DNA from: Cyclobacteriaceae bacterium
Lineage (GTDB): Bacteria; Bacteroidota; Bacteroidia; Cytophagales; Cyclobacteriaceae
Direction of reading: 5' to 3'
Length of the DNA: 41,965 bases
Assembly (NCBI GenBank): GCA_022842845.1
Contig: JALHOT010000023.1
Span: 1 to 41,965, forward strand
The position numbers were made by a program, and so were the translations under genes. Below the pieces are notes generated by a model, which was not told where the DNA came from, ran no database searches, and worked only from the letters and a program-made list of their open reading frames with translations. Of this stretch, positions 1 to 41,965 are shown piece by piece (the first letter of the stretch is position 1; each line of letters opens with the position of its first letter).

Positions 1-344
1 CGAGAATGTAAATAGGTGGGTTGAATACTTACAGAAAAGCCTTTTGTATAGAATGTTACTTCTAAAGAAACCTGGCTGCCTGTGAGATTGAAGTTTTTGT
101 AAGCCTTGTCTTCCACAATAGCCGTGCTGGGTGGCACAATCACAGTATAACTTTCCTGTACTTTAGCTTGTGTCAGATTGGTGCCCGCTTTAAAGCCTAA
201 CCAAAATTGTTTTTTCAAAAATGGATTGGCTGTTTTAGCGGTCAAGGTGCCAGTGGGATTTCTCTTGGCACTATTCCGCGCCTGACTAAAAACTTGCTGA
301 CTGAATAAGACAAGTAGAAGGATGAAGCATGAGAGTTTCTTCAT
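1..344 (-). CDS. Outer-membrane beta-barrel (PorT-like) protein, 3' end cut by window
   Basis: The first 114 residues are visible; the rest lies beyond base 1. The protein begins with a clear Sec signal peptide (MKKLSCFILLLVLFSQQVFS, then QA), followed by a low-complexity stretch and the segment FWLGFKAGTNLTQA. A line of this kind, with a Gly-rich aromatic strand right after the signal, is typical of the PorT/OmpX-like outer membrane beta-barrel family common in Bacteroidetes. The following residues alternate hydrophobic and polar positions as in membrane strands. The ATG at 344 is the first after the DUF1501 stop, with a 19-base gap, so the gene is probably co-transcribed with 364-2061. The function is unknown; family assignment rests only on the N-terminal third. 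Confidence 0.6.
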   Translation of the reverse strand, partial: MKKLSCFILLLVLFSQQVFSQARNSAKRNPTGTLTAKTANPFLKKQFWLGFKAGTNLTQAKVQESYTVIVPPSTAIVEDKAYKNFNLTGSQVSLEVTFYTKGFSVSIQPTYLHS

Positions 345-363
345 GGATTGAGGGTTGGAGGGT

Positions 364-2061
364 TTATCGGATGATGAGTTTTTTATCTTCTTTAAAGAAG
401 CCGGAGGTAAGGGAACATATATACATACCTGCGGGTAATCCTTGCACATTTGCCTGGACTTGATGCGTGCCTGGCTCAAAGAATCCGTTAGCCAGTATCT
501 TCACTTCTTTTCCTATAGAATTGATCAGTGCAATAGACACCTGATCTGCATGGTTAACCTTGAACTTAATGGTTACAACATCATGAGCTGGGTTGGGGAA
601 GCAAGTTTCCAGACTAAAGCGTGAGCTTACAAAACCTTCTGCCCCTGTGATAACATCATTCGCTAGGGGCATCGGAGCATAGCTCACACCTTCTACGGTT
701 CCATCCACAAAATTGCCGAAGAAAATATCATTGCTCAATACGGTCTTATCTACCAGCATCCAGTCTTTTAACAAATTGGCATAAATCTGTCGATAGTCGT
801 ACTGCATGTCAATGTTATCTTTAGTCAGGTCGGGTACTTTGCCAACCACTCCTGGTTGTACCCCTTTACCAAAAATAAAAATAGGGCCACCTGTTCCATG
901 GTCGGTTCCATAGCTGCCATTGGAGTAAACACGTCTGCCAAATTCGGAAGTAGTAACGGTTAATACCCTGTCTTCTAAACTGCGCTCGCGCAAGTCGCGT
1001 TGAAAAGCATCCATCGCTGAAGAGATGTGGTACATTAAAGCAGCATGTACCCCCATGGTTGGGTCATAACTGGTTACCTGGTCTGCATGTGTATCAAAGC
1101 CACCAATCTTCACCAGAAAGACTTTTGTCTTACAACCTCCAGCCAGAAGTCTGGCAATCATTTGAAGTTGAGCAGACAATCCGTTGCGCATACTTCCTCT
1201 GGGTGCATTGAATGGGTAACGCTCCGGGTAGCTTACACTGCTGCTGCCTCCCGCCAGGTAAACTTCGTATAAACGCTGGGCATAATCCTTAGATTTATTT
1301 TCTAGCCCTAAGATCCACTGCATCTCTTTATAATAAGGAGATCCTGTAAGATGAGCTGGTGGAATCCCGAGAGGGTCAGAGTTGACATCTTCCTGATAGC
1401 CCTCCAACTCAGAAACTAATTGAGCGAAGCCCTGAGGATTATCCAAAGAAATGGAGGTTGGGATGTTGCCATCCTGATGGAAAATTAATGATAGATCGTT
1501 ACCCGTTTCAATGGCTAAGGGATCTGGCATTTCTGCATTTGGAAAATCATCTGGGTAAGCCAGGGGTGCATACTCTTTACCCAAATAGCGTCCCAACCAT
1601 CCAGACGAAAAGTAATCATCGGAGCTTCCGCCCATGAAGGAAATATCGCGACCCCGAAAATGAGAGCCATTGTTATTCTTATAAGAGACACCTTGTACTA
1701 CCGTCATCCTTCCCTGATCGTACAAGGCTTTCATGTGGGCCATGTCTGGATGGAGTGCTACCTGGCTGTCGAGCGGAAGAGTGCTATCCAACAAAATCAT
1801 TTTGCGGGTAGAATTCTTAGCAGGAATGGCAATGTTAGGACGGGCATTATAATAGAGCTCATAAGCATCTACAGGAATGATACTATTCAATCCGTCATTG
1901 CCGCCATGCATTTGTAAAATAATCAATACACGGTCGTTGCTGCTTTGTCGCGCCAAACGGGTAAGGGCATTTTCTGCCATTACATTAAATGGAATGTTAG
2001 CAATCGTAAAGGGAATGCTGACAGCCACTGGTAGCTTTTTAAGGAAGTTTCTGCGCTTCAT
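364..2061 (-). CDS. DUF1501 family protein with Tat-like signal and T9SS type A sorting domain
   Basis: 565 residues. The start MKRRNFLKKL followed by a hydrophobic stretch fits a twin-arginine (Tat) signal (RRxFLK). The core shows DUF1501 hallmarks: QMHGGNDGLNSIIP near residues 50-63, and SEFGRRVYSNGSYGTDHGTGG in the C-terminal half. DUF1501 belongs to the alkaline-phosphatase/sulfatase-like fold by family knowledge; no substrate is established. Roughly the last 80 residues form a T9SS type A sorting domain (PNPAHDVVTIKF, then a Gly-rich middle, LPAGMYI, and a basic end KKLIIR), so surface display or release is inferred. It lies 9 bases after the DUF1800 gene, the usual partner of DUF1501 genes, and upstream of an outer-membrane barrel gene. 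Confidence 0.9.
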   Translation of the reverse strand: MKRRNFLKKLPVAVSIPFTIANIPFNVMAENALTRLARQSSNDRVLIILQMHGGNDGLNSIIPVDAYELYYNARPNIAIPAKNSTRKMILLDSTLPLDSQVALHPDMAHMKALYDQGRMTVVQGVSYKNNNGSHFRGRDISFMGGSSDDYFSSGWLGRYLGKEYAPLAYPDDFPNAEMPDPLAIETGNDLSLIFHQDGNIPTSISLDNPQGFAQLVSELEGYQEDVNSDPLGIPPAHLTGSPYYKEMQWILGLENKSKDYAQRLYEVYLAGGSSSVSYPERYPFNAPRGSMRNGLSAQLQMIARLLAGGCKTKVFLVKIGGFDTHADQVTSYDPTMGVHAALMYHISSAMDAFQRDLRERSLEDRVLTVTTSEFGRRVYSNGSYGTDHGTGGPIFIFGKGVQPGVVGKVPDLTKDNIDMQYDYRQIYANLLKDWMLVDKTVLSNDIFFGNFVDGTVEGVSYAPMPLANDVITGAEGFVSSRFSLETCFPNPAHDVVTIKFKVNHADQVSIALINSIGKEVKILANGFFEPGTHQVQANVQGLPAGMYICSLTSGFFKEDKKLIIR

Positions 2062-2070
2062 ATAAATGGA

Positions 2071-3870
2071 TTAATGAAGTTGATATTCAGGAGATTGCAA
2101 CAAAGCATTCAAGAGCCTTTGTAACTGCTCCGTCACGGTGCTGATGCCGACACCACTGGTCCAGCGTTGTGTCCAGGCAGCCTCCGGATCAGGGTCGATA
2201 TCCGATAAGAAAATGTTTAAGAAGTAATTGAGTCGCTCTGCAGTGATGCCGGAAGTATCGTCTGCGTTAACATCGAAGGTGAGGTTATCGCTTACTGGCA
2301 AGAAGTATTTGCATAATTCTATCACCAGGTCTTTTGCATTAGAGGCTATACTATCAGGTACATTGTCTTTTACAAATTGGTAGACATCAATTTTCAGCAA
2401 GCTGTTTGACATAGGGTTCACGATGGTGCGAATAAAATCGTAGCGCCTGGTGAGGTAATTAACGTTAATCCAGCTTCGTTGATAAATGGGGAATTGATGG
2501 TAGGCTTCATAACCCGCGACATCAAAAGGTTGAAAGAAATTCATACCCTGGTTATCTGCCATGGCAAGAATTTCTCCTGTTGTAGCATAGAATCCAGCCA
2601 GGTCGGTACTTTGATCAGGAATAGTTTTTCCAAAAAAACCTACAGTATTCATCACCAATTCTAAGGGCGACTTAATAATACCTCCATAGGCATCATCACC
2701 AACGCCTGGGGCAGCATCATAGAAGTGTTGGCTTCTCAATAAATTTTCGATAACAAGTTGTAGCTTATATCCAGATGAAGTAAAAGTGCTAGCCATTTCT
2801 TCAATAATGGTGCTGTCAATAGCTGGTGTTATTTCGTGGTACACAAAAAAGCGGTAGAGCTTTCGGCAAATATGTTTGGCCGTTTCTGGTTGTGCGTAAA
2901 TAAGGTCTATGAGTTGTTTGATTTCATCAAGAGCACTTGCTTCCGTTGGGCGCCCTGCATTTAATAGTAATGGGTCAGGTTGAATAGTACCTGGCATTCG
3001 GTTACTAAACACTTTTGTCTGATTATCGTGCGAAGATGCATCGAGTGCGCTGCCTCGTACCCGGCCGCGCGGCAGTTGTGTTTCAGGATCCAGGGTAACC
3101 GTTGCTTCGGTGATGGCATTAAAATCCATGTTGGTTGTCCAACCAGATAATACCCGTGCGGCAGCCTGCACATCTTGCTCTTTATAAACTATGTAATCGC
3201 CTTGTTCAGTCGCTTCAGGCAGCGTGCCTTCCAAGCCGCGACCTATTGAATAGAGTTCAAATAATTCTCGGGCATAATTTTCATTCGGGCTCCCTTTCAC
3301 GTTTAGGTTCCCGTCAAGCAAAGCGATCATCGCATTGTCGACACTCACTTTTACCGACAAGTTCTTGAAGTTTAGCTCAAGGGGCGGAGGAGGGGTGGGT
3401 AGGTTAGGAAAAGTTGGTGCCGGCATGTCATCCAAGGCAAATATTCTGTATAAGGCATTCTGAAAGTAGAGGGCACGGCTATTGCCTACTTTTTCTTGGA
3501 TGGTTGTAAAGTGTGTATGCAGGAAAAAAACAATTTTCTCTCTGGCTGCGTAAGCCAACTTCTGAGTTGCCGGAACAGCGCTGGCCATCATTTGCCCTAC
3601 GAACCAACGTTTAAATGCTTCTTGCAGCTCACCATCCATCTGTTCTGGGGCGTACACACCTGATTCAATCCAGTCTTGATTGGTTTGCGGATTGAGGGGT
3701 AGTGGAGGTAAGGGTAGGGTCTGCCTAAATAGTAAGTTTACTGCTTGTTGGGGAGTAAGACTAGCAAAAGTGTTTGCAACATTTTGTTGAGTAAAACCGA
3801 AGGTTGATCTGCGTAAAAGGTGAAGAGCTCTTTTGAAGCCCAGCGGTTCATTCAGTTCGGTGAGAGGCAT
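2071..3870 (-). CDS. DUF1800 domain-containing protein
   Basis: 599 residues. The N-terminus (FKRALHLLRRSTFGFT) and internal segments NYARELFELYSIG and AARVLSGWT are hallmarks of the DUF1800 family, whose biochemical role is unknown. DUF1800 and DUF1501 genes are very often paired, as here, which suggests a joint extracytoplasmic job. No signal peptide can be seen. The ATG at 3870 cannot be moved far upstream because an in-frame TAA lies four codons before it. A proline-rich loop (PNLPTPPPPLEL) lies around residues 155-166. It is the first gene of a minus-strand unit with 364-2061 and 1-344, divergent from the HMG-CoA lyase gene. Confidence 0.88.
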   Translation of the reverse strand: MPLTELNEPLGFKRALHLLRRSTFGFTQQNVANTFASLTPQQAVNLLFRQTLPLPPLPLNPQTNQDWIESGVYAPEQMDGELQEAFKRWFVGQMMASAVPATQKLAYAAREKIVFFLHTHFTTIQEKVGNSRALYFQNALYRIFALDDMPAPTFPNLPTPPPPLELNFKNLSVKVSVDNAMIALLDGNLNVKGSPNENYARELFELYSIGRGLEGTLPEATEQGDYIVYKEQDVQAAARVLSGWTTNMDFNAITEATVTLDPETQLPRGRVRGSALDASSHDNQTKVFSNRMPGTIQPDPLLLNAGRPTEASALDEIKQLIDLIYAQPETAKHICRKLYRFFVYHEITPAIDSTIIEEMASTFTSSGYKLQLVIENLLRSQHFYDAAPGVGDDAYGGIIKSPLELVMNTVGFFGKTIPDQSTDLAGFYATTGEILAMADNQGMNFFQPFDVAGYEAYHQFPIYQRSWINVNYLTRRYDFIRTIVNPMSNSLLKIDVYQFVKDNVPDSIASNAKDLVIELCKYFLPVSDNLTFDVNADDTSGITAERLNYFLNIFLSDIDPDPEAAWTQRWTSGVGISTVTEQLQRLLNALLQSPEYQLH

Positions 3871-4008
3871 AAGTAAGTTTTAATCGAAGTTAATACATGT
3901 GTACTATTTGTTTCCGAAGTTTTAGCAGTCGAATAGCATATTTGTACGATAATTGATGGATTTTTTGAGCTAACAGGCAATTACCACAGTATTGTTGAAC
4001 AATTATAA

Positions 4009-4016
4009 TATGTTTG
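4009..4016 (+). promoter_or_regulatory. Bacteroidetes-type -7 box of the HMG-CoA lyase gene
   Basis: TATGTTTG matches the TAnnTTTG consensus exactly. It lies 18 bases before the ATG at 4035 in the divergent gap. Transcription would start near 4020, giving a leader of about 15 bases. No good TTTG -33 box was found at the usual distance; the nearest TTG is at 3992-3994, which is too close. The box overlaps a possible TTG start at 4014, which argues for the later ATG. Confidence 0.4.
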
Positions 4017-4034
4017 ATAAACAGCCGAGTTTAC

Positions 4035-4886
4035 ATGAAAATAATTGAATGTCCCCGTGATGCTATGCAAGGCCTTCACGATTTTATTCCTACGGAAGAT
4101 AAGGCCCGCTATATTAACCAATTGTTAAAAGTTGGTTTTGATTCTATTGACTTTGGCAGTTTTGTTTCGCCCAAAGCCATTCCTCAATTGCGCGATACGG
4201 CTGCTGTTTATGCTCAGTTGGATTGGCAAAATAGTCAAACGAAGTTATTGGCCATTGTCGCTAATACCAGAGGAGCGCAGGAAGCTGCGGCTTTCGAAGG
4301 CATTTCTTATTTGGGCTTTCCTATGTCCATATCCGAAACCTTTCAACAGCGGAACACCAACAAGTCCATTGCGGAGGCACTCAATGAATTGTCAGAGATA
4401 AAAAATATTTGTGAGCAAAAAGGGAAGAAGCTTGTCACCTACGTCAGCATGGGTTTTGGTAATCCATACAATGATCCTTACGCAGTAGATCTGGTTGGCC
4501 AGTTTGTCGATATCCTGGTTACTTTAGGATCGGATGTGATCTCACTGGCAGATACCATTGGTGTTTCTAATCCTGAGAATATCAATTACTTATTCACATC
4601 ATTATCAAAGACTTATCCTTCAGTTGAAATAGGTGTGCATTTGCATTCGAACCCAGCTACGGCTTTAGAAAAAGTGCATGCGGCTTACAAATCTGGCTGT
4701 AAAAGATTCGATGGTGCCATCAAAGGCTTTGGTGGTTGCCCCATGGCCGATGATGAGTTAGTCGGTAATATGGCTACCGAAACCATATTAACATACCTCG
4801 AAAGCAAGGGAGTAAAAACAGGATTAAACATGGAAGAATTTGCGAAGGCCATGAAGATGGCCGTAGAGATCTTCCCATCTCATTGA
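4035..4886 (+). CDS. Hydroxymethylglutaryl-CoA lyase
   Basis: 283 residues from the ATG at 4035. HMG-CoA lyase cleaves HMG-CoA to acetoacetate and acetyl-CoA, the last step of leucine breakdown, in the cytoplasm. The N-terminus MKIIECPRDAMQG holds the catalytic Arg of the family (usual motif GPRDGLQ). GVHLHSNPATALE supplies the metal-binding His pair. GFGGCPMADDELVGNMATE is the signature loop with the active-site Cys. The barrel strands between them fit the HMGL-like TIM barrel. An earlier TTG at 4014 would add seven unconserved residues but lies inside a perfect -7 box, so the ATG is preferred. No other leucine-degradation gene is near. Related aldolases of the same fold, such as isopropylmalate synthases, are longer and lack this Cys loop. 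Confidence 0.9.
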   Translation: MKIIECPRDAMQGLHDFIPTEDKARYINQLLKVGFDSIDFGSFVSPKAIPQLRDTAAVYAQLDWQNSQTKLLAIVANTRGAQEAAAFEGISYLGFPMSISETFQQRNTNKSIAEALNELSEIKNICEQKGKKLVTYVSMGFGNPYNDPYAVDLVGQFVDILVTLGSDVISLADTIGVSNPENINYLFTSLSKTYPSVEIGVHLHSNPATALEKVHAAYKSGCKRFDGAIKGFGGCPMADDELVGNMATETILTYLESKGVKTGLNMEEFAKAMKMAVEIFPSH

Positions 4887-4936
4887 GATTGGCACAATCA
4901 TTGACCTTTCAAACGGATTTTAGTAAATTTAGCTAT

Positions 4937-5563
4937 ATGAAAAACCTTGTTTTGACATTCATTCTCCTCGCCTCATTTAGTAGCATGGCGCAAACCTCCA
5001 AAGAATATACACAAAAAGGGAGAGAGCTGATAGATAAGCGTGATTACATGGAGGCAATTCTCAATCTTAATAAAGCCATTGAACTAGATAGCAAAAATGC
5101 CACCGCATACTTTCTAAGGGCGAACTTGAAAGAGAAGTTTGAGGACTTACATGGAGCTATGAAGGATTATAACCTGGCCATCGATTCAAATCCAAAATCA
5201 GCGGATACATTTTTTGCCCGTGGTAATGTGAAAATGAAACTTCAGGATTACTACGGTGCGATCGAGGATTTCTCTGCGGCTATTACTGTCAACGAAAACT
5301 ATGTTGAAGCCTATTTCAACCGAGGAAAGGCGAAGCAATTGCTGCTGGCGTATGAAGATGCCATTAATGATGTTTCCAAGATCATTCAAATTAATCCAAA
5401 GAGCATAGATGCCTATTACATGCGTGGTATTTTGCGACTGGATTTTGGCGACATGAAAAATGGTTGCCTTGATTTGAGCAAGGCAGGGGAGTTGGGCGAC
5501 TTACGCGCCTATGAAATTATAAAAGAGAAATGCAATACTAAAGTGGTAAACAATAACGACTAG
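4937..5563 (+). CDS. Secreted tetratricopeptide-repeat protein
   Basis: 208 residues from ATG 4937. A Sec signal (MKNLVLTFILLASFSSMAQ) is followed by about five TPR units at residues 22-55, 56-89, 90-123, 124-157 and 158-190, with repeated A-Y-F/Y-x-R-G/A and D-Y/F-x-A-I patterns. TPRs bind other proteins; this one would act in the periplasm, partner unknown. The reading frame stays open back to 4883, inside the end of the lyase gene, but the upstream 18 codons do not resemble a signal peptide, so the ATG giving the signal is chosen. It lies 50 bases after the lyase gene and may share its transcript. Its stop overlaps the stop of convergent dprA by a few bases. Confidence 0.85.
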   Translation: MKNLVLTFILLASFSSMAQTSKEYTQKGRELIDKRDYMEAILNLNKAIELDSKNATAYFLRANLKEKFEDLHGAMKDYNLAIDSNPKSADTFFARGNVKMKLQDYYGAIEDFSAAITVNENYVEAYFNRGKAKQLLLAYEDAINDVSKIIQINPKSIDAYYMRGILRLDFGDMKNGCLDLSKAGELGDLRAYEIIKEKCNTKVVNNND

Positions 5564-6669
5564 GTATTTTTGAGTCTGTAAAGTTTGCCCGGTAAAGATT
5601 GTACAATGCCCTTAAACTCGAGGGTTAAAAGAAGGGAAGCTAATTGACTCACTGATAAGTTACTTTTCCAGCTCAGCTCATCAATGACCGATGGATTTTT
5701 CTCTAGCAAGAGTCTTACTATAATTTGTTCATCAGGGTCGAAGCCTTCTAAAGAGAAGGCTTCTTTCTTTTGCGGGGCTGGGCCTGATGCATCCCAGTTC
5801 ATAATGTACTCCAGGTCTTTGATAGAGGTAATCAGATGAGCCTTATTGCTTTTAATGAGGGCATTGCAACCTTCTGAATGTGTTTTACCAACATTACCAG
5901 GAAATGCAAAAACATCTTTATGGTAGCTGTTGGCAATTTCGGCCGTAATAAGGGCACCACCTTTCTCGGCTGCTTCTACTACTACCAATGCATCGATGAG
6001 GCCAGCGATGATGCGATTACGCATAGGAAAATTATGCGCGTCTGGTTTTGTGCCGAGTTTATTCTCGGTAACAATGCCGCCATTCACGTTCATATCCTGC
6101 ACGGTTTCTCTGTGATTAGCCGGGTAGATAATATCCAGTCCACTACCCATAACACCAATGGTAGACAAACCTTGTTTAACAGCTTGCTTGTGTGCTTGTA
6201 TGTCTATGCCATAGGCTAATCCGCTCACAACCATCGCCTGGTGCGGCACCAGCTCAGCGATCAGTTGCTCAACACATTCCTTTCCATAGTGCGTTGATTG
6301 CCGTGTGCCTACAATACCAATGGATTTAGGATTTTCAAAATCGATATTACCCTTGATGTACAATAGAGAAGGAGCATCAGGTATTTGCTTTAAGCGAGAG
6401 GGATATTCTTTGTCTAAATAAAAAAGAATGCGTGCGCCCATCTTCTCGACTTTCAGCAGTTCTGTTTCTGCGCTGCCAAAAGCCTGGTGAGTAAGAATGG
6501 CTTTCGCAGTGACCTCACCAATCCCGGGTATTTTTAAGAGTTTGCCTTTGGGTGTGTTGAACACTTGCTCGGCAGAACCACAATAACTGATTAACTGGCG
6601 GATAAGATAATCACCCACTCCAGGGATGAAGTGCAGTGCCAATAAGCACAAACGAGTTTGATCGATCAC
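5560..6669 (-). CDS. dprA: DNA-processing protein DprA
   Basis: 369 residues. DprA protects incoming single-stranded DNA and loads RecA onto it during natural transformation. Residues 1-65 form a helix-hairpin-helix/SAM-like part (LHFIPGVGDYLIRQL, LLKIPGIGEVTAKAIL). The Rossmann-like DprA core follows, with GIVGTRQSTHYG, VVSGLAYGIDIQAHK, VMGSGLDIIYPANH and RNRIIAGLIDALVVVEA. The last 60 residues make the winged-helix DprA tail. The start is GTG at 6669; no in-frame ATG lies near, and the conserved N-terminus begins directly after it. Full length for the family. It follows the MerR gene by 77 bases and overlaps the TPR gene end. Whether the organism is competent cannot be judged here. Confidence 0.95.
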   Translation of the reverse strand: MIDQTRLCLLALHFIPGVGDYLIRQLISYCGSAEQVFNTPKGKLLKIPGIGEVTAKAILTHQAFGSAETELLKVEKMGARILFYLDKEYPSRLKQIPDAPSLLYIKGNIDFENPKSIGIVGTRQSTHYGKECVEQLIAELVPHQAMVVSGLAYGIDIQAHKQAVKQGLSTIGVMGSGLDIIYPANHRETVQDMNVNGGIVTENKLGTKPDAHNFPMRNRIIAGLIDALVVVEAAEKGGALITAEIANSYHKDVFAFPGNVGKTHSEGCNALIKSNKAHLITSIKDLEYIMNWDASGPAPQKKEAFSLEGFDPDEQIIVRLLLEKNPSVIDELSWKSNLSVSQLASLLLTLEFKGIVQSLPGKLYRLKNT

Positions 6670-6746
6670 AACTTGAAGATAATAGAATCTTATAATTCGC
6701 TAAGGAATTAATTCAAATTGTGATGATCGAATGATGGTGATAAATC

Positions 6747-7085
6747 TTAATGAAGTTTTTCGCGCAGCTCAATTAAAAAGCCCCTAACATTTTTGAGTGA
6801 TTCAAGAAGCTCCATCTTATCGCGCACGGATTGATTATCGTTGCGCAACATTTCTTTGGCACCTTGCAAGGTAAAGCCTTTCTCTTTAACCAGATGATAA
6901 ATGGTCCGTACGTTATCGATGTCTTCCCGCGTAAACTGGCGATTACCCTTGCGGTTCTTTTTTGGTTTGATAACATCGAATTCAGTTTCCCAAAAACGAA
7001 TGAGAGAGGGAGCAACACCGAAGATCTCAGCTACTTCGCCAATAGAGTAATAAAGTTTTTCTATTTCTTTCTCTTTGTACGCCAT
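6747..7085 (-). CDS. MerR family transcriptional regulator
   Basis: 112 residues from ATG 7085. YYSIGEVAEIFGVAPSLIR is the MerR winged-helix start, followed by RFWETEFDVIKPKKNRKG and REDIDNVRTIYHLVKEKGFT, then a short coiled dimerisation helix. There is no long effector domain and no Cys cluster for metals, so it is of the small effector-less kind widespread in Bacteroidetes. An upstream ATG at 7097 would overlap the CapA-like gene by 11 bases. The later ATG gives the usual family start (MxYKEKEIEKLYY) and sits one base after that gene's stop. The close spacing suggests co-transcription with the CapA-like and peptidase genes. Its target is unknown. Confidence 0.88.
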   Translation of the reverse strand: MAYKEKEIEKLYYSIGEVAEIFGVAPSLIRFWETEFDVIKPKKNRKGNRQFTREDIDNVRTIYHLVKEKGFTLQGAKEMLRNDNQSVRDKMELLESLKNVRGFLIELREKLH

Positions 7086-7086
7086 G

Positions 7087-8124
7087 CTATTGGGCAAGAT
7101 AAGTAATTAAACCATTCTCGGCAATTCGGACAGGACTTTCAGGAAAATCTTTTTTGCTTAATTCCTGCATTACTTTAATAACCCTTTTTTGCGGATCTAT
7201 CTGCACACCAGCACCATAGCTTTGGTTGGTTGGGGTAATTTCTCCTTTCAAAAAAGCTCCTTGTTTACTTGTGTATACCTTAATAATGGGTGCCAATCCA
7301 TTGACACCCGCCACATTAATACCTCTGTAAGTACAGAAGTTGCCAAGGCTATAAGCGATGAAGCGGGTTTTATATACTTCTATACCACGGGTAACGTGGG
7401 GTCCGTGGCCAAAGATTACATCCGCACCCACGTCAATAAGTTCATGTGCAAATTTGTACACATCGCCCCGGTTTTCGCCATGAAACATTTCAGTGCTGCG
7501 GGGTACGTGCTGGTATTGAGCTCCTTCGGCACCACCATGAAATGAAACGATGACCACATCAACAGAGGCTTCCAGTTGTTTGACCAGTTCTTTGGCACCA
7601 GCAAGATCGTTTAGCGGTACACAGTTGCTGTTAGGGGCAAAGGCAACCATGCCATACTTTACGCCATCTTTTTCGAATACAGTGGTTTTTTGATTGAGCT
7701 GCCCTGCATGTAAAATGCCGGCTTCTTCCAAGGTCTTCATGCTGCTTTTTCGGCCCAGATCTCCCATATCGCCTGCATGGTTGTTAGCCAGACTCATGAT
7801 ATCAAAACCTGCATTCACCAGGTTATTCACATAACTAACAGGTGTACGAAAGGCATAGCACACTTTCGGATCGCGACAGGTTTTCGGGGTTCCGCCTTCA
7901 TTGAGCAGCGTTCCTTCAAGGTTTCCGAAAGTAACATCCGCACTCTTTAATACCTGTTCCACATCCTTCATTAAAAAGGCTCCGTTATTGGAAGGCAATT
8001 TATTTTCCGGGTAATTGGTCCCCATCATAATATCGCCAACACCGATAATGGTTAAAGTATCTTTTGATTGTGAAAAGGCTGAAAAAGAGATAGATAAACA
8101 AAGAGCAAAAACAAGTAGCCTCAT
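7087..8124 (-). CDS. CapA family (PGA_cap) protein
   Basis: 345 residues with a Sec signal peptide (MRLLVFALCLSISFSAFS, then QS). The body matches the PGA_cap / CapA family, which has a metallophosphatase fold: IIGVGDIMMGTNYPE near the start, VTFGNLEGTL, DIMSLANNHAGDMG, VIVSFHGGAEG and VIFGHGPHVTRGIEVY, then AYSLGNF. These segments hold the Asp, Asn and His residues expected to bind two metals. CapA proteins act in poly-gamma-glutamate capsule formation in Bacillus, but no capB/capC is nearby, so another envelope function is more likely. It is 48 bases after the second M23 peptidase gene and one base before merR, so it is probably part of a minus-strand operon. Confidence 0.88.
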   Translation of the reverse strand: MRLLVFALCLSISFSAFSQSKDTLTIIGVGDIMMGTNYPENKLPSNNGAFLMKDVEQVLKSADVTFGNLEGTLLNEGGTPKTCRDPKVCYAFRTPVSYVNNLVNAGFDIMSLANNHAGDMGDLGRKSSMKTLEEAGILHAGQLNQKTTVFEKDGVKYGMVAFAPNSNCVPLNDLAGAKELVKQLEASVDVVIVSFHGGAEGAQYQHVPRSTEMFHGENRGDVYKFAHELIDVGADVIFGHGPHVTRGIEVYKTRFIAYSLGNFCTYRGINVAGVNGLAPIIKVYTSKQGAFLKGEITPTNQSYGAGVQIDPQKRVIKVMQELSKKDFPESPVRIAENGLITYLAQ

Positions 8125-8172
8125 GAACGAAGGAATTAGGCTGCAAATAAAAGAGATAAATGGATTGAATAC

Positions 8173-9132
8173 TTAGTAATCCAGCGAACTATTTTCTGTT
8201 TTGGCAAGCTCAAGCAATTTCTGGTATTCTTTATTGCTTAAATCGCGCTGGAAGAAATTGATCGGGTTGATTTGGTTGCCTTTATACAATACTTCATAAT
8301 GCAAATGCTCACCAGCCGATCTGCCTGTATTGCCTACATAGCCAATTACCTGGCCGCGCTTAATCTTCTCTCCCTTACTTACGATAAAGCGCACCATGTG
8401 GGCGTAGCGGGTTTCAAATTCAAAGCCATGATCGATGTACACCACATTTCCGAAGGAATCTGAATAGTAAGCATCTTGCACAACACCATCACCAGTGGCG
8501 TAGATGGGCGTTCCTGTGGAAGCAGTAAAGTCAAGTCCCTTATGGGCTGTCCAAACTTTCAACACAGGGTTCAGGCGCATGCCAAAGGTTGTGTGGAGGC
8601 GAAGTAAGTCTTTGTTATCGATGGGTTGAATGGCAGGGCGTGAGGCCCATTCTTTTAATTTTCTATCCAGGAGCTTTTGCAATTCGTTAAAAGATTCATT
8701 TTGAACAGTTAACTGATTGTTGAGCTTCAACGCACGATCGAAAGTATTCGAGATAAGGGTATGCTCTTCTAATGCCTTGCTTTTTCTGGTGGCACCACCG
8801 ACACCGGCTTGCCTCTCAATAGTAGAAAGCGGATTAGCATCCAGGATGACGCGGTAATTCTGGTCATCTTCTTCGGCAAAGAATTTTAATTTTTCTTCAG
8901 TCTCGCCTAAACGATAATTGAGGTGAAACCAGGCTGTCTTCAAATCAGCATTTTTTCTCTCTACCTCCAATAAATCAAGGGGTTTGCTATAGTGTAAAAA
9001 AGTAACATAGCCAGCAAGGGCAAACCCGAAAGAGATTGTCAAGAGCACAGCCATTCTGTTGCGAAGGGCTGTGCCTTTCAATTCGTATCGCTCATAGGCG
9101 CAAGTCTCTTGATTATAGATGTAGCGTGCCAT
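8173..9132 (-). CDS. M23 family metallopeptidase, single-pass membrane type
   Basis: 319 residues. A short cytoplasmic head (YNQETCAYERYE) is followed by one membrane helix near residues 28-48, a coiled-coil stalk to about 180, and a C-terminal LytM/M23 domain. Zinc and catalytic residues are present: AHKGLDF (H-x3-D), TRYAHM and HLHYEV. The enzyme is therefore predicted to cut peptidoglycan cross-links in the periplasm. It is a tandem paralogue of the gene before it; the ATG overlaps that gene's TAA by one base (TAATG), so the two are probably translationally coupled. Unlike EnvC/NlpD-type degenerate members, the active site looks intact. Confidence 0.92.
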   Translation of the reverse strand: MARYIYNQETCAYERYELKGTALRNRMAVLLTISFGFALAGYVTFLHYSKPLDLLEVERKNADLKTAWFHLNYRLGETEEKLKFFAEEDDQNYRVILDANPLSTIERQAGVGGATRKSKALEEHTLISNTFDRALKLNNQLTVQNESFNELQKLLDRKLKEWASRPAIQPIDNKDLLRLHTTFGMRLNPVLKVWTAHKGLDFTASTGTPIYATGDGVVQDAYYSDSFGNVVYIDHGFEFETRYAHMVRFIVSKGEKIKRGQVIGYVGNTGRSAGEHLHYEVLYKGNQINPINFFQRDLSNKEYQKLLELAKTENSSLDY

Positions 9133-10094
9133 TAATCGAGTGACTGGTTTTGTTTGAGACTAATGGAGTGCAATTGCTGGTACTGAGCAGGATCAATGTT
9201 TTGCAAGAAGTAATAAACTGGGTTCTGTTCTTTTCCTTTCTTCAATACTTCATAATGCAAGTGTGGCGCAATGGAACCACCGCTGTTCCCCAGAGTACCA
9301 ATCACTTGTCCTTTTTTAATCTTTTGTCCTCGTTTAACAAGAATGCTTTCCAAATGAGCATAACGGGTACTCAGGTTTGCACTGTGACTCAGCTCTACCA
9401 TGTTACCATAGCCAGCCAATAGGTTACTATGCGACAAATCGCTAACATAACCATCAGCAGTGGCGACTACTTCAGTTCCACGGGGTGCTGCAATGTCAAT
9501 GCCGGGATGATCGTAAAGTCCCTTGTGAAAAGGATGAATGCGCTTGCCAAAACCCGAAATAAGCTTGCCATTATTCACAGGCATGATAGAGGGCGTTACA
9601 CTGAGTTTTGAAAGTGTCTTTTTCCTGTTGCCGGACAACTTATCGCCAAAATAGAAGCTGTTGAAAGTGGCGTCTGTGGTTAAGGTTTCGGTAAAAACTG
9701 TCAGTTCCTTTATTTTTTTACGAAGGCTGTTAACATCGGTAGCTGTGATGAAAGAGGCGTGCTGAATATCATTTTTAGTATCAGTGTCTATAAAGATGCT
9801 ATTGAACAGAGAGGCCTTCAGGGCTTTGTCTTTTTCTTCGATCTGTTCTAGTTGTTGTTCGCTCTCAGTGAATTGTTGTTTCACTAATTCGTAGTGTTGG
9901 CTGAGGGCTCGGTTCTCGGCTCTTAGTTTGGCTTCCTCTTCACTCTCCCAAACAAGGCCATGCAGGGTAGCAATACCGATAAAGAGTAGGCATGAAAGAG
10001 TAAGGAGTAAAGAAAACAATCCTCCAATACGCCAAAGGTTTACACCTTCGCGCTCGTAGCGACACGTCTTGGGATTGTATTTAAACTTTGTCAT
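9132..10094 (-). CDS. M23 family metallopeptidase, single-pass membrane type
   Basis: 320 residues from ATG 10094. It has the same build as its neighbour: a cytoplasmic head YNPKTCRYERE, one membrane helix near residues 24-46, a coiled coil rich in Glu, Lys and Gln, and a LytM/M23 domain from about 185. Active-site residues HPGIDIAAPRG, TRYAHL and HLHYEV are all kept, which predicts a working peptidoglycan endopeptidase. An earlier start at 10118 would add eight residues that break the likeness of the two paralogue heads, so 10094 is chosen. It is the first gene of the minus-strand unit and is divergent from alaS, an arrangement I recall as common in Bacteroidetes. Confidence 0.92.
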   Translation of the reverse strand: MTKFKYNPKTCRYEREGVNLWRIGGLFSLLLTLSCLLFIGIATLHGLVWESEEEAKLRAENRALSQHYELVKQQFTESEQQLEQIEEKDKALKASLFNSIFIDTDTKNDIQHASFITATDVNSLRKKIKELTVFTETLTTDATFNSFYFGDKLSGNRKKTLSKLSVTPSIMPVNNGKLISGFGKRIHPFHKGLYDHPGIDIAAPRGTEVVATADGYVSDLSHSNLLAGYGNMVELSHSANLSTRYAHLESILVKRGQKIKKGQVIGTLGNSGGSIAPHLHYEVLKKGKEQNPVYYFLQNIDPAQYQQLHSISLKQNQSLD

Positions 10095-10158
10095 TTTATA
10101 AATCAGCTTTACCTGCAAAAAAAAGCGTCTAAGCCTCTCAAACTCCCCACTTTACGGT

Positions 10159-10166
10159 TATTTTTG
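10159..10166 (+). promoter_or_regulatory. Possible -7 box for alaS
   Basis: TATTTTTG fits TAnnTTTG exactly and lies 61 bases before the alaS ATG in the divergent gap. I see no TTTG box at the expected distance upstream, so this is only a candidate. Confidence 0.3.
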
Positions 10167-10227
10167 CGGTTTGCCGTTACCTAAAAACGGACTAATATAG
10201 TAAAAACGAGACACTTACAATATTTCT

Positions 10228-12939
10228 ATGATGGATTCGGGTTCGATACGCAGGAAGTTTCTAGAGTTTTTTGAGAAAAAAGGCCATCAAATCGTGCCTT
10301 CAGCCCCTTTGGTGCTGAAAAATGATCCCACTTTGCTCTTTACCAATTCGGGCATGGTGCAGTTCAAAGATTACTTTCTGGGTAATGCCAACCCAAAGAG
10401 CAATCGCGTGGCCGATACACAAAAATGTTTGCGCGTAAGTGGTAAGCACAATGATTTGGAAGAAGTGGGTATCGATACCTACCACCATACCATGTTCGAA
10501 ATGCTGGGTAACTGGAGTTTTGGCGATTACTTCAAAACCGATGCGATCGACTGGGCCTGGGAATTGTTGACAGAAGAATATAAGCTGCCGAAGGATCGAT
10601 TATATGTAACGGTGTTTGGTGGCGATAAGGGCGATAATTTACCTGTAGATACAGAAGCCGAAGCTTTGTGGCAGAAGCACGTTGCCAAAGACAGAATTCT
10701 GCACGGTAATAAGAAAGATAACTTTTGGGAGATGGGGGAGACAGGCCCTTGCGGACCTTGCTCAGAGATTCATATTGATTTACGCAGTGAGGAAGAGATC
10801 AAGAAGGTTTCGGGAAGGGACATGGTGAATACCAGTCACCCGCAGGTGATTGAAATCTGGAACCTGGTCTTCATGGAATTTAACCGTAAGGCCGATGGTT
10901 CATTAGAAAAACTACCGGCACAACACGTAGACACCGGCATGGGCTTCGAGCGCTTGTGCATGGCTATACAAGGTAAAACTTCTAATTACGATACTGATGT
11001 ATTTCAACCACTGATTACATTTATCGGAGAAGCAGCGCATGTAAAATACAAAGCAGACGAGAAGACAGACATCGCCATGCGTGTGATGGCCGATCACGTG
11101 CGGGCAGTATCTTTTGCTATTTGCGATGGACAGTTGCCTTCGAATACGGGAGCCGGTTATGTGATCAGAAGAATTTTGAGAAGAGCTGTTCGTTACGGTT
11201 TTACTTTCCTGAATTTCAAAGAACCCTTCCTATACAAGTTGGTGCCTGTATTGGCCAACCAATTGAAAGATGTATTCAGCGAGTTGAAGGCTCAGGAAGA
11301 ATATGTGAGCAAGGTGATCTTCGAAGAAGAAGCTTCTTTTTTAAGAACATTGGAAAAGGGAATTAGAAGATTTGAAGAAGTATTACCTGGGAGTAGCGAA
11401 AGGATCAACACCCAAGAATTAATCATTTCTAAGAATAAGGATGAAATGATTGAGAGTATGAATACGCGCGATATTCGTAATAAGATTGCTCACACAGGAA
11501 TAGTACCTGGATTTTTCGCTTTTGAATTGTTTGACACTTTTGGATTTCCACTTGACTTAACCTCATTAATAGCAAGAGAAAGAGGGTTTTCTGTTAATGA
11601 AGAGGGTTTCGAAGCCGAAATGAAAAAGCAGAAAGATCGCTCTAAAGCAGCCGCTGCTAAAGAAACAGGCGATTGGATGGCAATTGGTGAGGATGTAAAA
11701 ACTGAATTTACCGGTTACGATTCACTGGAAGAAGATGTGAAGCTGGTGAAGTACCGTATCATCAAGCAAAAGAATAAAGAGCTTTATCAATTAGTCTTTA
11801 ACAAAACACCTTTCTATGCTGAAAGTGGTGGACAGGTAGGAGATACCGGCTTTATTGAATCAGCCAACGAGAAGATATTTATTATCGATACGAAAAAGGA
11901 AAATGAACTCATTGTTCACTTTGCTGAAAAATTACCAGAGAGTTTAACTGCCAATTTTCATGCGGTAGTGCAGCGCGATAAGCGCAGGCAGAGTATGAAT
12001 AATCACTCTGCTACTCACTTATTGCATGCAGCCTTGCGCCAGGTATTGGGTAAACATGTAGAGCAGAAAGGTTCTTTGGTCAATGACAAAATCTTGCGCT
12101 TCGATTTTTCGCACTTCGCTGCCATGACTCCAGAAGAGATCAGAAAAGTGGAAGACATCGTGAACCAAAAAGTACGTGAGAATATTGCACTCGATGAAAA
12201 GCGCAACGTACCTATCGATCAGGCTAAGGCGTTGGGAGCCATGGCACTCTTTGGGGAGAAGTATGGTGACTTCGTACGCGTTATTACTTTCGATCCTAAG
12301 TACTCTGTAGAACTATGTGGAGGTACACACGTAAGAGCCACTGGTAATATTGGTCTGTTCAAAATTACATCGGAGAGCTCAGTAGCGGCTGGCGTGCGTA
12401 GGATTGAGGCCATCACAGCGGATGAGGCGGAAGCTTATGTCCGCAATGAGGTGTCTTTACTGGATGAGATTCGTGATATGCTGAAAAACCCTAAAGATCT
12501 TTCATCAGCTATCAAAGCCTTGGCAGAAGAGAAGCAAGCCTTGGAAAAGAAATTGGAAGTTTTCAATCAGGAAAAAGCCAATCTGGTAAAAGATGCCTTA
12601 GCAGCCAAAGCAGTGAAGCATGGCTCAATGACACTTATTGTGGAGAAAGTATCTTTACCCAATGCCGATGCGGTGAAGAACGTTGCCTATGCTTTGCGCA
12701 ACCAGTTCGAAGATCTATTGCTGGTGCTGGCAGCTGAGGTAGAAGGAAAGCCTCAGGTATGTGTGATGCTGGGCGAGAAGCTGGCGGCATCAAAAACACA
12801 TCATGCAGGTAATATGGTGAAGGAGTTGGCGAAAGAGATTGATGGTGGTGGAGGTGGTCAGCCTTTCTTTGCTACGGCTGGTGGTAAAAACCTGGCCGGA
12901 CTAGATGCGGTACTCGCTAAAGCTAAAACTCTATTTTAG
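10228..12939 (+). CDS. alaS: Alanine--tRNA ligase
   Basis: 903 residues. AlaRS charges tRNA-Ala and edits mischarged Ser and Gly. The class II core is visible: IRRKFLEFFEKKGH at the start, LLFTNSGMVQFKDYFLG (motif 1 region), TYHHTMFEMLGNWSFGDYF, and GMGFERL (motif 3). NNHSATHLLHAAL and CGGTHV carry the editing-site His and Cys residues (zinc). The C-Ala tail ends with IDGGGGGQPFFATAGGKN, the usual Gly-rich part. Bacteroidetes AlaRS proteins are commonly near 870 residues; this one carries extra sequence at about residues 388-427, between RRFEEVLPG and FFAFELFDTFGFPLDL. The frame is intact there. The start could be ATG 10228 or 10231. Confidence 0.98.
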   Translation: MMDSGSIRRKFLEFFEKKGHQIVPSAPLVLKNDPTLLFTNSGMVQFKDYFLGNANPKSNRVADTQKCLRVSGKHNDLEEVGIDTYHHTMFEMLGNWSFGDYFKTDAIDWAWELLTEEYKLPKDRLYVTVFGGDKGDNLPVDTEAEALWQKHVAKDRILHGNKKDNFWEMGETGPCGPCSEIHIDLRSEEEIKKVSGRDMVNTSHPQVIEIWNLVFMEFNRKADGSLEKLPAQHVDTGMGFERLCMAIQGKTSNYDTDVFQPLITFIGEAAHVKYKADEKTDIAMRVMADHVRAVSFAICDGQLPSNTGAGYVIRRILRRAVRYGFTFLNFKEPFLYKLVPVLANQLKDVFSELKAQEEYVSKVIFEEEASFLRTLEKGIRRFEEVLPGSSERINTQELIISKNKDEMIESMNTRDIRNKIAHTGIVPGFFAFELFDTFGFPLDLTSLIARERGFSVNEEGFEAEMKKQKDRSKAAAAKETGDWMAIGEDVKTEFTGYDSLEEDVKLVKYRIIKQKNKELYQLVFNKTPFYAESGGQVGDTGFIESANEKIFIIDTKKENELIVHFAEKLPESLTANFHAVVQRDKRRQSMNNHSATHLLHAALRQVLGKHVEQKGSLVNDKILRFDFSHFAAMTPEEIRKVEDIVNQKVRENIALDEKRNVPIDQAKALGAMALFGEKYGDFVRVITFDPKYSVELCGGTHVRATGNIGLFKITSESSVAAGVRRIEAITADEAEAYVRNEVSLLDEIRDMLKNPKDLSSAIKALAEEKQALEKKLEVFNQEKANLVKDALAAKAVKHGSMTLIVEKVSLPNADAVKNVAYALRNQFEDLLLVLAAEVEGKPQVCVMLGEKLAASKTHHAGNMVKELAKEIDGGGGGQPFFATAGGKNLAGLDAVLAKAKTLF

Positions 12940-13001
12940 AAAAGGGGGATTTAAAAATTTGAATTATCAATTTCTGAATTATTCTGCTAACTCATAACGC
13001 C

Positions 13002-14462
13002 TTGAAAGCATCGGTCAGCGATATATACAAAGTTGTTATTGGTTTAGAAGTCCATGCTCAGCTGAGTACCGTATCTAAGATTTTCAGTAGTGAGTCAGTT
13101 GCTTTTGGCGATGCGCCCAACACCCATGTAAGCGCGATCAGCCTGGGGCATCCGGGTACTTTACCTAAGCTGAATAAGCAAGCATTTGAGCATGCCATCA
13201 AGATGGGGTTGGTTTGCCATTCTACCATTTCGCGGTACAATATCTTTGATCGCAAAAATTACTTTTACCCCGATCTGCCGAAAGGTTACCAACTGACGCA
13301 AGACAGAACACCGGTTTGTGTGGGTGGCTATGTTCCCATTACGCTCAAGGATGGGACACAAAAGGATATCGCCCTCAACCGCATTCACCTTGAAGAAGAT
13401 GCAGGCAAACTCATACACGATCAGGACCCAACGGCTAGTCTGGTGGATTTGAATCGTGCGGGTACGCCCTTGATTGAGATTGTTACAGAACCTGTACTGC
13501 GAAGTTCGGAAGAAGCCGCAGCTTTTCTGACTGAAGTGCGTCAGCGTGTTCGTTACCTGGAAATTTGTGATGGAAATATGGAAGAAGGCTCACTGCGCTG
13601 TGATGCCAATATTTCCATCATGCTGAAGGATGCCACGCAATTGGGCAAGAAGGTGGAGATCAAGAATATGAACTCTATCCGTTATGTGCAAAAAGCCATA
13701 GACTTCGAAATAGAGCGGCAGATAGAAGCGATAGAGCAGGGTCTTGATATTATTTCTGAAACGCGCATGTTCGATATTGCCACTGGTAAAACCTATGGCA
13801 TGCGCACCAAAGAGGCGCTCAATGATTATCGCTATTTTCCAGATCCTGACCTCAGCCCGGTTATTGTTTCGGACGAGTGGCTAAATACAATCAAGGCATC
13901 GTTACCCCCCATGGCGGCAGCCTTGCAGCAGAAATTTGTGCAGCAATATGGTTTGCCCCTTTACGATGCACAGGTGCTAACCGACACTAAGGAAATCGCC
14001 TTGTATTTTGAGGAACTTTGCCAGCATACAAAGCATTATAAAGCAGCCTCTAATTGGATGATGGGACCGGTTAAAGCTTATTTGAAAACCTTAACAAATA
14101 AGGTGTCGGAAATTCCCCTGCGTCCTGTTATACTTGCTGAGTTGATAGTTTTGGTGGAAAGCGGAAAACTGAGTTTTTCTGTAGCTTCTCAACAGGTTTT
14201 TCCAGCATTGATTGGCAAGGAAAAGGTATCTGCTTTAGAAGTGGCACAGCAATTGAATGTGCTGCACGATAGCAATGAAGAAGCTTTGTTGCCTATCGTG
14301 GAAGAGGTGCTTAAAATCTATCCGCTCAAGGTGGAGGAATATAAAAATGGCAAGAAAGGTATTCTGGCCATGTTTATGGGGGAGGTGATGAAAAGGAGCA
14401 AGGGGAAGGCCGACCCTAAACTGGCCAGTGAATTGTTGACAAAGAAATTGGATGCATTATGA
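13002..14462 (+). CDS. gatB: Asp-tRNA(Asn)/Glu-tRNA(Gln) amidotransferase subunit B
   Basis: 486 residues. GatB phosphorylates the carboxylate of misacylated Glu-tRNA-Gln or Asp-tRNA-Asn and receives ammonia from GatA. The N-terminus VVIGLEVHAQLST, SALGHPGTLP-like SLGHPGTLPKLN, FDRKNYFYPDLPKGYQ, HLEEDAGKL and GSLRCDANIS are GatB signatures. The tail from about residue 330 is the GatB/YqeY helical domain. The gene opens with TTG at 13002; the frame has a TGA at 12975-12977 and no ATG before the conserved core, so TTG is the best start. gatA and gatC are not adjacent. It lies 62 bases after alaS, and its TGA overlaps the ATG of the next gene. Confidence 0.96.
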   Translation: MKASVSDIYKVVIGLEVHAQLSTVSKIFSSESVAFGDAPNTHVSAISLGHPGTLPKLNKQAFEHAIKMGLVCHSTISRYNIFDRKNYFYPDLPKGYQLTQDRTPVCVGGYVPITLKDGTQKDIALNRIHLEEDAGKLIHDQDPTASLVDLNRAGTPLIEIVTEPVLRSSEEAAAFLTEVRQRVRYLEICDGNMEEGSLRCDANISIMLKDATQLGKKVEIKNMNSIRYVQKAIDFEIERQIEAIEQGLDIISETRMFDIATGKTYGMRTKEALNDYRYFPDPDLSPVIVSDEWLNTIKASLPPMAAALQQKFVQQYGLPLYDAQVLTDTKEIALYFEELCQHTKHYKAASNWMMGPVKAYLKTLTNKVSEIPLRPVILAELIVLVESGKLSFSVASQQVFPALIGKEKVSALEVAQQLNVLHDSNEEALLPIVEEVLKIYPLKVEEYKNGKKGILAMFMGEVMKRSKGKADPKLASELLTKKLDAL

Positions 14463-15601
14463 AAAGTATTTTAAAGTTTGCTGTGATCAGTTTGGTGTTG
14501 CTGATATCATGTTCTTCGGCTACCACCGAAAGTGATAACGATGGCGCCTGGTATGTTACCATCCGTGGCAAGGTTGGCTTTCCTCAGCAGGGTCAAATCG
14601 TAATTCAAGAGTTAAAGAGCAATGCGTCATCTTCTTGGCAGGATACCATCCAACTAAAAAGCAATTACACCTTTGCGAAGCGTTTAAAATTAACGGAGCC
14701 GGGCTATTACCGCATCAATTTTTATAATGCACAGGTCGTAAACCTGATCGTTAACCGAAATGACATGGAGGTAAACGTGGATGGCAATAGTCCCCAAGGC
14801 TTTACCGAAATTGTAGGCTCACCTGATATGGACATTATTTCTACGGCACAACGCATGTTGCGCGCTACCGAAACAATGCCTGAAGTAGCCAAGCTGAATG
14901 AAGAATTTGCGGCAGCACAGCGTGCAGGAGATCAGAATAAGATGTTGGCCCTGCAGCAGACCTATATGAAGCTGGCCAAAACGAATACTGATAAAGCAGC
15001 TGCTTATCTCAAGGAGCAAGCACCTTCACTGGCAGTAATTAATTTATTACAGAACAATGCCCTGGATGCTGATCAGTATTTTGATGTATACATGGCAGTG
15101 GCTGAGAAGCTCAGAGCAGAGTGGGGCAATTTTAATCATGCCAAAACTTTTATCGATAAAGTTGATAAGCTGAAGAAACTGGCGATCGGACAGGTGGCAC
15201 CCGAAATTGCTTTGCCAAACCCTGAGGGGCAGGTAGTCAAGTTAAGTTCTTTGAGAGGCCAATATGTGCTGGTTGATTTCTGGGCCAAGTGGTGTGGTCC
15301 TTGTCGCAAAGAAAATCCTAATGTAGTCAAGGCTTTCAATCGCTTTAAGAGCAAAGGCTTTACGGTGTTTGGTGTGTCTTTAGATCGCAATAAGGAAGAC
15401 TGGTTACAGGCCATTGAACAAGATGGTTTAACCTGGACGCATGTATCAGACTTGAAATATTTTCAGTCAGAGGCAGCGAAGCTATACGACATACAAGGCA
15501 TTCCTTACTCTTTGTTGTTAGATAAAGAAGGTAAAATCGTAGCCAAAAATTTGCGTGGTGCTGCACTTGAAGAAAAACTGGAAGAAGTATTAGGCCAGTA
15601 G
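14459..15601 (+). CDS. TlpA-like thioredoxin lipoprotein with DUF4369-type N-terminus
   Basis: 380 residues. The start MKSILKFAVISLVLLISCSS has a lipobox (LISC, Cys18), so it is predicted to be a lipoprotein in the periplasm. Residues 30-120 look like the DUF4369 beta-rich domain (VTIRGKVGFPQQGQIVIQEL), followed by a helical linker to about 235. The C-terminal third is a thioredoxin/AhpC-TSA fold with the redox motif WCGPC at residues 278-282 and the cis-Pro segment IQGIPYSLLLD. It would reduce or shuffle disulfides of envelope proteins. The ATG overlaps the gatB stop (ATGA), which suggests coupled translation, though no functional tie to gatB is evident. It ends five bases from the convergent dnaE end. 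Confidence 0.9.
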   Translation: MKSILKFAVISLVLLISCSSATTESDNDGAWYVTIRGKVGFPQQGQIVIQELKSNASSSWQDTIQLKSNYTFAKRLKLTEPGYYRINFYNAQVVNLIVNRNDMEVNVDGNSPQGFTEIVGSPDMDIISTAQRMLRATETMPEVAKLNEEFAAAQRAGDQNKMLALQQTYMKLAKTNTDKAAAYLKEQAPSLAVINLLQNNALDADQYFDVYMAVAEKLRAEWGNFNHAKTFIDKVDKLKKLAIGQVAPEIALPNPEGQVVKLSSLRGQYVLVDFWAKWCGPCRKENPNVVKAFNRFKSKGFTVFGVSLDRNKEDWLQAIEQDGLTWTHVSDLKYFQSEAAKLYDIQGIPYSLLLDKEGKIVAKNLRGAALEEKLEEVLGQ

Positions 15602-15606
15602 ATCGA

Positions 15607-18600
15607 TTACCGGGCAGGAGATTCGACTAATGCACTTTCTTCAAAAACCTGCTGTGGTCTTTTGTGGATCATGGCAAGCTTTTCCATTTGCTGCACTTCA
15701 ATCATGTAGACACCAAAATCTTCGGTTACTTTTCCTTTGATCAGGTAAAAGCCCCGGCCCCGTAATGGATAACGTTTGTGTACATCGGGGAAATGCACCG
15801 TGTCAAATACTTCTCCCTTAGCATCGTAAAAGGTGCCAAAGCTCATGGCTTCACCATTCTTGGTTCCTGTCGGTTTTGTGGTAACCACATATCCTATGAT
15901 GCTGATTTGTTTGTTTACCCGCTCCGCTAATTGGCGCGCCAGGGTATTGCCCAATGTTTTGTCAGGAAGTAAATCAAAGGGGTCACGCAGGGGAAATCCG
16001 AGCAACTCAATTTCATCAAAGGCATCTTCTTGCGCTAATCTAGCAAGCGGAGGAAGTAATGGAGATTCGGGCTCTGTACTAAACAAAGCGTTGCTGGTAT
16101 TGCTGCGTGTTTTGGCATGACTCATATACAGCATAGCTTCCCAGAGCAAGTGTTGCTTGCTCTTATTGGTAAACCGAAAGGCTCCAATGCGAATCAGTAT
16201 TCTTACCTGCTCTAAGCCTATGCCTTTAATGCGTTGAAGAAAATTATCCAAACTGCTGTAGTTACCATGCAGGGATCTTTCAAGGGCAATATTCCTGGCA
16301 ATTTTTTGCTCCAGGCTTTTCAGGTGGATAAAGCCTATATAGATTGTAATGCCAATGATGGTGGTGAGGTATTCACTTGTGTTGACACAAGGAGCTTCGA
16401 TGATGGCACCATGCATACGCGCTTCATGAAAGTAAAATTCTGTTTGGTAAAAGCCGCCAAAGTTATTGATGACGCCTACCATAAACTCCAAAGGGTAGTG
16501 GGCCTTGAGAAATAAACTTTGGTAACTTTCTACGGCATAACTGGCTGAATGTCCTTTGGCAAACGAATAACCGGAAAAACTTTCTATCTCAAACCACACC
16601 CGATCAATTACTTTCTGATCGTATCCTCTTTGCTGGCAGCTTTCAAAAAAGCGATCGCGTACCCGTTGAAACTCTTCGCGCGATCTGTACTTACCCGACA
16701 TGCCTCTGCGCAATACATCTGCTTCCGTAAGGGTGAGACCTGCAAAATGATGGGCTACTTTAATCACATCTTCCTGGTAAACCATTACGCCATAGGTTTC
16801 GCGCATGAGCTCATCCATTTTCGGATGGATGGCCTCGTAGTGCCCGCCATTTTTCGTGATGTGATAACGCTTAATGTAGGCAGTCATCATACCCGAACTG
16901 GCCACGCCCGGACGAATAATAGAACTGGCCGCTACCAGCGTGAGGTAATCTGAGCATTGTAATTTACCGAGCAACATACGCATGGCTGGCGATTCTACAT
17001 AAAAGCAACCCATGGCTTTACTATTCTTCAAAAGGTCTTTCACCTTTTCATCAGACTTAAATTTTTTAAAGTCATGGATGTCAACATCAATTCCCCGATT
17101 TCGCTTTACGTGCTTAGCGGTTTCTTTAATGTGTCCCAAACCGCGTTGACTAAGTATATCGAATTTGAAAATTCCGAAATCTTCGGCACTGTGCATTTCG
17201 AAATGCGATACCGGTAAACCTTTGGGAGGGAGATCGGTAGCGGTGTAGGCATGAATGGGTGCTTCTGTAATCAACACACCCCCTGCATGAATAGAAATAT
17301 TGGTGGGCAGATCTTTCATGTATTCCGCATAGCGAAATATGAGATCCCTGATTTGGTCGCGCTTTTTATTCTGTGCCGGAAACTCAACGATGTTGTCGAT
17401 TTCTTCTTTTGGCAAACCAAATACTTTTGCTAATTCCCGTAGTACCGACCGCTTTTGATAGGTAGTGTGTGTTCCTAACAAGCATACATGCTCTTCGCCA
17501 TATTTTTGAAAGAGATAGGCATAGATGGCATCACGGTTGTCCCATGAGAAATCAATATCAAAATCAGGAGGAGAACTTCTTTCTTCATTTAAGAAACGCT
17601 CGAAGTACAGATCAAGCTCGATGGGATCAACATTGGTAATGCCCAGACAATAGGCCACTGTGCTATTGGCCCCGCTACCACGCCCTACAAAGTCGTAGCC
17701 CTGACTTTTAGCAAAGGTGATCAGGTCATAGCTGATCAGATAATAAGCTGTGAAATTTTTTCGATCAATAATACCCAGTTCTTTTTCAATGCGCTCATGC
17801 CAGATCGTATCATTATGGCCGTAGATGCGTGTATACCCTTTGCGGGTTTCTTCCCGGAGATATTGCAAGTCACTGGCCTTATTGCCAGTAATGATTTTTT
17901 TGTTTTTGTCCTCTTTCAGATGGAAGTCAATCGAGCAACTATTGAGCAGGTTTTGGGCATTCTCTATCAGTTCAGGAAATGATGCAAATTGTCGTCTCAG
18001 TTCATCTTCAGGCAACATGTACTCATCTTTGTTCGCTTGTTCATGTTCCATTAGTTTACTAAGCAAAGTATTGTTAGCGATGGCGCGCAGCAGCCTGTGA
18101 ACGTTATAATCTCTGTAGCTTACTTTTTTCTTTTTGCCTTCGTGTGTAACAATCGGTGGCCGAAAGGTCACAGGGTGGTGCAAGATAAATTTGTGTGAAA
18201 ACTCCTTTCGCGATGGGTGCAGGGCATACAAGTTGAGTTGTTGTTTGCGAACCAGTATAAATTCATGAGGGAGGAGTGTTTCTGGTTCGAAATTACCGAA
18301 AGGGTAGAGGATGAAAGTATTATCGAGTATGGGTGCTCTTTTCAATAATTTAATCTCATCGCGATTGTAGCGAGAGAGATGCCGGTTAATATTTTCAAAG
18401 CCTTGATTGTTTTTTGCCAGGGCGATGTAGAGCAATTCATGGTCTTGCCTGAATTCTATGCCAACTCCGATGTTAAGTTCGTGAGCCTCTTGACCAAACT
18501 GATTGAGTCCATTTTGATGATTTTTATTTTTATCACAGCATCGTAACATCTCGATGTAGGACGCTGTATTATTAATCTCTGTTAATAATAGTTTATGTAC

Positions 18601-18687
18601 ACCACACCTCCGGGCTTCATTAAACAGATCGTCTACCTGTAACGTACCGTATTTAAAACTGAGGGCCGTGTGGCAGTTGAGGTACAT
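15607..18687 (-). CDS. dnaE: Short DNA polymerase III alpha subunit (DnaE2-like)
   Basis: 1026 residues, against about 1160 for E. coli DnaE. The N-terminal PHP domain is degenerate: the metal motif HxH reads NCH and the usual TDH reads TEI, so it is probably inactive as a nuclease. The polymerase core is intact: GRGSGANSTVAYCLG (residues 335-349), the catalytic pair D377 and D379 in PPDFDIDF, and the third Asp D510 in FKFDILSQ. A helix-hairpin-helix part (IKGIGLEQVRILIRIGAF) and a terminal OB fold follow. No clear Q-x-x-L-F clamp motif is seen; SNALF lies in the right region. Its place 15 bases after a 2H gene and behind dinB under a LexA-like regulator points to damage-induced, error-prone synthesis instead of chromosome replication. 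Confidence 0.88.
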   Translation of the reverse strand: MYLNCHTALSFKYGTLQVDDLFNEARRCGVHKLLLTEINNTASYIEMLRCCDKNKNHQNGLNQFGQEAHELNIGVGIEFRQDHELLYIALAKNNQGFENINRHLSRYNRDEIKLLKRAPILDNTFILYPFGNFEPETLLPHEFILVRKQQLNLYALHPSRKEFSHKFILHHPVTFRPPIVTHEGKKKKVSYRDYNVHRLLRAIANNTLLSKLMEHEQANKDEYMLPEDELRRQFASFPELIENAQNLLNSCSIDFHLKEDKNKKIITGNKASDLQYLREETRKGYTRIYGHNDTIWHERIEKELGIIDRKNFTAYYLISYDLITFAKSQGYDFVGRGSGANSTVAYCLGITNVDPIELDLYFERFLNEERSSPPDFDIDFSWDNRDAIYAYLFQKYGEEHVCLLGTHTTYQKRSVLRELAKVFGLPKEEIDNIVEFPAQNKKRDQIRDLIFRYAEYMKDLPTNISIHAGGVLITEAPIHAYTATDLPPKGLPVSHFEMHSAEDFGIFKFDILSQRGLGHIKETAKHVKRNRGIDVDIHDFKKFKSDEKVKDLLKNSKAMGCFYVESPAMRMLLGKLQCSDYLTLVAASSIIRPGVASSGMMTAYIKRYHITKNGGHYEAIHPKMDELMRETYGVMVYQEDVIKVAHHFAGLTLTEADVLRRGMSGKYRSREEFQRVRDRFFESCQQRGYDQKVIDRVWFEIESFSGYSFAKGHSASYAVESYQSLFLKAHYPLEFMVGVINNFGGFYQTEFYFHEARMHGAIIEAPCVNTSEYLTTIIGITIYIGFIHLKSLEQKIARNIALERSLHGNYSSLDNFLQRIKGIGLEQVRILIRIGAFRFTNKSKQHLLWEAMLYMSHAKTRSNTSNALFSTEPESPLLPPLARLAQEDAFDEIELLGFPLRDPFDLLPDKTLGNTLARQLAERVNKQISIIGYVVTTKPTGTKNGEAMSFGTFYDAKGEVFDTVHFPDVHKRYPLRGRGFYLIKGKVTEDFGVYMIEVQQMEKLAMIHKRPQQVFEESALVESPAR

Positions 18688-18702
18688 AGGTACAACATTC
18701 TC

Positions 18703-19242
18703 TTAACCGGCCAGGGGTATCTGCTCGTAAGGAATCCAGCGATTGCCCGAACGTTCAAGCACTGTGATGTGGTCGCAAACAAAATTATTGCTGTAGTGCA
18801 CGTTGGCAAAATAAGGCCAGGCCTTGGCAAAATCTTCGTACGGTAGGTTATGTGCAATAGGAAGGTGAGGGGCTTCTACCGCTTCCGTGAGTTCCGATAA
18901 ATTTTCTGTAATATTTAATACAGATGATTTATTGGCAACGTCCAGACAAATGCTTCTGTTCTCGCCATGGTGCAGAGGCCGGCAATCTTTGATGTGCACG
19001 TGAATAGGTGAAACAGACTGCACCTTATCGGCTATAGACCAAATCAGTTTCAGGGGTTGATCGGTGATGCAATAGCCAATGGTAATGTGGGCTTTGGCAT
19101 AGCGACTTTTATAGGGGTAGCCCACCAGACTTTCTGCATCTTTCTTTAAATGACTTACCGTTTCCTGCAGCGGGCTGGGAGGGGTAAGGACAAACAACAG
19201 CTCTTTTGCTTTTTCACTGAAGGTATCTTGATTGATTTTCAT
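18703..19242 (-). CDS. 2H phosphoesterase (2'-5' RNA ligase-like) in mutagenesis operon
   Basis: 179 residues from ATG 19242. Two H-x-T motifs define the 2H phosphoesterase superfamily and are both present: AHITIGY in the first half and CDHITVLER near the end, 106 residues apart. Such enzymes open 2',3'-cyclic phosphates or cut 2'-5' bonds in RNA or nucleotides; here the substrate is unknown. The frame extends to a TTG at 19290, which would add 16 residues, but the ATG gives the usual short N-terminal strand. The gene sits between dinB (71 bases upstream) and dnaE (15 bases downstream), so it is probably made with the two polymerases. A role linked to DNA-damage tolerance is inference from position only. 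Confidence 0.75.
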   Translation of the reverse strand: MKINQDTFSEKAKELLFVLTPPSPLQETVSHLKKDAESLVGYPYKSRYAKAHITIGYCITDQPLKLIWSIADKVQSVSPIHVHIKDCRPLHHGENRSICLDVANKSSVLNITENLSELTEAVEAPHLPIAHNLPYEDFAKAWPYFANVHYSNNFVCDHITVLERSGNRWIPYEQIPLAG

Positions 19243-19284
19243 AGCCTTGTCATTGAATGGTGATACGAAGGTATACTTGTGTTT

Positions 19285-19299
19285 TGACAATTTGTGTCA
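19285..19299. repeat. Inverted repeat TGACA-N5-TGTCA before the 2H gene
   Basis: Perfect 5-base arms around ATTTG, located in the 71-base gap between dinB and the ATG of the 2H gene. It could be an operator for an internal promoter; on the minus strand TACCTTCG, one mismatch from TAnnTTTG, lies at about 19267-19274. Short palindromes arise by chance, so the call is weak. Confidence 0.35.
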
Positions 19300-19313
19300 T
19301 ATCTGATAATTGC

Positions 19314-20522
19314 TTAGCGAACCAGATTCTTGCGAACCTTTCCGTTGAACATGTTCATTTCCATTCTTACCCGCTTACTTACATCGAGGGTGGTCGCTCG
19401 TACGAGTTTTTCTGATCCGTACTTGTGTTTAATGAAATCCATTTCTTCATATAGATTGATGGCTTCTTCCGTATCGTCAAACAAGTTGATCTGATGATTG
19501 CCGTGCACCAAATGACTCAACCTTACGCCCACCAGGCGTATCAACATCCTGCGGTTGTAAAGTTTATCGAAGAGCTCCTGCACCACTTTAAGAATAATGT
19601 GATCGGAAGAAGTATACGGTATATGAATTTGCTTGGTCTCCGTATCAAAATTGGCATAGCGTATTTTTACGGTAATGCAGGAGGTGAGTTTTTTCTGTTC
19701 GCGTAATTGAAAAGCCACCTTTTCGACCATGGCAATCAGGATGGATTTTAATCGCTTTACATCGATCGTATCTTCTTCGAAGGTAGATTCTGTAGAAATG
19801 GATTTCTGTTCGCTGTAAGGCACCACAGGTGTATCGTCTATGCCGTGTGCTTTGTTCCACAGGCTTTGGCCATTCTTACCAAAGGCACTGACTAAAAATC
19901 GCAGGGGCATCTCACGCAGGGTAGCTACCGTGCGTACGCCCATATCATATAAAAAGCTGGCCGTTTGCTTTCCTACCATCGGTAATTTATCGACCGATAA
20001 AGGCCCCAGGAAGAGCTGCTCATCTCCAACAGGAATGTGTGCTTCTGCGTTGGGTTTGAACTCGGCCGTAGCCACTTTCGACACGAGCTTATTAGCCGAC
20101 ATACCGAAAGAAATGGGAAGGCCGCTTTCTTTAATAATCTTTTTTCTCAAAGCCACAGCCCATTTATAAGCGCCAAAAAACTTATCCATGCCGCTGGCAT
20201 CAATGTAAAATTCATCGATAGATGATTTCTCGAAGAGGGGAGATTCTTCGGCAATGATTTCCGTTACTTCATGCGAGAGCTGGCTATACGCTTCCATATC
20301 GCCAGAAATCACAATCGCTTCTGGGCACAGTTGCATGGCCAGGTACATGGGCATGGCAGAGTGCACCCCAAAAGTACGGGCTTCATAACTGCAGGCAGCC
20401 ACAACACCCCTGCGGCTCTTGCCTCCCACAATAAGGGGTTTTCCCTTCAGGCGACTATCCTTTTTGCACTCCACAGCCACGAAAAAGGCATCTAAATCCA
20501 GGTGTATAATGTTTCGATCCAT
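19314..20522 (-). CDS. dinB: Y-family DNA polymerase IV (DinB)
   Basis: 402 residues. The catalytic carboxylates are in place: D9 in HLDLDAFF, and D103-E104 in SSIDEFYID. Palm, fingers and thumb follow the DinB order, with RRGVVAACSYEARTFGVHSAMP as the fingers/nucleotide-binding segment (residues 38-58 region), SFGMSANKLVSKVATAEFKP, and the HhH thumb LPMVGKQTASFLYDMGV. The little finger spans about 240-345. A beta-clamp motif QINLF at residues 344-348 is clear, followed by about 55 further residues. It does translesion synthesis across minor-groove lesions by family knowledge. It is the first gene of the minus-strand cassette and faces the LexA-like gene across 72 bases carrying twin palindromes. 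Confidence 0.96.
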   Translation of the reverse strand: MDRNIIHLDLDAFFVAVECKKDSRLKGKPLIVGGKSRRGVVAACSYEARTFGVHSAMPMYLAMQLCPEAIVISGDMEAYSQLSHEVTEIIAEESPLFEKSSIDEFYIDASGMDKFFGAYKWAVALRKKIIKESGLPISFGMSANKLVSKVATAEFKPNAEAHIPVGDEQLFLGPLSVDKLPMVGKQTASFLYDMGVRTVATLREMPLRFLVSAFGKNGQSLWNKAHGIDDTPVVPYSEQKSISTESTFEEDTIDVKRLKSILIAMVEKVAFQLREQKKLTSCITVKIRYANFDTETKQIHIPYTSSDHIILKVVQELFDKLYNRRMLIRLVGVRLSHLVHGNHQINLFDDTEEAINLYEEMDFIKHKYGSEKLVRATTLDVSKRVRMEMNMFNGKVRKNLVR

Positions 20523-20535
20523 GGCACAAGATTAA

Positions 20536-20553
20536 CTAAAATAAATAGTTTAA
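20536..20553. promoter_or_regulatory. Operator candidate 1 (dinB side)
   Basis: CTAAAATAAATAGTTTAA contains the palindrome AACTA-N7-TAGTT when the two preceding bases are counted. It matches operator candidate 2 at 15 of 18 positions in the same orientation. It fills the spacer of the proposed dinB promoter, where a bound repressor would block transcription. Confidence 0.55.
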
Positions 20554-20567
20554 AACAAATTTGTAAT

Positions 20568-20585
20568 CTAAAAATATTAGTTTAA
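20568..20585. promoter_or_regulatory. Operator candidate 2 (regulator side)
   Basis: CTAAAAATATTAGTTTAA keeps the CTA-N7-TAG palindrome of candidate 1, starting exactly 32 bases later, about three helical turns. It lies in the spacer of the regulator's proposed promoter, so self-repression is likely. The site is unlike the known E. coli or Bacillus LexA boxes. Confidence 0.55.
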
Positions 20586-20594
20586 CCTTTGGGC

Positions 20595-21359
20595 ATGTCA
20601 TTCGTAAACAAGAACCTTCGCCATCTGCGTCTGCAGCAGGGATGGACGCAAAAGGAATTGGCCGATCAATTAGGCGTGAAGCATCCTGTGGTAGGTGCTT
20701 ATGAAGAAGAGCGTGCGATTCCGCCTTTGCACACTTTGCTCAGCATTGCAGAATTGTTTTCGCTGAGTCTTGATGTGTTGGTACAGGAGGATTTAAGTGC
20801 ACCGAATGCCAAAAAGAAGCTGACTCCTAAAAAAGAAGTTTTGGCGATTACCGTTGACAAGCATGATAAAGAAAACATAGAGCTGATTCAGCAGAAGGCA
20901 GCGGCTGGCTATTTATCCGGTTATCAGGATCCTGAGTTTGTGAGCGAGCTACCCAAAATCAGCATGCCGGTATTATCCGGCAATCGTACGCATCGGGCTT
21001 TCGAAATTCAGGGCGACTCAATGTTGCCGATACAGGCAGGTAGCATCGTATTTGGCGAGTATGTAGAATCGCTTGCTGATATTAAAAATGCCAAGCCTTA
21101 TGTTTTAGTAACCAAGAGCGATGGCATAGTTTTTAAAAGGGTCTTTCGCTTTGAGGAGCATAAAGATTCTTTGTTATTGGTTTCTGATAATAAACTCTTT
21201 GACCCCTATACCATCAGGGCAGCTGAGGTAATGGAAATTTGGTTAGTCCATTCTTACTATTCAAAATCGATAACGGCAGTCGATGTCCAACCTATTGCTT
21301 TGGTCAATCAATTAGCAACGCGTCTTTTAGCTTTTGAGAAAAACCTATTAAAGAAATGA
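20595..21359 (+). CDS. LexA/CI-like regulator: XRE helix-turn-helix plus S24 peptidase
   Basis: 254 residues from ATG 20595; a TTG two codons earlier is less likely. Residues 4-62 form an XRE/Cro-type HTH (LRLQQGWTQKELADQLGVKH). The C-terminal half is a LexA/UmuD/CI-type S24 domain: candidate cleavage pair A104-G105 in KAAAGYLSGY, catalytic Ser142 in QGDSMLP, and Lys181 in GIVFKRV. The spacing of these is close to that of LexA (84/85, 119, 156). RecA-stimulated self-cleavage and release of the dinB-2H-dnaE operon is the inferred role. It uses an XRE domain, not the winged helix of classical LexA, so it resembles phage CI repressors in build; no phage genes are nearby. A strong two-way terminator follows. 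Confidence 0.88.
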   Translation: MSFVNKNLRHLRLQQGWTQKELADQLGVKHPVVGAYEEERAIPPLHTLLSIAELFSLSLDVLVQEDLSAPNAKKKLTPKKEVLAITVDKHDKENIELIQQKAAAGYLSGYQDPEFVSELPKISMPVLSGNRTHRAFEIQGDSMLPIQAGSIVFGEYVESLADIKNAKPYVLVTKSDGIVFKRVFRFEEHKDSLLLVSDNKLFDPYTIRAAEVMEIWLVHSYYSKSITAVDVQPIALVNQLATRLLAFEKNLLKK

Positions 21360-21443
21360 TAGTACTGCCAGACACCTCCTGTACGGGAAGCTCCTAATTG
21401 CCATAGCGATGTTAATAGTGCAGGATTGTTGAGTAGTACTATC
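21358..21443. repeat. Long-range stem (86-base element) after the LexA-like gene
   Basis: GATAGTACT at 21358-21366 pairs with AGTACTATC at 21435-21443; counting one G-U and one C-G pair inward, the stem is 11 base pairs and encloses about 64 bases. The left arm starts inside the regulator's stop codon. It could be a structured 3' UTR or a small mobile repeat; I do not recognise an RNA family. Confidence 0.4.
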
Positions 21444-21451
21444 CAAAAAGA

Positions 21452-21481
21452 AGAGGGCTGTCTTGTGAAAGACAGCCCTCT
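21452..21481. terminator. Two-way intrinsic terminator between the regulator and susD
   Basis: A perfect 13-base-pair stem (AGAGGGCTGTCTT and its complement) with a four-base GTGA loop. On the minus strand the stem is followed by TTCTTTTTGG, a fair U tract ending the susC-susD transcript. On plus the tail is weaker (TTGTATG). It separates two converging genes. Confidence 0.85.
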
Positions 21482-21508
21482 CTTGTATGAAAACAATTAT
21501 TGAATTAA

Positions 21509-22972
21509 TTAATAATTGCTTGTTTGCTGCGTGCGGATGTTAGGGTTAGAATTGATCTCTGTGGTAGGGATCGGCCAGTTCCACTCTCTTGCACTTGCTC
21601 CTAATGTAAGCGGAGTGCTGGCAAGTTGAGCATCGCCTACAGGTCTTGAAATGGTCTTGGTTGTTCTCTTTAAATCAAACCAACGGTGCCCCTCTGCTAC
21701 CAATTCTTTTCTGCGCTCGAGGGCAATAGCATCAAGCAAAGCCTGGCCTGTTAAAACTTCAGGCGTGTAAGCTGTAATACGAGCTGCTCTCAAAGCATTC
21801 AAATCATCCATGCCTAGAGACTCTTTACCCGCTTGTAAAGCACGCGCTTCAGCACGGATCAAGAACATCTCACCACTTCTGATAGCCTTCCAGTTCACCA
21901 GGTTATCACCGGCAGTAGGAGGGGCAGCATTTCTTGCATAAAACTTAGAAACGATTCTGCGTGGCGTACCGCTTAGAGAACGGGTGGCAAAATACGATGA
22001 GAAACGGATGTCGTTTGTCTGATCGTAAGTTGCTTCCAGCGCAGCAGAAGGCTTAAAGCGGTTTCTGTTGTTACCGGCAATGTGTACACCGGCTGAAGGA
22101 ACGCCTTCGCCTAAGTTAAAGGCTACTGACCAGATTACTTCGCCCATGGCTGCATCTCTCCAAATGTTAGGGAATACAGTTCTGTCTGACAAACCAATAG
22201 CATTGATTACCAAAGTTGCATAGTTTTCTGCCTGTACATAATCTTTAGCATAGAGGTTAACCCTGGCCAAGATGGCACGAACAGCAGTGCGGTCAAGGTA
22301 GTATCTTGCACTGGCAGTATTGATAGTTCTATCTACATCACCCAACAATGTTTCTGCAGTCGTTAAGTCTGCAAAGATCTTGTCGTACGATAACTGTACA
22401 GTTAATCTTGAAGGCTTGGCTTCAGGATTAACAACTTCAATGTAGGGAATACCAAGCGCTGAAGATGTTCTATCGTAGCTCTCTGCCCAGTATCTGAAAA
22501 GATCGAAGTGAGCCATTCCACGGATAGCAAGGGCCTGACCTTTAATTCTGTTAACCGCCTGTGGGTTAGTAGCACTGAACTGATCAAGGTTTCTCAACAC
22601 CAGGTTAGCCTGTGAGATAACACCATAAGCAGCCAACCAGGCCACTTCCAGGTCATTCTCATCAGCAGTGTATGTCCAGTTGCATTGCGTTTGCCAGTTA
22701 GCCAGGTCTTCGTTGGTACGCACCAGGTTATCGCCCATCATATCAGGCAGGTTACCCCAAGTGCTGGTGGTTTGACCACCGCTACCAAAGTATCCAGTTT
22801 GGCGGAACAGGGCATAAGCGCCTGTTAAAGCAAAGTCATACTCTTCAAGGGTTTTGAAGATCTGGCTGCCTTCCTTTACAAACTCGGGCTCTACATCGAG
22901 TACACTATCGCACCCGCCAGCTGTCAGCAAGGCACCAATAGTAAGAGCTATATATAATTTTTTAAACTTCAT
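21509..22972 (-). CDS. SusD/RagB family outer-membrane lipoprotein
   Basis: 487 residues from ATG 22972; a GTG two codons upstream is less likely. The signal MKFKKLYIALTIGALLTAGG ends at Cys21, a lipoprotein site, and continues SVLDVEPEF, as in many SusD-like proteins. Typical SusD segments follow: an N-terminal helical part with TGAYALFRQTGYFG, IKGQALAIRGMAHFDLFRYWAE in the TPR-like region, EMFLIRAEARALQ, and a C-terminal LERRKELVAEGHRWFDLKR. The protein would be the substrate-capturing lid over the SusC channel. It follows susC by 14 bases. No glycoside hydrolase, sensor or anti-sigma gene is near, so the substrate cannot be guessed. Confidence 0.95.
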   Translation of the reverse strand: MKFKKLYIALTIGALLTAGGCDSVLDVEPEFVKEGSQIFKTLEEYDFALTGAYALFRQTGYFGSGGQTTSTWGNLPDMMGDNLVRTNEDLANWQTQCNWTYTADENDLEVAWLAAYGVISQANLVLRNLDQFSATNPQAVNRIKGQALAIRGMAHFDLFRYWAESYDRTSSALGIPYIEVVNPEAKPSRLTVQLSYDKIFADLTTAETLLGDVDRTINTASARYYLDRTAVRAILARVNLYAKDYVQAENYATLVINAIGLSDRTVFPNIWRDAAMGEVIWSVAFNLGEGVPSAGVHIAGNNRNRFKPSAALEATYDQTNDIRFSSYFATRSLSGTPRRIVSKFYARNAAPPTAGDNLVNWKAIRSGEMFLIRAEARALQAGKESLGMDDLNALRAARITAYTPEVLTGQALLDAIALERRKELVAEGHRWFDLKRTTKTISRPVGDAQLASTPLTLGASAREWNWPIPTTEINSNPNIRTQQTSNY

Positions 22973-22986
22973 GATCACCTATTGTT

Positions 22987-25965
22987 TTATAGACCAACAT
23001 TAATACCAAAGGTTACTGTTCTCAAGGCAGGATATTGAGCTCCTGAAAGATTACCTGTTGATATTTCAGGATCGAATCCTAAGAATTTCGTAAAGGTTAA
23101 CAAGTTTTGTCCTTGTGCATAGATTTTTACGCTGCTCAACTTCGCCTTGCTGATAATGCTCGTTGGCAAAGAGTAAGACAAAATAACGTTTCTTAAGCGC
23201 AAGAAATCACCATCTTCCACAAAACGGGTAGTACCTGCTCTGAATTGGTTATCGGGACGGGGGATTCTGGTGATGTCACCTGCCTGTCTCCATTCGGTTA
23301 ACAATTCTCTGCTCAAGTTATCGAATAGGTAGTCAGGGTTCTCCACGTTATTGCGGTCGTTGTTAAAAATTTTGTTGCCCATTACAAAGCTGAAAAGCGT
23401 GCTGAACTCAAGACCTTTATAGCTTAGTGAGGTGCCAAATCCACCGAAATAAGGAGTTTCATAACTACCTACAATAACACGGTCAGCAGGGTTGTACACT
23501 TCTGTGATGCTGCCATCAAGCTTGCGGTATAAAGCATTTCCATTATCAGGATTAACACCTTCGTAAGGAACTACGAAAATAGAGTTGATGCTTTCGCCTG
23601 GCTTTAGGATAGTTAAACCACTGATGATTTCAGTCTGACCTTCCAACAATTGGTTAACCTGATTTTTGTTGTAGGTTAAGTTACCAGAGATATTCCAACG
23701 GAAATCAGCAGTCTTGATAATGTTGGCATCAAGAGAAACTTCCACACCACTGTTTTGTAACTCACCAACGTTAGAGGTTAGGGTAGAGAAACCCGAAGTT
23801 AAAGAAAGCGGTTTTCCTAAGAACAGGTCACTGGTTACAGAATTGTAATATTCAATAGTACCGTTCAGTCTTCCGTTCAATGTGGCAAACTCAATACCTG
23901 TGTTGAATGTTATTTTCTTTTCCCAGCGTAAATCAGGGTTGGGCAATTGGTTTTGGATCAAACCACTCACACCATTGTAAACTCCACGGCCGTAGAGTTC
24001 TCTTGCCTGGAAGGTTCCAATACCTGCCTGGTTACCCGATGAACCATAGCTCGCTTTAAATTTCAATTCATTGAAAATTCTGTCCTTCAAAGATGCCATA
24101 AATGCTTCATCAGATACAATCCAGCTCGCACCGATTGAACCAAAGTTTGCATAACGATTATTGGCACCAAAGCGAGAGGAACCGTCACGTCTTGCACCTA
24201 CCGTAATGAAATACTTCTCTTTGAAACCGTAGTTAATAGAAGTAAAGTAAGACAACAAAGCGCTTGGGCCACCTCTAAAGTCAACACTTTCACCGTTAAA
24301 TCCATCGGAAGCATTTCCACCTACGGCAGGAATGAAACCATTGGTGTTGTTACCCGGTGTAATACCCGCTTCGTTTTCGAAAGGACCACCTAGACCATAA
24401 CCTGTAAAAAAGAAGCTGTTTGAATTGCTCTTCACCACTTCGTTAAACAAATTTACAGTCAGGTTGTGATCTTCTGCAATTTGCTTGGTATAGGTGATAG
24501 AGGTTGTACCAGTGTATCTGAAACGCTTACCATATTGACGCACCAATTGACCTTTTTGGCTTGGTGTTCCAGAACCAGTAGCAGTTGTACCATCGGTGTA
24601 GGCAGTACGCTCGTTAGAAGTGAAATCACCACCCCAGTTTGTTTTGATAGAAAGACCTTTTACAAAAGGTACGCTGTAATTCACATACACATTACCAATG
24701 GCCTTTATCTGACCTCTTAAGTTGGTGTTCTCTAACAACTCTTGCAAAGCGTTAGGCTGACCAGAGATCATTTGAGTATAAGAGCCATCATCCTGGTAAG
24801 GTGTTTCGTATGGGTTAGTCCAGCGAATAGCGTTAAGCGGTGTAGCAATACCTGTGTTGTTTTCACTGGTGTTGGTGAAATCTGAATAACCGAAAGTAGA
24901 GTTAACACCAAAAGTGAAATTCTCAAGACCGGTTTCAACGTTAATACGACCAGTGTATCTTTTCAAGCCTGTGTTAACAACTGTACCAGACTGATCGAAG
25001 ACTGAACCAGAAATGAAGTAGTTCGTTTTATCAGCGGCACCAGAGGCGCTTAGTGTGTGGCTTTGCGTCTTGCCAGTTTGGAAAAATACATCGGCCCAAT
25101 CTGTATTAATAGCCGAAAGAGCAGTTACATCGTCATCTGTCCAACCATAAGGGTTACCATTGGCTAACTCATACTCCAGCTTTTCAGCAGAATTCATTAA
25201 CGCGAGTTTATTTTCAGGTGCTTGTGAAAAACCATATTGCGCGTCATAAATAATTCTGGTCTTTCCTTTCTTACCTTTTTTACTGGTAATAACCACTACA
25301 CCGTTTGCACCGCGTGATCCGTAGATAGAAGTTGCGGAAGCGTCCTTCAATACGCTGATGTTTTCAAAGTCTGCCTGGTTAAGGGTAGAGAAGTCACCCG
25401 CGGTGATTTCAATACCATCCAAAATGAAAAGAGGAGAGTTTGAACCAAATAATGAACCCTTACCACGGATAAGCACCGATGCAGGAGCACCCGGCTGACC
25501 TGATTGTGACTGAATAAGTACACCCGCCACCTGGCCTTGCAGGGCCTGATCAAAAGAGGCCAAAGGAACTCTTCCGATGTTTTCACCTTTCACCGCGGCA
25601 ATAGAACCTGAAATTTCACGAAGGTTCTGTGTCGCGTAACCGGTTACCACTACTTCTGAAAGTTGTTGAACATCCATGGCCATGGATACATCGACTGTTG
25701 TGCGATCACCAATGGCAACTTCCATTGTCTGAAGACCAATAAATGAAAATACAAGGGTATTCGCCTGAGCTGGAACACTCAGTTTGTAGTTACCATCCGC
25801 ATCGGTTACTGTACCGTTAGAAGTACCTTTCACGATCACGTTCACCCCTGGCAAAGATGTATCATCTTCTGCCGATTTCACCTTTCCAGAGATGGTTCTC
25901 TCTTGTGCATGTCCTGCCAGAAAACCAAACAGGAACAGCCCCATTAATAGTAGATTTCTCCTCAT
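22987..25965 (-). CDS. SusC/RagA TonB-linked outer-membrane transporter
   Basis: 992 residues. A signal peptide (MRRNLLLMGLFLFGFLAGHA) is followed by a carboxypeptidase-regulatory-like beta-sandwich at about 22-105 (ISGKVKSAEDDTSLPGVNV, with TDADGNYKL), the TonB-box-like stretch SEVVVTGYATQ, and the plug domain to about 235 (VLIRGKGS, PLFILDGIEI, DFENISVLKDASATSIYGSRGANG). The rest is the 22-strand barrel, ending in aromatic-rich strands. There is no N-terminal secretin/STN domain, so it is not expected to drive an anti-sigma cascade. It imports an unknown ligand together with SusD. A 9-base inverted repeat lies ten bases before the ATG. Confidence 0.97.
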   Translation of the reverse strand: MRRNLLLMGLFLFGFLAGHAQERTISGKVKSAEDDTSLPGVNVIVKGTSNGTVTDADGNYKLSVPAQANTLVFSFIGLQTMEVAIGDRTTVDVSMAMDVQQLSEVVVTGYATQNLREISGSIAAVKGENIGRVPLASFDQALQGQVAGVLIQSQSGQPGAPASVLIRGKGSLFGSNSPLFILDGIEITAGDFSTLNQADFENISVLKDASATSIYGSRGANGVVVITSKKGKKGKTRIIYDAQYGFSQAPENKLALMNSAEKLEYELANGNPYGWTDDDVTALSAINTDWADVFFQTGKTQSHTLSASGAADKTNYFISGSVFDQSGTVVNTGLKRYTGRINVETGLENFTFGVNSTFGYSDFTNTSENNTGIATPLNAIRWTNPYETPYQDDGSYTQMISGQPNALQELLENTNLRGQIKAIGNVYVNYSVPFVKGLSIKTNWGGDFTSNERTAYTDGTTATGSGTPSQKGQLVRQYGKRFRYTGTTSITYTKQIAEDHNLTVNLFNEVVKSNSNSFFFTGYGLGGPFENEAGITPGNNTNGFIPAVGGNASDGFNGESVDFRGGPSALLSYFTSINYGFKEKYFITVGARRDGSSRFGANNRYANFGSIGASWIVSDEAFMASLKDRIFNELKFKASYGSSGNQAGIGTFQARELYGRGVYNGVSGLIQNQLPNPDLRWEKKITFNTGIEFATLNGRLNGTIEYYNSVTSDLFLGKPLSLTSGFSTLTSNVGELQNSGVEVSLDANIIKTADFRWNISGNLTYNKNQVNQLLEGQTEIISGLTILKPGESINSIFVVPYEGVNPDNGNALYRKLDGSITEVYNPADRVIVGSYETPYFGGFGTSLSYKGLEFSTLFSFVMGNKIFNNDRNNVENPDYLFDNLSRELLTEWRQAGDITRIPRPDNQFRAGTTRFVEDGDFLRLRNVILSYSLPTSIISKAKLSSVKIYAQGQNLLTFTKFLGFDPEISTGNLSGAQYPALRTVTFGINVGL

Positions 25966-25975
25966 TATACAATTG

Positions 25976-26000
25976 TTTTAGATTATGTGCGAATCTAAAA
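25976..26000. repeat. Inverted repeat in the susC leader
   Basis: TTTTAGATT and AATCTAAAA form perfect 9-base arms around a 7-base centre (ATGTGCG). It ends ten bases before the susC ATG on the minus strand. It may be an operator, or an mRNA hairpin covering the translation start. Confidence 0.5.
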
Positions 26001-26059
26001 AAATTATAATGTGTAAAGTGCAAAAAACTTACGGATGGAAGAAAATACCCTATCGTTGG

Positions 26060-27943
26060 TTAGTAGGCTCTTACCAGCTTGCCATCAAGGTAATTAATGA
26101 AGGATTTGTTGACCACTCGCATACCGCCCGAAGTAGGGTAGTTACCTGTAAAATACCAATCGCCTTTGTGATGGGGAATGGCTTTGTGCAGGTTGTCTAC
26201 TGTTTGGAAAACAACTTCTAACGCGGCATGCATGCCTGCCGGTCGGACAATGTCAGTTATCTTGGCTGAGATTTGCTCGTCACTGTACTGATTGTACAAC
26301 TGTTGAACAAAGTTCTTGTTCTGCTCATGTCCTCTGGCGCGCTGGCATTGTTCGTACACTTCGCCAAGCATATAATCTTTGTTTTGCTCTTTGAGCAATT
26401 CGCGCATGGCGCGGAAGGCGACAAATTCACCCATTTTGCTCATGTCGATACCATAGCAATCGGGGTAACGAATTTGCGGGCAAGAAGAAACGACTACAAT
26501 CTTTTTGGGGCCTAAACGATCGAGCATTTTTAAAATGCTTTTTTCCAAAGTGGTGCCGCGCACGATAGAGTCGTCAATCACTACTAAAGTATCGATGCCT
26601 TTGCGAATAACTTCGTAGGTAGTATCGTATACATGAGATACCAGATCATCACGGTGTTCGTCATTGGTGATGAAGGTCCGAAGTTTGGCATCTTTGATAA
26701 CAATTTTCTCAATCCTGGGCCTGAAGGATAGAATTTCATCAGCATCATCTATAGAAGGTTTGCCATCGAGCAGTACTTCTTTCTGTTTTTGAATCAGGTA
26801 TTCTTCAATACCGGCCATCATACCATAAAAGGCTGTTTCAGCAGTGTTGGGAATGTAGGAGAAGACAGTATTTTTAAGATCGAAGTTGATGGCCTTTAAT
26901 ACCTGTGGCACTAATAATTTACCCAGTTGCTTACGCTCACGATAGATATCCGGATCGTTGCCGCGGGAGAAGTAAATCCGTTCAAAGCTGCAAGATGCTT
27001 TTTCACCTGGCAGTATAATCTGATGTTGTTCATAGTCGCCACTTTTAGTAACGATTAATGCATGCCCGGGCTTTATTTCTTCGATCTGGTTATAGTCAAT
27101 ATTAAATGCTGTTTTGATAGCTGGTTTTTCTGAGGCTACCACCACCACTTCATCATCGGCATAGAAATAAGCCGGACGAATACCGTTCGGATCGCGCACG
27201 ACAAAAGAAGAACCTGAACCAGTCATACCGGCCATGGCATAACCACCATCGAAATCTTTGCAGGCTCGTCTCAACACACGGGCGATTTCTATCTCATTCT
27301 CAATGATTTCAGAAATCTCTTTGTTAGAGTATTGGTTCTTGTATTTCTCGAAAAGACCTTGCACTTCTTCATCTAAAAAGTGCCCGATTTTTTCCATTAC
27401 GGTTACGGTGTCAACTTTTTCTTTTGGATGCTGGCCCAGGCCTACCAGGATGTCGAACAGTTCATCAACATTGGTCATGTTGAAGTTACCGGCCATGACC
27501 AGGTTACGGCTTCTCCAGTTATTTTGACGCAGGAAAGGGTGAACGTTTTCTATGCTGTTGCGGCCGTGTGTTCCGTAGCGAAGGTGTCCCAGCCAGAGTT
27601 CACCTGTAAAGGCTACGTTTTCCTTTAGCCATTGTTCATCCTTGAATTTCTCCTTGCCTTCTTTCTGTGCTTTTCTAAACTTCTTACCGATTTTCTTAAA
27701 TAAGTCGGCTACCGGTTGCTGCTTGATAGAACGATAGCGGCTGATGTATCGGTGTCCTGATTCTACATCTATTTTAATGTTAGCGATACCCGCTCCATCT
27801 TGCCCACGGTTGTGCTGCTTTTCCATGAGCACGTACATTTTGTTCACCGCATAGGTTGGGCCGTACTTTTCAACATAGTAGGAAAGGGGCTTACGCAAGC
27901 GCACCATGGCGATGCCGCATTCGTGAAGGATTTCGTCAGTCAT
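26060..27943 (-). CDS. Long PurF-like class II glutamine amidotransferase/phosphoribosyltransferase
   Basis: 627 residues, against about 505 for E. coli PurF. The Ntn-type Cys is at position 9 (MTDEILHECG), so eight residues would have to be removed to free it. Glutaminase segments HNRGQDGAGIA and LGHLRYGTHG match PurF, but the oxyanion segment reads GNFNMTN where PurF has NGNLTN (Phe154 for Gly). The PRPP-binding loop VVIDDSIVRGTTL is complete, and IRYPDCYGIDM follows. The known PurF reaction makes phosphoribosylamine, the first purine step. I recall long relatives of this kind in other Bacteroidetes, so it is probably a conserved paralogue and may not be the main PurF. It starts 12 bases after the nuoN stop. 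Confidence 0.8.
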   Translation of the reverse strand: MTDEILHECGIAMVRLRKPLSYYVEKYGPTYAVNKMYVLMEKQHNRGQDGAGIANIKIDVESGHRYISRYRSIKQQPVADLFKKIGKKFRKAQKEGKEKFKDEQWLKENVAFTGELWLGHLRYGTHGRNSIENVHPFLRQNNWRSRNLVMAGNFNMTNVDELFDILVGLGQHPKEKVDTVTVMEKIGHFLDEEVQGLFEKYKNQYSNKEISEIIENEIEIARVLRRACKDFDGGYAMAGMTGSGSSFVVRDPNGIRPAYFYADDEVVVVASEKPAIKTAFNIDYNQIEEIKPGHALIVTKSGDYEQHQIILPGEKASCSFERIYFSRGNDPDIYRERKQLGKLLVPQVLKAINFDLKNTVFSYIPNTAETAFYGMMAGIEEYLIQKQKEVLLDGKPSIDDADEILSFRPRIEKIVIKDAKLRTFITNDEHRDDLVSHVYDTTYEVIRKGIDTLVVIDDSIVRGTTLEKSILKMLDRLGPKKIVVVSSCPQIRYPDCYGIDMSKMGEFVAFRAMRELLKEQNKDYMLGEVYEQCQRARGHEQNKNFVQQLYNQYSDEQISAKITDIVRPAGMHAALEVVFQTVDNLHKAIPHHKGDWYFTGNYPTSGGMRVVNKSFINYLDGKLVRAY

Positions 27944-27955
27944 GGGTAGAGCGAA

Positions 27956-29428
27956 TCAAAGCGCAAAGGTAATTCTATTCAGCCAACCCATCAAACCGGA
28001 CGGCATGAAGAATAGCCCTAGCAGCACCATAACCAAAATAAAACCTAAAAGATTTATAAGAGGTGATTTTTTGATGATAAGTACCTGACTTTCTGACTTT
28101 AAAAATGCCTGATAAGGAATTTTTAAGTAGAAAAACAGTGAAACGACTGTGTTCAGCAGGCCAACGATAAATACAAGTAAGTACATCATCCCTTCAGAAC
28201 TTTCGTACGAAGACCATAAAGACGAGAAAATGAAGAGTTTGCCCATAAACCCAGCTGTTGGTGGGAGACCAGTTAGTGAGATCAGGCCTATCAACAGCAT
28301 AATGGAGGCAAAAGGGTAATTTTTCCCTGTGCCTGCGTATTGTTCAATGGCTGAAATTGATCTGTCTTCAAAGAAACTAATGTACCAGAATACCAGATAG
28401 TTGCCGACCAAAAATACCGTGGCATAGAAGAGCATAAAGTGCAGACCCTGCTCTGAGAGTGTGATGACACCAATTAATAAAAATCCTGTTTGCGCGATGG
28501 AAGAATAGGCCATCATGCGCTTAGGATTCTTTTGCAAGAGTGCTGCAAAATTACCCACCGTGAGTGTGAGCATGGCCACTAGCCCGATAATGATGTACCA
28601 CCTGATAGATGCAGCCCCATTAAGGCTAAGCACTTGCATGAAGCGAAGTAAAATGCTGAGCCCGGCCAGCTTAGGCACTACCGAGAAGAAAGCCACCAAA
28701 GGCGTAGGGGCGGCTTCATACACATCAGGTGCCCATGGATGCGCAGGTGCACTGCTGAGTTTAAACAGAAAGCCTATGAGCACCATACAAACACTGATGA
28801 TGAGAAAGTATGATTGATTGTACAAGACTGCTTGCTGAAATGTGGCTGAGGTGAAATCAAGCGTAAGGGTAATGCCATATAACAATGACATGCCGTATAA
28901 CATAATGGCAGACGCTACAGAACCAAACAAGAAATACTTGAGTGCAGCTTCCATGCTCTTCTTCTGAAAACCAAAAGCGGCCAGGGCATACGATGGCAGT
29001 GAGATCAGTTCCAAAGCTATAAAAGCCATTACGAAATGATTGCTCATGCATAGCAAATGAGCGCCTAAAGTCGCGGTGGCAATCAAGGCATAATACTCAC
29101 CCTTTTTTTCTTGTTGTGCGTAAGACATGAATACAGTAAGAACAGCCGCCAGGTCAATCAGAACTTTGATATAGATAGAAAAATCCGAGAGCCGCAGCAT
29201 GCCATTGAATAGTGCCATGCTGGTATTACTTTCTGCAAATTGTAAAGCACTTAACAAAAGAGAAATTAAAAAAGCCATCAAGGCCAGGGCATCGATCCAT
29301 TTGTTTTGGTTAGATTGAATAAGGCTGGCAAATAGTAGTAGTACCACACTTATGCACAACCATATTTCAGGCCATGCATAAGCAATGCTTAGCTGAATCC
29401 ATTCTAATTTATCGGCCAATCCCTGCAT
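27956..29428 (-). CDS. nuoN: NADH-quinone oxidoreductase subunit N
   Basis: 490 residues with about 14 membrane helices. Antiporter-like core segments are present: ALELISLPSYALAAFG, GFLFKLSSAPAHPWAPDVYEAAPTP (read in two parts; the Lys sits in the broken-helix region), and AYSSIAQTGFLLIGV. NuoN is one of three proton-pumping membrane subunits of complex I in the inner membrane. It is the last of the nuoI-N genes and starts two bases after the nuoM stop. The PurF-like gene follows closely. Confidence 0.96.
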   Translation of the reverse strand: MQGLADKLEWIQLSIAYAWPEIWLCISVVLLLFASLIQSNQNKWIDALALMAFLISLLLSALQFAESNTSMALFNGMLRLSDFSIYIKVLIDLAAVLTVFMSYAQQEKKGEYYALIATATLGAHLLCMSNHFVMAFIALELISLPSYALAAFGFQKKSMEAALKYFLFGSVASAIMLYGMSLLYGITLTLDFTSATFQQAVLYNQSYFLIISVCMVLIGFLFKLSSAPAHPWAPDVYEAAPTPLVAFFSVVPKLAGLSILLRFMQVLSLNGAASIRWYIIIGLVAMLTLTVGNFAALLQKNPKRMMAYSSIAQTGFLLIGVITLSEQGLHFMLFYATVFLVGNYLVFWYISFFEDRSISAIEQYAGTGKNYPFASIMLLIGLISLTGLPPTAGFMGKLFIFSSLWSSYESSEGMMYLLVFIVGLLNTVVSLFFYLKIPYQAFLKSESQVLIIKKSPLINLLGFILVMVLLGLFFMPSGLMGWLNRITFAL

Positions 29429-29430
29429 GC

Positions 29431-31050
29431 TTATTTTTGTAATAATACTTTTATCGTTTTTCCGCCCTCGATCACTGTATTGGTAAATGCATCAGCAAAG
29501 GGATTGAGGTAATCGAGTAATAGCTGTGGAAAAATACCGAGTACGATAATAAAAATAGCGAGGGGGAAGAGCATAAGTTTTTCTCTGAAATCAACATCTG
29601 TGAGTTGGTTGTCAAGGTTGATCTTGACATGGTATTGACCAAAGAACATGCGCTGTAAAGTCCAAAGGTAATAGGCCGCCCCTAATACCAAACCAAGGGT
29701 AGCGATAATGGCAAAACTCTCGTGGAGTAAGTAGTTTGTGCTACCTGATTTGAAAGCGCCTAAAAACACCATCAACTCTGCCATGAAACCTGATAAGCCA
29801 GGAAGGCCCAAAGAGGCAAAGAAGGCGAGCAGGGTAAAAGAAAAGTACACAGGCATTTTGCTGGAAAGCCCTGAGTAGTTTTGAATCATTCTGTCGTGTG
29901 TGCGGTCATACAAAACACCAACTAGTAAGAATAGCATGGCCGAAATAAAACCATGACTAATCATTTGGTAGGCAGCACCAGCCACACCCTCTGGCGTAAC
30001 AGAAGCCAGCCCCAGTAGCACAAAGCCCATATGCGATACAGATGAATAGGCAATCAGTCTTTTCAGATCTTTGCTGGCCATTGCAGCAAGGGCTCCGTAA
30101 ATAATGGCGATCACACCAAACAAGGCCACCAGCCAGCTGAGTTGTAAAGCAATATCAGGGAAAATGGGATAAGCAATGCGCAGTAATCCGTAACCACCAA
30201 TTTTTAACAAGAGCGCAGCTAACAGCACGGAGATAGGAGTGGGTGCCTCTACGTGCGCATCTGGCAACCAGGTATGCAGCGGTACCATGGGCAATTTAAT
30301 GCCAAAGCCAATGAAGAGTAGCATGAAAGCCCAGACCCTGGCAGAAATACCAAGGATCGTTACATTATTTTGTGGATCGAGTACAGCATTGCTTATGATA
30401 TGGCTGCTCTGCTGCATATCGATAAAGCTGAAGGAATGAATCACTAATTCAGCATCACCTGTACTTTGTGTTGAAAGATACAGGGCAATCATAACAATAA
30501 GAATGAAGATTGAGCCTAGTAGGGTATAAAGGAAAAATTTAATGGAGGCATATTCTCTTCTAGCTCCGCCCCAAATACCAATGAGGAAAAACATGGGGAG
30601 CAGCATAAACTCAAAGAACAAATAGAACAGCAGGAAGTCTTGTGCGCAAAAGGTACCAATGACAGCAGCATTTAAAATGAGCAGAAGCGTAAAATATCCT
30701 TTAGGACTTTTCTCTATTTTCCAGGAAGAGATAATGGCAATTGTGATAATAATAACAGAGAGCGCTACCAAAGGAAGACTGAGTCCATCGACAGCTAAAA
30801 AGTAATTCGATTGTAGAATACCCCAAATTCCCATATCAAGGGTAATCCAGGGGCGTAGTTCGCTAAGTTGTAAACCTGCTTGCGAAGTGTTGTAGTGACT
30901 TAAGATTAAAACCAGTGCAATCAGCTGAAGGGCACTTACTCCCAGGGCTATCCATCTGAACAATGATCTATGTACATTGGGGGTAGCGAGCATCAGTAAA
31001 GCACCCACCAAGGGAATGAGCAGTAGGAGAGAAAGCAGGTAAGCGTGCAT
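29431..31050 (-). CDS. nuoM: NADH-quinone oxidoreductase subunit M
   Basis: 539 residues, about 14 membrane helices. The conserved Glu of helix 5 is in LFFEFMLLPMFFLIG, and the broken-helix Lys region reads LHTWLPDAHVEAPTP followed by LLAALLLKIGGYG. AYSSVSHMGFVLLG and HGFISAMLF are further NuoM marks. It pumps protons as part of the complex I membrane arm. The gene lies 16 bases after nuoL. Length is normal or slightly long for the family. Confidence 0.96.
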   Translation of the reverse strand: MHAYLLSLLLLIPLVGALLMLATPNVHRSLFRWIALGVSALQLIALVLILSHYNTSQAGLQLSELRPWITLDMGIWGILQSNYFLAVDGLSLPLVALSVIIITIAIISSWKIEKSPKGYFTLLLILNAAVIGTFCAQDFLLFYLFFEFMLLPMFFLIGIWGGARREYASIKFFLYTLLGSIFILIVMIALYLSTQSTGDAELVIHSFSFIDMQQSSHIISNAVLDPQNNVTILGISARVWAFMLLFIGFGIKLPMVPLHTWLPDAHVEAPTPISVLLAALLLKIGGYGLLRIAYPIFPDIALQLSWLVALFGVIAIIYGALAAMASKDLKRLIAYSSVSHMGFVLLGLASVTPEGVAGAAYQMISHGFISAMLFLLVGVLYDRTHDRMIQNYSGLSSKMPVYFSFTLLAFFASLGLPGLSGFMAELMVFLGAFKSGSTNYLLHESFAIIATLGLVLGAAYYLWTLQRMFFGQYHVKINLDNQLTDVDFREKLMLFPLAIFIIVLGIFPQLLLDYLNPFADAFTNTVIEGGKTIKVLLQK

Positions 31051-31066
31051 CAGCTAATTGATATGA

Positions 31067-32986
31067 TTAAAACAATATCCAAAATAGAAAAATTATCAGA
31101 GTAATGACTGACCAGAAAATGTAGCTCTGGATTTTGCCGCCACTAAAGGAGCGTGCCAAAGCACCTGTTTGTCGTGCCATCCAGGCGATACCATTCACGG
31201 TTCCATCAACAATCCATGTATCGAACCACGCCAATAAGTGCGCCATCGTAACCTGGGTATAGGCTAGCGCATGCAGAGAACCATCAATCCAGCGCTTGTC
31301 AATTTTTTCAGTTTTGCTTGCCACGATCAGCCCCGGCTTTTTCAAGATCAGATCGTTTAAATGATCGAGATAAAAACCATTTTGCAGAATGTGATTAACT
31401 GGCTGGAGCGTTCGCTTTCTAAACCACCACCAGGCCATAATTGATACGCTGGGTACCAATATCATGGATAGCCAGGTAATGAATAAATTATGCTTCGCAG
31501 GTACTATTCCTTCCATTAGCCATCCGTTGTATTCTAAGGGATGGAAGGAAACAACAAACCATAGTGAACAAACAGATAATACGATGAGGGGAAGACGAAG
31601 TAAAAAAGGGACTTCACTGACGGTGAGCTGGGTAGTCTTTTGAGGCGTAGCAAAAAAGATAAACCAAACCATTCGCATACTATACACGATTGTAGTTGCA
31701 GAAGAGATCACCACACTCCACGCGAAAATAAGGCGCCACGAATTTCCTGACCATTCAAACAGACTTACAAGAATGGCATCTTTAGATTGAAAACCTGAGA
31801 ATAAAGGAAAACCCGATAACGCAGCACTGCAAATAATAAAGCATAAGGCAGTAATAGGCAGGACTTTTTTTAGTCCCCCTAAGTGGCGAATATCTTGAAC
31901 ATCAAAATGCACGTGGGCTGCATGTTGTGCGCGGTGGAGTGCATGGATGATTGCACCGGCTCCCAAAAATAATCCTGCTTTGAAAAATGCATGGGTGAAT
32001 AAATGAAGTAGCGCGACTCCATAAGCACCTGTACCCACAGCCGCCACCATCAAGCCAAGCTGTGAAATGGTAGAATAAGCTAAAATCTTTTTAATATCGA
32101 ATTGTTGTAAAGCTGCAAGTGATCCTAGCAAAGCGGTAGTGCAGCCAACGATTACCATGATGTCAAGCACCTCAACGGTAAACAGAGGAAACATTCTGAT
32201 CAGCAGAAAAATACCCGCTACCACCATGGTGGCCGCATGGATTAAGGCAGAGACAGGGGTAGGGCCTTCCATGGCACTTGGCAACCAATTAAAGAAAGGG
32301 AATTGGGCTGATTTACCCATCACTCCGATGAGCAAACAAATGCCCGCAGCATTTCTCCAAAAAGTATCAGTCACCGCAGTAACTTCTGTTAAACTCAGAC
32401 TGGATGTCTGGCTATAAAGAATCATGATCGCAGCAATGAACCCTACGTCAGCTATGCGATTGATGATAAAGGCTTTGCTAGCTGCTTTGGCAGCCGCCAG
32501 TTTTTCGCGCCAATGACCGATGAGTGTATAAGAAGAGAAGCCAACCAGTTCCCAAAAGACAAATAGTAACAATAGATTATCCGCGAGTACAAGCCCTAGC
32601 ATGCAAAAGGTAAAGAAGCCAAGCATGGTGTAGTAGCCTTTTTCGAATGGGTCACCTGCCATATAGCCGTTAGAGAAGAGATGGACCATGAGCGAAATAA
32701 AACTCACCACTAGCATCATGACTAGTGTAGTATTGTTGATATAAAAACCAGCTGTCATCGTGTGAGCACCCAACTCGAACCATTTTATCTGCCAGAGCAG
32801 TTCAGGTTGATTCCAGTGGGTGGATACAAGACTCGCTGCCAGGATGGTCGTGATCAATAAGATCAATCCTGATAATAACGGGTTTAACCATCTGTATTTT
32901 TCCGAAATCAGTTGTGATAGCAAGGCAGAGAACAATGGCAGGGCCACCAAGATCAACAACAAAGAAAGCATCAATTCCTGTTTCAT
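31067..32986 (-). CDS. nuoL: NADH-quinone oxidoreductase subunit L
   Basis: 639 residues. The antiporter-like core shows FVFWELVGFSSYTLIGHW (key Glu), FFNWLPSAMEGPTPVSALIHAATMV and AYSTISQLGLMVAAVG, with HLFTHAFFKAGLFLGAGA after it. The C-terminal 130 residues carry the long lateral amphipathic helix and a final anchor helix (VITLIIFLFWILF), as expected for NuoL. It is the distal proton-pumping subunit of complex I. Its ATG overlaps the nuoK stop by four bases, which suggests translational coupling. Confidence 0.96.
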   Translation of the reverse strand: MKQELMLSLLLILVALPLFSALLSQLISEKYRWLNPLLSGLILLITTILAASLVSTHWNQPELLWQIKWFELGAHTMTAGFYINNTTLVMMLVVSFISLMVHLFSNGYMAGDPFEKGYYTMLGFFTFCMLGLVLADNLLLLFVFWELVGFSSYTLIGHWREKLAAAKAASKAFIINRIADVGFIAAIMILYSQTSSLSLTEVTAVTDTFWRNAAGICLLIGVMGKSAQFPFFNWLPSAMEGPTPVSALIHAATMVVAGIFLLIRMFPLFTVEVLDIMVIVGCTTALLGSLAALQQFDIKKILAYSTISQLGLMVAAVGTGAYGVALLHLFTHAFFKAGLFLGAGAIIHALHRAQHAAHVHFDVQDIRHLGGLKKVLPITALCFIICSAALSGFPLFSGFQSKDAILVSLFEWSGNSWRLIFAWSVVISSATTIVYSMRMVWFIFFATPQKTTQLTVSEVPFLLRLPLIVLSVCSLWFVVSFHPLEYNGWLMEGIVPAKHNLFITWLSMILVPSVSIMAWWWFRKRTLQPVNHILQNGFYLDHLNDLILKKPGLIVASKTEKIDKRWIDGSLHALAYTQVTMAHLLAWFDTWIVDGTVNGIAWMARQTGALARSFSGGKIQSYIFWSVITLIIFLFWILF

Positions 32987-33285
32987 CCTTTCAATTCGTT
33001 TACTTCGTCTGGAATGGATGTTTGGTAATGGCGATACACTTGCAGAATGATGGCGAGGCCCACGGCAGTTTCACACACCGCGATGATCATCACAAACAAA
33101 GAAAAGATCTGGCCATCGACAGACATTGGCACTTTTTGATTGAATGCGATCAGGTTGATATTGGCCGCGTTGAGCATGAGTTCAATCCCCATCAAGACCA
33201 TGATGGCATTACGCTTGACAATGACAATTACAAGGCCAATCGACAGAAGCAAAGCACTGAGTATATAAAGTGGTTGTATCGGCAT
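32983..33285 (-). CDS. nuoK: NADH-quinone oxidoreductase subunit K
   Basis: 100 residues and three membrane helices, the usual length. The two buried Glu residues needed for proton transfer are present: E35 in MGIELMLNAANIN and E72 in AVCETAVGLAI. It is a central membrane-arm subunit of complex I. The start overlaps the nuoJ stop by one base and the stop overlaps the nuoL start by four. Confidence 0.97.
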   Translation of the reverse strand: MPIQPLYILSALLLSIGLVIVIVKRNAIMVLMGIELMLNAANINLIAFNQKVPMSVDGQIFSLFVMIIAVCETAVGLAIILQVYRHYQTSIPDEVNELKG

Positions 33286-33785
33286 TAGTTCCTTGAAGCT
33301 TTATATCCCGCAATGGTTGCTGCACCTGCTAACACAGCCAACAAGAGTATGCCGGTTATCTCAAAAGGTAAAACATAGTCGGTAAGCAACTCTATGCCTA
33401 TCTTTTCAATTGATCCCGCATTTGTATTGGCAGGAAGCACGAATAAAGCCTTACTGGTAAAAAACAGAAGCAAGAAGAAGAGTCCTGATCCAACAAGTAA
33501 GCCTCCGAACAGACCTGTATTTTTAATTGGAATTGGTTGTGCGCCTGATTTGTTGGTAAGCATGATGCCGAAGATGAGTAAGATCACAACTCCGCCAGCA
33601 TATAAAAGTATTTGTGCTACACCTGCAAATTCGGCCATGCTTAAAATGAATAGCGCTGCAATACCCAACAAGCAACTTAGCAAGGCTAAGGCCGCATGAA
33701 AAATATTTTTTACGAACAGCAGTGCAAGCGCAGAGCTGGCCACCAATGCATAAAAGAAATAAAATGTAACGTTCAGCAAACTCAT
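33285..33785 (-). CDS. nuoJ: NADH-quinone oxidoreductase subunit J
   Basis: 166 residues with five membrane helices. The pi-bulge helix region reads AGVAQILLYAGGVVILLIFGIML, split by the conserved Tyr and Gly residues typical of NuoJ (given here as adjoining parts AGVAQILLYAGG and VVILLIFGIML). NuoJ takes part in coupling quinone reduction to proton movement. Its start overlaps the nuoI end by four bases. Confidence 0.95.
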   Translation of the reverse strand: MSLLNVTFYFFYALVASSALALLFVKNIFHAALALLSCLLGIAALFILSMAEFAGVAQILLYAGGVVILLIFGIMLTNKSGAQPIPIKNTGLFGGLLVGSGLFFLLLFFTSKALFVLPANTNAGSIEKIGIELLTDYVLPFEITGILLLAVLAGAATIAGYKASRN

Positions 33786-34468
33786 GCAGTAGGTGGACTG
33801 GGTGGTTTGATCTTTGGTTTGAAGACAGGTTTTACCGGTGCAGGTTTTGCGGCCTCTCCTGTTTCAGTTGTTGTATGGCTAGCAGGGGGTGGTGCAGCAG
33901 CAGCCTTTAACTTTTGGTGTTCATCCCATGACTTTTTCTTTTCTTCAATTTCGGCAGGGGTCATCTCGCCAAAGGCAAAATTGTGTTCCTTCAGATCAAA
34001 TACGCTGAAGTCATATTCGTTGGTCATGGTCAGGCATTCTGTAGGGCATACAGTTGTACACAAACCGCAGAAGCAACACTTGGCCATGTCTATATCAAAC
34101 TTGGCTGCGTAAATGCGTTTACTGGTTCCGTCCGAAGTCTTGCCAATTACTTCAGGAGATTTGATGGGTTCGATGGTAATACAATCAACAGGGCAAACCA
34201 CTGCGCATTTATCGCAAACAATGCAATCATCAATCTCGTTGTGGAGCTTATAGCGACCAACATCAGGCACCGGCAATTGAACATGGGGATATTGAATGGT
34301 GGCAATACCTTCGCGCTCGCTGAAATAATCTGCTGAGGCAATGGATTTTACTGTTTGGCTTTTTCTGGATTTTACAAAATGCCGGAGCGTTAGTTTCAAT
34401 CCTCCTGATAAGGATTTGAAGGACTCCGCTAAGGCTGACCAATAAGAAGTAGTTCTATCCACAGGCAT
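33782..34468 (-). CDS. nuoI: NADH-quinone oxidoreductase subunit I, with Pro-rich tail
   Basis: 228 residues from ATG 34468; a TTG one codon earlier is less likely. NuoI carries two [4Fe-4S] clusters (N6a and N6b) that pass electrons toward quinone. Both Cys sets are complete: CIVCDKCAVVCPVDC and CCFCGLCTTVCPTEC. After the ferredoxin fold, the last 50 or so residues are rich in Ala, Pro and Lys (APPPASHTT, KPAPVKPVFKPKIKPP), longer than the usual 160-180 residue NuoI. It is the first gene of the nuoI-J-K-L-M-N run; nuoA-H are not in front of it, since a thioesterase gene lies 44 bases upstream. Confidence 0.96.
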   Translation of the reverse strand: MPVDRTTSYWSALAESFKSLSGGLKLTLRHFVKSRKSQTVKSIASADYFSEREGIATIQYPHVQLPVPDVGRYKLHNEIDDCIVCDKCAVVCPVDCITIEPIKSPEVIGKTSDGTSKRIYAAKFDIDMAKCCFCGLCTTVCPTECLTMTNEYDFSVFDLKEHNFAFGEMTPAEIEEKKKSWDEHQKLKAAAAPPPASHTTTETGEAAKPAPVKPVFKPKIKPPSPPTA

Positions 34469-34512
34469 CAAAAATACAAAACAAGCCCGATAAATAAGGG
34501 TTTAAAATGAGC

Positions 34513-35061
34513 CTACTTTAATTTTATAATGCAGCGTTCATGGCGCAATAATTCGGGGGCTCTGCTAACGTCTATGGCTGAGTTGGCATCGTCCATCTGC
34601 TCCCGTACTTTTTGTTTGATTTCACGCATGCGCATGGCCTCAATGAAACGCTTAACCTCCTCGGGATTTTCTAAGAGAAGAGGCGCTACCATTGCTGGCT
34701 TATCGTCATCGCCTTTGGCTACCATGGTAAAATAGCTGGAGTTGGTATGCTTGATAAGGCCTGTCTTTACGTTCTGTGCCTCCACCCGGATACCAACCAC
34801 CAGTGAAGAGCGGCCCACGTAGTTAACAGAGGCATGGAGCGAAACTAATTCACCAACCTCGACAGGTTGTAGAAACTCTACTTTGTCCACAGAAACGGTA
34901 ACACAGTAAGTGCCAGCATGCTTGCTGGAAGTAGCATAGGCTACCTTATCCATCAATGACAAAAGAATACCTCCGTGTATTTTACCGCCAAAATTAGCGT
35001 AGGAGGGAATCATGAGTTCAGTTATGGTAGTCTGCGATAGACGAACAGGTTTAGGATCCAT
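34513..35061 (-). CDS. Acyl-CoA thioesterase, hotdog fold
   Basis: 182 residues. The hotdog core is seen in NFGGKIHGGILLSLMDKVAYA (residues about 23-43), whose Asp and the preceding Gly pair match the YciA/BFIT-type acyl-CoA hydrolases, and in VDKVEFLQPVEVGELVSLHA. These enzymes cut fatty acyl-CoA to free acid and CoA in the cytoplasm. A charged C-terminal extension of about 50 residues (FIEAMRMREIKQKVREQ) is helical and may help assembly. It lies between the MATE gene (41 bases upstream) and nuoI, with no evident metabolic tie to complex I. Confidence 0.88.
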   Translation of the reverse strand: MDPKPVRLSQTTITELMIPSYANFGGKIHGGILLSLMDKVAYATSSKHAGTYCVTVSVDKVEFLQPVEVGELVSLHASVNYVGRSSLVVGIRVEAQNVKTGLIKHTNSSYFTMVAKGDDDKPAMVAPLLLENPEEVKRFIEAMRMREIKQKVREQMDDANSAIDVSRAPELLRHERCIIKLK

Positions 35062-35102
35062 GGTGGCAAGGTTCTGCTACCAAGTTACAACTAACTTTTT
35101 AT

Positions 35103-36446
35103 TTAGCCTTCGGCCTCTATGGCTCTTTTGTTCATGAGATTACGCAGTCGCGCAAAGAGCGCTATGGCCACGAGGGTAAGTCCAATGAGTAAACCAAGCC
35201 AAATACCCATAGCCCCCATACCTGATTGAAAGGCAAGGCAATAGCCCAGCGGCAATCCAATGATCCAGTAAGAAATGAATATGTATAGTGATGGAATTTT
35301 AACATCCTGTAATCCTCTCAAAGCCCCTGCGCAAACAACCTGCATGCCATCAGATAGTTGGAAGAAGCCAGCAATGATTAAGAGCGGCCCTGCAATTTGA
35401 ATCACCTCAGCATTGTTGATGTAGAGTGAGGGGAACCAGTACCTCCCGAGAAGAAAAACAAAGCCCCATATAAGCATGATAACGAGTGCCATACCGATCA
35501 GGGAATAGGCAGAGGCTTTTACATTTTTGTAATCATTTTTCCCAATGTAGTTACCAATTCTAATAACGGCCGCAGCCCCTAAGCCACTGGTAGTCATGTA
35601 ACTGATGGTGGCCAGGTTGATGGCTATTTGGTGGGCTGCTAAGGTATTAGTGCCCAGCCAACCCATCATAACCGCGCTGAAATCGAAAGCGGCTACTTCA
35701 AAGATAAATTGCATACCGGCAGGGACGCCTATATTCAAGAGTGTATTGAAAGTCTTTTTAGAATAGGCACCTATCTTAAAAATGCCACGATATACCTTTA
35801 GGCGATGATGGTAGAATACATACACAGCCAGGGCGATGGCCATGAATATTCTGGATGTTAATGTGGCATAACCCGCCCCTTGAAGGCCCATGGCTTCAAA
35901 ACCAAAATTTCCATAGATGAAGGCATAGTTGAGTATGATATTCAATACGTTAGCCGCAATCATGATCACCAAGGATAAATAGGTGAGTGATAAACCATCG
36001 GCAAATTGCCTGAAAGTCTGAAAGATGAGGATCGGCAGCAGCGAGAAAGTAATAATGCTCAAATAGGGCAGTGCTTCTTCAACTGCCTCTAAAGGTTGAT
36101 TGATTTGATAGAGTAGATTTTTGCCCAGCACAACGAGTAGGATCAATATGAAGCTAAGGCCAACATTGATCAGAAAGCCATGGCGAAAAACAGAGACGAT
36201 GCCATCCTTATCCTGTTTGCCATCTGCTTCTGCGATTAAGGGTGTAATGGCATAAGAGACTCCAATGCCAAAAAGCATCAATACATTAAAGATAACATTG
36301 GCTAACGAAGCACCAGCCAGGGGAGTTGCCCCCACACGGCCTATCATCACATTGTCCATGACCCCCATGGTTACATGCCCTAACTGACTGAGCATCACCG
36401 GTAATGCCAGCGTAATATTCGCACGTAAATGTTCTCGCAGGGTCAT
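35103..36446 (-). CDS. MATE family efflux transporter
   Basis: 447 residues with about 12 membrane helices. The start LALPVMLSQLGHVTMGVMDNVMIGRVG and the repeat-equivalent half beginning GVPAGMQFIFEVAAFDFSAVMMGWLG are characteristic of the MATE family NorM branch (each given in parts below 20 residues: LPVMLSQLGHVTMG, MDNVMIGRVG, GVPAGMQFIFEVAAF, MMGWLGTNTLAAHQIA). Such pumps expel cationic drugs or metabolites in exchange for sodium ions or protons. The substrate is unknown. It may form a loose unit with the thioesterase gene downstream; the Nudix gene lies 76 bases upstream. Confidence 0.93.
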   Translation of the reverse strand: MTLREHLRANITLALPVMLSQLGHVTMGVMDNVMIGRVGATPLAGASLANVIFNVLMLFGIGVSYAITPLIAEADGKQDKDGIVSVFRHGFLINVGLSFILILLVVLGKNLLYQINQPLEAVEEALPYLSIITFSLLPILIFQTFRQFADGLSLTYLSLVIMIAANVLNIILNYAFIYGNFGFEAMGLQGAGYATLTSRIFMAIALAVYVFYHHRLKVYRGIFKIGAYSKKTFNTLLNIGVPAGMQFIFEVAAFDFSAVMMGWLGTNTLAAHQIAINLATISYMTTSGLGAAAVIRIGNYIGKNDYKNVKASAYSLIGMALVIMLIWGFVFLLGRYWFPSLYINNAEVIQIAGPLLIIAGFFQLSDGMQVVCAGALRGLQDVKIPSLYIFISYWIIGLPLGYCLAFQSGMGAMGIWLGLLIGLTLVAIALFARLRNLMNKRAIEAEG

Positions 36447-36522
36447 ATACTTTTATCAATCAAAAGTAGCGGCAATGATACAGTACTTTTCTTGAGTTTT
36501 AATGGAAGAGCTTGTTAAAGGC

Positions 36523-37065
36523 TTATAGCTTTTTTAACCGGGCCACGAGCAGCAAGCCGGCCACACTCATGCTATCGGTTATAGTGCCATCATTGATCAT
36601 TTGCAGCGCTTCTGCTAAGTGAACCTTTTTCACCTGAAGGTCGGCTTCTGTTTCTTCCAGTTCGTTATTGCCTTGTGTTAGATCTTCAGCTAAAAAAATA
36701 TGCCCTTCTTCATCTGTAACAGAGTTAGAGGTATGGAAGCGAATAAGCTTCGTCCATAGTTTGGCTTCTAAGCCTGTTTCTTCTTTTAATTCTCGTTGAG
36801 CAGATTGCAGGATGTCAGTTCCCAAAGGACTGCCTCCTTCAGGTATTTCCCATGACCACTCATTAAGTGTATATCTGTTTTGACCTACCAGCCATGTATA
36901 ATTATCCTGATCAAGCGGTACAATGCCAATCGCTTTATTCTTAAAGTGTACTTTTCCATAAATACCATGGCCGCCTGCGGGGTTAATCACCTGGTGTTCT
37001 TCTACACGAATCCATCGATTGTCATACACAACTTTACCCGATATCTTCTGCCACTGTTTTGCCAT
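36523..37065 (-). CDS. Nudix hydrolase, ADP-ribose pyrophosphatase-like
   Basis: 180 residues. The Nudix box runs from GGSPLGTD to RELKEETGLEA; the metal-binding RELxEETG part is intact, while the first Glu of the consensus is Thr. The N-terminal beta-sheet (KVVYDNRWIRVEEHQVINP) and the total length match ADP-ribose pyrophosphatases such as NudF, which turn ADP-ribose into AMP and ribose-5-phosphate. The exact substrate is uncertain, since Nudix boxes do not fix it. It is divergent from rnhB across 92 bases. Confidence 0.88.
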   Translation of the reverse strand: MAKQWQKISGKVVYDNRWIRVEEHQVINPAGGHGIYGKVHFKNKAIGIVPLDQDNYTWLVGQNRYTLNEWSWEIPEGGSPLGTDILQSAQRELKEETGLEAKLWTKLIRFHTSNSVTDEEGHIFLAEDLTQGNNELEETEADLQVKKVHLAEALQMINDGTITDSMSVAGLLLVARLKKL

Positions 37066-37157
37066 GGTGTAATAGGTTTTCTTACAATATTAAAACATTA
37101 TTGATCTCATAGCATTCTTGAGTAAACAGTGTTAAGGGCTTTATCGTAAATTGCCGC

Positions 37158-37754
37158 ATGCTCCAATCGTCCTACAGTCATGATAAAATAGAAGCAGGGT
37201 GTGATGAGGTAGGCCGTGGTTGCCTGGCGGGGCCGGTGGTGGCCGCTGCAGTTATTCTGCCGAAGAATTTTCAGCATGACTTGCTAAATGATTCGAAAAA
37301 ACTGACAGCCGGTGTGCGCAAGCAACTCGATTCGATCATTAAGCAGGAAGCCCTGGCCTGGGCCATCGCTGAGGTAAGTCCGCAGGAAATTGATCAGATC
37401 AATATTTTAAAAGCTTCCTTCAAAGCCATGCATTTGGCTTTGGATCAGCTAGCCATAAAACCTGAGTTATTACTGATTGATGGCAACAGGTTTACACCCT
37501 ACCAAAAAATTCAACACCATTGCATTATAAAAGGGGATGCTAAATTTTTGTCGATTGCAGCAGCCTCTGTTTTAGCGAAAAATTACCGCGATGAACTCAT
37601 GGAAAACCTGGCGCAGCAATATCCTGGATATGGATGGGAGCGCAATGTAGGCTACCCAACAGGGCAACATCGGGCAGGTATACAAAAGTTGGGCGTAACA
37701 CCACACCACCGAATGAGTTTTCAGTTGCTACCGATACAGATTGAGTTGTTTTAA
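37158..37754 (+). CDS. rnhB: Ribonuclease HII
   Basis: 198 residues, the normal length. RNase HII cuts RNA in RNA-DNA hybrids and removes single ribonucleotides from DNA. The four metal-binding acids are seen: D and E in [20 protein letters not shown] in LLIDGNRF, and D in [17 protein letters not shown]. The end [14 protein letters not shown] is also typical. The start at 37158 leaves a short N-terminal tail before GCDEVGRG, as in relatives. It is the first of a run of seven plus-strand genes. Confidence 0.96.
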
Positions 37755-37797
37755 GTTTATTTTATTTAAATAGGCATTTCAATTACCTAATCCATCC

Positions 37798-38679
37798 ATG
37801 AGATTCTTAAAGAAAAAACCTGATCAATTTGATTTCAACCTTGAACGCACATGCTTAACCTGTGAAAGCAAATTTCAAGGCAGATACTGCAATAGATGTG
37901 GTGAAAAAGTAATTGAAGCATATGATCGATCGCTAAAACACTTTTTCGATAATTTACTCAATGCCTTCACCTTTATTGATGGGAAGTTTTTGAATAGCTT
38001 TAAAACTATGCTGCTTAAGCCAGGCAAAATGTCAGCGGATATTGCTATAGGTAAGAGGCAGCCTTATATGAAGCCAGTGGCCTTCTTTTTTGTAGGCAAT
38101 TTCATCTACTTCTTTTTTCCCATGTTTAATACTTTTAATAGTACTCTTTATGCTCAGCTCCATTACATGGAGTATAGTGAGTTGATTCAACCATTTTTCC
38201 AAGAATATTTACAAGAAGCGTCAATGGACTATATTGATTTTGAAGAAAAGTATAATGTTACTTCAACCAATTGGGCTAAGATTTTACTTATTCTGATTGT
38301 ACCTATTGCTTTTCCTTTATTATTTCTAATTAATTATTCTAAAAAGCTATTCGTATCTGACCATATAATATTTACGTTTGAGTTAACATCTTATATTCTA
38401 TTTGTACCAACCATTCTGCTATCTTTTTTGGTGGTATTGATTCAGCGGATAGCGGAGGTTCTTGGGTTCGACACAAGCCGATTCGACTTTGATGCCTATG
38501 CTCTGCCTATCGTTGCAATCTTGATAGGCTATATGCTTTTCTTCGGACTGAAACGATTTTACCAATTCAAATGGTGGCGTGTCTGTATATCATCGGCCGC
38601 TCTCTTGGCTTCATTAACAATAGTTATTTATTGCTATAGATTTTTACTTTTTGTTATTACGATGTGGTCATTGAAGTAG
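37798..38679 (+). CDS. DUF3667 domain-containing membrane protein
   Basis: 293 residues. A zinc-ribbon-like head CLTCESKFQGRYCNRCGEK (C-x2-C-x8-C-x2-C) is followed by the DUF3667 segment with SLKHFFDNLLNAFTFIDGKF, FKTMLLKPGKMSADIAIGKR and PYMKPVAFFFVGNFIYFF. About five membrane helices follow. The family is found mainly in Bacteroidetes and has no known role; it may sense or bind through its ribbon on the cytoplasmic face. The gene looks richer in A and T than its neighbours (many Phe, Ile, Tyr codons), partly because of its membrane content. It lies 43 bases after rnhB. Confidence 0.88.
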   Translation: MRFLKKKPDQFDFNLERTCLTCESKFQGRYCNRCGEKVIEAYDRSLKHFFDNLLNAFTFIDGKFLNSFKTMLLKPGKMSADIAIGKRQPYMKPVAFFFVGNFIYFFFPMFNTFNSTLYAQLHYMEYSELIQPFFQEYLQEASMDYIDFEEKYNVTSTNWAKILLILIVPIAFPLLFLINYSKKLFVSDHIIFTFELTSYILFVPTILLSFLVVLIQRIAEVLGFDTSRFDFDAYALPIVAILIGYMLFFGLKRFYQFKWWRVCISSAALLASLTIVIYCYRFLLFVITMWSLK

Positions 38680-38715
38680 TTTGAACTTCATTACACATTT
38701 TTTAGTTATTCAGCT

Positions 38716-39477
38716 ATGTGCCTAATTTTTTTGTCCCTTAATAGTCACCCAAAATATAAACTCATTATCGCAGCTAACCGCGATGAGTTTTATCAAAGAA
38801 AAACAGCTGCTGCTGATTTTTGGTCTGATCATCCTCACATTTTAGGTGGACGCGACCTTGAAGCCAGTGGTACCTGGATGGCGCTTAACAAGCAAGGCAG
38901 GATCGCCATGGTAACCAACTACCGTGATTTGAAAAATTTAAAAGAGGTGGCCCCCTCTAGAGGTGCCTTGGTTTCTGATTTTTTGCTAACCGAGGATCAT
39001 CCAGAAACTTATTTGCAAAACATAACCCCAAGAGCTCAGGATTACAATGGCTTTAATCTGGTAGTAGGTGATGCAGATCAGTTGTGGTATCTATCGAATT
39101 ACAAACAGGGAATTGAAAAATTATCAGCGGGTGTATATGGTTTGAGCAATGCGCTGCTGAACACACCTTGGCCAAAGGTCGAGAAAGGGAAAAAATCATT
39201 TGCTCATTTAATTAAACAAGATCATCCAAACCCTGATGAACTCTTTAACTTTTTGTATGATGAAGAGCGGGCCGCAGACGAATTACTTCCGGAAACAGGA
39301 GTAGGCTTGGAGCGTGAGCGCATGCTTTCGTCTATGTTCATCAAGAGCCCGAATTATGGTACACGCTCTTCAACAGTTGTATTGGTCGGCAGGGATAACA
39401 GTATCCGTTTCCAAGAGCGTGTGTACGATCTTCAAACTTTTACACATACAACACGTACTTTTGATATTACTTTATAA
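38716..39477 (+). CDS. NRDE family (TANGO2-like) protein
   Basis: 253 residues. MCLIFLSLNSHPKYKLIIAA runs directly into NRDEFYQR, the motif that names the family, and Cys2 sits where an N-terminal nucleophile would be freed after Met removal. Further family marks are GGRDLEASGTWMALN, NGFNLVVGD, LSNALLNTPWPKVEKGK and the end segment GTRSSTVVLV. Bacterial NRDE and human TANGO2 proteins have been linked to haem or acyl-CoA handling, but no reaction is settled. It sits between DUF3667 and an alpha/beta hydrolase gene (14 bases), likely one transcript. Confidence 0.9.
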   Translation: MCLIFLSLNSHPKYKLIIAANRDEFYQRKTAAADFWSDHPHILGGRDLEASGTWMALNKQGRIAMVTNYRDLKNLKEVAPSRGALVSDFLLTEDHPETYLQNITPRAQDYNGFNLVVGDADQLWYLSNYKQGIEKLSAGVYGLSNALLNTPWPKVEKGKKSFAHLIKQDHPNPDELFNFLYDEERAADELLPETGVGLERERMLSSMFIKSPNYGTRSSTVVLVGRDNSIRFQERVYDLQTFTHTTRTFDITL

Positions 39478-39491
39478 ATACCCGTAAAATA

Positions 39492-40355
39492 ATGGGCAAA
39501 AAATCGAAGGTGCCGGTAGCACTTCAAGCCATACAATGGCTTTTTCCGAAAGTTGAAGCACTGTCGCCTGCCTTGGCAACACGCTGGTTTCAACATCTCT
39601 TTTTTACTCCTTTTCGCTATAAAACACCCGAAAAGGAATTAGAAGCTTTAAAAACGGCAGAACAATATCAGCTGACTGTTGATGGAAAAGGAATTCAGGT
39701 CTATGCCTGGGGAAAAGGACAAGCTGTGTTGATGGTGCATGGTTGGGCGGGCAGAGGTACTCAGTTTAGAAAATTCATCGATTCATTTAATAGTCAGGGG
39801 CTTCGGGTAGTGGCCATCGATGGTCCAGCGCATGGTAAAAGCGATGGACGTAAAACAGAAATCATGGAGTTTGCAAAAGCAATCGACACAGTTTATCGGC
39901 ACGAACAAGCCACAGCTATTATTGCTCACTCTTTTGGTGGGGTGGCCAGCTTGTATGCTATGGCACAAGGGCTACCTAATCGCGTGCTGATCAATATAGC
40001 CAGTCCAACTATTGCCGATGAGATTATCAAGTCTTACCTCAAGGCCCTGAAGGGTTCTGAGCGCATTGGGCGATTGTTTAAGGAATTCATCATTAAGAAA
40101 ACGGGCAAGCGATTCGAGGACTTTTCAGCATTGGAAATAGTCAAGCACATCCCTGCAGATTTTCATTTTTTACTGATTTACGATGAAGACGATGTTGAGG
40201 TAACCATGCCACATGCTCATGCCATGAAGCAGACCTATCCACAAGCCCTATTGTTTCAAACCAGCGGTTTGGGGCACAACAGAATTCTGAAAGAGGACAA
40301 GGTGATTAACCGTTGTGTAACATTTATTCAGCAGAAATCGTCAATGCAACAATAA
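39492..40355 (+). CDS. Alpha/beta hydrolase
   Basis: 287 residues. The fold markers are VLMVHGWAGRGTQF (oxyanion region, near 79-92), the nucleophile elbow AHSFGG with Ser147, an acid in LLIYDEDDVEV (Asp231 or Asp234), and His262 in GLGHNRIL. The set is a complete catalytic triad for an esterase, lipase or acyl hydrolase in the cytoplasm, since no signal peptide is seen. The substrate cannot be inferred. It follows the NRDE gene by 14 bases and precedes an ABC ATPase gene by 49. Confidence 0.88.
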   Translation: MGKKSKVPVALQAIQWLFPKVEALSPALATRWFQHLFFTPFRYKTPEKELEALKTAEQYQLTVDGKGIQVYAWGKGQAVLMVHGWAGRGTQFRKFIDSFNSQGLRVVAIDGPAHGKSDGRKTEIMEFAKAIDTVYRHEQATAIIAHSFGGVASLYAMAQGLPNRVLINIASPTIADEIIKSYLKALKGSERIGRLFKEFIIKKTGKRFEDFSALEIVKHIPADFHFLLIYDEDDVEVTMPHAHAMKQTYPQALLFQTSGLGHNRILKEDKVINRCVTFIQQKSSMQQ

Positions 40356-40404
40356 AATCCAGTGAATAGCTGTAATTTTTAAACTTTAACGCTACATATC
40401 CAGC

Positions 40405-41118
40405 ATGAAAATCATCGAAACCAAGAACATCTCGCGCGAGTACAAAATGGGTGATAACATTGTCCGTGCCTTGCAGGATATCTCCATTTCTATTGACAAA
40501 GGTGAGTACGTAGCTTTTATGGGCCCATCTGGTTCTGGAAAATCTACTTTGATGAATATTGTTGGATGCTTGGATACCCCCAGTGGAGGAACCTATATCC
40601 TTAATAATCAGGTGGTAAGCGATATGACGGAGAACGAGCTCGCCATGGTTCGCAATAAAGAAATTGGTTTCGTATTTCAGACTTTTAACCTGTTGCCAAG
40701 GGCTTCTGCCTTAGAAAATGTAGCCTTGCCTTTGATTTACGCTGGGTATAATAAATCAGACAGAGAAGAGATGGCCATGGAAGCACTCAAGAGCGTTGAC
40801 CTAGATAACCGTTGGCATCACAAGCCCAATGAATTGTCAGGTGGTCAGCGTCAGCGCGTAGCCATTGCCCGCGCTTTGGTTAATAATCCTTCTATCATTT
40901 TGGCGGATGAGCCAACCGGTAACTTAGATTCAAAGACATCCTACAGCATCATGAATCTTTTTCAGGAGCTTCATGATAAGGGTAATACCATTATCATGGT
41001 AACTCACGAAGACGATATTGCCCGCTACGCACACCGGATCATTCGATTAAAAGATGGTTTAATAGAGTGGGATAGAAAGAACGAAAATGTGAACAGGGGA
41101 GAACCTGTGGCTCATTAA
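40405..41118 (+). CDS. ABC transporter ATP-binding protein, LolD/MacB type
   Basis: 237 residues. Walker [11 protein letters not shown]-loop [17 protein letters not shown], signature [15 protein letters not shown], Walker [13 protein letters not shown] and the switch His in MVTHE are all intact. The long N-terminal [20 protein letters not shown] and the class of Q-loop match the LolD/MacB/FtsE group, which drives lipoprotein release or tripartite export without moving substrate through a canonical channel. No permease gene is beside it, so it must pair with membrane subunits encoded elsewhere. Confidence 0.93.
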
Positions 41119-41138
41119 GCTGTTTCAATAAGAATCTC

Positions 41139-41155
41139 ATATCCTTTTTGGATAT
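41139..41155. repeat. Small hairpin before the adenosyltransferase gene
   Basis: ATATCC and GGATAT form 6-base arms around TTTTT in the 58-base gap. It is too small and too low in GC for a strong terminator, and no U tract follows. It may be an operator or chance. Confidence 0.3.
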
Positions 41156-41176
41156 TGGCGCTTCAATTGAAAAGTG

Positions 41177-41725
41177 ATGAAAATCTATACAAAAACGGGC
41201 GATCAGGGCACCACTTCCTTATTCGGAGGCACGCGTGTATCCAAAGCAGATTTACGCATTGATACCTATGGTACGGTTGATGAACTCAATTCTTACATAG
41301 GTTTATTGAGAGATCAGCCTGTGAATACCAACCGAAAAGCTGATCTTTTAGAAGTGCAGGATCGACTTTTTACGATTGGATCTATTCTAGCTACTGAACC
41401 AGGCAATCAAAAGGTCAAAATACCTCATCTATCAGAAGATGATATTTCCTTTTTGGAGAATAGGATGGATGAGATGGACGCATCCCTACCCCCCATGCGT
41501 TTCTTTGTTTTACCAGGGGGTGATCAATCTATTTCCTTCTGCCACATCGCCAGAACTGTTTGCCGAAGAGCGGAGCGTTTGACCATCGCGCTCAATGCGC
41601 AAGAAGCAGTCGATTCTTTGGTTATTAAATACTTGAATCGCTTATCTGATTACCTATTTATGCTCTCCCGTAAGATGACACAGGAGTTAAACGTAGAGGA
41701 AAGTCCCTGGAAACCAAGGATGTAG
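41177..41725 (+). CDS. PduO-type ATP:cob(I)alamin adenosyltransferase
   Basis: 182 residues from ATG 41177; a GTG one codon earlier is less likely. The enzyme transfers adenosyl from ATP to cob(I)alamin to make coenzyme B12. The ATP-binding N-terminus reads YTKTGDQGTTSLFGG, followed by TYGTVDELNSYIG, and the helical bundle holds FVLPGGDQSISFCHIARTVCRRAERL (seen as LPGGDQSI and ARTVCRRAER), whose Arg and Glu residues form the active site. Full length. It does not belong to the CobA/BtuR family, which has a P-loop. No other B12 gene is near; methylmalonyl-CoA mutase is the usual user of the cofactor in Bacteroidetes. Confidence 0.94.
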   Translation: MKIYTKTGDQGTTSLFGGTRVSKADLRIDTYGTVDELNSYIGLLRDQPVNTNRKADLLEVQDRLFTIGSILATEPGNQKVKIPHLSEDDISFLENRMDEMDASLPPMRFFVLPGGDQSISFCHIARTVCRRAERLTIALNAQEAVDSLVIKYLNRLSDYLFMLSRKMTQELNVEESPWKPRM

Positions 41726-41743
41726 ATTTTCATTTTGAAATTC

Positions 41744-41757
41744 CTAACAATCGTTAG
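41744..41757. repeat. Short hairpin after the adenosyltransferase gene
   Basis: CTAAC-AATC-GTTAG, a 5-base-pair stem 18 bases after the stop codon. No clear U tract follows, so a terminator role is doubtful. Confidence 0.25.
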
Positions 41758-41805
41758 CCCCTTTCGTAATTATGCCTTATCTTGCCGAAAATTCTTACAA
41801 ACGAC

Positions 41806-41965
41806 ATGATAGCAACTGAGAAGATTACCATTCAGCGCGTTTCCAAAAGCCGTTTACCAGAAGTAGATTTTTCTAATATCCCCTTCGGAAAGATTTACAC
41901 CGATCATATGTTTCTGGCCGACTATAAAGAAGGAGAGTGGAAGAATTTCAGGATAGTGCCTTATG
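41806..41965 (+). CDS. ilvE: Branched-chain amino acid aminotransferase, N-terminal part
   Basis: The first 53 residues are visible before the window ends. The segment RLPEVDFSNIPFGKIYTDHM and then FLADYKEGEWKNFRIVPY is typical of the roughly 350-residue branched-chain aminotransferase of Bacteroidetes, where the FGKxxxDHM and Y-x-x-G-x-W features open the fold type IV PLP domain. It would interconvert Leu, Ile and Val with their keto acids. The ATG at 41806 lies 80 bases after the adenosyltransferase gene. The catalytic Lys lies outside the window, so integrity cannot be checked. Confidence 0.85.
   Translation, partial: MIATEKITIQRVSKSRLPEVDFSNIPFGKIYTDHMFLADYKEGEWKNFRIVPY

Follow-up and report, generated by a model that had tools for sequence, protein, structure and literature searches.

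Induced mutation relies on small accessory subunits (UmuD', ImuA, ImuB) that help to time the access of error-prone polymerases to DNA. In the current study, we characterized a locus of a Cyclobacteriaceae bacterium in which a gene for a 2H-fold protein lies between dinB and dnaE2, and which raises the question of whether such a protein belongs to the machinery of induced mutation. The locus lies within a 41,965-nt stretch of DNA, here termed the window. Judged from the sequences, 2H proteins are recurring companions of Y-family polymerases in the class, for the most part under SOS control. They are probably a component of the mutation machinery that has been overlooked, since in other families they share a damage switch with the polymerase, carry a clamp-type tag or are fused to it.

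In the window, an S24 regulator on the forward strand is divergent from dinB, the 2H gene and dnaE2 on the reverse strand (Table 1). The order, strands and coordinates of the original prediction were recovered from the window's ORFs, and Pfam identified IMS, 2_5_RNA_ligase2 (PF13563), DnaE alpha, and HTH_3 with S24. A gap of 71 bp separates dinB from the 2H gene, and the latter may have a separate promoter.

Table 1. Features of the dinB–2H–dnaE2 locus, in window coordinates
Feature	Position	Strand	Remarks
dnaE2, short DnaE	15607..18687	-	PHP, polymerase, HhH
2H-fold protein gene	18703..19242	-	179 aa from ATG 19242; PF13563 38.1 bits
Perfect palindrome TGACACAAATTGTCA	19285..19299		directly upstream of 2H
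dinB, Y-family polymerase	19314..20522	-	IMS 158 bits, IMS_C 97 bits
Second, imperfect operator-like site CTAAAATAAATAG	20536..20548		1 mismatch, 32 bp from first
SOS operator CTAAAAATATTAG (CTAA-N5-TTAG)	20568..20580		in promoter common to regulator and dinB
S24-family SOS regulator, non-canonical Bacteroidetes LexA type	20595..21359	+	HTH_3 47.8 bits, Peptidase_S24 29.7 bits

The regulator ORF opens at TTG 20589, although the ATG at 20595 is the likelier start, and numbering from that ATG places A104-G105, Ser142 and Lys181 where the original prediction had them. The SOS response of Bacteroidetes was described in 2021, with CTAA-N5-TTAG as its operator (PMC8565304). As far as the accessible part of that paper goes, no difference was seen between its non-canonical LexA and the window regulator; both combine HTH_3 with S24, an Ala-Gly bond and a Ser-Lys dyad, and both have the CTAA-N5-TTAG operator and dinB as a target. 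The operator that marks this class of LexA (CTAA-N5-TTAG or GGA-N5-TCC) was found at the shared regulator/dinB promoter, the one promoter tested. The term 'RNA ligase' does not occur in the accessible text of the same paper (PMC8565304). Across the 3.76-Mb genome the operator has 43 sites, and the cassette regulator is the sole S24 (PF00717) match. Among 2H-bearing cassettes, an exact operator was present in all 36 readable dinB promoters, with two exact sites in 27 of the 36, and it was also found at dinB in 16 of the 25 listed loci without 2H, some of whose promoters end at a contig edge. Since the operator is present and no S24 protein besides the regulator was found in the genome, the originally predicted SOS control of the cassette is supported.

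The DinB of the window has an intact-looking catalytic site (DLD and SIDE motifs, read by eye) and a clamp motif, QINLFDD, both as predicted. Across relatives the clamp motif of cassette DinB is Q-x-x-L-F with variable middle letters, and the window's DinB tail DFIKHKYGSEKLVRA resembles the RecA N-terminus in a by-eye comparison. The genome encodes two IMS proteins, and the window dnaE2 product is 29% identical to the other DnaE of the same genome; past residue 850 it shows no clamp-type Q..[LM]F motif. Like the ImuA-ImuB-DnaE2 cassette, this locus has an SOS operator, DnaE2 and a Y-family member with a clamp motif, but its ORFs encode DnaE, the 2H protein, an IMS protein (DLD, SIDE) and the regulator, so that ImuA and a catalytically dead ImuB are both absent and the Y polymerase looks active. 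The arrangement proposed originally, with DinB and the phosphoesterase in the places of ImuA and ImuB, is in itself no novelty, as dinB and dnaE2 operons of Bacteroidetes have already been published. In the accessible parts of those papers, the DnaE2B-PolY-RecA mutasome likewise combines, in one operon, a short DnaE2 with a Y-family polymerase that appears active (PMC12926913; earlier PMC6511836, on Cellulophaga algicola). An active-looking Y polymerase with a clamp motif stands beside DnaE2 in the window, and the cassette is of the DnaE2B-PolY-RecA kind when filed by operon type and phylum. The difference is the 2H protein, which the accessible parts of these papers do not name; their main texts contain 'ligase' nowhere, and PMC12926913 has a single 'phosphoesterase', which belongs to the title of a reference. 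No report among the matches listed in the open-access literature links a 2H protein to DinB or SOS. The regulator, dinB and dnaE2 are of described kinds, and what is new is the 2H gene.

The 2H ORF opens at TTG 19290, but the ATG given in Table 1 is more likely the start. Of the two H-x-T motifs originally assigned to the protein, the first, H52-I-T54, stands, and the second, H158-I-T160, does not, because it is not conserved. Among 43 close-family copies, position 158 is Arg in 28 and His in five, the window included, the others having Ser (four), Cys (two), or Asn, Glu, Asp or Thr (one each). Alignment to Bacillus subtilis YjcG and 20 free-standing 2H proteins places motif 2 at P125-H126-L127-P128, where the His of the standard P-H-x-T form is kept and Thr is replaced by Pro. 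The window protein accordingly has HIT and HLP rather than two H-x-[TS] motifs, both of which are complete in 26 of the 43 copies. Its AlphaFold2 model (pLDDT 89.1, pTM 0.82) has YjcG (2d4g) as its best Foldseek match (E 5.1e-8, TM 0.78/0.83); Pfam, the predicted model and Foldseek agree on a bilobal 2H fold, and the window protein is a 2H-fold homologue by prediction with putative phosphoesterase activity. It resembles YjcG, LigT, CPDase and Usb1 in fold, motif 1 and the location of motif 2, but is 17% identical to YjcG in the structural alignment and differs from it in the HLP form of motif 2 and the SOS-cassette setting. The protein by itself had no match among PDB sequences, a search with the 2H profile retrieved YjcG (E 0.0016), and neither PHROGs nor NCBIfam has a family for the protein. 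Human ASCC1 works within a complex that is linked to alkylation repair and a helicase. Its 2H domain (8tly) shares the fold with the window protein (Foldseek E 6.7e-4), and recQ is a frequent neighbour of the 2H gene, although the partners differ.

When genomes of the window's family were surveyed for 2H genes beside polymerases, as had been proposed, 43 of the 48 that carry close-family 2H had the gene together with dinB, dnaE2 or both, and the cassette position was seen in eight genus codes. The oddity of a single strain, by which the original prediction could have fallen, is thereby ruled out. In the DnaE2 tree, all 33 rows with 2H beside dnaE2 fall in a single 55-row clade (SH-like support 98), within which the other 22 lack it there, some owing to contig ends or relocations, and at least five changes of state are required. 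The gene is also absent from the cassette in many g18 loci, one genome (L049) has a second cassette without it, and in five of the 48 genomes it lies away from the cassette, adjoining an Fe-S assembly-type gene (gene family tested in L095). The 2H gene is thus dispensable to the cassette. The cassette is nevertheless common to the 43 genomes, while 2H drops to 34% identity in one genome (G028) where DnaE2 holds 69%. ORFs between dinB and dnaE in four loci (L117, L120, L125, L123) were considered as diverged 2H genes and rejected, as they match the Y1/RAYT-like transposase of L045. None of the 48 cassette 2H copies has a clamp-type tail.

The association extends to other families of the class. 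In searches of 395 genomes, the cassette 2H profile matched five at E 1e-20 and a second-family profile 23 at E 1e-14, and it was the latter that led to the DinB–2H fusions. In the second family, 2H is divergent from dinB in 18 of the 19 genomes with a match in one genus (g186), and all 18 dinB–2H spacers contain CTAA-N5-TTAG. Among 30 distinct 2H ORFs, 12 end in QxxLF and come from 10 of 22 genomes, compared with 3 of 1131 background ORFs; four of these tails depart from the strict motif by a Phe or Thr at the second position, and the remaining 18 ORFs lack a clamp-type tail. In the third family, DinB and 2H form a single fused protein in three of 11 genomes, representing three genera, and dnaE2 directly follows the fusion in two of the three (one being G934); the upstream stretches examined contain no CTAA-N5-TTAG. 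In the fourth, a 2H protein ending in QGDLFGT is divergent from UmuC with DUF4113, with the operator CTAATTTATTTAG between the two genes. A further 14 genomes were matched in the class search, and just three of them have a polymerase gene no more than about 1.5 kb away. Recruitment of the 2H proteins may have been separate in the four families. Beyond the window, the 43 genomes, the second-family pairs and the third-family fusions thus favour the predicted link of 2H to translesion synthesis.

In the classic mutasome, ImuB is a dead polymerase and ImuA a dead RecA homologue. By analogy, the cassette 2H protein could be a non-catalytic adaptor with a structural or end-binding role, an explanation that we consider rather unlikely. 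One or both catalytic His are gone in 15 of the 47 close-family copies covering both motifs (13 of 43, plus L224 and L225 from four later copies), compared with two of 24 free-standing 2H proteins (2/20 and 0/4). The replacing residues vary (C, Y, N, G, S, V, L), so the losses look repeated, and catalysis is apparently not always needed. The gene itself is under strong purifying selection, with pairwise dN/dS of 0.00-0.12 among the cassette pairs with a value, and of 0.06 for a pair (L090/L102) in which the motif-2 His is Ser in both. Yet both His are kept in 32 of the 47 copies, the window copy among them, in all three fusions (one with H-I-M at motif 1) and, by the motif listing, in most second-family proteins, and of the 15 losses two belong to copies away from the cassette (L097, L099). 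The losses speak against one conserved 2H chemistry.

It is very doubtful that the 2H protein instead degrades a cyclic or 2'-5' nucleotide signal and so protects a cell in the SOS state against an alarm raised by itself or triggered by phage. The Foldseek matches do include viral 2'-5' oligoadenylate and cGAMP phosphodiesterases, at weaker E-values, but the DinB fusions and clamp-type tails suggest work at the replication fork, and PADLOC gave no match for the window's 2H, DinB, DnaE or four flanking proteins and matched the regulator through its HTH only. Equally improbable is a chance passenger with an unrelated RNA house-keeping role, which would suit the g18 loci without 2H and the five relocations, but not a cassette position seen in eight genus codes or the four families in which 2H is linked to Y-family polymerases in four different ways, with fusions and a common operator among them.

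We give an even chance to the reading that the locus is an SOS mutasome of the DnaE2B-PolY-RecA kind with an accessory 2H subunit at the primer terminus. It builds on the observed gene order, operator, predicted fold, selection, recurrence, fusion and clamp-type tails. Induction, complex formation, substrate and timing are what we infer. Upon damage, RecA filaments would trigger self-cleavage of the S24 repressor, as its conserved residues suggest, and the freed CTAA-N5-TTAG would permit induction of the regulator itself, dinB, 2H and dnaE2. Contact with the clamp would come from DinB, as DnaE2 shows no Q..[LM]F motif. The 2H protein would act at the primer terminus that these polymerases use. 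In the cassette form it would bind DinB or DnaE2, in some second-family members a Q-x-x-L-F at its C-terminus would hold it on the clamp, and in the third family it is covalently fused to DinB. Its ancestral role would most likely be that of a phosphoesterase on RNA-type or otherwise blocked 3' ends, candidates being a 2',3'-cyclic phosphate or a terminal ribonucleotide met or made in translesion synthesis; in several cassette lineages that lost the catalytic His, it may have been retained as an end-binding or assembly subunit. More tentatively, and at somewhat less than an even chance, Bacteroidota may have an undescribed class of mutasome subunit. These 2H-fold proteins would be tied to Y-family polymerases by at least four means (a common operon, a divergent SOS promoter, a clamp-type tail or a covalent fusion), would act on or hold the primer 3' end in translesion synthesis, and would in many lineages have become pseudoenzyme adaptors like ImuA and ImuB. 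If true, an RNA-end enzyme fold would join the known mutasome accessory subunits, and translesion synthesis in Bacteroidetes would be tied to the handling of ribonucleotides or blocked 3' ends. With the natural DinB–2H fusions and the clamp-tailed forms, the idea could be put to a direct test on one purified protein.

For the palindrome TGACACAAATTGTCA no regulon was found, with five sites genome-wide vs. three for the control; it recurs as an exact copy in L045 and a partial one in L046.

The regulator, dinB and dnaE2 of the window are ordinary for Bacteroidetes, since operons, operators and short DnaE2 proteins of this kind have already been published. Passages of earlier papers name a Bacteroidetes system DnaE2B-PolY-RecA (PMC12926913), place dinB and a DNA polymerase III alpha gene under SOS operators as well (PMC8565304) and describe Bacteroidetes DnaE2 as having a short PHP domain and thumb (PMC3919608). 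Within the cassette, the spacers measure 71 bp between dinB and the likely ATG of the 2H gene and 15 bp between 2H and dnaE. The regulator carries Ala104-Gly105, Ser142 and Lys181. No second S24 protein was found in the genome; IMS (Y-family) proteins number two, and there is one DnaE besides that of the cassette. The promoter shared by regulator and dinB contains CTAAAAATATTAG (20568-20580), an exact CTAA-N5-TTAG, given in a passage of PMC8565304 as the operator of Bacteroidetes non-canonical LexA proteins. With 43 such sites in 3.76 Mb of this genome, the chance of one falling in a given 66-bp spacer is about 1 in 1300; a second operator-like site in the promoter has one mismatch. Of the 36 2H-bearing cassettes whose dinB promoter was readable, all showed at least one exact operator, and 27 showed two, mostly spaced 32-33 bp apart. 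Upstream of 2H lies a perfect palindrome, TGACACAAATTGTCA (19285-19299), which is exact in one cassette of G004, a genome putatively of Chryseotalea sanaruensis (L045), partial in the locus of genome G002 (L046) and may be part of a distinct promoter for 2H-dnaE2. SusD-like and SusC-like (TonB-dependent) genes follow the regulator (21509-25965) and are unrelated to the 2H finding.

Genes of the window cassette
Feature	Position	Strand	Remark
short dnaE	15607-18687	-	
2H-fold gene	18703-19242	-	start is the likely ATG
dinB	19314-20522	-	
HTH + S24 regulator	20595-21359	+	transcribed away from dinB-2H-dnaE

The genome sets were drawn samples, gene calls were ORF-based, and neighbours were identified chiefly within the queried families. 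In the window's own family, DnaE2 was detected in 309 of 390 genomes (E 1e-240) and a 2H match in 124 (E 1e-10). The 2H scores were bimodal, with 48 genomes above 100 bits and the remainder at or below 84 bits. The loci of all 48 were inspected, and 2H lay on the same strand as dinB and/or dnaE2 in 43, which speaks against an arrangement peculiar to one strain. Bearers putatively include Chryseotalea sanaruensis, Chryseolinea serpens, Chryseolinea lacunae, Ohtaekwangia koreensis and Chryseosolibacter indicus, and in several members of one genus (g86) there is a four-base overlap between the dinB stop and the 2H start. In the other five genomes 2H lies elsewhere, adjoining a gene like that of an Fe-S assembly protein (Pfam was run for one). 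Both catalytic histidines are missing in two of these relocated copies (L097 and L099; the others are L093, L095 and L133). G004 holds two cassettes, one with 2H (L045) and one without (L049).

Association with Y-family polymerases was also found outside this family. A class-wide search with the cassette profile identified two genomes of a second family (f60) in which 2H lay back to back with dinB, and of 151 f60 genomes then searched, 22, from two genera (g186 and g296), had such a 2H. In 18 of 19 g186 genomes it was read away from dinB, in some cases with a second 2H gene in tandem; no dinB lay within the flanks in the nineteenth or in the three g296 genomes. An exact CTAA-N5-TTAG was present in all 18 dinB-2H spacers. 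Q-x-x-L-F occurred in the last ten residues of 12 of 30 distinct f60 2H ORFs (QFSLF, QISLF, QVNLF, QINLF, QIGLF, QVSLF and QTSLF), and these 12 were spread over 10 of the 22 genomes. Among other ORFs of at least 150 aa in the same loci, a background that includes chance ORFs and repeats, 3 of 1131 had it. Eight of the 12 tails fit the clamp motif as defined in a passage of PMC11139829, Q-aliphatic-x-[L/M]-[F/L], and four (Phe and Thr forms) fall outside it. No cassette 2H (0/48) carries a Q-x-x-L-F tail.

With a profile of the f60 protein, the class-wide search matched 23 of 395 genomes (E 1e-14). In two genomes of a further family (f80), a single ORF encodes a whole DinB (IMS, IMS_C and clamp motif) with a 2H domain (79-81 bits) after it, and a search of all 11 f80 genomes in the sample added a third fusion from a different genus (IMS, IMS_C and PF13563 at 83 bits), giving three of 11 genomes in three genera. 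The dnaE2 gene overlaps the end of the fusion in G738 (1044 aa, 1009 bits to that of the window) and starts no more than 30 bp after it in G934 (385 bits over the 489 aa present); in G718 the following gene is not dnaE2. Upstream of the fusions, the stretches looked at showed no CTAA-N5-TTAG. In one genome of family f55 (G634), CTAATTTATTTAG lies between 2H and a divergently read UmuC-type gene with DUF4113, and an ORF that is UmuD-like by eye precedes the UmuC-type gene; the 2H tail, QGDLFGT, departs from the strict clamp motif at position 2. A 2H protein of family f73 (G600) ends in QLVLF and has no adjoining polymerase. Ten of 14 further genomes matched by the f60 profile showed neither a queried polymerase within about 1.5 kb nor a clamp-type tail in the listed sequence.

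The assignment of the window protein to the 2H fold is based on a Pfam match to PF13563 (38 bits), which also matches 24 of 25 members of the 2H alignment, and on an AlphaFold2 model built from those 25 sequences (pLDDT 89.1, pTM 0.82). Its best solved match was B. subtilis YjcG (E 5.1e-8, TM 0.78/0.83), followed by CPDase, LigT, Usb1, AKAP18, ASCC1 and a trypanosome mitoribosome subunit. Both H-x-T motifs had been thought intact, the second at HIT 158-160; this placement was wrong, as the YjcG alignment and free-standing homologues put motif 2 at P-H-x-T, which reads P-H-L-P in the window. Both histidines are kept in 30 of 43 close-family copies, and both H-x-[TS] motifs in 26. Four extra copies (both histidines in L210 and L211, not in L224 and L225) bring the total to 32 of 47, which includes the five relocated copies and excludes a fragment (L223). 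Among 24 free-standing 2H proteins, chosen from 76 genomes whose matches were all weaker, 22 keep both (18/20 and 4/4). The G002 protein (L046:8071-8562) is without the first predicted strand, and Asn replaces its second histidine. By the Nei-Gojobori method on 21 chosen pairs, dN/dS of 2H was 0.00-0.12 among cassette pairs with a value (two 2H pairs had none) and 0.10, 0.12 and 0.18 for three pairs of relocated copies, with values for diverged pairs, including those of the window, being rough because dS was saturated. DinB gave 0.00-0.06, DnaE 0.03-0.05 and RecQ 0.03-0.18. The value for 2H of L090/L102, in both of which Ser replaces the second histidine, was 0.06.

It is very unlikely that 2H and Y-family polymerases are associated by chance, because they are linked in several different ways, one of them covalent. 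We consider 2H a probable accessory factor that serves the polymerase complex at the clamp, mostly under SOS control. Other proteins of this fold, namely LigT, CPDase and Usb1, work on RNA-type or blocked 3′ ends. Such ends would most likely have been the original substrate of 2H as well, because the fold acts on them elsewhere and because DinB and the clamp would deliver 2H to a primer terminus. In the cassette branch, the losses of histidine suggest that 2H can serve through binding or assembly alone.

In a FastTree phylogeny of 79 DnaE2 proteins, from loci partly picked for carrying 2H and without those fetched later, all 33 loci with 2H fell within one 55-member clade (SH-like support 98), with at least five changes of 2H state. 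The simplest reading is one gain followed by several losses. Of the 33 tree rows with 2H beside dnaE2, 15 have a recQ gene (RQC and HRDC; e.g., L047:5569-7704) between the two; recQ precedes 2H in L103 and L225, and it adjoins dnaE2 at loci without 2H in L118, L131 and L220. Y1/RAYT-like transposase genes occupy cassette spacers in 10 of 63 loci holding both dinB and dnaE2 (L045, at 4704-5267, L085, L102, L103, L117, L120, L123, L125, L221 and L224); spacers of SOS mutagenesis operons could be either a hot spot for these genes or the site of something meaningful. The DnaE2 of G394 (L219) and the DinB of G636 (L235) are each split over two ORFs, possibly as pseudogenes or through sequencing errors.
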